From Candidatus Loosdrechtia aerotolerans (GTDB lineage: Bacteria > Planctomycetota > Brocadiia > Brocadiales > Brocadiaceae), in contig SOER01000032.1 in assembly GCA_021646405.1 (NCBI GenBank), forward strand, positions 1 to 39,781: a stretch of 39,781 bases of DNA, written 5' to 3'. The stretch's first letter is position 1. Each line of letters begins with the position of its first letter. The position numbers and the translations under genes were made by a program. A model generated the notes under the pieces. It saw nothing but the letters and a program-made list of their open reading frames with translations, was not told the DNA's origin and did no database searches. This document shows positions 1 through 39,781 of this stretch, one piece after another.

Positions 1-254
1 TCAGTTAACCCATATATTTGCTTCTTTTCTTGCCTTTGTAAAATTGGAAACAAGAAGAATCAAAGAACGAATTCCCTGGTATGAGCAAAAAGCTTCTCTT
101 ACCAGGTCTGCTGTTACTCATTATTTAAGTACCTGTACATAAATATTTGCATATTGAAACTCCCCGGTAATACAAATGTACAAAAATTTGTGGCCAGGTA
201 CCTATTAGCAAATGCGTAAGTCCTAAAAGAATTTAAATTCTGATAATGTAACTA

Positions 255-435
255 CCTCAATCCAGCGATAATTATTTAAAATCGTCTTGTGTTCAGCCAA
301 AATACTGGTTTTGAGATATTAATTTTCACTTTTTAGGTGAAATATGTCAACTTGCGTTCATAGTTTTTGCCAAGTAAATACAAGCCTTTCGTGGTAATTC
401 TTAAGTCAAAATTTAAAATTATCGCTGGATTGAGG
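255..435. repeat. 18-bp perfect inverted repeat with 145-bp spacer
   Basis: CCTCAATCCAGCGATAAT at 255-272 is repeated exactly as its reverse complement at 418-435. Both arms continue into similar AT-rich sequence (TTTAAA). The right arm lies just inside the IS3-like end at 451-471, so the pair may be ends or internal duplicates of a decayed element. A folded transcript is the other possibility. Confidence 0.6.
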
Positions 436-450
436 TTTCATCTTATTTTT

Positions 451-471
451 CTGTCCAGTTTTTGGGGTACA
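451..471 (-). mobile_element. IS3-family-like terminal sequence (remnant)
   Basis: Read on the minus strand, this begins TGTACCCCAAAAACTGGACA. That resembles the ends of many IS3-family elements, which combine TGT, a C run, AAAA and TGGACA. No orfA/orfB transposase follows inside the window, so only an end or a decayed copy remains. It abuts the truncated gene start at 472-543, and the TAG stop of that gene is formed at the junction. Confidence 0.45.
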
Positions 472-543
472 CTATACCTTTTTGATATCCGACAATTTTT
501 TTGCACGGAAGTGCAGGTCGCCGGTTATTGCGAATTTAATCAC
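472..543 (-). pseudogene. Truncated start of a metallophosphoesterase (SbcD/exonuclease-like) gene
   Basis: A GTG start at 541-543 sits behind a good ribosome site (AAAGGAG) and encodes only 23 residues beginning MIKFAITGDLHFRAKK. The GDLH motif after a hydrophobic strand is the first metal-binding motif of calcineurin-type phosphoesterases such as SbcD/Mre11 exonucleases. The frame ends at TAG exactly where IS3-like sequence begins. The simplest reading is that an insertion removed the rest of the gene and only its control region and first codons survive. The family call rests on a short stretch and is tentative. Confidence 0.4.
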
Positions 544-574
544 AAAAGAGTCTCCTTTCTTTTTAGGGGTAGAT

Positions 575-743
575 TTTTACAGCGTTTTACAGCAGGTGGG
601 TGTCTTGAATTGGCACCCGGAAAGTATCTTGCATCGTTTTTTACAGCGGGTAATTTTTCTGTTTCTTCTTGCAACAAAATTAAATCTTTGTATAATCTAT
701 ACAGGTTTGAAACAGGTTTTGGTTTTACAGCATTTTTTACAGC
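575..743. repeat. Five copies of TTTTACAGC
   Basis: The 9-mer TTTTACAGC occurs at 575-583, 585-593, 639-647, 723-731 and 735-743, all in the same orientation. Four form two close pairs 10 and 12 bp apart. They lie immediately upstream of the truncated phosphoesterase-like gene (minus strand, where they read GCTGTAAAA). They may be binding sites of a regulator or iteron-like repeats. The overlapping open frames give low-complexity translations and look non-coding. Confidence 0.55.
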
Positions 744-778
744 ACTTTTGATAAAAAATGTGGTAAATTGTGCAGTAA

Positions 779-806
779 TTGACGTGAAAATGAAGCGAGA
801 TGTAAA
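779..806 (+). promoter_or_regulatory. Possible promoter of the tRNA-Arg/tRNA-His unit
   Basis: TTGACG at 779-784, a 16-bp spacer and TGTAAA at 801-806 form a sigma70-like promoter about 50 bp before the first tRNA. The -35 box is good and the -10 box is weak, so this is only a candidate. Confidence 0.35.
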
Positions 807-856
807 AGGTTGGTTATGTCGTAAGTGTGTTGTTTTGTGTAGCTTAAATAAAGTAT

Positions 857-933
<77 letters not shown>

Positions 934-964
934 TGTTAAATAAGTATCTTTTTCCATATATTGT

Positions 965-1041
965 GGTGAGCGTAGCTCAGTGGGTAGAGCATTAGACTGT
1001 GGCTCTAAGGGTCGCGGGTTCGAATCCCGTCGCTCACCCCA
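965..1041 (+). tRNA. tRNA-His (GTG)
   Basis: The loop CTGTGGC between TTAGA and TCTAA gives anticodon GTG. The seven-pair acceptor stem GTGAGCG/CGCTCAC (966-972/1031-1037) is extended by G at 965 facing C at 1038, the extra G-1:C73 pair that identifies histidine tRNAs. CCA is encoded at 1039-1041. Confidence 0.96.
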
Positions 1042-1048
1042 TAACATA

Positions 1049-1126
1049 TTGATATTACAAGGCTTAACAGATGACTTTTGCTTCTGGTGACGGTTTCGTC
1101 TTTAAGCGATAGGTTTGTAATATCAA
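1049..1126 (+). ncRNA. Possible structured RNA: 78-nt three-way junction
   Basis: Four helices can form with almost no unpaired linker. The outer stem TTGATATTACAA (1049-1060) pairs perfectly with TTGTAATATCAA (1115-1126). Inside it, GCTTAA (1062-1067) pairs with TTAAGC (1102-1107). Two hairpins follow: CAGA/TCTG (1068-1071/1083-1086) and GACG-GTTT-CGTC (1089-1100). It begins 7 nt after the CCA of tRNA-His, so it could be part of the tRNA transcript, a small RNA or a processing or termination structure. It has no U-run and matches no RNA family I recognise. Confidence 0.4.
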
Positions 1127-1267
1127 TTTTCATCTTATCCAAATCACTCTGAACATACCCCTCCGTCATCTTTGTGTCGCTGCGACATAATAAGCGTGAT
1201 ACAGTAATAAGCGGGATCCCTTTTATTAATCAACTGCGATTCTACTCAAGCGGGTTCAAGTTTGTGT

Positions 1268-1297
1268 TTGATTTTCCCTGTTATTTGAGGCTACAAT
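1268..1297 (+). promoter_or_regulatory. Possible promoter of the cold-shock gene
   Basis: TTGATT at 1268-1273 and TACAAT at 1292-1297, 18 bp apart, resemble a sigma70-type promoter and would give a leader of about 50 nt before the ATG at 1353. The 1127-1267 stretch upstream shows no gene, only a small hairpin (TGTCG-CTG-CGACA, 1175-1187). Confidence 0.35.
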
Positions 1298-1352
1298 AAT
1301 TGCAGCTATGATAGTTTTTTTAACTTTTTCATGCCAAAGGGGGTGATTAAAA

Positions 1353-1553
1353 ATGGCAACCGGGATAGTAAAATGGTTTAATGATAAGAAAGGCTTCGGT
1401 TTTATTACTCAGGATAACGGGACTGATATTTTCGTACACCAGACTGATATCCAGAGTAATGGGTTTAGAACCCTCGCCGAAGGAGAGAAGGTTGAATTCG
1501 AAATCATTAAAGACCAAAAGGGTTATAGGGCAAAAAATGTTGTTAAACTGTAA
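1353..1553 (+). CDS. Cold-shock domain protein (CspA family)
   Basis: This 66-residue protein is a single cold-shock OB fold that binds single-stranded RNA and DNA and melts RNA structure in the cytoplasm. Visible family marks are [16 protein letters not shown] at residues 3-18 (RNP-1 motif KGFGFI) and DIFVHQTDI at about 25-33 (RNP-2 motif FVH), followed by GEKVEFEI and KGYRAKNV. The length is normal for the family. A strong ribosome site (AGGGGGTGAT) stands 8 nt before the ATG. The gene stands alone and ends in a two-way terminator. Paralogues of this family serve cold adaptation or general RNA chaperoning, and the sequence alone does not say which. Confidence 0.95.
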
Positions 1554-1682
1554 AGATATGTAGAGCGTATTCTTACTTTAAAGTATAAACACCTGAAGAC
1601 ACAGTAACAATATGTAAAAGAATACAGAACAATCGAATCAATATAGTTACAATAACAAATAGGAAAGATCCCTAATATCTGT

Positions 1683-1724
1683 AAAACCCCAATATCTGTG
1701 AAAAGACGTTGGGGTTTTATTTTA
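1683..1724. terminator. Bidirectional intrinsic terminator
   Basis: AAAACCCCAA (1683-1692) pairs with TTGGGGTTTT (1709-1718) around a 16-nt loop, with T-rich sequence on the right and an A-run on the left. It separates the cold-shock gene from the convergent toxin gene, whose stop lies at 1728, and can serve both strands. Confidence 0.8.
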
Positions 1725-1727
1725 TGG

Positions 1728-1988
1728 CTATTTGTAAATATCGTCGCTGTATTGAATGCTGTATATTATAACAGCTTTCTGTTTCTCGTTAATTGTATAG
1801 AGTATCTCCATTTCTCCTGTACTGATTTTGTATATATCTCCGTTTATCTTTTTTACCTTTTTAGATTTTTTGCGAGGACACGGGTTTTCCCTGAGAGATA
1901 AAATTACCTCGTCTATTTTTGTAAAAAAGGGATCTGAAATATTATCAAGTTCTTTTCTTGCTATCTCTTTAATATTTAAGTTGTACAT
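1728..1988 (-). CDS. RelE/ParE-type toxin of a type II toxin-antitoxin pair
   Basis: This 86-residue basic protein has the plasmid-stabilisation fold pattern. Its N-terminal helices read YNLNIKEIARKELDNI, then LRENPCPRKKSKKV, then the strand block GDIYKISTGEMEILYTINE and the final strand KAVIIYSI. RelE relatives cut mRNA on the ribosome and ParE relatives poison gyrase; the visible residues do not decide between them. The ATG at 1988 was chosen because it overlaps the 3' end of the antitoxin gene by 20 bp, the usual coupled arrangement. A longer frame begins at 2084 but runs through the antitoxin and does not look like this family. Confidence 0.82.
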   Translation of the reverse strand: MYNLNIKEIARKELDNISDPFFTKIDEVILSLRENPCPRKKSKKVKKINGDIYKISTGEMEILYTINEKQKAVIIYSIQYSDDIYK

Positions 1989-2241
1989 TGAGCTGTGATT
2001 TCCTCTTATCACTGTAGGCTTTGTAATCTTCTTCAGGCTCATTCTTTCGTTCTTCAACAGCGCTGATACTTGATATATCTTCAATGATTTCGTTAATGTC
2101 CCGAATCAATTGTTCTAATCGTTTGAGCTCTTCAACATCAATGATCGCTGCAACTGTCTGTCCTTCAACATCGATGATATATTGTTTGATTTTAATAAAA
2201 TCATTAAGACCGCTGTCCTCTTTCTTTACCCCTGTACTCAT
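1969..2241 (-). CDS. Antitoxin of the RelE/ParE-type pair
   Basis: This is a 90-residue acidic protein. The segment IKQYIIDVEGQTVAAIIDVEELKRLEQLI resembles the Phd/YefM-type DNA-binding antitoxin core, in which a short strand and 'VVISVEEYERLE'-like helix are typical. The remaining C-terminal part is acidic and would wrap the toxin. AAGGAG lies 8 nt before the ATG at 2241, which is why the in-frame ATG at 2259 was not chosen. It is first in the operon and is expected to repress its own promoter, which lies between it and the gene-poor stretch to the right. Confidence 0.78.
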   Translation of the reverse strand: MSTGVKKEDSGLNDFIKIKQYIIDVEGQTVAAIIDVEELKRLEQLIRDINEIIEDISSISAVEERKNEPEEDYKAYSDKRKSQLNVQLKY

Positions 2242-2332
2242 AATTCTGCTCCTTTTCAATTCACTTGAAACATGTTTCGTATACCGAGGATCTAGTTATC
2301 TTAAAATAATTATATCATTAGAATCTTACTGA

Positions 2333-3043
2333 TAAAGATAAACCTTATTTAATTATTTATAGGAGCCTAAAAATGAAACCTGACACATTGACTTAGAATC
2401 GATTCCATGAGCATGAACAAAGGATCCCCGCTTAAGGCATACGGGGACATGGTTTGTCCGTACTACCTTGTCTCTGTAATGTCCGGCTTTATCATTTGGA
2501 TACTATATATCGTAGTTACAAAGACCACAGAGAGTAATATTCACTTCTTATCCACCATACTACAGGTATCAACTTAAGCATCATAATACTAAAGACGGTA
2601 TACAATATGTGCCGAAACGGGCGATACATTGTTGTGACTTGCACCAGGGAAGGGAGAAATAAGTCAGAGATACCCCGGAAGGTTTTGCAAAGAACACAGA
2701 GAACTGTGAATCATACTATGCATGGAATTACCTACCTATTGTATGCTTTTATAATCATACCTTTTATGCTTTAAAACTTTACAAAATAATATCTTAGGCG
2801 GTATTGCCGGGCGGTTGTATCCATATTCATACACAAAATATCTATTAAAATATTTCAGGCCTCAACTAAATAATTTTTACTATTTTATTATATATCATAA
2901 GTACTATTACTTTTCCGGTTTGCATATCAATATTATTTTTATTCCAAATTTCTCTATAAACGGTTTTTGGTAAGTATATTGCTGGAGTATGTGATCAAAA
3001 GAATTAACTGTATCGAAAACATTTATTAGGAATAAAAAGAATT
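2333..3043. other. 711-bp stretch without a recognisable gene
   Basis: All frames are broken by stops. Two nested small hairpins lie at 2426-2459 (CCCCG/CGGGG and GGACA/TGTCC). The right 200 bp is very AT-rich and probably holds the promoter of the transposase gene. No terminal inverted repeats could be assigned. Confidence 0.45.
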
Positions 3044-4252
3044 GTGATAACAAACAAAGAACAAAAAGAGATATTTTTTAAATTTTTAGATACATTGAAC
3101 GAAGCCCAGATTCGTTGGTTTTTAGGTAGGGAGGCAATGCTTTTTGGATATGGTGGTATCAAGAAGATGTGCGAGCTTACCGGTATATCAAAACCAACAG
3201 TGATACGAGGTATAAAAGAACTGAAGGCGAAAAGGGTACTACGCAATGAGGATGACAAAATCCGGAGACCCGGAGCAGGACGAAAGAAGGTAGAAGAGAA
3301 GAACCCTGAGATTTTGAATATGCTCGGGGATATTGTGAATGAAACAACAGCGAATGACTCTGCATGTATACTTAAATGGACAACAAAGTCTACCTATCAA
3401 ATTAGTGACCAATTACGAAAAATGGGTTATTCAATTAGTGAGGATACTATTCAAAGACGGCTGAAAGAAATGAATTTTTCTTTACAATCGAGTGTAAGGA
3501 AGGGAGATGGGATCTTATCCAGAGAATATGATAATCAATTTCATCATATTAATGACCTGGCAAAAGAATATATCTACGAAGGAAATCCGGTAATAGCTGT
3601 TGATACCAGGAAAAGAATAAGAAAAGGAATACTGAGAGACCATGCGAAAAGATTAGAGTGTAGGAATGCTTCGAAACAAATACCTGTGCCCAAACCTCAG
3701 GATGCCGTAAACAGTGCGCTTATTCCGCATGGAGTATATAATATCCAGAAAAATAACGATATGGCTAATATCGGGATGTCCCGTAATTCAGTAGAATTTA
3801 CCGTAGAGAGTATTAGAAGATGGTGGCTTTTCTTTGGATCGAAGCAGTATCCCCATGCAAAAGGTATACTGATTTGTATGGACGGAAAGGAAAATAACGG
3901 TCTCAGAACCAGGGAATGGAAATACTATTTGCAAAAGTTGTCTGATGAGACAGATTTTTCTATTACCGTATGCTACTATCCACCCGGGATAATCAAGTGG
4001 AATAAGATAGAATACAATACCATTTCATTTATGAGTATGAACTGGAGAGAAGAACCTTTTATAAACCTTGAGACTATCATCAATGTTATAGGCTCTCCCG
4101 TAATGAAAAAAGGGTTAAAAATGAAATCGCTTTTAGATAAAACAAATGTCAGGAGAGATGAAAGGATTCCGGATTATCAAATAAAAGAATTAAATGAAGA
4201 GCCATATAACACTGACAAGCAATTACACTTTGTCGTTATGCCGCATAAATAA
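3044..4252 (+). CDS. Divergent ISAzo13-family transposase
   Basis: This 402-residue protein resembles ISAzo13-type ('Rhodopirellula') DDE transposases. The N-terminal helix-turn-helix reads GISKPTVIRGIKEL (residues 46-59). The basic RRPGAGRKKVEE follows, then the segment TTKSTYQISDQLRKMG and the catalytic core. Candidate acidic residues are AVDTR, ICMDGKENNG and KWNKIEYN (D, D, E). The family's conserved block after the first Asp (usually G-x-F-K-N-x-G-x-x-W) is replaced by a basic, unlike stretch, and the usual C-terminal tryptophan region is missing. It may therefore be inactive or domesticated. The start is GTG with a weak upstream AGGA. No element ends were found, so the limits of the insertion are unknown. 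Confidence 0.75.
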   Translation: MITNKEQKEIFFKFLDTLNEAQIRWFLGREAMLFGYGGIKKMCELTGISKPTVIRGIKELKAKRVLRNEDDKIRRPGAGRKKVEEKNPEILNMLGDIVNETTANDSACILKWTTKSTYQISDQLRKMGYSISEDTIQRRLKEMNFSLQSSVRKGDGILSREYDNQFHHINDLAKEYIYEGNPVIAVDTRKRIRKGILRDHAKRLECRNASKQIPVPKPQDAVNSALIPHGVYNIQKNNDMANIGMSRNSVEFTVESIRRWWLFFGSKQYPHAKGILICMDGKENNGLRTREWKYYLQKLSDETDFSITVCYYPPGIIKWNKIEYNTISFMSMNWREEPFINLETIINVIGSPVMKKGLKMKSLLDKTNVRRDERIPDYQIKELNEEPYNTDKQLHFVVMPHK

Positions 4253-4414
4253 GCAACTGCAGGGGAATAAAAGATCTCCCGGCAATTAACCCTCTGCCGC
4301 TTCCATCCTATTTTACAAATCTCCTGTATTCTTTTTACAAGGATAAATCTTGAAAAAGTTATTACCGAACTGGGCATACCTATGTTTGAAGAACTAGTCA
4401 GGAAGAGAACATAT

Positions 4415-5218
4415 ATGACCCGGCATGTAGTGTTAATAATAATTATAGCGGGTCTGTTCTCCATACATTGCTCAACGGTGCCGATAACAGGGAGGAGGCA
4501 ACTCTCCTTTATTTCGCACTCCAGGCTTGTTGAAGCAAGTAAAGACAGCTACTATGATATGATTGAAAGTGCAGAACTTTCAGACGATCCTGATAAGGTC
4601 CGGATGGTCAGGAATGTGGGTCAGAAAATAGCACTGGCTGCCGAACAGTTTATGCGTGGGCATGATATGGGGGATGAATTAGAGAGCTATCAATGGGAAT
4701 TTAGCCTTATTCAAGACGATGCAACGGCAAATGCCTTTGCTACACCTGGTGGGAAGATTGCTGTATATACGGGTATCCTTCCGGTTGCCCGGGATGAAAA
4801 TGGACTTGCCGTTATATTAGGACACGAGGTTGCACATTCTCTGGCCAACCATGCTGGTGAAAGGATGAGCCAGCTATTACTGGTGCGATTAGGTGGTGTT
4901 GCCTTATCTGTAGCGTTTGGCTCTTATCCTGTTTTAACAAGGCAATTGTTAATGACGGCTTACGGTGCAGGTGCTAATGTAGGTATTATCTTACCATATA
5001 GTCGCGGCCATGAATCAGAGGCAGACCATATTGGACTTATTCTTATGGCGCATGCAGGTTATGATCCTCGAAGCGCCATTCAATTCTGGCAGAGGATGAG
5101 TAGCATGGAAGATCAGGGAAGACCGCCTGAATTTTTATCCACCCATCCAGCACCAGAGAGAAGGATCCAGGATATCCGGGATATGGTTCCCGAGGCCATG
5201 AAGTATTACAGACGATAA
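4415..5218 (+). CDS. M48-family zinc metalloprotease, lipoprotein
   Basis: This 267-residue membrane-anchored protease belongs to the M48 family (LoiP/BepA-like quality-control peptidases). A hydrophobic signal ends in GLFSIHC, a plausible lipobox with the lipidated Cys near residue 19, followed by STVPITGRRQL, typical of this group. The zinc site is HEVAH at residues 137-141, with the third ligand in ESEADHIG downstream. The conserved NAFATPGG precedes it and HPAPERRI lies near the end. The ATG at 4415 is preferred over the in-frame ATG at 4382 because AGGAAG lies 9 nt before it and the signal peptide starts there. It heads a same-strand run with the DUF362 gene 23 bp downstream. It probably trims misfolded envelope proteins. 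Confidence 0.92.
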   Translation: MTRHVVLIIIIAGLFSIHCSTVPITGRRQLSFISHSRLVEASKDSYYDMIESAELSDDPDKVRMVRNVGQKIALAAEQFMRGHDMGDELESYQWEFSLIQDDATANAFATPGGKIAVYTGILPVARDENGLAVILGHEVAHSLANHAGERMSQLLLVRLGGVALSVAFGSYPVLTRQLLMTAYGAGANVGIILPYSRGHESEADHIGLILMAHAGYDPRSAIQFWQRMSSMEDQGRPPEFLSTHPAPERRIQDIRDMVPEAMKYYRR

Positions 5219-5241
5219 AAAGGAGATTTGGAGCGGTTGAA

Positions 5242-6105
5242 ATGAAGAGTAGGGTATCTATTGCTTATGATCAGGATATAGAAAAATCAATTACATCCGC
5301 GCTTGATTCCCTTGAGGATATTTCAGATTTATTCCGGGGAAAGCATGTGGCTATAAAACCGAATGATACCTGGGCATCTCCCGGGGATTTGACACCCTGT
5401 ACACAAGCGGATTCAGTAGAAGCCGTAATAAAGTATGTTAAGCGTTTTCATCCAAAGAAGATTACCATTACCGGTGGTGCCGGTGCCGAAGAGACGGATA
5501 ATGTTTTTCGATATCTTGGTATCGATAAGGTTATTCAGCAGGAAGGAGTAGAATTTTTCGATCATAACAGAGGGCCTTTTCAGGCAGTGAAATTAGAATA
5601 TGGGCCGCAGAAGGAAGTGATGATAAATCCATATATACTTGAATATGATACCGTTATCTCGCTTGCCCAGCACAAGGTACATAATTCGGCAGATGTTACA
5701 CTTTCTATGAAAAATATAGCTATGTCTTATCCCGCTGCAGATTATTACGGTCATCCGAGAGAAAGCTATGCACACCCGCATAATTTTTTTAAGGACTTAC
5801 ATGGTTTTATTGCAGGTATGTGTCAGAGATTTCCTATAGATCTTGGGATTATTGTTGGTCATCCTGCTATGATTGGCAAAGGTCCTATTGGTGGAAAAAC
5901 TTTTGAATCAGGCATTACAATTGCGGGAAAAGACCCTGTTGCAACTGATTATATCGGAGCAAAAATGCTCGGACGTGAAAATGCCAGACATATCATAGAG
6001 GCCGAAAAGCTTACTTTAGGTGTGGCTGCTATGGAAAACATAGAAATCGCAGGAATATCACTTGATGATGCTATAGAGATATTCAGGAAGCAGTCTGAAA
6101 AATAA
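5242..6105 (+). CDS. DUF362 domain protein
   Basis: This 287-residue protein spans a DUF362 domain: KHVAIKPNDTWASPGDLTPC early, where the family usually has 'KPNL', then ITITGGAGAEETDNVF, SLAQHKVHNSADVTLSMKN and GKGPIGGKTFESGITIAGKDPVATD. DUF362 proteins are often linked to iron-sulfur clusters, but no CxxCxxC ferredoxin motif is present, so only the core domain is here. The family's biochemical role is not settled. A strong ribosome site (AAGGAG) stands 15 nt before the ATG. The next gene, an SDR, follows after 15 bp, which suggests one transcript. A redox or cofactor-handling role is possible but unproven. Confidence 0.85.
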   Translation: MKSRVSIAYDQDIEKSITSALDSLEDISDLFRGKHVAIKPNDTWASPGDLTPCTQADSVEAVIKYVKRFHPKKITITGGAGAEETDNVFRYLGIDKVIQQEGVEFFDHNRGPFQAVKLEYGPQKEVMINPYILEYDTVISLAQHKVHNSADVTLSMKNIAMSYPAADYYGHPRESYAHPHNFFKDLHGFIAGMCQRFPIDLGIIVGHPAMIGKGPIGGKTFESGITIAGKDPVATDYIGAKMLGRENARHIIEAEKLTLGVAAMENIEIAGISLDDAIEIFRKQSEK

Positions 6106-6120
6106 GGAATGTAAAAGTTT

Positions 6121-6846
6121 ATGGAAGGACTCAAGGGAAAAGTAGCCCTGGTTACAGGCGGCGGGAGGGGACTTGGCGAAGCTGTATGTCAAATACTTGG
6201 AGAATCAGGTGCAACAGTAGTGCTGACTGATATCCGGGGAGAACTTGCTGAGAAGGCAGCCGGTGAATTGAGGGAAAAAGGTATTGAATCTATGGACTTG
6301 CAACTCGATGTTGGTGATGAAAGTCAGGTGAAAGATACCATACACCGGGTAGCAGCAAGATATGGACGGCTTGATATACTAATCAACAATGCGGGGATTG
6401 ATGTGACGCTTCCGGTAGAGGAAATACCTGTTGCAGACTGGGATAGAATCATAGGGGTAAATCTGCGCGGACCGTTTCTTATGTCAAAATATGTGTTCGG
6501 TATCATGAAACAACAGAGGGCCGGACATATTGTAAATGTGATATCTACGGCAGCAAAACGTGCCTGGGCAAATGCATCTGCATATCATGCGAGTAAATGG
6601 GGGCTTCTTGGTTTCAGCCACGCACTTCATGTAGAGGCACGCAAGCAGAACATTAAGGTGATAGCGGTGATAAGCGGCGGTATGCGTACACCGTTTCTCC
6701 TCGAAAGATTTCCGGATATAGATGTCAACACTCTTCAGGAACCGAGGAATGTTGCTGAAACGATACGATTTGTTTTGATGCAGCCAGACGAGACCGTTAT
6801 ACCAGAAGTAATGGTTATTCCTATGCGTGAAACATCCTGGCCTTGA
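6121..6846 (+). CDS. Short-chain dehydrogenase/reductase (SDR)
   Basis: This is a classical 241-residue SDR with a Rossmann fold using NAD(P)H to oxidise alcohols or reduce ketones. The cofactor motif is TGGGRGLG (TGxxxGxG) at residues 12-19. LTDIR follows at the second strand, NNAG lies near residue 90, a Ser sits in VISTAAK, and the active-site YHASK near residue 154 supplies Tyr and Lys. Asp at the end of the second strand favours NAD(H) over NADP(H). The substrate is not readable from the sequence. It follows the DUF362 gene by 15 bp and precedes the sugar-phosphate and glycosyltransferase genes. Confidence 0.93.
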   Translation: MEGLKGKVALVTGGGRGLGEAVCQILGESGATVVLTDIRGELAEKAAGELREKGIESMDLQLDVGDESQVKDTIHRVAARYGRLDILINNAGIDVTLPVEEIPVADWDRIIGVNLRGPFLMSKYVFGIMKQQRAGHIVNVISTAAKRAWANASAYHASKWGLLGFSHALHVEARKQNIKVIAVISGGMRTPFLLERFPDIDVNTLQEPRNVAETIRFVLMQPDETVIPEVMVIPMRETSWP

Positions 6847-6949
6847 TGTCATGATGCAATTAAGGTTGAAAGGTTACCATGGATCAGGGTAGTTGCGCAA
6901 GTCAGTATATTAATGGACGATTACGAAATTGCTTCCAGTGAATACACCC

Positions 6950-7510
6950 ATGGTACCGGCAATTTTTCTGGATAAAGACGGCACTCTTATAAAGGATATA
7001 CCGTACAATGTTGATCCGCGGCGGATACAGTTTATGCCGGGTACGAAAGAAGGGCTGCAACTTCTTCATGTGGCCGGTTACAAATTCGTAATCATTACCA
7101 ACCAACCAGGTGTAGCTGCGGGATACTTCTCCGAGAAGGCCCTGTATGTGGTAGAGATATTCATGCGTCAACAAATGTCTGAGTTCGGTGTGCCACTTGC
7201 TGGCTTTTTTTATTGTCCTCATCTCCCAGGTGGCATGCCGGATTATGATATGGAATGTTCTTGTAGAAAGCCTAAGCCCGGGCTAATACTCAAAGCAATC
7301 AGGGAGCTGGGTATAGATGTTATGCGTTCATGGTTCATTGGTGATATTCTTAATGATATTGAGGCCGGGCGGCGTGCAGGTTGTAAGACTATTCTTATTG
7401 ATAATGGTAATGAAACAGAATGGATACTCTCCTCTTATCGGTTACCGCATTATACTGTAAAAAACTTTTTAGAAGCTGTACGGATAATTACCCGACGGGT
7501 AATCGTATAA
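6950..7510 (+). CDS. HAD-IIIA phosphatase, GmhB-like (heptose bisphosphate 7-phosphatase)
   Basis: This protein of about 186 residues has HAD motif I FLDKDGTL, motif II TNQPGV, the basic KPKPG and motif IV GDILNDIEAG. The zinc loop of GmhB-type enzymes is present as CPH followed by CSC. Family members remove the C7 phosphate from D-glycero-D-manno-heptose 1,7-bisphosphate on the way to ADP- or GDP-heptose; histidinol-phosphate phosphatase is the close alternative. The start is uncertain: ATG 6950 puts the catalytic Asp near the N-terminus as usual, but no ribosome site is evident and TTG 6929 or GTG 6938 are possible. The GT9 gene downstream supports a heptose or glycan role. Confidence 0.88.
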   Translation: MVPAIFLDKDGTLIKDIPYNVDPRRIQFMPGTKEGLQLLHVAGYKFVIITNQPGVAAGYFSEKALYVVEIFMRQQMSEFGVPLAGFFYCPHLPGGMPDYDMECSCRKPKPGLILKAIRELGIDVMRSWFIGDILNDIEAGRRAGCKTILIDNGNETEWILSSYRLPHYTVKNFLEAVRIITRRVIV

Positions 7511-7566
7511 ATGAAAGTGAAAGTGTATGAATATTAATTAATCGCATTCTTCTATAGAATCCAAAT

Positions 7567-8670
7567 ATGATTGCAAATAATAACTGGAATGGTGCAAAAA
7601 ACGTTCTTTGTGTAAGGCTTGATAACGTTGGGGATGTATTGATGACAACACCTGCAATTCGTGCACTCAAGGATTCATACCCCGGTCGCAGGATTACACT
7701 CCTTGCCTCTTCGTCAAGTGCAAAGTTATTCAAGTTGGTTCCGGAAATTGATGACATTATCGTCTACGATGCACCCTGGATAAAATCAACCGCGTTACGC
7801 TCCAACAGCAAATCCGAGTATACTATGGTAAAATGTTTGAAGCAGGGTAAATTTGATGCTGCAGTCATTTTTACGGTATATAGTCAGAACCCTTTACCTG
7901 CCGCATTTCTATGCTATTTGGCAGATATTCCCCTGCGTCTTGCCTATTGTCATGAAAATCCTTATCAGCTTCTCACCGACTGGTTACCCGATAAAGAACC
8001 GGGTTTGTATATACGCCATGAAGTCCAGCGGCAGCTTGATTTAGTTGCTTCAATTGGCTGTTATACAACCGATGAGCGAATCTCACTTTTTGTACCGTGT
8101 AAAACACGGGAAAGGGTGTTGAATATCCTCGATAAAGCAAAAGTGGATAGGAAGCGACCATGGATTGTTATGCATGCCGGGGCGAGTGCTCCGTCACGCA
8201 GATATCCACCTGAAAGCTTTGCTTCTGTTGCCCGGTATCTTGCGAAAGATATGGGATATCAGATAATTTTGACAGGCGTTGAATCGGAACTGGCACTGAT
8301 CTATACTATCCAGGCCATGATCGGTGTTCCTTCGTATTCCCTTGCAGGAAGGCTCAATTTTGGTGAACTTGCTGCGTTATTATCATTTGCGCCTCTTTTA
8401 ATCTCCAATAATACAGCTCCCGTACATGTAGCTTCTGCATTCGGTACACGTGTTGTTGATATTTACGCATTAACAAACCCTCAACATATACCATGGAAAG
8501 TTCCCAGCCGCGTATTATTCCATGATGTCCCCTGCAAATATTGTTATAAAAGTATCTGCCCGGAAGGGCACCATAATTGCTTAAGGTTAGTATCTCCGGC
8601 CGCCGTAATAAATGCTGCCTATGAACTGCTGAATGAAGGGGTTAACCGAACATGGGAGGGATTGTTATGA
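7567..8670 (+). CDS. Glycosyltransferase family 9 (heptosyltransferase-like)
   Basis: This 367-residue protein resembles LPS heptosyltransferases. The N-terminal acceptor domain has VLCVRLDNVGDVLMTTPAIRAL, the family signature. The nucleotide-sugar domain has WIVMHAGASAPSRRYPPESFA and later LISNNTAPVHVASAFGTRVVDIYA, where the usual 'SNDTGPMHLAAALGTP' has Asn for Asp. Such enzymes add heptose, or a related sugar, to lipid A core or another acceptor at the inner face of the cytoplasmic membrane. The ATG lacks a clear ribosome site. The preceding GmhB-like phosphatase fits supply of its ADP-heptose donor. The donor assignment is inferred from context. Confidence 0.9.
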   Translation: MIANNNWNGAKNVLCVRLDNVGDVLMTTPAIRALKDSYPGRRITLLASSSSAKLFKLVPEIDDIIVYDAPWIKSTALRSNSKSEYTMVKCLKQGKFDAAVIFTVYSQNPLPAAFLCYLADIPLRLAYCHENPYQLLTDWLPDKEPGLYIRHEVQRQLDLVASIGCYTTDERISLFVPCKTRERVLNILDKAKVDRKRPWIVMHAGASAPSRRYPPESFASVARYLAKDMGYQIILTGVESELALIYTIQAMIGVPSYSLAGRLNFGELAALLSFAPLLISNNTAPVHVASAFGTRVVDIYALTNPQHIPWKVPSRVLFHDVPCKYCYKSICPEGHHNCLRLVSPAAVINAAYELLNEGVNRTWEGLL

Positions 8671-8708
8671 GGGAATAACGCTGAACCGGGAAATGGAGGA
8701 GGTTTTTT

Positions 8709-10448
8709 ATGTATACGTTGGGAATTAATGCTGCATACCACGATTCTGCCGCCTGTCTCGTGAAAAACGGAAAAGTTATTGCCGCTGCTGAGGAAGAGCG
8801 TTTTACCAGAATTAAACACGGGAAACGTCCAATCCCTTTTTCAACATATGAACTCCCATTCCATGCAATTCATTATTGTCTTAAAGAGGCCAGGTTGATC
8901 TTATCAGAGGTGGATCATATTGCCTATTCATACAATCCATTTTTATTACTCGGTGGAATAACGGGAGATACAACGCTGTTGTTACCACTTGAACCGAGTG
9001 CACATCCTGTATCTGCACCATGGGAATCTCCATGGGATCCGCTTTTTATCTCATCAATTGTAAATGCTCCTCGTCAATTAGCAGATGGAGCGCCGTATCA
9101 TTTAAAAGAGCGTTTTCGTGGGGCCGGAATGAATGGGCCTTATACATGGCACTTTGTAGACCATCACGTAGCACATGCTGCTAGCGCTTTTTTTGCATCG
9201 CCTTTCTCTCATGCTGCAGTATTAACACTCGATGGAAGGGGAGAAAAGACGACAACGAGTTATAGTATTGGTATCAATTCCGGAATTGAACGCATAGGTG
9301 AGGTTACTATGCCTCATTCACTTGGGCTTTTGTACGAAGATGTTACCACATACCTTGGCTTCCTGCACTCTTCAGATGAATATAAGGTAATGGCTCTTGC
9401 ATCTTACGGCAATCCAATCTATGTAAATGAGTTTCGCAAGATCATACAGGTAAAAGATAATGGTATATATACGATCCAGACACCAAACTTAGAAAAACTT
9501 TTTGGACCGGCCCGGGAAAGGGGTGGACCGCTTGAACAACACCATTATGATATTGCATGTTCCCTCCAGGTAGTTCTTGAGGAAACCGTATTAGAGATTA
9601 TTCGCTGGCTGCAGAAGACAACGGGTGAAGAGAATTTATGCATGGCTGGGGGTGTGGCGTTGAATTGTGTCATGAATGCATACCTTCGTAATAAAGGTCC
9701 CTTTAAGAATATCTGGGCTCAGCCTGCAGCCGGGGATGCCGGTACGGCCCTTGGCGCAGCGTTATGGGTAGATGCACGGGAGAGAAAGGGCATTAACGGG
9801 AAAAAAGAGTACGTGATGGAGCACAGTTTTCTTGGTCCTGCGTATAGTGATTATGAAATCAGGGAGTTTTTATCCAGGTCTAAACTTCCGTACCGGCGTT
9901 TGATGGATCATGCAGAAGAAGTAACCGATTTATTGGTTCAGGATAAAGTGATCGGATGGTTCCAGGGGAGGATGGAATTTGGTCCACGGGCCCTTGGTGC
10001 CCGTTCGATCATAGCCTCACCCCTCAAAGCATGTATGCAGGACCGGTTAAACGAGATAAAAGACAGAGAAGACTTTAGGCCTGTTGCACCTGTTGTGCTG
10101 GAAGAAGAGGTATCATGCTGGTTTGTAAATGGCCGGGTTTCTCCTTTTATGCTGTTTGTCTATGATGTACAACCTGACAAGATGAACCTTGTACCGGCAG
10201 TGTGCCATATCGACGGGTCAGCACGTATTCAGACGGTCAGGCGGGAACATAATCCAAGATACTATGATCTGATTCATGCATTTAAGTTACGTACAGGTGT
10301 CCCGGTTCTTATTAATACATCTTTTAATACCCGGGGCAGACCAATAGTATGTACCCCCATCGACGCTGTGGAATGCTTCTTTACCTCACCGATAGATGCC
10401 CTTGTTATTGGTTCATATGTAATAGAAAAACGAAAGGAGCGGATATGA
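8709..10448 (+). CDS. Carbamoyltransferase, NodU/CmcH family
   Basis: This 579-residue protein has the normal length for O-carbamoyltransferases, which make carbamoyl-adenylate from carbamoyl phosphate and ATP and transfer it to a hydroxyl. The N-terminal Kae1-like domain shows LGINAAYHDSAACL, AAAEEERFTRIKH, the metal-binding HHVAHAASAFFASPF and LTLDGRGE. The C-terminal domain shows IGWFQGRMEFGPRALGARSI, DREDFRPVAP and the final INTSFNTRGRPIV. The ribosome site GGAGG is strong. The gene overlaps the next one (GT2) by ATGA, so the two are translationally coupled. Relatives modify sugars of Nod factors, antibiotics and polysaccharides; the acceptor here is probably a sugar made by the neighbours. 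Confidence 0.95.
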   Translation: MYTLGINAAYHDSAACLVKNGKVIAAAEEERFTRIKHGKRPIPFSTYELPFHAIHYCLKEARLILSEVDHIAYSYNPFLLLGGITGDTTLLLPLEPSAHPVSAPWESPWDPLFISSIVNAPRQLADGAPYHLKERFRGAGMNGPYTWHFVDHHVAHAASAFFASPFSHAAVLTLDGRGEKTTTSYSIGINSGIERIGEVTMPHSLGLLYEDVTTYLGFLHSSDEYKVMALASYGNPIYVNEFRKIIQVKDNGIYTIQTPNLEKLFGPARERGGPLEQHHYDIACSLQVVLEETVLEIIRWLQKTTGEENLCMAGGVALNCVMNAYLRNKGPFKNIWAQPAAGDAGTALGAALWVDARERKGINGKKEYVMEHSFLGPAYSDYEIREFLSRSKLPYRRLMDHAEEVTDLLVQDKVIGWFQGRMEFGPRALGARSIIASPLKACMQDRLNEIKDREDFRPVAPVVLEEEVSCWFVNGRVSPFMLFVYDVQPDKMNLVPAVCHIDGSARIQTVRREHNPRYYDLIHAFKLRTGVPVLINTSFNTRGRPIVCTPIDAVECFFTSPIDALVIGSYVIEKRKERI

Positions 10449-11416
10449 CCGTCTCCGTTTCTGTTGTAGTACCAACATTCAACCGCAATGAATTGTTGAA
10501 GTGCTGCCTGACACATCTCTTTGCCCAGGAATATGAACCCTCTTCGTTTGAGATTATCGTTGTTGACGATGCACAGAGCAGGGAAACCCGGCATCTTGTT
10601 GAGAGTGAGGGTGCAAAAAGGCGTTTTCCTGTTCTCCGGTATATTCCTGCAACAACATCTCACGGTCCTGCCGCTGCAAGAAACTATGGTTGGCGTGCTG
10701 CATCAGGCAAAATCATTGCCTTTACCGATGATGATTGTCTTCCCTCTCCCGGATGGTTAAAGGCAGGAGTAGCCGCCTTTACCGATGGAGTAGCAGGGGT
10801 ATCGGGCAAGCTTTTCATTCCGATTCCTCCCGTCCCGACAGACTATGAATATAATGCTTCCCTGCTTCAATATGCTGATTTTGTTACCGCAAATTGCTTT
10901 TACCTTCGTGATGCATTAACCTCTGTTCATGGATTCGATGAGAGATTTACTGCTGCGTGGAGAGAGGATTCGGATTTATTTTTTCGGTTATTAAAAGAGA
11001 AGAGAAAGATGGTGTGTGCCCCCGAGGCTGTAGTTATTCATCCTGTAAGAAGTGCACCATGGGGTATTGGTCTTAAAGAGCACAGAAAAATTATGTTTAA
11101 CGCACTCTTGTATAAAAAACATCCTCTCCTGTATCGCCGGTATATACAGCGATGCCCGCCGTGGCATTATTACTGTATTGTTTGTACTTCAATCCTTTTA
11201 CCGTTCAGTGTTTTCTACGATTTAAGATATATGAGGATTGGTTTGATCTGTATTTGGGTATATATGACCGGAAGCTTTCTCTTAAAACGGATTTGGCGAA
11301 CATCCCGCTCTTTAACACATATTGCGGAAATGGTAATTACGTCTATTGCGATACCGTATTTTGCTGTTTTTTGGCGTGTGTACGGGGCAATAAAGTTCCG
11401 TGTGTTTTTTTTATAA
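10445..11416 (+). CDS. Family 2 glycosyltransferase with C-terminal membrane segments
   Basis: This 323-residue GT-A fold enzyme begins VSVVVPTFNRNELLKCCLTHL, continues with IIVVDDAQS and has the metal-binding FTDDDCLP. A later WREDSDLFFRL block is the usual acceptor/catalytic region. Hydrophobic stretches near the C-terminus (from about residue 240) suggest one or two membrane segments, so it likely works at the inner membrane on a lipid-linked or surface glycan. The ATG at 10445 overlaps the carbamoyltransferase stop and has AAAGGAG just upstream. A longer frame from 10349 lies inside the previous gene and was not used. Sugar donor and acceptor are unknown. Confidence 0.93.
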   Translation: MTVSVSVVVPTFNRNELLKCCLTHLFAQEYEPSSFEIIVVDDAQSRETRHLVESEGAKRRFPVLRYIPATTSHGPAAARNYGWRAASGKIIAFTDDDCLPSPGWLKAGVAAFTDGVAGVSGKLFIPIPPVPTDYEYNASLLQYADFVTANCFYLRDALTSVHGFDERFTAAWREDSDLFFRLLKEKRKMVCAPEAVVIHPVRSAPWGIGLKEHRKIMFNALLYKKHPLLYRRYIQRCPPWHYYCIVCTSILLPFSVFYDLRYMRIGLICIWVYMTGSFLLKRIWRTSRSLTHIAEMVITSIAIPYFAVFWRVYGAIKFRVFFL

Positions 11417-11450
11417 TGGTATCAGAGAAAGGTTGAAAGAGAGGTTTGTT

Positions 11451-11894
11451 ATGAAAGAAATTGCAAAAAATCTTAGCTTATTGATACAGCTTGATGTTGA
11501 TGCAGTTTATAGTTATGACCAGGTTATAAAGGAAGTAGATGATCCCGTAATTCGGGATCAACTGAATATGTATCGGAGGGATCACATGCGGCATATTGAT
11601 GAGTTATCTCGTATAATGGCCTCCCTCGGGGAAACCCCCATAAAACGGATGCCGGATTTTAAAGGATTTTTAACCCCGGGCTTTATGACCCTTCTCAATC
11701 TTACGGGGACGGAAGGTGCGTTAAGAGGGCTGGAATCAAATGAGAAAGTAGCGAGTAAGATTTATCATGATGCACGCTCCTGGTACATGCCGCCCGAAAT
11801 AAAGGATCTCATAGAGAAGCATAGTAATGATGAGTATGAGCATGTGAGGTATATCCAGGAAAGGCTTGGAGTTATTTCTACGCCTATAAGGTAA
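11451..11894 (+). CDS. Ferritin-like domain protein (DUF2383/rubrerythrin-like)
   Basis: This is a 147-residue, all-helical protein. The first helix reads LSLLIQLDVDAVYSYDQVIKEV and the second has YRRDHMRHIDELSRIMASLGE. A middle GFMTLLNLTGTEGALRGLESNEKVASKIYHDA helix follows, and the last carries HSNDEYEHVRYIQERL. The D/E-x-x-H pairs (RDHMRHIDEL and DEYEHV) are placed as in four-helix ferritin-like proteins that bind two metals, often in oxidative-stress roles. The usual Glu of the first helix is replaced by Asp, so iron binding is likely but not certain. GAGAGG precedes the ATG. It lies 34 bp after the GT2 gene on the same strand, and nothing ties it functionally to its neighbours. Confidence 0.75.
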   Translation: MKEIAKNLSLLIQLDVDAVYSYDQVIKEVDDPVIRDQLNMYRRDHMRHIDELSRIMASLGETPIKRMPDFKGFLTPGFMTLLNLTGTEGALRGLESNEKVASKIYHDARSWYMPPEIKDLIEKHSNDEYEHVRYIQERLGVISTPIR

Positions 11895-11934
11895 ATATTT
11901 ATTTTACTGTAACGCTTTATTTTTTAAAAAATAA

Positions 11935-11959
11935 CCCCGTAGTGGTGAAAATATCAATG
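11935..11959. repeat. Dispersed short repeat (CCCCGTAGTGG type)
   Basis: CCCCGTAGTGGTGAAAATAT resembles the copy at 27067-27093 (TCCCATAAGGGTGAAATATT). Both have a small imperfect palindrome followed by GTGAAA and AT-rich sequence, so this is a dispersed intergenic repeat family. Confidence 0.5.
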
Positions 11960-12023
11960 AGGTTTAAAGGTTCAGGGTTCAGGGTTAAAAGCATTACTGA
12001 CTTGCTTAACACCATGAGAAGAC

Positions 12024-12142
12024 GAGATTCCTCGCTGCCGCTCAGAATGACAAATGCCCTGCTGACATCTCATCCAGAGTGGAATGAAGGGTTTCGGGAT
12101 GGCACCCTGTATTCTGTCACCCTGAGTGGAGCGAAGGGTCTC
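12024..12142. repeat. Long imperfect palindrome (REP/BIME-like)
   Basis: The left arm (12024-12052, starting GAGATTCCTCGCTGCCGCTC) and the reverse complement of the right arm (12115-12142, starting GAGACCCTTCGCTCCACTC) agree at most positions. The transcript could form a hairpin of about 28 pairs with a 62-nt loop. Arms of this type (CTCAGAATGACA/TGTCACCCTGAG) are common dispersed intergenic repeats in bacteria. The open frame over it (11942-12181) is a by-product, not a gene. Confidence 0.65.
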
Positions 12143-12177
12143 ATCCTTATAAATTTTTTATTGAGAAGGAGTGCACG

Positions 12178-13776
12178 ATGACGATGATGCAAAGGAATGC
12201 ATGGAAACTTGCTGTATTAGGTGGCTTATTGATAACAGGATGCGGTATAAGTCCCCGGATTGCGGCAGTACCGGAGCCAGAAACTATTCAGGAAGTGCCA
12301 AAAACTATGCCTGTGATTCCGGAACCTGACCCTGCTGCTGTAACCACACCGGATGGATTTCATGCAGAGGTTGTTATGAAGGGACTTATCTATCCAACAA
12401 GTGTAGAGTTTGATGATGCCCAGAGTATGTATATAGCAGAATCGGGATATGCCTACGGAGACCTGAATGCTCCTGCACGGGTATTTCGCGTATTGCCAGA
12501 TGGTAATATTGAAGTGGCTGTCCACTCATTAATGGGGCCGGTTAACGACCTGCTCTGGTATGAAGACCGTCTGTACATATCCCACAGGGGGAAGATTTCA
12601 GCCCTTGATCGTGATGGTGAACTTAGGGATTTGGTAACAGGGCTGCCAAGTTTTGGCGATCATCATAACAATCAGATGACGGTAGGACCTGATGGTAAGA
12701 TTTATTTTGGACAGGGTACTGCGACAAATTCCGGAGTTGTCGGAGTGGATAATTTTTTATTATTATGGTTACCATTATATCCCGATATACACGACAGGCC
12801 GGCACATGATATTGCCCTGACGGGGAAAAGGTTTTTAACCATGAATCCGTTTGTTATGGCAGGCGGGGATATTCTCTCGGGGGAGAAATCTGCTATGGCA
12901 AAAACAGGTGCATTTAGTCCGTTTGGAAAGATATCGGGCGGGGTTGTGCAAGGGGTAACAAAGGCGAATGGGACAATTCTGCGAATGAATCCTGATGGTT
13001 CTGATTTAGAAGTATATGCGTGGGGTTTACGTAATCCCTTTGGTGTAATGTGGGGTCTTGATAAGAGACTCTATGCATCAGAAAACGGATTTGATGAAAG
13101 AGGTAGCAGGCCGGTTGCTAATGACACCGATGATCTCTATGTGATTAAGCAAGGGGCCTGGTATGGCTGGCCGGATTTTGCAGGAGGGGTACCCGTAACC
13201 GACAAAAGGTTCAAACCTGAAGGCCGGCCGCAACCTGAATTTTTAATGAAAGAACACCCGCCGGTGGAGAAACCGTTCATGACTTTTCAACCACACTCGG
13301 CAGTAACAAAGATTGGGTTTGACTCGAATGGTCATTTTGGTGGGGCAGGCTATCTCTTCATGGCACTGTATGGATCTGAAGCGCCAATAACAGGTAAGCA
13401 GCCTCATCATGCTGATTATATGGCTCACAGGATTGTACGGATTCATTTACAGGACAAGCAAATAGAAACATTCTTTGCCAATGCTATAGCCGGTAAAACT
13501 ATCTTACACGCCGGTGGTGGTACACTTGAAGTGGTGGGAAATCCTGCCGGATTACAAAGACCGGTAGATGTTGTATTCTCACCGGATGGGAAGGCAATGT
13601 ATGTTACAGATTTTGGGGTGATGGATATATTGAGTACGAAAGTACCTTTACCAAAAACATTTCCGGGAACCGGGGTTATTTGGCGAATTGTGCCGGAGGG
13701 TGTAATGATAGATACTCCGCCTGCTAATCTGTCAATCATACCAGCGAAGGTTAGCAGAGATTATAATACAGAATAA
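12178..13776 (+). CDS. PQQ-dependent sugar dehydrogenase-like beta-propeller lipoprotein
   Basis: This 532-residue exported protein has a signal peptide ending LLITGC, a good lipobox with the lipidated Cys at about residue 22, then a proline-rich linker. The body is a six-bladed propeller of the soluble glucose/sorbosone dehydrogenase type: GFHAEVVMKGLIYPTSVEFDD, NQMTVGPDGKIYFGQGT, LRMNPDGSDLEVYAWGLRNPFGVMW, AWYGWPDFAGG and LQRPVDVVFSPDGKAMYVTDFG near the end. Relatives oxidise sugars or alcohols with PQQ in the periplasm, but many homologues lack proven activity. AAGGAG precedes the ATG by 7 nt. It sits between the ferritin-like gene and the ebo cluster on the same strand. Confidence 0.85.
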   Translation: MTMMQRNAWKLAVLGGLLITGCGISPRIAAVPEPETIQEVPKTMPVIPEPDPAAVTTPDGFHAEVVMKGLIYPTSVEFDDAQSMYIAESGYAYGDLNAPARVFRVLPDGNIEVAVHSLMGPVNDLLWYEDRLYISHRGKISALDRDGELRDLVTGLPSFGDHHNNQMTVGPDGKIYFGQGTATNSGVVGVDNFLLLWLPLYPDIHDRPAHDIALTGKRFLTMNPFVMAGGDILSGEKSAMAKTGAFSPFGKISGGVVQGVTKANGTILRMNPDGSDLEVYAWGLRNPFGVMWGLDKRLYASENGFDERGSRPVANDTDDLYVIKQGAWYGWPDFAGGVPVTDKRFKPEGRPQPEFLMKEHPPVEKPFMTFQPHSAVTKIGFDSNGHFGGAGYLFMALYGSEAPITGKQPHHADYMAHRIVRIHLQDKQIETFFANAIAGKTILHAGGGTLEVVGNPAGLQRPVDVVFSPDGKAMYVTDFGVMDILSTKVPLPKTFPGTGVIWRIVPEGVMIDTPPANLSIIPAKVSRDYNTE

Positions 13777-13849
13777 GAAAAACTATGAAATCCGTGTGAG
13801 AAAACCTGTGTAACCTGTAAATCTGTTTTACCCCCTTTACTGACCAGAG

Positions 13850-14698
13850 ATGAGTATGTACATTATCGAACCTCACATCCATATGTATTCCCGGACAACG
13901 GATGATTATCAGGCCATGTACCGATCCGGTATACGTGTAGTTGTTGAGCCGTCATTCTGGCTCGGCTGCGATCGCCGGTATGCAGGTAGTTTCTATGATT
14001 ATTTTCGTCTGATTTTAGAATTTGAGACGATACGTGCCAAACGCTTTGGAATAGATCATTACTGCTGTATATCTTTAAATCCTAAGGAGACAGAAAACAG
14101 GGCACTTGTGGATGAAGTACTCTCAGGTATTGGAGAATATCTGGATCACCCGCGCTGTATCGGGATAGGTGAGATAGGGCTTAACAATATTACGGAAAAT
14201 GAAATCTATGCATTCCGGCGGCAGCTTCTTTTTGCAGAAGAGAGGAAGATGCCTGTGATAGTTCATCTGCCTCATTTCAACAAGGTAAAAGGTGCACAAA
14301 TTATTGTAGCGATTGTGAAGGCTGAGGGTGTGAACCAAAGACGCATAGAGATTGATCATAATACAGAGGAGACTATGGCAATTGTACGGGGTACAGGGTG
14401 TTTTACCGGGCTTACCGTATATCCATATTCCAAACTTGATCCTCAACGTGTGTCAAATATCATAAAGGAATTTGGGGCAGAACGCATCCTTATTAATGGA
14501 AGTGCAGATTGGGGAGTTTCTGACCCTCTGTCTTTACCCAGGACAATTGGGTTTTTGCGAAACGACGGTCACCGGGAAGAGACGCTTAAAGATCTTTTTC
14601 ATGATAATGCTTATACCTTCTATAGCCAATCACCAAGGTGGGACCCGGAGTATCATATTGAGCCCGTTCCTGTTTCATGCTATCAACGTCAGCCTTAA
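13850..14698 (+). CDS. eboB: EboB-like TatD-family metal-dependent hydrolase
   Basis: This 282-residue TIM-barrel hydrolase has the metal-binding series of the TatD family: EPHIHM near the start (HxH), GEIGLN (Glu), VHLPHF (His), EIDHNTEET (His) and NGSADWG (Asp). It begins a tight same-strand run with a UbiA-like protein, a phosphodiesterase-like protein, a dehydroquinate-synthase-like protein and a TIM-barrel protein. Together these are the genes of the ebo cluster, in which this one is EboB. In cyanobacteria ebo genes are needed to bring a scytonemin precursor to the periplasm; in other bacteria the product is unknown. The start is ATG 13850 or 13856, with no strong ribosome site. The family assignment is firm; the ebo assignment rests on the combination. 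Confidence 0.85.
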   Translation: MSMYIIEPHIHMYSRTTDDYQAMYRSGIRVVVEPSFWLGCDRRYAGSFYDYFRLILEFETIRAKRFGIDHYCCISLNPKETENRALVDEVLSGIGEYLDHPRCIGIGEIGLNNITENEIYAFRRQLLFAEERKMPVIVHLPHFNKVKGAQIIVAIVKAEGVNQRRIEIDHNTEETMAIVRGTGCFTGLTVYPYSKLDPQRVSNIIKEFGAERILINGSADWGVSDPLSLPRTIGFLRNDGHREETLKDLFHDNAYTFYSQSPRWDPEYHIEPVPVSCYQRQP

Positions 14699-14723
14699 TG
14701 TTTTTATGATACATGGGGAGAAT

Positions 14724-15686
14724 ATGAATGACAGGAAACTATTGAGCCGTTCGGAGGTACTCCGCGGCTGGTTCGAACTTATTCGTCCTCCGAATCTTTT
14801 TACCGTGCCGGGGGATATTCTTGCCGGGGCCTCCCTTGCCTTCATTCCTGAATACAGAATCCTTAAACTCTTTTCGGTAATTGGTATCTCGATACTTCTG
14901 TATATTTCAGGTTTGATTCTTAATGATTATTGTGATCGTGAAACAGACAGGACAGAAAGGCCATCTCGCCCGTTACCCTCCGGAAGGGTAAGACCGGGGA
15001 CGTCACTTTTTGTATCGGTACTCTTAATCAGCACGGCATTCAGTATTGGTTTCGTAATAGATGGGAAGAAACCCTTGCCATTGAGACTGCTATTTTTCCC
15101 TCAGGAAGGAGTATCGGTTTTTCAGGTTGTTTTGATTCTTGTAGTACTTATCCTCCTTTATAACGGGCCGGCAAGAAGAATTCCGTGGTTAGGCTTCGTG
15201 CTCATGGGGTCGTGTCGCGGACTGAACATCCTTTTTGGTGCCGCAGTTTGCGATACAAATTTTTCCAGAGAAGTGCTGTATGGTGCAGGAATAGAAGCAC
15301 TTTATATTGTATTGGTAAGTTCAATTGCATATAGTGAGGTCAAAAATCTTCCGGCAAAGATATACTTCTGGTTGCCCTATATTCCCCTTTTTATGCTTGC
15401 CGTGATGGTGTGCTTCATAAAAATTTCACCTTTAGGGATAGGGTCTCTCATAGTAACGATAGGATGGATTTCTTCTATACTTCGGCATGATAAATGCAAC
15501 ACCAGACAGCTATCCGTAGTGATTGGGAATCTGATTCGTGGTGTAATACTGATCCAGATTACTATAGTAACGATTCAGGTAAGTCTTGGTAATCAGGGTA
15601 AACAGTATTTCTATCTGGTTATCGTTTTTTTACTGATATTCTTTTTTGCTTCCCGGCTGGCAGGAAAAAAATTTTATGGAAGTTAA
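14724..15686 (+). CDS. eboC: EboC-like UbiA-type prenyltransferase
   Basis: This 320-residue polytopic membrane protein carries the UbiA polyprenyl-binding motif NDYCDRETDRTERPSRPL near residues 69-86 (NDxxDxxxD, then RP-x-RPLPSGR). WFELIRPPNLFTVPGDILAG at the N-terminus is the usual first helix of the group. Several further hydrophobic helices follow. Such enzymes join a prenyl chain to an aromatic or sugar-like acceptor in the membrane. GGGGAG stands 5 nt before the ATG at 14724, which is why the much longer frame from 14472, overlapping EboB, was not used. The next gene starts 2 bp after its stop. Confidence 0.88.
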   Translation: MNDRKLLSRSEVLRGWFELIRPPNLFTVPGDILAGASLAFIPEYRILKLFSVIGISILLYISGLILNDYCDRETDRTERPSRPLPSGRVRPGTSLFVSVLLISTAFSIGFVIDGKKPLPLRLLFFPQEGVSVFQVVLILVVLILLYNGPARRIPWLGFVLMGSCRGLNILFGAAVCDTNFSREVLYGAGIEALYIVLVSSIAYSEVKNLPAKIYFWLPYIPLFMLAVMVCFIKISPLGIGSLIVTIGWISSILRHDKCNTRQLSVVIGNLIRGVILIQITIVTIQVSLGNQGKQYFYLVIVFLLIFFFASRLAGKKFYGS

Positions 15687-15688
15687 AT

Positions 15689-16978
15689 ATGGAACAGAGA
15701 ATCCTGCTGCTTCAAATTGCAGCGCTTGGATATAATTTTTTAATAAAGAACCTGAACGGAAGGAGATTATTCAATCTCGATGTTAAACCAATCCATGGTG
15801 TGTTTCCTGCATTAACATGTGTTGTTCAGGCTACCATGCGTACTGCTTCTCATCCCATGAAGCATGGGATAGTAGGGAACGGATTCTTTTTTAAGGAACA
15901 ATGGAAACCGCTGTTCTGGGAGCAGAGTATTCGTTTACTCCAACAGCCACTCATCTGGGATGATTTTCGGCTGCGTGGCGGGACCGTGGCCCAGATGTTT
16001 ATTCAGCAGTCGCTCGGACCTGGCAGTGATATTCTGCTTTCCCCGGCTCCGATTCATAAACACCATGGTATTATCATGGATTGTATCTCAGAGCCTCCGG
16101 GTTTGCAGGTACGGCTGAGAAAAGAAATTGGAGGTGTTTTCCCTCTGCATCGTTATTGGGGTCCGATGGCATCAGTAAAATCAAGCCAATGGATTGCACA
16201 AGCAGGTATCTCTGTTATGAGAAACGAGAGGCCGGATTTGCTCTATACCTATTTACCTCATCTCGATTATGCACTTCAGCGAACGGGTCTGTATTCAGAT
16301 ACAAGTAAGAGGGCATTTATTGAAGTGTATTCTCTCATTCATGAGATCATGGATGCAGCGAAAAAAGAGAGGTACCGGGTTATTTTATTTGGGGACTATG
16401 CCATCACACCTGCATGGAATGTTGTGTTTCCCAACAGTATATTAAAAAAGGCCGGTTTATTGAAAACACGATATATAAAAGGAATGCTTTACCCAAATTT
16501 TTACACAAGTTCGGCATTTTGTATCGTTGATCATCAGATAGCACATGTATATGTGGTAGACCAAAAACTCGTAGAGGAAGCAAAGTCGCTTTTTAGCACC
16601 GTGCCACATATTGAGAAAATATTGTACGGTGATAAAAGGGAAGAGGCTGGTATTGGTCATCCGCGGAGCGGGGAATTGATATTAGTAGCCGAAAAGGGGG
16701 CATGGTTTGATTACCGGTGGTGGGAAGATGTAAAGGAGGCCCCTGAGTATGCTTTTCGTGTAGATATCCATAACAAACCGGGATACGACCCCTGCGAGTT
16801 GTTCTGGGGATGGCCTCCTTTTGTTTCTCAAAATCCACAAAAGATTAAGGGAACTCATGGCCGTGTTGATAAACATGAGCCAATCTTTTATGCAACGGAT
16901 ATAGAATTACCTGGTAATCCTGGCACATTAACAGAACTTTCAGCAAGCATTAAAAATCTCCTCGATAGCGAATTATAA
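15689..16978 (+). CDS. eboF: EboF-like alkaline phosphatase/nucleotide pyrophosphatase family protein
   Basis: This 429-residue protein is related to type I phosphodiesterases and alkaline phosphatases. GVFPALTCVVQATMRTA (residues 33-49) holds the nucleophile Thr position, and HGIVGNGFFFKEQW follows. PLHRYWGPMASVKSSQWIAQ, TYLPHLDYALQRTG, DHQIAHVYV, GHPRSGELILVAE, DYRWWED and HNKPGYDPCELFWGWP are all in the order I recall for the ebo-cluster phosphatase-like protein. The N-terminal strand ILLLQIAALG lacks the usual metal-binding Asp. The reaction is not known. It is coupled to EboC (2-bp gap) and EboD (10-bp gap). In other genomes this gene usually lies last in the cluster, so its place here is a rearrangement. 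Confidence 0.85.
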   Translation: MEQRILLLQIAALGYNFLIKNLNGRRLFNLDVKPIHGVFPALTCVVQATMRTASHPMKHGIVGNGFFFKEQWKPLFWEQSIRLLQQPLIWDDFRLRGGTVAQMFIQQSLGPGSDILLSPAPIHKHHGIIMDCISEPPGLQVRLRKEIGGVFPLHRYWGPMASVKSSQWIAQAGISVMRNERPDLLYTYLPHLDYALQRTGLYSDTSKRAFIEVYSLIHEIMDAAKKERYRVILFGDYAITPAWNVVFPNSILKKAGLLKTRYIKGMLYPNFYTSSAFCIVDHQIAHVYVVDQKLVEEAKSLFSTVPHIEKILYGDKREEAGIGHPRSGELILVAEKGAWFDYRWWEDVKEAPEYAFRVDIHNKPGYDPCELFWGWPPFVSQNPQKIKGTHGRVDKHEPIFYATDIELPGNPGTLTELSASIKNLLDSEL

Positions 16979-16988
16979 AAGAGAAAAT

Positions 16989-18149
16989 ATGAAGATACAA
17001 CAACGAATAAGAGTTGAGTTTGATTATAAGATATATTTTACTCATGATCTGTTTAACCCTGAAAATATCATATTGAAAGAAATACTAAAAAATAAGCAGT
17101 CGAAAGTACTCATTTTTCTCGACTCAGGAGTAGCCTCCTCATGGCCGGACATAGAATACCGTATAAATGCATGGTTTGATGCCCATCCGTTGTGTGCAAG
17201 AATAACCTCTTCAGCGATTCTTTTAGACGGGGGAGAACAGTGTAAAAATGACTTCCAATCCTATAAGGAGATTGCATACGCATTGCGGATGTGTAAACTC
17301 GACCGCCATTCTTACGTTATCATTATTGGAGGTGGTGCCGTTCTTGATACCGTAGGATTTATTGCTTCTATTAGCCAGAGGGGTATACGTCATATACGTA
17401 TACCAACGACAGTGCTCTCTCAAAATGATTCCGGTGTCGGGGTGAAAAATGGTATCAATTTTTTTGGTGTAAAGAATTATTTTGGTACCTATACTCCTCC
17501 CTATGCCGTGATTAATGATTTTGATTTTTTAAAAACATTGGATATACGGGATTGGCTTTCCGGTATATCGGAAGCATTTAAGGTCGCCATTATTAAAGAC
17601 CGTTCATTCCTGGAATATCTCGTGAGCAGTGCGAAAGATCTCGCGGGACAAAATATAGAAGTTATGGAAACTTTAATTATGCGTTGTGTCCGGTTACATA
17701 CCGATCATATCATTACTGGAAATGATCCTTTTGAAAACGGATCTTCCCGGCCCTTGGATTTTGGACACTGGAGTGGACATTACCTTGAAATAGTGACCGA
17801 TTTTGAACTTCGTCATGGGGAGGCAGTGGCTATTGGTATTGTCCTTGATATGACAATTGCCAGAAATCGCGGTCTTGTTACCGAAGATGAGTATGATCTT
17901 GTTTATAGAGGTTTGAGGGATTGCGGTTTCACATTGTGGCACTCAGCTCTTGAGAAAAGGAACAGTGGTGAATATCTCTGTGTTTATTACGGACTTGAGG
18001 AATTCCGGCAACATTTGGGCGGGAAACTTACTTTAATTATGCCCGATCATCTCGGGCATAGTTGTCAAATAAATAGCATCTCCTATAAGGAGATTGAACA
18101 GGCTGTGTATGAGGTAAAGAATCATTTTTATGAAATTGGAAAATGGTAA
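16989..18149 (+). CDS. eboD: EboD-like 3-dehydroquinate synthase family protein
   Basis: This 386-residue protein is a sugar-phosphate cyclase of the AroB superfamily. The NAD-binding IIGGGAVLDTVGFIAS lies near residue 115, RIPTTVLSQNDSGVGVKNGIN follows, and the metal ligands are seen in ISEAFKVAIIKD (Glu), DFGHWSGHYLE (His) and ELRHGEAVAIGI (His). All catalytic landmarks of dehydroquinate synthase are present, so it is probably active on DAHP or a related sugar phosphate. Within the ebo cluster this protein is thought to serve a special pathway rather than aromatic amino acids. It overlaps the next gene by 20 bp, indicating coupled translation. Confidence 0.9.
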   Translation: MKIQQRIRVEFDYKIYFTHDLFNPENIILKEILKNKQSKVLIFLDSGVASSWPDIEYRINAWFDAHPLCARITSSAILLDGGEQCKNDFQSYKEIAYALRMCKLDRHSYVIIIGGGAVLDTVGFIASISQRGIRHIRIPTTVLSQNDSGVGVKNGINFFGVKNYFGTYTPPYAVINDFDFLKTLDIRDWLSGISEAFKVAIIKDRSFLEYLVSSAKDLAGQNIEVMETLIMRCVRLHTDHIITGNDPFENGSSRPLDFGHWSGHYLEIVTDFELRHGEAVAIGIVLDMTIARNRGLVTEDEYDLVYRGLRDCGFTLWHSALEKRNSGEYLCVYYGLEEFRQHLGGKLTLIMPDHLGHSCQINSISYKEIEQAVYEVKNHFYEIGKW

Positions 18150-19245
18150 CCACTTAATGTATTGCCTCAATATCCATCATGGTGAACATTTTGATGAGAT
18201 ACTTGCGGCAATTGAGGATTACTCACTGAAAGTGAAGGAGAGGATTTGTCCCGATAAGGATTTTGGATTAGGGTTACGTCTCTCTCACACTGCTGTACAA
18301 GAGTTCTTAACGAGGATAAAAGATTTTAAAACAGTGCTCGAGCGGAATAAGCTCTATGTAGTTACCATAAATGGTTTCCCCTTTGGCCCGTTTCATGGAA
18401 CAAGAATCAAAGAACATGTTTATCTCCCCGATTGGTCGTCACTATCAAGAGTGGCCTATACCTGCGGCCTCGCCAGGATCATTTCCTGTATTTTGCCGGA
18501 AGGAGAGACGGGTACTATATCAACTGTCCCGTCTCATTACGGAAGAGAAGAAAAACCGTCTGTAATTTTCAACCTTCTGAAAGTAGTTGATTTTCTCGAA
18601 GAGATCGAAAAAAGAACAGGGAAACATATCATCCTGTCTCTGGAACCTGAGCCCGATTGCTATCTTGATACACTGCATTCCGTTATTGATTTTTTTGAAA
18701 ATATTTTCAGGAGAAATGAATCTGCAAAGAGATATTTAGGGATATGTCTGGATTGCTGCCACGTGCTGGTAGAGTTTGAATCACCGTTACATTGGTTTAA
18801 TAAACTTACAGAATGTGGTATTCTGGTTAACAAGGTTCAGATATCCTCTGCTCTCAGGACAGTAATTCCATATAATCCACTGCAGGCACTCGCATCTTTT
18901 CATGATGAAGAATATCTTCATCAGGTACGTATCCTTTCAGACCGTGGTGTATCTCGGTTCAGGGACTTACCAGATGCATTAACTCATGCTTTTTCCGGAG
19001 AATGGAGGGTACATTTCCATATCCCTTTGACGTGGTCAGGGACTGGCGTATCCTCTACAATAAACCTTATAGAAGATGAATTTTTCAGGCAGGTAATGAT
19101 ATGCGGAAAAAAGCATATAGAGGTGGAAACGTATTCCTATAATCTTTTACCCGGTATCAAACCTTGTCTCATCGATTCAATCACTTCAGAACTGGAGTGG
19201 GTGAAGGAAAGGTTGGGCAGTATAGGAAAATCTGGTTGCGACTGA
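18130..19245 (+). CDS. eboE: EboE-like metabolite traffic protein (xylose-isomerase-like TIM barrel)
   Basis: This 371-residue protein matches the EboE type: YCLNIHHGEHFDEILAAI at the start, LRLSHTAVQEF, then TINGFPFGPFHGTRIKEHVYLPDWSS, LSLEPEPDCYLDT, LGICLDCCHVLVEFE, NKVQISSALR and VHFHIPLT. Acidic residues and histidines at strand ends suggest a metal-dependent TIM barrel of the AP-endonuclease/xylose-isomerase class. In cyanobacteria EboE takes part in precursor export for scytonemin; the reaction is unknown. It starts 20 bp inside eboD. It is the last clear ebo gene here, followed by 110 bp without a gene. Confidence 0.87.
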   Translation: MKLENGNHLMYCLNIHHGEHFDEILAAIEDYSLKVKERICPDKDFGLGLRLSHTAVQEFLTRIKDFKTVLERNKLYVVTINGFPFGPFHGTRIKEHVYLPDWSSLSRVAYTCGLARIISCILPEGETGTISTVPSHYGREEKPSVIFNLLKVVDFLEEIEKRTGKHIILSLEPEPDCYLDTLHSVIDFFENIFRRNESAKRYLGICLDCCHVLVEFESPLHWFNKLTECGILVNKVQISSALRTVIPYNPLQALASFHDEEYLHQVRILSDRGVSRFRDLPDALTHAFSGEWRVHFHIPLTWSGTGVSSTINLIEDEFFRQVMICGKKHIEVETYSYNLLPGIKPCLIDSITSELEWVKERLGSIGKSGCD

Positions 19246-19355
19246 CAGGGAGTATGATATACATTATTGTGAGAGCTTTTAAATAGCTTCTTTTTAAATA
19301 GTTCGGTTTTATCTGACGGGTATTATACTACATATTATATCTATTCTATAAATAT

Positions 19356-20504
19356 ATGGCGAGAGCAAAAGGTAGTAAAGATGTCTATTGTGTCGGTATA
19401 TCGGGATCTTACGGGGGGCTTAATTTAGGTGATGAGGCGATTCTCCAGGGTATTATCACCCAGCTACGCCGGTCATTGCCAGTGGAGATTACCGTATTTT
19501 CACGGAACCCGGAAGATACACTGCAGCGACATCAGGTTGACCGGGCAATACCTGTTCGAAAAATAACGCGGAACGAAGTAATGCCTGAGATTGAACGGCT
19601 TGATCTCATGATCCTTGGTGGAGGAGGGATCTTATTTGACCATGAGGTTAAAGTATTTCTGCGGGAGGTAGTGCTGGCCCAGGAAAAAGGAATACCGGTA
19701 ATGGTTTATGCAGTCGGTGCCGGACCACTCCATGATCCGGCATCTCAAAAAATTGTGAGAGAATGTCTCAACAGGGCAGCCGTGATTACGGTACGTGAGC
19801 GAAGTGCTAAGCAGATACTGGAAGAGGTGGGTGTTCATCGCGAGATACTCGTGACGGCTGATCCTGCACTTCTTCTCAAACCAGAGGCACTGCCGTCTGA
19901 TATCCCGGAAAAGGAGATGCTGAATACCCGGCGCTGCTTAATTGGTATGTCTGTTCGTGAACCGGGGATGGCTGCGCCTGATATTAATGAAGAGCATTAC
20001 CATAGACTGTTAGCAGATGCAGCTGATTATATGGTAGACCGATTTGATGCCGAAGTGATATTTATTCCTATGGAACGGGGGGTAATGGATGTGCAGCAAT
20101 CCCATGCAGTAGTTTCCCGTATGTTTCGTGCAACGAGGGCTACTGTATTGAGGGCTAAATATACACCCGGGCAACTGATTTCCATTATGGGACATTTTAC
20201 CTTTACGGTAGGTATGCGTCTGCATTTTCTTATCTTCTCAGCCATACAGGGAGTGCCTTTTGTAGCATTGCCGTATGCCTCCAAAGTTACCGGGTTTATT
20301 GAAGACCTGCATATGATAATGCCACCGCTTGAACTCGTAAACGCAGGGAGACTCATCGCTCATATTGATCGGTCGTGGGATAAGCGAATTTCATTACGAA
20401 ATCAAATTAAGCGTACCCTTCCGGAATTAAAAAAGCGTGCCCTTGAGAATACTACTATTGCCGTTCATCTTTTGAAAGAGGGACGCAAGCAAAGGAAGGG
20501 ATAG
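19356..20504 (+). CDS. Polysaccharide pyruvyl transferase family protein (CsaB-like)
   Basis: This 382-residue protein has the PS_pyruv_trans pattern. VGISGSYGGLNLGDEAILQGII at the start carries the NxGDEA motif, LMILGGGGILFD follows, then VYAVGAGPL, ITVRERSAKQIL, VTADPALLL and FTVGMRLHFLIFSAIQGVPFVALPYASKV near the end. Such enzymes move pyruvate from PEP to sugars (CsaB acts on cell-wall polymer that anchors S-layer proteins). Anammox cells have an S-layer, which makes this context attractive but unproven. The ATG has no visible ribosome site and the 110 bp before it is AT-rich, so it may have its own promoter. It ends 44 bp before the FAD gene. Confidence 0.9.
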   Translation: MARAKGSKDVYCVGISGSYGGLNLGDEAILQGIITQLRRSLPVEITVFSRNPEDTLQRHQVDRAIPVRKITRNEVMPEIERLDLMILGGGGILFDHEVKVFLREVVLAQEKGIPVMVYAVGAGPLHDPASQKIVRECLNRAAVITVRERSAKQILEEVGVHREILVTADPALLLKPEALPSDIPEKEMLNTRRCLIGMSVREPGMAAPDINEEHYHRLLADAADYMVDRFDAEVIFIPMERGVMDVQQSHAVVSRMFRATRATVLRAKYTPGQLISIMGHFTFTVGMRLHFLIFSAIQGVPFVALPYASKVTGFIEDLHMIMPPLELVNAGRLIAHIDRSWDKRISLRNQIKRTLPELKKRALENTTIAVHLLKEGRKQRKG

Positions 20505-20548
20505 TAAGAAAACTAATAAAGTAGAGTATTAAGAGGAGGGCAAACGGG

Positions 20549-21967
20549 ATGCCTCCACTTCCTCATCCTCAAAATTCTGTTTCTGTCAATTTACCACCAC
20601 GTTCTGCGATAGTTGCTGCCGGGACTGACGTCCTCGTTGTTGGTGGCGGACCTTCGGGCCTGGGAGCAGCCCTTGGTGCGGCAGCAGCAGGTGCTAAAGT
20701 TATTCTTGCCGAGCGTTATGGTTTTCTCGGCGGTCATGCAACAGCAGGTCTGGTTATGCCTTTTGCGTCATTCTATACACGGTGCCCGGCTCAGCAGCAG
20801 GCTGGTTCAACGACATTATTCCCAACAGACCAGGGACCGGGTGAACCGGTAGTAAATGGTGTATTTATAACATTAATCAATCGTTTAATAAACGCCGGTG
20901 GTGCTGTTCCGCCGTCCCTTGATACCGGTTATACAGTACCCTTTGATCCGGAAATATTTAAGCTTGTTGCTACGGATTTATTGGACGAGGCCGGTGTTCA
21001 TATCTTATTCCACGCGCTGGCAAGTGATGTTATCAATAATCAGGGAGAGAGAGGGGTCGTATTTGAAACGAAATCCGGTCCCGTAGTTATTCATGCCCGT
21101 GTTATCATTGATTGTACAGGTGATGGGGATGTGGCGGTTAGGGCCGGGTCTCAATACGAAATAGGACGGTTTCAGGATGGACTGGTACAGCCGATGACGT
21201 TGATGTTCCGGATAGTAAAATTTGAACGTGAAGCGTTTAAGGCATATGTAAGAGAGCATCCTGACCAGTGGTATGGAATCCATGGCCTTTGGGATCTTAT
21301 CAGTAAAGCTACTGCTGCAGGAGATCTTGAGTTACCGAGAGAAGATATTTTGTTTTTCGGAACACCCCATGAGCATGAAGTCATGGTTAATAGCTCGAGG
21401 GTAACGAAAGTATTTGGTACTGATGTGTGGGATTTAACGTATGCAGAATGGGAAAGTCATCGACAGATACGTCAAATTGCTGCTTTCTTGCGTCATTATG
21501 TACCGGGTTTTGAGAATACCTATATTGCCCAGAGCGGGGTAAATGTGGGTGTACGTGAGACAAGGAGGATCCTGGGTGATTATCAGCTTACGGAAGATGA
21601 TGTGTTGCAGGCACGGAAATTTAAGGATGTAATTGCCCAATGTACCTATCCCATAGATATTCATAATCCGAAAGGTAAAGGTACCGAGTTCAGGTATTTG
21701 CCTCCCGGCGGAGCCTATAATATTCCTTTACGCTGTTTATTACCGAAAGGTGTTGAGGGAATTATCGTTGCCGGCCGTTGCATTTCCGGTACTCATGGGG
21801 CCCATTCTTCATATCGTGTTATGCCTACTGCAATGGCAACAGGTCAGGCTGCGGGTGCGTGCGCGGCACTCGCATCGCTCCGGGGAATAACACCCCGGAC
21901 TGTGCCGGCATCGGATGTTCAGGAAGAACTCTTACGTCAGGGTGCGAATCTCGGTAATATTCCATAA
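20549..21967 (+). CDS. FAD-dependent oxidoreductase
   Basis: This 472-residue flavoprotein begins with a dinucleotide-binding fold, VLVVGGGPSGLGAALGAAAAGAKVILAER (about residues 29-57), and then GFLGGHATAGLVMPF. VIIDCTGDGDVAVRAG and a C-terminal GVEGIIVAGRCISGTHGAHSSYRVMPTAMATGQAAG close the FAD site. This is the FAD_oxidored pattern; substrates in this family are mostly unknown. GAGGAGGG precedes the ATG. It is the last gene before the tRNA cluster. Position at the end of the ebo/pyruvyl-transferase run suggests a tailoring oxidation, but this is inference. Confidence 0.9.
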   Translation: MPPLPHPQNSVSVNLPPRSAIVAAGTDVLVVGGGPSGLGAALGAAAAGAKVILAERYGFLGGHATAGLVMPFASFYTRCPAQQQAGSTTLFPTDQGPGEPVVNGVFITLINRLINAGGAVPPSLDTGYTVPFDPEIFKLVATDLLDEAGVHILFHALASDVINNQGERGVVFETKSGPVVIHARVIIDCTGDGDVAVRAGSQYEIGRFQDGLVQPMTLMFRIVKFEREAFKAYVREHPDQWYGIHGLWDLISKATAAGDLELPREDILFFGTPHEHEVMVNSSRVTKVFGTDVWDLTYAEWESHRQIRQIAAFLRHYVPGFENTYIAQSGVNVGVRETRRILGDYQLTEDDVLQARKFKDVIAQCTYPIDIHNPKGKGTEFRYLPPGGAYNIPLRCLLPKGVEGIIVAGRCISGTHGAHSSYRVMPTAMATGQAAGACAALASLRGITPRTVPASDVQEELLRQGANLGNIP

Positions 21968-22038
21968 TATTCCATGACGCTATAGTTTTGCCTAAAGAAG
22001 AAAATGGTAGACTTATTTCTGTTTCGTGATAAATGCAG

Positions 22039-22066
22039 TTGACTTTTTTTCAAAAATAATTATAAT
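22039..22066 (+). promoter_or_regulatory. Sigma70-like promoter of the tRNA cluster
   Basis: TTGACT (22039-22044) and TATAAT (22061-22066) are separated by 16 bp, a near-consensus pair. Transcription would start near 22073, about 40 nt before tRNA-Arg, and could cover the four tRNAs, tig and clpP up to the terminator at 24665. Confidence 0.7.
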
Positions 22067-22114
22067 TAATTTTTTGTAAAATATTTTTTATAGTATCGCA
22101 GAGTTAAAGATTTT

Positions 22115-22191
22115 GCGCTCGTAGCTCAATTGGATAGAGTGGTGGACTTCGAATCCAACGGTTGCAGGTTCAAGTCCTGCCGGGCGCGCCA
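22115..22191 (+). tRNA. tRNA-Arg (TCG)
   Basis: The acceptor stem GCGCTCG (22115-22121) pairs with CGGGCGC (22181-22187), including one T-G pair. The anticodon loop CTTCGAA gives TCG (22149-22151), reading CGA and possibly other CGN codons. The bottom pair of the anticodon stem is mismatched. CCA is encoded. Confidence 0.93.
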
Positions 22192-22229
22192 TCCATAAGC
22201 CTGAAGGGTCGATTATTCGAAAATGAAAT

Positions 22230-22305
22230 GCGCCCTTAGCTCAGTTGGTAGAGCAACTGACTCTTAATCAGTGGGTCGAAGGTTCGAATCCTTCAGGGCG
22301 CACCA
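22230..22305 (+). tRNA. tRNA-Lys (CTT)
   Basis: The acceptor stem GCGCCCT pairs with AGGGCGC, and ACTGA/TCAGT encloses CTCTTAA, giving anticodon CTT. The discriminator is A and CCA is encoded at 22303-22305. Confidence 0.96.
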
Positions 22306-22444
22306 TACAGTTCTGAAATATATATCAGAATGTAAGAGGGCTTTACAGATACCTGGATGTCTGGTGATAAAAAGTCAGCATGTGTGTAGGATAGAATGCA
22401 CATAAGGCAGATTTTTTAACAATAATCCATTATACAGGAACTAG

Positions 22445-22529
22445 GCGAGGGTGGCGGAACTGGCAGACGCGCAAGATTTAGGATCTTGTGCCTTACGGCG
22501 TGGGGGTTCGATTCCCCCCTCTCGCACCA
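22445..22529 (+). tRNA. tRNA-Leu (TAG)
   Basis: This is an 85-nt class II tRNA with a long variable arm (TGCCTTACGGCGT). GCGAGGG pairs with CTCTCGC, CAAGA/TCTTG encloses TTTAGGA, and the anticodon is TAG. The discriminator is A and CCA is encoded. Confidence 0.96.
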
Positions 22530-22551
22530 GAAAATAGATTTGAAATAAGAA

Positions 22552-22626
22552 GCGGGTGTAGCTCAGTGGTAGAGCGTCACGTTGCCAACGTGAATGTCGT
22601 GGGTTCGAACCCCATCACCCGCTCCA
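22552..22626 (+). tRNA. tRNA-Gly (GCC)
   Basis: GCGGGTG pairs with CACCCGC, and TCACG/CGTGA encloses TTGCCAA, giving anticodon GCC. The discriminator is T, normal for bacterial glycine tRNA, and CCA is encoded. It ends 40 bp before tig. Confidence 0.96.
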
Positions 22627-22665
22627 TTTTTTTATCTTTGGCAGGAAGGTATGTAGGATAATAAA

Positions 22666-23952
22666 ATGAATGTAACAATTGAAGAAGCTGGTCCTTGTAA
22701 AAAGGTTCTAAAATTTGAAATACCGAAGGAAACTATTGAAAAGGAATTTGAAAAAAAGACTCTGGAGGTCTGTGATACGGTAGAATTACCCGGTTTCCGA
22801 AAAGGACGCGCACCCCGAAAATTGGTTGAAAAGCGGTTTGGATCTCAGATAAAAGACGAGGTGAAGCAGTCCATTGTAAGTGAAAGCTATAAAAAGGTAC
22901 TTGAGGATCATAAACTCAATCCGGTAGGAGATCCAAAACTTGGCGATGTAAACTTTGAGGATGGGCAGCCCTTTAATTTTGATGTAACATTGGAGGTGTG
23001 GCCAACTTTTGAAGTGGATCAATATAAAGGTTTAGACCTGAAGAGGAAATCAGCCGCCGTAACAGATGAAGACATGCAGAAGGCACTGCACGGTATGAGT
23101 CTCCGAAAGGCACAGCTGAATATTATAAAAAATGACAGTGTGAAAAATGAAGACCGGATCATTTGTGATTGCAGAATAGAGATAGAAGGGGAGATCGTAT
23201 TCGAAGATGACAATATTGAACTCTACGTTGTAAATAATACGCAGATTGCAAATACACCTGTACAGGATTTCGCACCACGGATGGAAGGTGCAAAATCAGG
23301 TGAGGAACGAAGTGTCGATATAACATTATCTGATACCTTTGCAAAAGAGGAATATCGCGGAAAAAATGCAAAATTAAAACTTACCATAAAAGAAATAAAG
23401 CGATTATCTGTTCCTGAGGTTAACGACGATTTTGCTAAAATGCTCGGTTTTGAGTCTTTAGAGGATTTAAAATCAAAGGTACAGAAGCGGATTGAGATAG
23501 ATAAAAAGAGGTGGGCTGAAGATGACTTGAGAAACCAGATACTCGATATCCTCTTAGAAAAGATAAATTTCGATTTACCACAGGATTTGGTAAAATATCA
23601 TACAGAAAGAAGGGTATACAAACATCAATTAGACCTCTTAAATAAGGGGGTTCCCTTAGAAGAAATTCAGAAACAGACAGAAAATATTAAAAACGCATCG
23701 GCAGAATCAGTAATGAGGGAATTAAAGGCATCTCTCGTTTTAGACAAAATCGCTGAAAAGGAGAAGATATTTGTTACTGAGAATGAAATTGAACAGCAAA
23801 TTGCCGATATTGCAAGGTCATATAATACTGATCCGGGACGGGTTCGAAAGCAGTTGGAGCGTCAGGGAAACTTGTCGTATTTGCGGAATGAGATGCGTGA
23901 AAATAAAGTATTAAATTTCCTCCTTAAGGAGGCTCACATAACAGAATCATGA
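22666..23952 (+). CDS. tig: Trigger factor, ribosome-associated chaperone
   Basis: This 428-residue protein has the usual trigger factor length and layout. The N-terminal ribosome-binding domain carries the [17 protein letters not shown] signature (about residues 43-59). A central PPIase (FKBP-like) domain covers roughly residues 145-235 and a helical C-terminal substrate-binding domain follows. It holds nascent chains at the ribosome exit and speeds proline isomerisation. The GGAAGG upstream is a reasonable ribosome site. It is followed after 13 bp by clpP, the widespread tig-clpP order; clpX does not follow. Confidence 0.97.
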
Positions 23953-23965
23953 AAGGAAGTTTTTT

Positions 23966-24634
23966 GTGTATAAAGAGTTTTTATCATATTTAGAAAATGG
24001 TGAATTTCCTGACACAGGGTCTAAGACTATCAATAATGCTCTTTTTGTACCATATGTTATAGAAAAGACGGGATACGGAGAGAGACATTATGATATTTTT
24101 TCAAGGTTGTTAAAGGACCGCATTATCTTCATTGGTTCTCCCATTGAAGATACATTAGCCAACCTCGTTATCGCGCAGATCCTTTTTCTCCAGAATGAGA
24201 ATAAAAATCAGGATATTAATATTTATATTAATTCACCGGGTGGTTCAATAACGGCTGGGTTAGCTATTTATGATACCATGCAGTTTGTGCAGTGTGACGT
24301 TGCAACGTTCTGTATTGGTCAGGCCTTTAGTATGGCAGCTATCCTTCTCGCTGCAGGGTCAAAAGGGAAGAGATATGGATTGCCTCATACCCGTGTTATG
24401 CTTCACCAGCCATGGGGAGGTATGAGGGGTACCGCCACGGATATTAGCATCCAGGCTGAAGAGATCCTGAAAATGAGGAGATATTTAAACGAGATCCTTA
24501 TGAAGCACACAGGACAACCGATGAAACGTATTGAGGAAGATATTGACCGCGATTTTTATATGTCTTCTCAAGAAGCAAAAGCATACGGTTTACTCGACGA
24601 GGTAATAGAATCTTTGCGGGATACAAAACAATAA
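23966..24634 (+). CDS. clpP: ATP-dependent Clp protease proteolytic subunit
   Basis: This 222-residue serine peptidase forms 14-subunit barrels fed by ClpX or ClpA/C. The catalytic Ser lies in [15 protein letters not shown] (usual GQAASMG, so Phe replaces Ala), His in VMLHQPWGG and Asp in the DRDFYMS region. The INSPGG and DTMQ blocks are intact. An N-terminal extension of about 15 residues precedes the usual start of the fold. The start is GTG, with GGAAG 7 nt upstream. It is co-transcribed with tig and closes at a strong terminator. Divergence around the active site suggests one of several ClpP paralogues. Confidence 0.96.
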
Positions 24635-24664
24635 AATATTTTTTTCAGTAAGGTAAAGAAAGGA

Positions 24665-24695
24665 AAAGGGACACAGATCTGTGTCCCTTTTTTAT
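24665..24695 (+). terminator. Intrinsic terminator after clpP
   Basis: AAAGGGACACAGA (24665-24677) is followed at once by its exact reverse complement TCTGTGTCCCTTT and more T residues. This 13-bp palindrome with a T-run closes the tRNA-tig-clpP unit. The 24696-24950 stretch beyond it has no gene. Confidence 0.9.
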
Positions 24696-24967
24696 TGGTA
24701 TTTGGTATGTTGAAACAATTTTGTTTACTTTGATCCTTTTTGTATTTACCGCAAAACTATTTTTATTATCCTGTCTCAGTCTTAATAAGGATACAGTGAT
24801 TTACTACCCACGATAATCTCACCACTTACAGATAATTATCTCTTCTCTTGATATTTTGTGAATTATTGGTTTGAACTTTGCTCACTCTCCTAAGAACACG
24901 TGTTCTTTTATTTCAACAAAGGCCTTTGGAGCTTTATCAACGAGTTCTTATTATAAGGAGAATCATT

Positions 24968-25330
24968 ATGCGTACAGTATGGAAATATTGTGGCGTGATT
25001 ATACTGATGCTTGCCATGACTCTTACCCAGGAAATAGGATTTTGTTTAGCAGGAGAAAAGCTCGAGGGAACGGTAAATATTAATACAGCAGCGAAAGGTC
25101 AAATTGCATTATTGCCGGGTATTGGTCCCAAGATAGCTGAGGAAATAGTAAACTACAGGGCTCATAACGGTGATTTTAAAACTATAGAAGATATGAAAAA
25201 AGTGAAAGGTATCGGCGGTAAAAAACTTGAGAAGATTAAAAACTATATTACCATGGAGGGTGAGACAACTATAAAATCAACAAAAATAGCAAAGGCTGAA
25301 AAAGAATTAAAACAAAAAAAGGATAAATAA
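24968..25330 (+). CDS. Secreted ComEA-like helix-hairpin-helix protein
   Basis: This 120-residue protein has an N-terminal signal/membrane segment (about residues 6-28, ending near FCLAGEK) and then a single ComEA-type domain. VNINTAAKGQIALLPGIGPKIAEEIVNYR and FKTIEDMKKVKGIGGKKLEKIKNYI form two helix-hairpin-helix units (LPGIG and VKGIG). The tail is very lysine-rich. ComEA domains bind DNA non-specifically; in competent bacteria the exported form takes up DNA, while other exported HhH proteins have no known job. TAAGGAG stands 7 nt before the ATG at 24968, so the longer upstream frame was rejected. It stands alone between two terminators. Confidence 0.9.
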   Translation: MRTVWKYCGVIILMLAMTLTQEIGFCLAGEKLEGTVNINTAAKGQIALLPGIGPKIAEEIVNYRAHNGDFKTIEDMKKVKGIGGKKLEKIKNYITMEGETTIKSTKIAKAEKELKQKKDK

Positions 25331-25363
25331 CGTTAAAGTATTTGTCATCTACATTCCTGCCGG

Positions 25364-25397
25364 GAGGATAGACCAAAAAGGTCTATCCTCTTTTTTT
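25364..25397 (+). terminator. Intrinsic terminator after the ComEA-like gene
   Basis: GAGGATAGACC (25364-25374) pairs perfectly with GGTCTATCCTC (25380-25390) around AAAAA and is followed by seven T residues. The 25398-25598 stretch beyond holds the likely promoter of the cytochrome gene (TATAAT at 25457-25462, no clear -35) and a small CCCT-TC-AGGG hairpin. Confidence 0.92.
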
Positions 25398-25598
25398 ATG
25401 GCCTTTCGCAGTAACCTGAAAATAAATATTTTCATTTTAAATACCTGATTTTTAAGTATAATGACTCTAAGGGATTGTCTGAAGAGTTTAAGCAAAAGAT
25501 GTAGCCGCGTCCCTTCAGGGTGCGTTTTATGTTAAAGTTCAGTGAATCAAATCTATAATATTTTCGTTCAAATGATTTTGAAGAAAGGGGTACGTTCC

Positions 25599-27032
25599 AT
25601 GAATTTATCCTTCAGATCTCTGTTTTTTATAATGGTTTGCTTCCTTATTGGGATCAATATATCCCTTGCCAATTCTTCCGGCCCGCAGGAGTGGTCGCCT
25701 ACATGGGGACTTCCTCCGGGAAAAAGACCTGAGAATATTGTTAACCTGCCGGTGACAGTGCCAGGTGACGTAAAAATGAGCCAGTTTTTTAGTCCGATTT
25801 CCTGTGGTGCCTGCCACCCGGAGATCTTTAAGATGTGGAGTGGTTCAACACATGCTAATGCGTGGAGGAATCCGTTTTTTCAGGCCCTCTATAAGCTAGG
25901 GAAAAGAACAGCGGTGGGAGAGTCAGAAAAACAAAATGTAGCATCATGTGTGCGATGCCACTTTCCTATTGGGCATAGTGCCGGGGAAGTTAATCTCTTA
26001 CCCGATGATGAAAAAGGGGGTGTTGTCTGTGATTTTTGTCATTCCGTTCGGGCAGCTACTGGTATTGGAAATGCACCCTATATATTAAGTCCGGGTAATG
26101 CAGCGGCCATGGAGGGTGGTACGAAGTATGGCCCTTTTGATGATTCTCCTGAAACAATTCATAAAAATCAGTATTCTGAATTGCATACACGATCAGAATT
26201 TTGCGGAGGATGTCATGATGTATCACATGCAGGAAATGATCTTCCTATTGAACAAACGTATACTGAATGGCGGCAGGGTCCGTATAATACAGGAGATCCC
26301 GAGACAAGTATACACTGTCAGGATTGCCACATGAGACAGCGTCCGGGCTTTCCATCTACAGGAAGTACAGACAGACCTGATAACCCCGGTTTTGCAGCGC
26401 CTGAAATTATGGGAGGAAAAAAACGCCCGCATATATGGACACATTATTTTGTTGGTGCCAGTGTTTCATCTCTTTCCCTGCCACCAGGTTCAGAGGTGCA
26501 ACCACAATTAGCTGTCGAGAGATTAAAAAATGCTGCAACACTGGAAATTGTAGTTGACCAGACTCCTAAAAGCGGTGACCTGTTCAGATTTCAGGTACAG
26601 GTAAAGAATACGGGTGCAGGACACTACTTGCCAACAGGGCTCACCGAAATGCGTCAGATGTGGTTGGATGTCTCTGTCACCGATGCAGATGGTAAAACCA
26701 TTTATCGAAGTGGGAATGTTGACGAGAAAGGTACGATAGACCCGAATGCTACTATTTATCACACAGTGTTTGGAAATGAAAAGGGTGAACCAACAATCCA
26801 TGTATGGAGTGCAACACACGTTATTTCAGACAATCGTATTCCGCCCAAGGGAAAAAAAGAAGAACGCTTTGTTTGTCTGATTCCGAACACAACAAAATCT
26901 CCGCTAACAATACATGTTGTACTCCGTTATAGAAGTGCACCCCAGGATGTTATAGATATGCTCTTAGGCGAGAAATCCCAGAAACTTCCCATAATTGACA
27001 TGGCAGAGGTATCAAGCGAAGTGAATTTGTAA
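25599..27032 (+). CDS. Pentahaem c-type cytochrome, exported
   Basis: This 477-residue protein has a signal peptide (MNLSFRSLFFIMVCFLIGIN, cleavage probably near ANSSG) and five CxxCH haem-binding motifs: CGACH (69), CVRCH (117), CDFCH (144), CGGCH (202) and CQDCH (240). The region resembles the multihaem cytochrome c554 type. The second half (from about residue 300) has no haem motif and looks like a beta-sandwich (FRFQVQVKNTGAGHYLPTGL). Haem attachment places it outside the cytoplasm, in anammox cells possibly the anammoxosome. An electron-transfer role is likely; the partner is unknown. The ATG at 25599 follows AAAGGGG and starts the signal peptide. It stands alone. Confidence 0.92.
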   Translation: MNLSFRSLFFIMVCFLIGINISLANSSGPQEWSPTWGLPPGKRPENIVNLPVTVPGDVKMSQFFSPISCGACHPEIFKMWSGSTHANAWRNPFFQALYKLGKRTAVGESEKQNVASCVRCHFPIGHSAGEVNLLPDDEKGGVVCDFCHSVRAATGIGNAPYILSPGNAAAMEGGTKYGPFDDSPETIHKNQYSELHTRSEFCGGCHDVSHAGNDLPIEQTYTEWRQGPYNTGDPETSIHCQDCHMRQRPGFPSTGSTDRPDNPGFAAPEIMGGKKRPHIWTHYFVGASVSSLSLPPGSEVQPQLAVERLKNAATLEIVVDQTPKSGDLFRFQVQVKNTGAGHYLPTGLTEMRQMWLDVSVTDADGKTIYRSGNVDEKGTIDPNATIYHTVFGNEKGEPTIHVWSATHVISDNRIPPKGKKEERFVCLIPNTTKSPLTIHVVLRYRSAPQDVIDMLLGEKSQKLPIIDMAEVSSEVNL

Positions 27033-27066
27033 AAATTGTAACATGTTTGTTTTTTTTAGAAAATAA

Positions 27067-27180
27067 TCCCATAAGGGTGAAATATTTATAGCGAAAATGA
27101 AGCATAAAGCTCCGTTAGGAGCGATCTGTTTGTAGAAAAAAACCATACCACAAAGAGAGCTCCGGCGGAGCGACCTGTAC
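27067..27180. repeat. Three REP-like small palindromes
   Basis: TCCCATAAGGGTGAAATATT (27067), AGCTCCGTTAGGAGCGATCT (27108) and AGCTCCGGCGGAGCGACCTG (27158) each carry a 4-5 bp palindrome followed by G-A and a similar tail (CTGT...). The first is related to the copy at 11935-11959. They form a tandem array of dispersed intergenic repeats just after the cytochrome gene. Confidence 0.6.
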
Positions 27181-27189
27181 TCTGCAACA

Positions 27190-27260
27190 TATAGTACTAA
27201 TCATATGAAACCGAACAGAAAATAAAATTGCATAAAAGGACACTTCTGTTTCGTATATAA
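27190..27260 (+). mobile_element. Solo IS-end remnant matching the IS at the right edge
   Basis: Positions 27205-27249 (ATGAAACCGAACAGAAAATA, continuing ...ATTGCATAAAAGGACACTTCT) match 39671-39715 almost base for base. The outer part TATAG-N10 at 27190-27204 also agrees with 39656-39670. This is therefore the left end of the same IS without its transposase. Confidence 0.8.
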
Positions 27261-27289
27261 GCCCTTTGGGCTTTGTTTGAAAACTGGTT

Positions 27290-27435
27290 TATAGTATCCA
27301 GGGGATGAAACCAAACAGTATTTTAAACCGGGTGGCACGGACAAACTTGTTTGTCCGTGATGGTGTAATTAATCCTGGTTCATTTTTGTTTGGTTTTTAT
27401 TATATTCTGTTCGGTTTCATCCCTTGAATACTATA
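27290..27435. mobile_element. MITE-like element with 29-bp inverted ends
   Basis: The left end (27290-27318, TATAGTATCCAGGGGATGAA...) and the reverse complement of the right end (27407-27435, TATAGTATTCAAGGGATGAA...) agree at 26 of 29 positions. They share ATGAAACC-(A/G)-AACAG with the IS at 39656. The 146-bp body has no coding frame, only a central perfect hairpin CACGGACAAA (27336-27345)/TTTGTCCGTG (27350-27359). It is best explained as a non-autonomous derivative mobilised by that IS. Confidence 0.75.
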
Positions 27436-27673
27436 GCTGATCCGCGATTACTAGCGATTTCGGCTTCATGGAGGTGGGTTTCAGCCTCCAATCCGAAGTG
27501 AGGCCGGCTTTTTGGGATTTGGTCTGCCTCACGGCTTGGCACAACCCTTTGTACTGGCCATTGCAGCATGTATCCAGCCCGGGACACATAAGGGCCATGA
27601 TGGCTTGACGTCATGCCCGTCTTCCTCCGTCTTTCGACGGCAGTCTCTTTAGGGTGCCCGGATTATCCGGCTG
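27436..27673 (-). pseudogene. Fragment of a 16S rRNA gene, antisense
   Basis: On the minus strand this reads as bacterial 16S rRNA from about E. coli position 1140 to 1355: GAGACTGCCG, ATGACGTCAAGCCATCATGG, CAATGG, CGGATTGGA, CATGAAG and ATCGCTAGTAATCGCGGATC in the right order. Normally invariant blocks are altered: GAAGGTGGGG appears as GAAGACGGGC and GTGCTACAATGG as ATGCTGCAATGG. No other part of an rRNA operon is present. It is a decayed fragment of about 240 bp starting exactly where the MITE-like element ends. Any 16S-based search of this genome could be misled by it. Confidence 0.9.
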
Positions 27674-27692
27674 CAAGTGAAATGTATGAATT

Positions 27693-28259
27693 CTATTGAC
27701 GCGGTTTAGCTGCTATTTCAAGTACCCTCAAATCTAAAAATCTTTTGGATGCTGCCGATTTTATTATACATACAGTATCAGCTCCCCTGGCTGTCCCTGC
27801 AACGGCTATGACTTCTTCAAATTCTGGTATGAGCCCTCCGTCACAAGCCTCCAGGACAATCTCACAACACACCTTTATACCCTCTCCAAGCCGCCGTAAA
27901 GACTGGGAGACGATCATCGTCGGATAAAGACCCTCAAACTTTTGAGCAAATGCGGTTTCGATCGAATGTGTGAGGATGGTGGTAGTATAAATTTTTCCGC
28001 CATGCTTTTGTATTGCATCCCTGTTCTCGGGCAGTAATTCAAAATGGTTTGGCTCCTTGAAACCGAAGGGGTGGGTAACGACTACAAGGTTCACCGTTTT
28101 TCCCTGGAGTTTTTTCGCTATGGCTGCACCCGTATCTCCCGTTGTTGTTGCTACGACTATATGCTTGTAGCCTTCGTCAAGGAGGGAGGCTGCTATTTCA
28201 ACGCATTTCTCTGTATTTTCTTTTCCGGGTTTATCAAAGTAATGTACTTGTCTTATCAT
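27693..28259 (-). CDS. Pyruvate kinase alpha/beta (C-terminal) domain-like protein
   Basis: This 188-residue stand-alone protein resembles the C-terminal domain of pyruvate kinase. It has NTEKCVEIAASLLDEGYKHIVVATTTGDTGAAIAKKLQGKTVNLVVVTHPFGFKEPNHFELL, then a middle region with ALRLGEGIK-type residues (RRLGEGIKVCCEIVLEACDGGLIPEFEEVIAVAGTARGADT). Such single-domain proteins are common in bacteria and archaea and have no proven function; they lack the catalytic barrel and cannot be pyruvate kinases by themselves. The ATG at 28259 starts the recognisable domain; no strong ribosome site is visible. A frame extending to 28463 would cross a perfect hairpin and is unlikely. Confidence 0.83.
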   Translation of the reverse strand: MIRQVHYFDKPGKENTEKCVEIAASLLDEGYKHIVVATTTGDTGAAIAKKLQGKTVNLVVVTHPFGFKEPNHFELLPENRDAIQKHGGKIYTTTILTHSIETAFAQKFEGLYPTMIVSQSLRRLGEGIKVCCEIVLEACDGGLIPEFEEVIAVAGTARGADTVCIIKSAASKRFLDLRVLEIAAKPRQ

Positions 28260-28299
28260 ATGAGATATTTTAGTAAGTTTTCTTTTTAATTCAACAAAA

Positions 28300-28330
28300 T
28301 TAGCCCAACTTTTGCAAAAAGTTGGGCTAA
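28300..28330 (-). promoter_or_regulatory. Perfect 14-bp hairpin in the leader of the pyruvate-kinase-domain gene
   Basis: TTAGCCCAACTTTT (28300-28313) is followed after GCA by its exact reverse complement (28317-28330). On the minus strand it is followed by TTTTG, so it looks like a weak intrinsic terminator 40 nt before the start codon. It may act as an attenuator or close a transcript coming from the right. Confidence 0.5.
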
Positions 28331-28552
28331 CAACAGGCAGGTAAGAAGGGAAGAACCTTAGATAAGTATTTTCCAAATAAGAAACACTGAGGATGTTTTT
28401 GAACCAGGAATCCTTACTTTGAAGGAAATTGTAATTGAGGAGAAAAGATAACGAGGTATGCAATTTTTAGACTTCTGAATCTTCTTGAATTAAACATAGA
28501 TTCCATATATACTTTTGTAAAAGCTAAAATTAAAGGAGGTAGTATTTTTTAG

Positions 28553-29365
28553 ATGCCTAGCCCAAACATGAGCCCAATTTCACCAGTCTCACTTCCAAGT
28601 TATAAAAAACCGCCTATCAATGAAGTTGTTTGTGGGTTACGATTTAATACCCCGGGTGAGCTTAAAATTCCCCATATAGGGCTTCTTTGGGATAAATTTC
28701 GTACCGATTACCCGAGGATTGAACATGCATCCCCAATAGTATCGGCCAAGGGTGAATTTTTAATAGACCCGGTAACGGGCCTACCCTTACACAGAGTGTG
28801 GTTTATTAATGAATCAGATGACCAATTGATACAATTTCAGTTTGACCGACTCTATTTTAATTGGCGACGCAGGCAGGGTGATTATCCGCGGTATTCCTAT
28901 GTCATCGAGCATTTCGAAAAGGTACTAAACATTGTCGAAAATTTTTTTATTGAATTTAATCTGGGCGACATTACTCCTATCGAATATGAACTTAGCTATA
29001 TCAACCATATCCCAAAGGGAGAAGGTTGGAATACTATTGATGATCTCTCAAGGATATTCTCGGATTTTGTTTGGGTAAAAAAAGCGGAGCGCTTTTTACC
29101 TAATCCATTGAATTTTGGCTGGAAAACGGAGTTTCCTCTGCCAGAAAAAATGGGGCGTTTAGCTATAACACTTAAACAAGCTATACGAACGGAGGATAGA
29201 GTTCCTTTATTTATTTTAGAACTAAATTCTCGTGGGTTTCTTGACGAAGCGACAAACAAAAAAGACTTTCATAAGTGGTTTGATGTAGCACATGAATGGA
29301 TTGTTAAAGGTTTTACTGATATAACAACACCCGAAATTCATAGCATCTGGGAGCGAGAAGTATAA
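28553..29365 (+). CDS. TIGR04255 family protein
   Basis: This 270-residue protein resembles TIGR04255, a widespread family of unknown function. The opening SLPSYKKPPINEVVCGLRF is its hallmark, followed by GLLWDKFRTDYPRIE, then QFQFDRLYFNWRR, ELSYINHIPKG and a final KGFTDITTPEIHSIWER, where the family usually has 'F..lt...~~W'. Members are often found in accessory regions. A strong GGAGG lies about 15 nt before the ATG, rather far; ATG at 28568 is possible. It overlaps the next gene by one base (TAATG), and the third gene overlaps the second by ATGA, so the three are translated as a unit. Confidence 0.82.
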   Translation: MPSPNMSPISPVSLPSYKKPPINEVVCGLRFNTPGELKIPHIGLLWDKFRTDYPRIEHASPIVSAKGEFLIDPVTGLPLHRVWFINESDDQLIQFQFDRLYFNWRRRQGDYPRYSYVIEHFEKVLNIVENFFIEFNLGDITPIEYELSYINHIPKGEGWNTIDDLSRIFSDFVWVKKAERFLPNPLNFGWKTEFPLPEKMGRLAITLKQAIRTEDRVPLFILELNSRGFLDEATNKKDFHKWFDVAHEWIVKGFTDITTPEIHSIWEREV

Positions 29366-30078
29366 TGTCTAATTTGTTGAGACATGAGAGAAGTAACAGA
29401 CGCCTTGCTTACAGGGAAACCAGTTCTGTATATAACGATGAATTTCTGATAGAAACATCTCCAAGTGATCGATCATATTCTGTCTCGTGGGAAAATATTC
29501 TTACTTCTCCAACAGTGCAAAGGCATAAAAGGCGTAATTATCCTTTCTATATCACGCCAGCTACTAATGAATCTAATAAAGAAAGTATGGAGGGTGTCAT
29601 AACTGAATGGCCCGAGAAAACAGACCCTTCTACACAAGAAGATTTACTTTATAGCGAAGAGGAACAGATACAAGAATTCATTTTCAGGATTAAAACATCC
29701 CTCTTTATTCCATACCGGGAAAGGTTAGCTAATAGGCTTCTTACATTATTCAAAGATGCAAAGGAAGAAGACCCTGATAGTCCTGGAATATCCGTTAGTT
29801 CCCTTCGTAATTTCTATAATTTTCTTCAATTACATGGCAATGTAAAGTGTCCAACCATTTCTTTAACACCTTACTGTAATATCTATACTTCCTGGAGGAG
29901 TGACCAGAAGCGAGTATTCAGCGTGCATTTTCTGCCAAATGGGGATGTTCGATTTGTCATATTCAAACCTAATGACAGGCATCCGGAGAAAAAAATTCGA
30001 ATTTCCGGAACAGCAACAACTGACATTCTTAAGGAAACAGTTGCACCATATGGTGTCTGGAACTGGATCTCGGAATGA
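29365..30078 (+). CDS. Conserved-context hypothetical protein, second gene of the TIGR04255 operon
   Basis: I do not recognise this 237-residue protein. The first half is hydrophilic with many Ser, Arg and Glu residues and looks disordered. The second half is more compact: LANRLLTLFKDAKEEDPDSPGISVSSLRNFYNFLQLHG, then PTISLTPYCNIYTSWRSDQKRVFSVHFLPNGDVRFVIFKPN. The last segment looks like a strand-rich fold, with the YTSW...FSVHFLPDG pattern common in small proteins of this genomic context. No signal peptide or membrane segment is present. Start and stop overlap its neighbours, so it acts with the TIGR04255 protein and the 140-residue protein that follows. Confidence 0.8.
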   Translation: MSNLLRHERSNRRLAYRETSSVYNDEFLIETSPSDRSYSVSWENILTSPTVQRHKRRNYPFYITPATNESNKESMEGVITEWPEKTDPSTQEDLLYSEEEQIQEFIFRIKTSLFIPYRERLANRLLTLFKDAKEEDPDSPGISVSSLRNFYNFLQLHGNVKCPTISLTPYCNIYTSWRSDQKRVFSVHFLPNGDVRFVIFKPNDRHPEKKIRISGTATTDILKETVAPYGVWNWISE

Positions 30079-30497
30079 AAGGTGACAAAACGCCTGACCA
30101 TCACCACATTGCCCGTTACTGCAAACCTACTTGTGTTGTGGATGGGCAGATTCAGGCCACTGCTTTCATGTTGAGGAAAGATGAAGAAAGTATCTCTGTA
30201 AATTGGTTAGAATATCTTGGACACTCAAGCAGAGAGGGAGAGATTACCGAGCTTAGAAAGATTTACTCTGCGAAATTAAACGTAGGGGCACGTGCCAGAA
30301 TAGCTGTCTTAAATGTCGGTGAAGTCCGTAACAAAGTACTTACAGAAAGTCCGGATAACCGAAATCTTGAGATTCTTCATGATCCCTTAGAGAATGATCC
30401 ATCCCATAGTGGAATATATAACCTCAGAGATGATGATGAACTGATAGCAGAGCTTATTCTCGAGACAGTCCTTAAGACTTACTCTGCTCGCAGCTAG
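30075..30497 (+). CDS. Hypothetical protein, third gene of the TIGR04255 operon
   Basis: This 140-residue protein begins DHHHIARYCKPTCVVDGQIQATAFMLRKDEESISVNWLEYLG, a pattern I recall from uncharacterised proteins encoded near such operons. It continues with ARIAVLNVGEVRN and HDPLENDPSHSGIYNLRDDDELIAELILETV. The His/Cys-rich opening (HHHIARYC) and the late DPSHSGI could form an active or metal site, but no known enzyme family is recognised. No export signal is seen. The ATG overlaps the previous stop by ATGA. Confidence 0.78.
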   Translation: MKGDKTPDHHHIARYCKPTCVVDGQIQATAFMLRKDEESISVNWLEYLGHSSREGEITELRKIYSAKLNVGARARIAVLNVGEVRNKVLTESPDNRNLEILHDPLENDPSHSGIYNLRDDDELIAELILETVLKTYSARS

Positions 30498-30848
30498 GAC
30501 AAAAACAGATAAAAATTTGCAAGCAAATGAGATCACACATTGACAAGTTGTCCGAAAATAAGTATCCCGGACAATTATCGATTCATAAGTAATTTAATAT
30601 CAATAGCAAATTTTTTCGATTTTGTATTCTCGGACAACCTGTTGTGCCTTGTTTATATCTTACGCAAAATGCAAGACTTGCCCCTTTTTATGCAAATGCT
30701 TCCATAAAGCCTAACACAAATCATTGAGGACCGCTGTCCAACTGTTATTGAAACAGAGGCCCTCTGTGTCTGGTCTTCATTTCCTTACTTTGCCATACTC
30801 ATGCTCAGAAGATTTGCAGAGGTGATATTTCAAAGTGCATAACACGCT
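30498..30848. other. 351-bp spacer with three copies of TTGTCCG/CGGACAA
   Basis: No gene is visible between the two convergent operons. TTGTCCG at 30548-30554, CGGACAA at 30568-30574 and CGGACAA at 30631-30637 are the only marked pattern. The first two form an inverted pair 13 bp apart, which could be a hairpin or an operator. A small ATTTGC-AA-GCAAAT palindrome lies at 30516-30529. No good terminator was found for either operon. Confidence 0.5.
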
Positions 30849-31709
30849 CTATATTAGTACAGGTGATTTGAGTGCTTTAATAGAATCAGCAAAATCCAGG
30901 CCTACTGAAAAAATTAGAATTTCGTCACCAACCCTATTAGATGCAGATTGTGAAAGTTTATGCACAATTTTCTTTTCTTCTGCATATAAGTTCAAAATAA
31001 AATCATGATTGTCATAAGAAACCATCCATTTCTTGTGCATTTTGTGAACGTATTTAGAAAGTTTCTTATGATCTTCTTTTGAATAAAAGTTCATATAAAG
31101 ATCGGCTCCTTTTTGATAATAAGGAGGATCCAGGTAAATGAAAATTTCTTCTCTTTTTTTATTCAATTTACTAATAAAAGATAGGCCATCAAGATTTGAT
31201 ATAGAAATACGATCTTTGATACTCGCTATTTTTTGAATCCTGTCAATTAAATCTTGTTTTTTGAATCTTGCATCAATTTTATATTTCCCTTTCTGTTCAT
31301 ACCCTCCAATTACACCACCTTTTATTACACCTGAAATGTTTGTCCTGTTAAGAAAGAAAGTTGATTTTGCTAATTCAAAATAATCTACATCATCTGCATT
31401 GCTCTGTATTTCTTTATATTTACGCCAACTGGTTATAGAAACCTCAACATCATCAATCCATTCACAAAACTCGCCTGGCCTATTAATAATACTTATCCAA
31501 AAGGCATAGATGGACTTATCAAGATCGTTAATGTAAATATGGTCAACATAACCCTCAAAGAGCAGTCTAAGTGCCAATCCAGCACCACCAGCGTAAGGTT
31601 CTGCATAGCTAACGCCTATAAGTTGATTTTCATAGAAGATATTTGATACAAATGAAAATATGGAGTTCTTACCTCCTGGATATCTTAACGGTGAATAATG
31701 GATACTCAT
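30849..31709 (-). CDS. DNA adenine methylase, D12 class (Dam-like)
   Basis: This 286-residue N6-adenine methyltransferase has the alpha-class motif order: YPGGK (residues 10-14), AdoMet motif I YAEPYAGGAG (35-44), INDLD (60-64) and catalytic DPPY (194-197). The length matches Dam and D12-type enzymes. It is the last gene of a tight minus-strand operon, starting 1 bp after the stop of the ParB-like gene. No partner restriction gene of the DpnII type is adjacent. It could mark self DNA for the ATPase/ParB-like proteins, or be a solitary methylase. The recognition site (GATC or other) cannot be read from the sequence. Confidence 0.93.
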   Translation of the reverse strand: MSIHYSPLRYPGGKNSIFSFVSNIFYENQLIGVSYAEPYAGGAGLALRLLFEGYVDHIYINDLDKSIYAFWISIINRPGEFCEWIDDVEVSITSWRKYKEIQSNADDVDYFELAKSTFFLNRTNISGVIKGGVIGGYEQKGKYKIDARFKKQDLIDRIQKIASIKDRISISNLDGLSFISKLNKKREEIFIYLDPPYYQKGADLYMNFYSKEDHKKLSKYVHKMHKKWMVSYDNHDFILNLYAEEKKIVHKLSQSASNRVGDEILIFSVGLDFADSIKALKSPVLI

Positions 31710-31710
31710 A

Positions 31711-32952
31711 TTATTCCTCTATTCCATGTGTAATTGTTAATATCGCTCCAATGATAATTGATACGGCTATGGTTTGTTCCATATTATTAGATGATTGATA
31801 ATTATGTGCTCCTGTGTGTAGCAATTGCACTAAACTGCTTTCATTTACATTTTGGCTTGATAGAGTTGTCTTTATGTCTTGGTCTAAAGTTTTCTTTGCA
31901 TTGGCAAAATTTCCTTTTAAATAATTTTGAAGTTTCTTATTGTTATCTTCCTTTGCTGCTATTTCGCATAGTAAGCGCAAAGACATTCTAATTAAGCCTG
32001 GGAATGTCTGTGACAAATCATTCTTTTTTGTGATATAGAATCGATATAGATCCACTATATCCCTATAAAGGTTACTTACCTCTCCCATGCGCAGATACAG
32101 TTTTCCCTCAAACAATTCAAATTCCTTTCTTGATGTACACCTTGATTGTCGCTGATTTTTACTTTCCTCTTTAGGGTTATTAAAGCTTATTTTAGATAGA
32201 TGCAATTTATTATTTTTATTTTGAATTATTAATTGCTGGGATGATGGATCTAAGATTTCAATAACTTTTCCCCGATTTTTCCGAGTAGTTATCTCCTTTT
32301 TCTCAATTTTTCGTGAAATATCAGAAAGAATTGAATAGGCTTCTTGGTCACTATGCACACTGTTTAGCCTTCCTTTTTGGATGGTAAATCCCATTAACTT
32401 TAACACATCTTCCTTAAAAACTTCATCTTTCACAAAACGCTGATTCAAGTGGGGATTTGCACTTATAATTCCTGTATTTTCCTCTAATATTAGAAACGAG
32501 CTTTTTTCCTCGCCCATAAATTTATGGAGAAAAATATCCCGTTCAAGAGGTTGCCAAGAGCCTGAGTCACTATGCTTTCTATAAATATTGTTTAGTGCAA
32601 CTTTCTTTATACAGACGTTACATGGGATTTCCTCTGGAAAATCCGGAAGCTGAATGCTTTTACCATTAGGGATAGTAACAAGCCCATGCTTTATTTTTCC
32701 AAGGATAATTCTTCGGTTCCCATCATAGACTATCGGTCTTTTTCCATGATATACTACTGTGGGTAGTTCACTAAAATCGTAGTATTCTCCCATTTCTTTT
32801 GCCAATTTAGGAAGAGTCCATTTTGATAGCCTATCATCCAATGCTCTATCAACAATATGCTGGTCAATTGCTCTTTCATCAATTGGGTCACGAGGATTTT
32901 CAGTCCATAAGACCAGATCTTTGATATGGATGTATTTTACTTCTTGTTCCAT
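31711..32952 (-). CDS. ParB N-terminal-like domain protein of an ATPase-methylase operon
   Basis: This 413-residue protein starts with a ParB/Srx-like fold. IHIKDLVLWTENPRDPID (residues 8-25) matches the usual 'l.i.dl..NPR' opening, and KRPIVYDGNRRIILGKI (71-87) matches the 'dG.rR..a' motif that binds CTP/ATP in ParB or drives DNA nicking in related enzymes. The rest is helical and unlike plasmid ParB; the C-terminus ends in a hydrophobic helix (IAVSIIIGAILTI). It lies 13 bp after the ATPase gene and 1 bp before the methylase gene. No partition system is present, so a role in defence or DNA modification is more likely than segregation. Confidence 0.75.
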   Translation of the reverse strand: MEQEVKYIHIKDLVLWTENPRDPIDERAIDQHIVDRALDDRLSKWTLPKLAKEMGEYYDFSELPTVVYHGKRPIVYDGNRRIILGKIKHGLVTIPNGKSIQLPDFPEEIPCNVCIKKVALNNIYRKHSDSGSWQPLERDIFLHKFMGEEKSSFLILEENTGIISANPHLNQRFVKDEVFKEDVLKLMGFTIQKGRLNSVHSDQEAYSILSDISRKIEKKEITTRKNRGKVIEILDPSSQQLIIQNKNNKLHLSKISFNNPKEESKNQRQSRCTSRKEFELFEGKLYLRMGEVSNLYRDIVDLYRFYITKKNDLSQTFPGLIRMSLRLLCEIAAKEDNNKKLQNYLKGNFANAKKTLDQDIKTTLSSQNVNESSLVQLLHTGAHNYQSSNNMEQTIAVSIIIGAILTITHGIEE

Positions 32953-32965
32953 TTTCTAAAGTAAT

Positions 32966-34525
32966 CTAGCTAAGCAAAAGCCTATTATACTTTTCAATTA
33001 GTTTTTCATAATCATCTTTAAAAGCATCAACTTCCTCTTGATTCTCTGCAACCCAAAGGTTTATCACATTAGCACAGTTTCTTCCCCAATACTGCCTTTG
33101 TGAATTGAACCACTCCTTTGCCTTATCTCTATAAGTCTGAATTTCCTTTAAGGAATAGTTTCGGAAGACATATTGCTTTGTGTATCCTTCATGGATTTTA
33201 TCCCAAAGAGGTGATTCATCCGGGAGACTATGAAGAAACTCTGCAATAAGTCTTTCAGGAGATTTATTACCCGGTAACACCAAAATATTTTCATTCTGGT
33301 TAATTCTCCTCATTTTTAATACTTCTGTTTTTACATCTCCATCCAATACAATTAATGATTCAGGGAATCTGAATCCTACGATTTTTTTTCTTGCCAACTC
33401 AATAAGATTGTCACAACCTAAAGTGCAATAAATAAACTGCAAAACAGATGATTTTCTTTTTATCATTGCTCTGAGAAAAACCTCTCCTTCTTTATCCTCA
33501 GTAAAGACAGGTATCTTTTTTGTTATTTGTTTGACAGAAAGAGCTACATTAAGATTGTTCTTAATTACCTCATATGAAATGCTTTCAATAGCCTTAACTT
33601 TAGTACCAGATTTTTGTAAATATACAACCTTAATTTGTCCTGAAATTGTAGAGTCATCTTGCCATTCACATACTTTTTCAAGAATATTTAGCGAATGGGT
33701 AGTAAATACAATTTGAATTTTAAGTTGTGATGAGAATTTTCGTAGGGCTTCAATTAGTTTCAATTGGGATGCCGGATATAATGTTGCATCTAACTTATCA
33801 ATTGCCAAAATACCCCCTTTATAGGCATTCCCGTGTGTATTTTTCAGCCGTTGAAATGATAGAATTGCCAGTAAAATTTTTCCAATATTATCTTGACCGG
33901 CTGAGTTCATCTTCCAGTCATAATATGATGTATTTACTCCCAATGTATTTTTCTGTTTACTCGCCAGGTAATCTACACTAGCCATCTCAACATCTGGTAT
34001 AATTAAAATTTTGTTATGCCAATCTTGATAGAATTGAAACTCGTCTGGTGTGAGGGTTATCTCATTACTTGAGTCAATTGCGGTATCTTCGCCTATTGGA
34101 AACAAACGTGATAGGCTTAAATAAATCACTGGAATTTGGATATAGCCTGACCCCTTGGAGCGGTCACCTTTTTTCCAAAAACGAATTCCTGTTGTACTGG
34201 AAGAATCTCTTTTGATACTTTCAACTGTAAATTCTGTTTCATTGTTCAATTTTAGTGTCCATTCATGGCTTTGGGGCGTATCGAAGGAGTCAGAAAGTTT
34301 AAATTTTTCAGCAAATGACGATCGGTAATTACCTCCACAAAGAGGCTTTTTACCATATAGTGAATTTGATTTATCCGTAATAGAGAAAGGTTGACTCAGC
34401 ATTCCCAGCACTGTAGTTTTCTGAGTACCATTTTGACCTGCAATTACCGTTAAATTAGTTCCTAACTGAAACAGCACATCATTAAACCCCCGGAATTTTT
34501 TGATATGGACACTTTTAATAATCAT
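32966..34525 (-). CDS. AAA/ABC-type ATPase with C-terminal TOPRIM-like region (OLD-like)
   Basis: This 519-residue protein begins SVHIKKFRGFNDVLFQLGTNLTVIAGQNGTQKTT, an SMC/OLD-type start with Walker A GQNGTQKTT (30-38). A signature-like NSAGQDNIGKIL follows (207-218), then Walker B GGILAIDKLDATL (237-249) and the H-loop FTTHS (274-278). After residue 335, FTEDKEGEVFL (343-347 acidic) and LIVLDGD (395-397) resemble a TOPRIM nuclease core, as in OLD and GajA proteins. The usual catalytic Glu after the Walker B Asp is Lys here, so ATP turnover may be weak. It heads the operon. The 217 bp before it hold a gene remnant and probably the promoter. Confidence 0.85.
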   Translation of the reverse strand: MIIKSVHIKKFRGFNDVLFQLGTNLTVIAGQNGTQKTTVLGMLSQPFSITDKSNSLYGKKPLCGGNYRSSFAEKFKLSDSFDTPQSHEWTLKLNNETEFTVESIKRDSSSTTGIRFWKKGDRSKGSGYIQIPVIYLSLSRLFPIGEDTAIDSSNEITLTPDEFQFYQDWHNKILIIPDVEMASVDYLASKQKNTLGVNTSYYDWKMNSAGQDNIGKILLAILSFQRLKNTHGNAYKGGILAIDKLDATLYPASQLKLIEALRKFSSQLKIQIVFTTHSLNILEKVCEWQDDSTISGQIKVVYLQKSGTKVKAIESISYEVIKNNLNVALSVKQITKKIPVFTEDKEGEVFLRAMIKRKSSVLQFIYCTLGCDNLIELARKKIVGFRFPESLIVLDGDVKTEVLKMRRINQNENILVLPGNKSPERLIAEFLHSLPDESPLWDKIHEGYTKQYVFRNYSLKEIQTYRDKAKEWFNSQRQYWGRNCANVINLWVAENQEEVDAFKDDYEKLIEKYNRLLLS

Positions 34526-34572
34526 AGTATTATTTTGTTATAAATTACTCAAATTTTAATTTTCGGCACTCT

Positions 34573-34680
34573 TCAATTGTTTGGGCTGTTTTTGATGCCC
34601 GAATCCCTGTTTATGATTACCTGATAGCGTTTCATAATCCACCCAACTGCCAATTTGCCGTTGACTACATATTCATAAGC
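34573..34680 (-). pseudogene. C-terminal remnant of a large restriction helicase
   Basis: An in-frame stretch AYEYVVNGKLAVGWIMKRYQ, followed by VIINRDSGIKNSPNN and a stop, matches the C-terminal tail of type ISP-like restriction/helicase proteins, where I recall AYEYVVNGKSAIEWIMERYQ followed by DSGIVNDPN. A stop lies about 10 codons upstream and no ribosome site or start is present, so only the last 35 codons survive. It lies between the truncated helicase and the ATPase operon, showing that another restriction gene once stood here. Confidence 0.6.
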
Positions 34681-34741
34681 CCAGAAGCACAATACTTATT
34701 TAGAATTAGGTATCCTCCGATTTTTATATGCATATGAAATC

Positions 34742-37700
34742 TTAAAAAAATAATTGGGGTGACCGTCTTTCCTGGCAAAGCTCATTCAGCCTTTCTTCAA
34801 CAGCTTCTCTCAGTCGCTGGATTTGTCTTACCGGGTCATCAAACCAGTCCGTTGACCATATCCGATGAAGACTCCAACCCAGGTCCACTAACACTCCCTC
34901 TCTAAGTCGGTCTCTATCCCTAGCCGATCTTGCTGAATGATATGCAGCTCCGTCACATTCAACTCCCATGATAAAGCCATGAGGCCACTTGGGATGCTTA
35001 ACACCCATATCAATAAAATATCCGGCAACACCAACCTGAGGAGTTACCTCACATCCCATAGCTTTAAGTTGATTGGTGACAAATATTTCAAACATTGAAT
35101 CGGGTTCCCTTGCTTGAGGAGTTAAGTCATCCACTAGAAGCATCCCTGTCGCAGAGTACTCTAGCCATTTCTTCAACATCGTAACTCCCACGTTTGCCTC
35201 ATTAGTTCGAATATCTGAAGAGGTCATTGAGGAAAAAGTAACAATACGTTCTTTAGCTCTCGTAAACAAAACATTTAATCTTCTTTTTCCTGTTACGCCG
35301 TTAATAGGACCAAATCTTTGCATGACTGGCGCACCCTCATTTTCTGGTCCATAAACTGTACCAATGAATATGACATCACGTTCATCTCCCTGAACATTTT
35401 CTAAATTCTTTATAAAAAAGGATTCAAGTCCATCATTATTCTTTTCCCATTGTTCTACATATCTTTGAACAGAAATATCATTAGCTAACACATAATTCAT
35501 TTCTTCTAACATCAGATCTCTTTGCTTCTGATTCAAAAGAACAATTCCCAATGATTTACTTGGGTAGTCACTCATAAATTTAACAGCAGCATCGATCATA
35601 GCTTTTGCTTCAATTGGATTAGTTCCCTTTGAGTAAAGACCAGGGATTTTCTTAAACGACACCCCCATGTCTGGATGGTTTTCCACTGGGGAAGGAAATA
35701 TAACTAAACCACTATCGTAAACGTATTTATTGGAAAATGCGATTAGTCGTGCATCACGTGATCTATAGTGCCACTTCAATCTTCTGGCAGGCCTAAATAC
35801 TGCATTTGACATTTCAAGAATCGATTCTTCAGTGAGGACTTCCTTGTCTTCGTCATCATCTTCATCAAAATGCTTTTGGAAAAAATCCATAGGCGGCAAC
35901 TGATTAGTATCCCCCACAACCATTGCTTGTTTTCCTCGAGCTAAGGCACCGATTGCATCTTCTGGCGTCATCTGAGATGCCTCATCAATAATAACTAAAT
36001 CAAACTTAATCTTTCCTTTGGGAATATATTGTGCCACTGCTAGAGGAGAGACCATCCAACATGGTTTGATTTCCAAAAGTGCCTCTCCTGCCCTTGAAGT
36101 TAAATCACGAACAGGAATATACCTCCCCTTCTTGGTGACTTCATGCGTAAGCAGAGCCATGTTTGTCCATTCTTTCCGCCGACCAGATCGGCTGCCCGGA
36201 GAAGGATTTACCTCACGGATTAATTTAACCCGCAAACGTTTCTGAGATAATTCGAGAACTTTTTTATCGAGTTCGGCTAACTGCTTGCGGAGTTTGTTTA
36301 ATTTAATCCCATTGTAATTTGTTAAGATCTTGCTATGTTCTTTATAAACCTCTCGTGCCATTGCTTGAGATATTAACGTTTTAATCTTTTCAGACAAACC
36401 AAGGTAAAACTCTTCATCCTCCCTGAGAGCTTTGATAATTTCTCCATATCCAAGATCACTAAGTTCTTTCGTATACAGAGCTACTATGGAATGAGATAAC
36501 AGACCTTGCTTGTCCTTTGAAGCTTTATACAAGTGGTCGGAAAATGCTGCCCTGTTCAAACCCCTCCTAAGCCCTTCAACTTCACATTGAACTAATTTCG
36601 CCAGGTTTTGCAATTCACTGCCTGAATCTGCATCCGCATGTAATACATGTTTTATTATTTCACAATAATTTTGAACATTGTCATCTTCGATTGCTTTCAA
36701 ATAAATGCTACCAACATCGCCTCCTAATAAAACAGCAGTTTCTGCGACTTTTAGCGACTCTTCTATATCAGTGATTTTTGTATCAATTCCCCAAAAATAC
36801 ACCCCTAATACATTTCGCATATCGGCATCTTCAGCCAATGACCGCCATCTTTTTAAGAAAGCACAAATTTTTTCTGGCATTTCATCCAACATGGAAATGT
36901 TAAATGTTTCAGGATCTTTGATCAGAGGCAGCAAATTTTCTAATTCACTCTTAGACCTCTCCCATGCATTATACTTATTTTCGAGCTCTTGGATCTTTGC
37001 AAAGAGACTATTAGGTGTATCATCCTTAAACCCGTGTAAAGCATGATTATTATCAATACTCGGCAATGACATAATTGAGCTGGTTTCAGCTAGGCACATA
37101 AACTCTCTCAAATATAAATCACTTAGGCCTCTCAAACTATTATCCACATCTTCATAATATTTCAACACTTTTTCAAATAAATCAAAGTTAGTATCCATTC
37201 CATTAAAATGAGCTTTCAGCAAAGATTTGACAGAAGCATCATTTTCATAAGACGCTTTACCTTTTAGCCAAGCTATAAGCTGTTGCAGGTTGGTTGTTGA
37301 TGCTTTTCCCTCCCACTTGCCCGTATTGGTTAGAGATTTATAAAAACGTTTTGCAGCATGGTACTTTGGCGAAAAGAGAGCGAAGATTCCCGCTTTTCTT
37401 AAAACCGCGTTGTTATCTTCCAGCTCTTGTATTTCAGAACATAAATCAAAGTTAAATATTTTCGATAGTTTCTCACGTCGTTCTTTAAGTGAAACAGCTT
37501 CAGTCCTATACTTTTCCAGGAACTCCTTAACCTCTGGATCTTCATAATCGCGACATCTTAGGGCTAATACAGCTCTGTCAGCAGCTTTAGCAATCTCACA
37601 TGCCACTAAAAGATATCTGATTTTGATGTTACCAGCCTCAGTCAGTTGGTTAATTATTTCTCTACAGACCTCATTCGCTAAAGCCAATTGCGATTTCTGT

Positions 37701-39670
37701 TCCTCCACCCGTTTAATCTCACTGTGTATATCTTCATTAGACAGCTTTTTCAGGTTATGCTCTTTACATATCTTTTCAATTTTTCGCAAATTAGCTGCTA
37801 AATTATCATCTAACGTATTTACAAATAACTGGTCGTATTCTTCTTTAAGTTTTTTAATTGAATCAACATCAGAAAAGAATTTTTTTGTATTCTCAATACA
37901 CTTTTCAGACTTCAACTTACCAACCAACGAGAGGTCAATTTTATTGATTTCATCAGGTAGTTTTACTAGTGCATCAAGGATAATCTGAAGCATTGCCTCT
38001 TCAGCATCTTCGTTAAGTCCTATTTTTTCTAATGCCGTCCGCTTTTCTGCAGCTCTTTTGAACTCATCGCCTGTCCGACGCGCCGCATTTAATATTTCAT
38101 CTGCAATAAAAGGATCAACATTTACGTTACCTATACCTCCCCAATACTTTTTATGTATCTTCGCTTCGAGACAGGCCGATTCCAACAGATCACAGGTTGC
38201 TACTATTTGTTTAATTAACTGTTTATCAATCTTTTTTGGCGTTGGAACGGGCAAGCGCCGCACTTCTTCTGGCAAATGAGCTAATTGAGGATGGGCAGAT
38301 ATGGCATTTCCTAAAATTTCATACACGGTCATATTTGTTTCACCAAACACTGAGGCAACACATTCAATATACTTTTGTAGCTTATCTCGGGTACGTTTGT
38401 AATCTTTTAAAATATCGTCAAAATTTCTTGGATTAATTTCATTACCTAAGTCAAGGCGGTTACCAATGGATTTAATAACTTGTTCCTTAGAAGCTCTAAC
38501 CGCCTGTAGTGTTAGTAAAAAGGGACCTAGCCCACATGCTTCGAGCCGGGACCGCACAACCTCAAGCGCTGCTGTTTTTTCCGCAACAAAGAGAATTTTT
38601 TTACCATTAGCCATCATTGTCGCAATCGTATTAACAATAGTTTGTGACTTACCAGTACCCGGAGGACCTTCAACAGCTATATTTTTTCCATCGGCGACAT
38701 CAACCATCACACTAAACTGCGAGGAATCAGAATCCATAACCGTAAGAGGAACTTTTATTTCAATGTCTGGATCATCTATATTGTAATCATCCCCATATGG
38801 AGTAACACCTTGAGCACTATCACATCTGCCGAATAAATTATCAATTACAGGTTGATCTGCAAAATTCCAAGTAGAGGTATCAAGGTCGTGATACATCGCC
38901 ATCCTTGCCGATGGAAAAACGCCAATTGCTACCTGCCTTCTAACTCTCCATTTCATTCCCTTTGGTGAAAGCTTTGCAACTTCAGTAAAGTAATCTTCTG
39001 GTGTCATATCTTCACTAAACTTCGGTAATTCCAAGCCATATTCAATTCTTAATTTCTCTGCAAGAACCGTGTTATATTCGGTAGCATCCCCAAGGCTCAT
39101 AACGCTAAACTTGCTACCTTTATGAGTTTTTTTCTTTTCGATTTCAATAGGTAAAAGAATTAACGGGGCAAGTGAAGGCTGAGAAGTGTCATTAGTATCA
39201 AACCATTCCAAGAATCCAAAGGCTGCTTTTAGAACATCAATACCTGTTTCCTGGACCCACGTCTTGCACTTGACAAGCATAGCATTCATTCTTCTCTCCA
39301 ATAAATCAGGCGTTAAAATGGTTTGAATTCCATTGTCTTGACGGCAGCCATCCTCATGCGCCTGATCTGGCGATGGAAGATCGTAACCGGGTGAGATATT
39401 ATTGTTGTGTGCATGTTGAACTAACGATAGGTTCTTTTTCGTTTGCCTTGGAGCCATACCAAGTTCTGCCCGAATCCTGTCCTTTAGCCTACGCTCTGCA
39501 TTCATAACCTTTTGTGGTTCGTTGGAGTCGTCCTGATTAATTATCTCCAGATCCGCTTTATATGCTTCATCTGTTATTCGACCATCTGCAAGCCGATTCT
39601 GAAATTCTCTGCTCTCTTCATCTTTGGGATCATCATCCAGTGGCGGCAATGGAATTATAGTTAATAACAA
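34742..39670 (-). CDS. DUF4011-helicase-Vsr protein, 5'-truncated by an IS (Hhe-like)
   Basis: This open frame of about 1642 residues is a superfamily 1 helicase. The N-terminal DUF4011-type region (GIQTILTPDLLERRMNAM, LGFLEW-like AFGFLEW, LILLPIEIEKKKTHKG) precedes Walker A GPPGTGKS (about 335-342). A long, coiled-coil-like insert of about 850 residues follows, then FDLVIIDEASQMTP (about 1225), WHYRSRD, ENVQGDERDVIF (about 1420) and NVLFTRAKERI. The end is a Vsr/REase-like nuclease: FEIFVTNQL, YFIDMGV, GVECDGAAYH, RLREGVLVDLGW. The layout matches proteins reported in antiphage defence as Hhe. The usual opening with 'LLDLS.RNRLL' is absent: the frame begins inside the IS end, host sequence starting at 39655. 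It is likely inactive or expressed from an IS promoter. Confidence 0.88.
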   Translation of the reverse strand: MLLTIIPLPPLDDDPKDEESREFQNRLADGRITDEAYKADLEIINQDDSNEPQKVMNAERRLKDRIRAELGMAPRQTKKNLSLVQHAHNNNISPGYDLPSPDQAHEDGCRQDNGIQTILTPDLLERRMNAMLVKCKTWVQETGIDVLKAAFGFLEWFDTNDTSQPSLAPLILLPIEIEKKKTHKGSKFSVMSLGDATEYNTVLAEKLRIEYGLELPKFSEDMTPEDYFTEVAKLSPKGMKWRVRRQVAIGVFPSARMAMYHDLDTSTWNFADQPVIDNLFGRCDSAQGVTPYGDDYNIDDPDIEIKVPLTVMDSDSSQFSVMVDVADGKNIAVEGPPGTGKSQTIVNTIATMMANGKKILFVAEKTAALEVVRSRLEACGLGPFLLTLQAVRASKEQVIKSIGNRLDLGNEINPRNFDDILKDYKRTRDKLQKYIECVASVFGETNMTVYEILGNAISAHPQLAHLPEEVRRLPVPTPKKIDKQLIKQIVATCDLLESACLEAKIHKKYWGGIGNVNVDPFIADEILNAARRTGDEFKRAAEKRTALEKIGLNEDAEEAMLQIILDALVKLPDEINKIDLSLVGKLKSEKCIENTKKFFSDVDSIKKLKEEYDQLFVNTLDDNLAANLRKIEKICKEHNLKKLSNEDIHSEIKRVEEQKSQLALANEVCREIINQLTEAGNIKIRYLLVACEIAKAADRAVLALRCRDYEDPEVKEFLEKYRTEAVSLKERREKLSKIFNFDLCSEIQELEDNNAVLRKAGIFALFSPKYHAAKRFYKSLTNTGKWEGKASTTNLQQLIAWLKGKASYENDASVKSLLKAHFNGMDTNFDLFEKVLKYYEDVDNSLRGLSDLYLREFMCLAETSSIMSLPSIDNNHALHGFKDDTPNSLFAKIQELENKYNAWERSKSELENLLPLIKDPETFNISMLDEMPEKICAFLKRWRSLAEDADMRNVLGVYFWGIDTKITDIEESLKVAETAVLLGGDVGSIYLKAIEDDNVQNYCEIIKHVLHADADSGSELQNLAKLVQCEVEGLRRGLNRAAFSDHLYKASKDKQGLLSHSIVALYTKELSDLGYGEIIKALREDEEFYLGLSEKIKTLISQAMAREVYKEHSKILTNYNGIKLNKLRKQLAELDKKVLELSQKRLRVKLIREVNPSPGSRSGRRKEWTNMALLTHEVTKKGRYIPVRDLTSRAGEALLEIKPCWMVSPLAVAQYIPKGKIKFDLVIIDEASQMTPEDAIGALARGKQAMVVGDTNQLPPMDFFQKHFDEDDDEDKEVLTEESILEMSNAVFRPARRLKWHYRSRDARLIAFSNKYVYDSGLVIFPSPVENHPDMGVSFKKIPGLYSKGTNPIEAKAMIDAAVKFMSDYPSKSLGIVLLNQKQRDLMLEEMNYVLANDISVQRYVEQWEKNNDGLESFFIKNLENVQGDERDVIFIGTVYGPENEGAPVMQRFGPINGVTGKRRLNVLFTRAKERIVTFSSMTSSDIRTNEANVGVTMLKKWLEYSATGMLLVDDLTPQAREPDSMFEIFVTNQLKAMGCEVTPQVGVAGYFIDMGVKHPKWPHGFIMGVECDGAAYHSARSARDRDRLREGVLVDLGWSLHRIWSTDWFDDPVRQIQRLREAVEERLNELCQERRSPQLFF

Positions 39671-39781
39671 ATGAAACCGAACAGGAAATAAAATTGTTTA
39701 AAAGGATACTTCTGTACGTTATGAAAGTTTGTAAACAAGTTATACGAGGAGGTATCCTATGCTTCAATTGGATCCGAAATG
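39656..39781 (+). mobile_element. Left end of an insertion sequence (continues past the window)
   Basis: TATAG (39656-39660), N10 and ATGAAACCGAACAG (39671-39684) form the same 29-bp end as at 27190 and 27290. It continues with a leader and a transposase start at 39759. The left boundary falls where the DUF4011-helicase frame loses its normal N-terminus. The IS family could not be named, and the right end and target duplication lie outside. Confidence 0.8.
39759..39781 (+). CDS. Partial transposase gene of the IS (first 7 codons)
   Basis: An ATG preceded by GAGGAGG (39746-39752) encodes MLQLDPK before the window ends. Its position 75 bp inside an IS end makes a transposase the natural reading; the family cannot be told from seven residues. 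Confidence 0.6.

Follow-up and report, generated by a model that had tools for sequence, protein, structure and literature searches.

At the right end of a contig from Candidatus Loosdrechtia aerotolerans, three minus-strand genes follow one another almost without spacing, and they raise the question of whether they form a defence system and whether such a system already has a name. A preliminary description had read them as an OLD-like ATPase with a TOPRIM-like end, a protein with a ParB-type DGNRR domain and an adenine methylase, had assigned them to no named system and had placed them in a defence island. Their coordinates and spacing were reproduced exactly, with the ATPase gene upstream, a gap of 13 bp between the ATPase and ParB genes and a gap of 1 bp between the ParB and methylase genes (from the list of open reading frames). 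All three reading frames are intact and of full length, and every catalytic motif tested in their products is conserved except for the Walker-B position 244 of the ATPase. The window, that is, the whole stretch of DNA that was analysed, measures 39,781 nucleotides and is contig C25 in its entirety, the genome totalling 3.26 Mb. The features discussed are collected in Table 1.

Table 1. Positions of the trio genes, their motifs and domains, and the neighbouring gene in the window.
Feature	Position	Strand	Remarks
ATPase-TOPRIM gene	32966..34525	(-)	519 aa, ATG start
Walker A motif GQNGTQKT, residues 30-37	34415..34438	(-)	56 sequences all carry G30, N32 and K36
Walker B position 244, codon AAG (Lys)	33794..33796	(-)	catalytic Glu in relatives
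TOPRIM-like region, approximately residues 338-450	33176..33514	(-)	E343/D344 and D395-G-D397 conserved
ParB/Srx-fold gene	31711..32952	(-)	413 aa, ATG start
ParB-box motif GNRR, residues 78-81 (preceded by D77)	32710..32721	(-)	G78, N79, R80 and R81 invariant, 35/35
HEPN-like helical domain, residues 288-412	31717..32091	(-)	VIA-align fold match
D12 adenine methylase gene	30849..31709	(-)	286 aa, ATG start
Methylase catalytic motif DPPY, residues 194-197	31119..31130	(-)	invariant, 20/20
Hhe-like DUF4011-SF1 helicase-Vsr gene	34742..39670	(-)	neighbour outside the trio; 5' end cut by IS

The upstream gene encodes an OLD-type ABC ATPase with a C-terminal TOPRIM nuclease-like domain, as had been proposed. 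The protein matches Pfam AAA_15 (1.4e-15) and the uncharacterised phage family phrog_3940 (3.8e-113), and its best PADLOC profile is ATPase-Toprim_I-B (3.2e-22, with the best stretch at residues 238-457); regarding a name for it, none was found among the PADLOC 2023 models and no NCBIfam 2026 model scored above its cut-off. Its AlphaFold2 model (pLDDT 92) has the OLD nuclease 6p74 as top match in Foldseek (E 3.2e-12), and VIA comparisons, which extend over residues 1-332 only, relate it to SMC heads (Z 19.7) and to retron PtuA (Z 17.7). Since little of the TOPRIM part of this protein and of the middle of the ParB protein falls within the VIA-align comparison, no new fold is claimed for either. 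The TOPRIM residues E343, D344, D395 and D397 are invariant in 56 of 56 sequences. Position 244 is occupied by E in 55 of 55 aligned relatives and by K solely in the window ATPase. Either this substitution is genuine, in which case the ATPase arm of this host may be impaired, lack activity or be held in a single nucleotide state, or the AAG codon is an assembly error.

The middle gene encodes a divergent PD-lambda-5_A-like ParB/Srx-fold protein with a helical, HEPN-like C-terminus. The PADLOC PD-Lambda-5_A profile recognises it over residues 6-82 only (1.1e-8; 413 residues in total), and an iterated profile links it to the full-length PD-Lambda-5_A members in one alignable family, in the tree of which it falls in a short divergent clade. 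The DGNRR signature pointed out beforehand is borne out by the family, in which the GNRR residues do not vary and the preceding position holds D, as in the window, or E. In the structural model (pLDDT 86.7), the N-terminus adopts a ParB/CTPase fold that matches ParB/Srx folds with Z 8.8 in VIA-align. The C-terminal domain resembles the HEPN toxin 8xdj at Z 7.3 (rmsd 3.6, 109 aligned residues), a value too low to be set clearly apart from chance similarity among helical bundles, and, weakly, AbiV (9bj5, Z 6.5). The Rx4-6H motif is absent from the C-terminus of the window protein; an aligned His is found in 26 of the 35 family sequences. Finally, the downstream gene encodes a predicted D12-class adenine-N6 DNA methylase of the PD-lambda-5_B family, which agrees with the earlier assignment. 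It matches PADLOC PD-Lambda-5_B over residues 1-278 (1.6e-112) and MethyltransfD12 (3e-18).

These assignments bring the locus close to PD-lambda-5, a system for which phage restriction has been demonstrated, which protects E. coli and which has been classed as RM+Abi in compacted form (Vassallo et al. 2022, PMC9519451). The host used for its cloning carried no mrr region (PMC9519451), as would suit a foreign methylase that is active. The two loci share the methylase family and the placement of a ParB-fold gene directly upstream of the methylase gene, and many ParB proteins of other trios are full-length PD-Lambda-5_A members (among them matches at 2.5e-195, 1.1e-165 and 1.1e-153). PD-lambda-5, however, is a two-gene cassette, whereas in the window an ATPase-TOPRIM gene precedes the ParB gene; furthermore, the window ParB protein belongs to the divergent clade and matches over the ParB N-terminus only. 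The presence of the third gene makes the window locus a variant of PD-lambda-5 rather than a member, and we regard the trio as a predicted variant of PD-lambda-5-type defence equipped with an OLD-type ATPase-TOPRIM arm. The preliminary statement that no named system holds this trio is not supported: two of the genes are relatives of PD-lambda-5, so that a known component set accounts for the methylase and the divergent ParB protein, which goes part of the way to the refutation proposed beforehand, but the ATPase falls outside that set and the trio carries no name in the libraries searched. A correspondence with BREX or DISARM, which had been raised beforehand, found no support, given that Pfam, PADLOC and NCBIfam detected no PglZ, BrxC or DrmA-C among the neighbouring reading frames.

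With the OLD-family nucleases (P2 Old, GajA of Gabija and retron I-B/Eco8), the window ATPase has in common the ABC ATPase followed by a C-terminal TOPRIM domain and the TOPRIM E and DxD residues. It differs from them in that K244 replaces the Walker-B Glu while Walker A is intact, and in having a DNA methylase as a partner. Gabija was rejected since there is no pair with GajB (a UvrD-like helicase), the neighbours being the ParB gene, the methylase gene and the Hhe-like DUF4011 helicase-Vsr gene. Retron type I-B was rejected too, with no reverse transcriptase family in the neighbouring reading frames and no retron Rfam match in positions 27000-39781. More generally, the partner genes of Gabija, retrons, PARIS and Septu are absent, and the profile scores are generic for ABC ATPases. 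As for type II RM systems, the methylase is present and no canonical restriction enzyme was seen beside it; the ATPase-TOPRIM protein or the ParB protein could fill that role. Operons combining HEPN, ParB and methylase genes have been predicted on sequence grounds (Anantharaman et al. 2013, PMC3710099), with ParB fused to or beside HEPN domains and DNA methylases in the operon. Compared with these, the HEPN domain of the window is a weak fold match without Rx4-6H, and the part of that source considered here does not describe an OLD ATPase-TOPRIM gene with the set. RM-like modules anchored by OLD-ABC ATPases and coupled to nucleases are likewise a recognised theme of the Aravind group, as cited in PMC12839542, and the window shares with them an OLD-ABC ATPase in an RM-like neighbourhood. 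These predictions anticipated the theme, though the combination is unnamed in the searched libraries.

The argument that the three genes belong together comes from their distribution. An alignment-based scan of 84,980 species, seeded with the ATPase, returned 161 relatives of the ATPase; 80 of them were retained, and 79 loci were scored. ATPase, ParB and methylase genes lay within 3 kb of each other in 40 of the 79, spread over many phyla, a frequency that is not an unbiased rate owing to the ATPase seeding. Another 31 loci held the ATPase and methylase only, and eight held the ATPase without the methylase. The same trio therefore recurs in other genomes, as the preliminary description had asked to be checked, and the three homologues are far from never occurring together. 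With A, P and M standing for ATPase, ParB and methylase, the 40 trios are arranged as A-P-M (13), P-M-A (17), P-A-M (8) or A opposite a convergent M-P (2), and neighbouring genes mostly overlap or lie no more than 10 bp apart. The order changes at least nine times on the ATPase tree with the genes still together, which implies repeated rearrangement without separation. The trio is a real, conserved and horizontally spread three-gene module, and its combination is widespread and apparently unnamed in the searched libraries.

The pairs point to how the module is built. Against the bias of ATPase seeding, a methylase-seeded sample was drawn from 296 genomes of the phylum of Sphingobacterium and 274 of the class of Thalassotalea. 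The surroundings of its 32 methylase matches comprised approximately 21 ParB-methylase pairs and two ATPase-methylase pairs, the rest being neither or broken, and a single trio was found outside the two seed genomes. Of 80 prophage loci, 74 paired the ATPase with the methylase, and the remainder mostly ended at a contig edge; a ParB gene lay near such a pair in four loci, and annotated phage copies adjoin repressor or integrase genes. When viral contigs were scanned with the ParB or ATPase sequence of the window alone, nothing matched, which reflects a limit of sensitivity, as the alignment-based scan of viral contigs gave 84 loci; the window ParB also had no tblastn match among phages and plasmids. 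On the ParB tree, loci with and without an adjacent ATPase interleave, with 16 changes of state, at least nine of them forced by well-supported branches; for instance, the ParB protein of one prophage locus with the ATPase (L011) is 80% identical to that of a Vibrio maritimus plasmid without it. Since ParB-methylase pairs are the commonest arrangement in the methylase sample and ATPase-methylase pairs in prophages, the methylase appears as the hub and the ATPase and ParB proteins as its exchangeable partners.

The host genome encodes the alpha subunit of hydrazine synthase (HZS_alpha, 3.5e-28), a marker of the anammox, ammonia-oxidising planctomycetes. The left part of the contig carries housekeeping genes (trigger factor, ClpP and 3-dehydroquinate synthase), whereas GC is low in the island at its right end, with 0.338 for the trio vs 0.418 at positions 1-27000. 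Next to the trio lies the helicase-Vsr gene, which scores 1187 bits against NF042953 ('Hhe'; cut-off 2000) and which loses its 5' end to an IS element that begins at approximately 39656 and recurs at 22 other sites of the genome. A DUF4011 N-terminal piece at the end of another contig (C8) is, together with this IS, consistent with an interrupted gene. The supposed breakage of the helicase-Vsr gene is hence upheld, as is the defence-island setting, in the form of a low-GC island adjoining a defence-type gene, but the restriction-helicase remnant mentioned with them was not found among the scanned reading frames. A degenerate rRNA fragment and IS pieces also lie near the trio. Vertical inheritance was rejected, given that the ATPase was found in one of 59 genomes of the host's genus and family, the window's own, and that the ParB protein had no match beyond the window genome in 246 genomes of the host phylum. 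The closest relatives of the trio are in Cyclobacterium and Algoriphagus (Bacteroidota), at 76-82% protein and approximately 76% DNA identity, the range for Cyclobacterium being 77-82%. These closest copies and the lack of the ATPase among the other genus and family members indicate that the trio was probably acquired laterally, plausibly from Bacteroidota or shared with them.

On this basis, the trio is probably a horizontally acquired anti-phage operon of RM+Abi type, in which a PD-lambda-5-like pair is combined with an OLD-type arm. The D12 methylase, active to judge from its motifs, would mark the host DNA; of the two arms, the ParB/Srx-fold protein with its HEPN-like tail would be a sensor-effector, and the ABC ATPase-TOPRIM protein would be of nuclease type. 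The restraint on each arm might come from the methyl mark or from the complex as long as it is intact, and the target would be phage DNA that is unmarked or evades the modification, or, once infection has occurred, host nucleic acid; two arms in one cell would provide layered responses. The analysis established that the trio is conserved, that its genes occur in three modular combinations, and which motifs and folds they encode, whereas defence, methylation-based self-protection, nuclease activity and the layering of arms in one cell are all predictions. As the methylase pairs with either protein or with both, it would mark self, with the ParB and ATPase-TOPRIM proteins as exchangeable and stackable arms. 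A bolder version, which we advance tentatively and hold to be possible though short of probable, is that the ATPase-TOPRIM and D12 methylase genes, the common prophage pair, represent an undescribed RM type with an OLD-family restriction nuclease, and that the trio is a hybrid that stacks two effectors, the OLD nuclease and the ParB-HEPN-like protein, with one methylase as the guard against each.

Other readings divide the genes differently. The ParB and methylase genes alone might be the defence, as in PD-lambda-5, with the ATPase-TOPRIM gene as an independent OLD-type interference gene travelling along: PD-lambda-5 works and is defined without an ATPase gene (PMC9519451), most methylase-sampled loci lack one, and class 1 OLD proteins act alone (PMC10568477). 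Yet the ATPase has the methylase as a partner without ParB in 31 of the 79 loci and in most of the 80 prophage loci, and it sits between the ParB and methylase genes in the eight P-A-M loci, with overlapping genes, so that we find its independence unlikely. The converse division takes the ATPase-TOPRIM protein as the restriction nuclease of an RM-like pair and the ParB protein as a DndB-like regulator of methylation with no effector function. It is quite unlikely, despite the wide spread of the ATPase-methylase pair, the NTP-binding switches known among ParB-fold proteins (PMC12704722) and the proposed role of DndB as a negative regulator (PMC12839542), because ParB and methylase without the ATPase are the PD-lambda-5 arrangement, and the protection that this pair confers on E. 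coli means that ParB contributes more than regulation there.

Two further readings concern what the locus does at present and for whom. That it is a decaying or inactive remnant in this genome would agree with the E244K substitution, with the IS interruption of the adjoining Hhe-like gene and with the rRNA fragment and IS pieces nearby, but it is doubtful in view of three intact, full-length frames and the conservation of all the other catalytic motifs tested. Lastly, the trio might be a self-protection set of mobile elements, in which the methylase keeps host restriction from attacking the DNA of an incoming phage or ICE and the other genes are passengers, as the annotated phage copies beside repressor or integrase genes would allow. 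This is very improbable, since numerous copies are found on bacterial contigs and not in any recognised phage, and the ATPase, the ParB protein or both have been specifically kept beside the methylase over long divergence.

What the operon with a methyl mark and two arms suggests is a modular family, of which PD-lambda-5 is one form: a single methylase teams up with an arm of ParB type, of OLD type or of each type. How OLD-family ATPase-TOPRIM proteins discriminate self from non-self is largely an open question, and, if this view is true, their role would become testable via a simple methyl mark. It would also mean that tools calling such loci 'PD-Lambda-5' miss a whole gene, and that the two-gene version in prophages is missed altogether.

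Pairing of an ATPase-TOPRIM gene with a D12 methylase gene as a two-gene module is found in 74 of the 80 prophage loci from IMG/VR (L011-L090), where the ATPase is matched in PADLOC by generic ABC-ATPase profiles only. The homologue of PD-Lambda-5_A, the PADLOC profile for the ParB-type component of the PD-lambda-5 defence system, is a single 539-aa ORF in prophage locus L011, whereas in Vibrio phage ValB1MD-2 (L002 7467-9019) it is divided into two ORFs, gp41 and gp42, which adjoin the methylase. A third ParB and methylase architecture is represented by the gp96-containing set of two further phage loci (L178 and L179). This set occupies the portal-side hotspot, and gp96, judged by eye, resembles a PD-(D/E)XK nuclease.

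Features of the window and of two phage loci
Feature	Location	Strand	Details
16S rRNA fragment, degenerate	window 27430-27841	-	Rfam SSU_rRNA_bacteria, 89 bits, model 929-1363
Three closely spaced genes	window 28553-30497	+	first gene of TIGR04255 family
Repeated IS element, ends	window 39656-39781 and 27190-27249		on either side of the island
ParB-like gene (WPhi gp98), gp96 and C5 cytosine methylase	L178 3947-7016, L179 96-3266		E. coli P2-like phages

The 16S rRNA fragment, with 81% identity over 244 bases to C33:47840-48083, on another contig of the same genome, is a remnant placed between the housekeeping genes and the low-GC island that holds the trio. The repeated IS element has 22 further matches across the genome, counting the piece at 27190-27249. 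Left of the trio, the first gene of the plus-strand cluster matches its NCBIfam family at 8.6e-24; no family was assigned to the second and third, the latter giving a weak PDC-M32B match in PADLOC and nothing else. This cluster is possibly a further defence or toxin-antitoxin-like operon.
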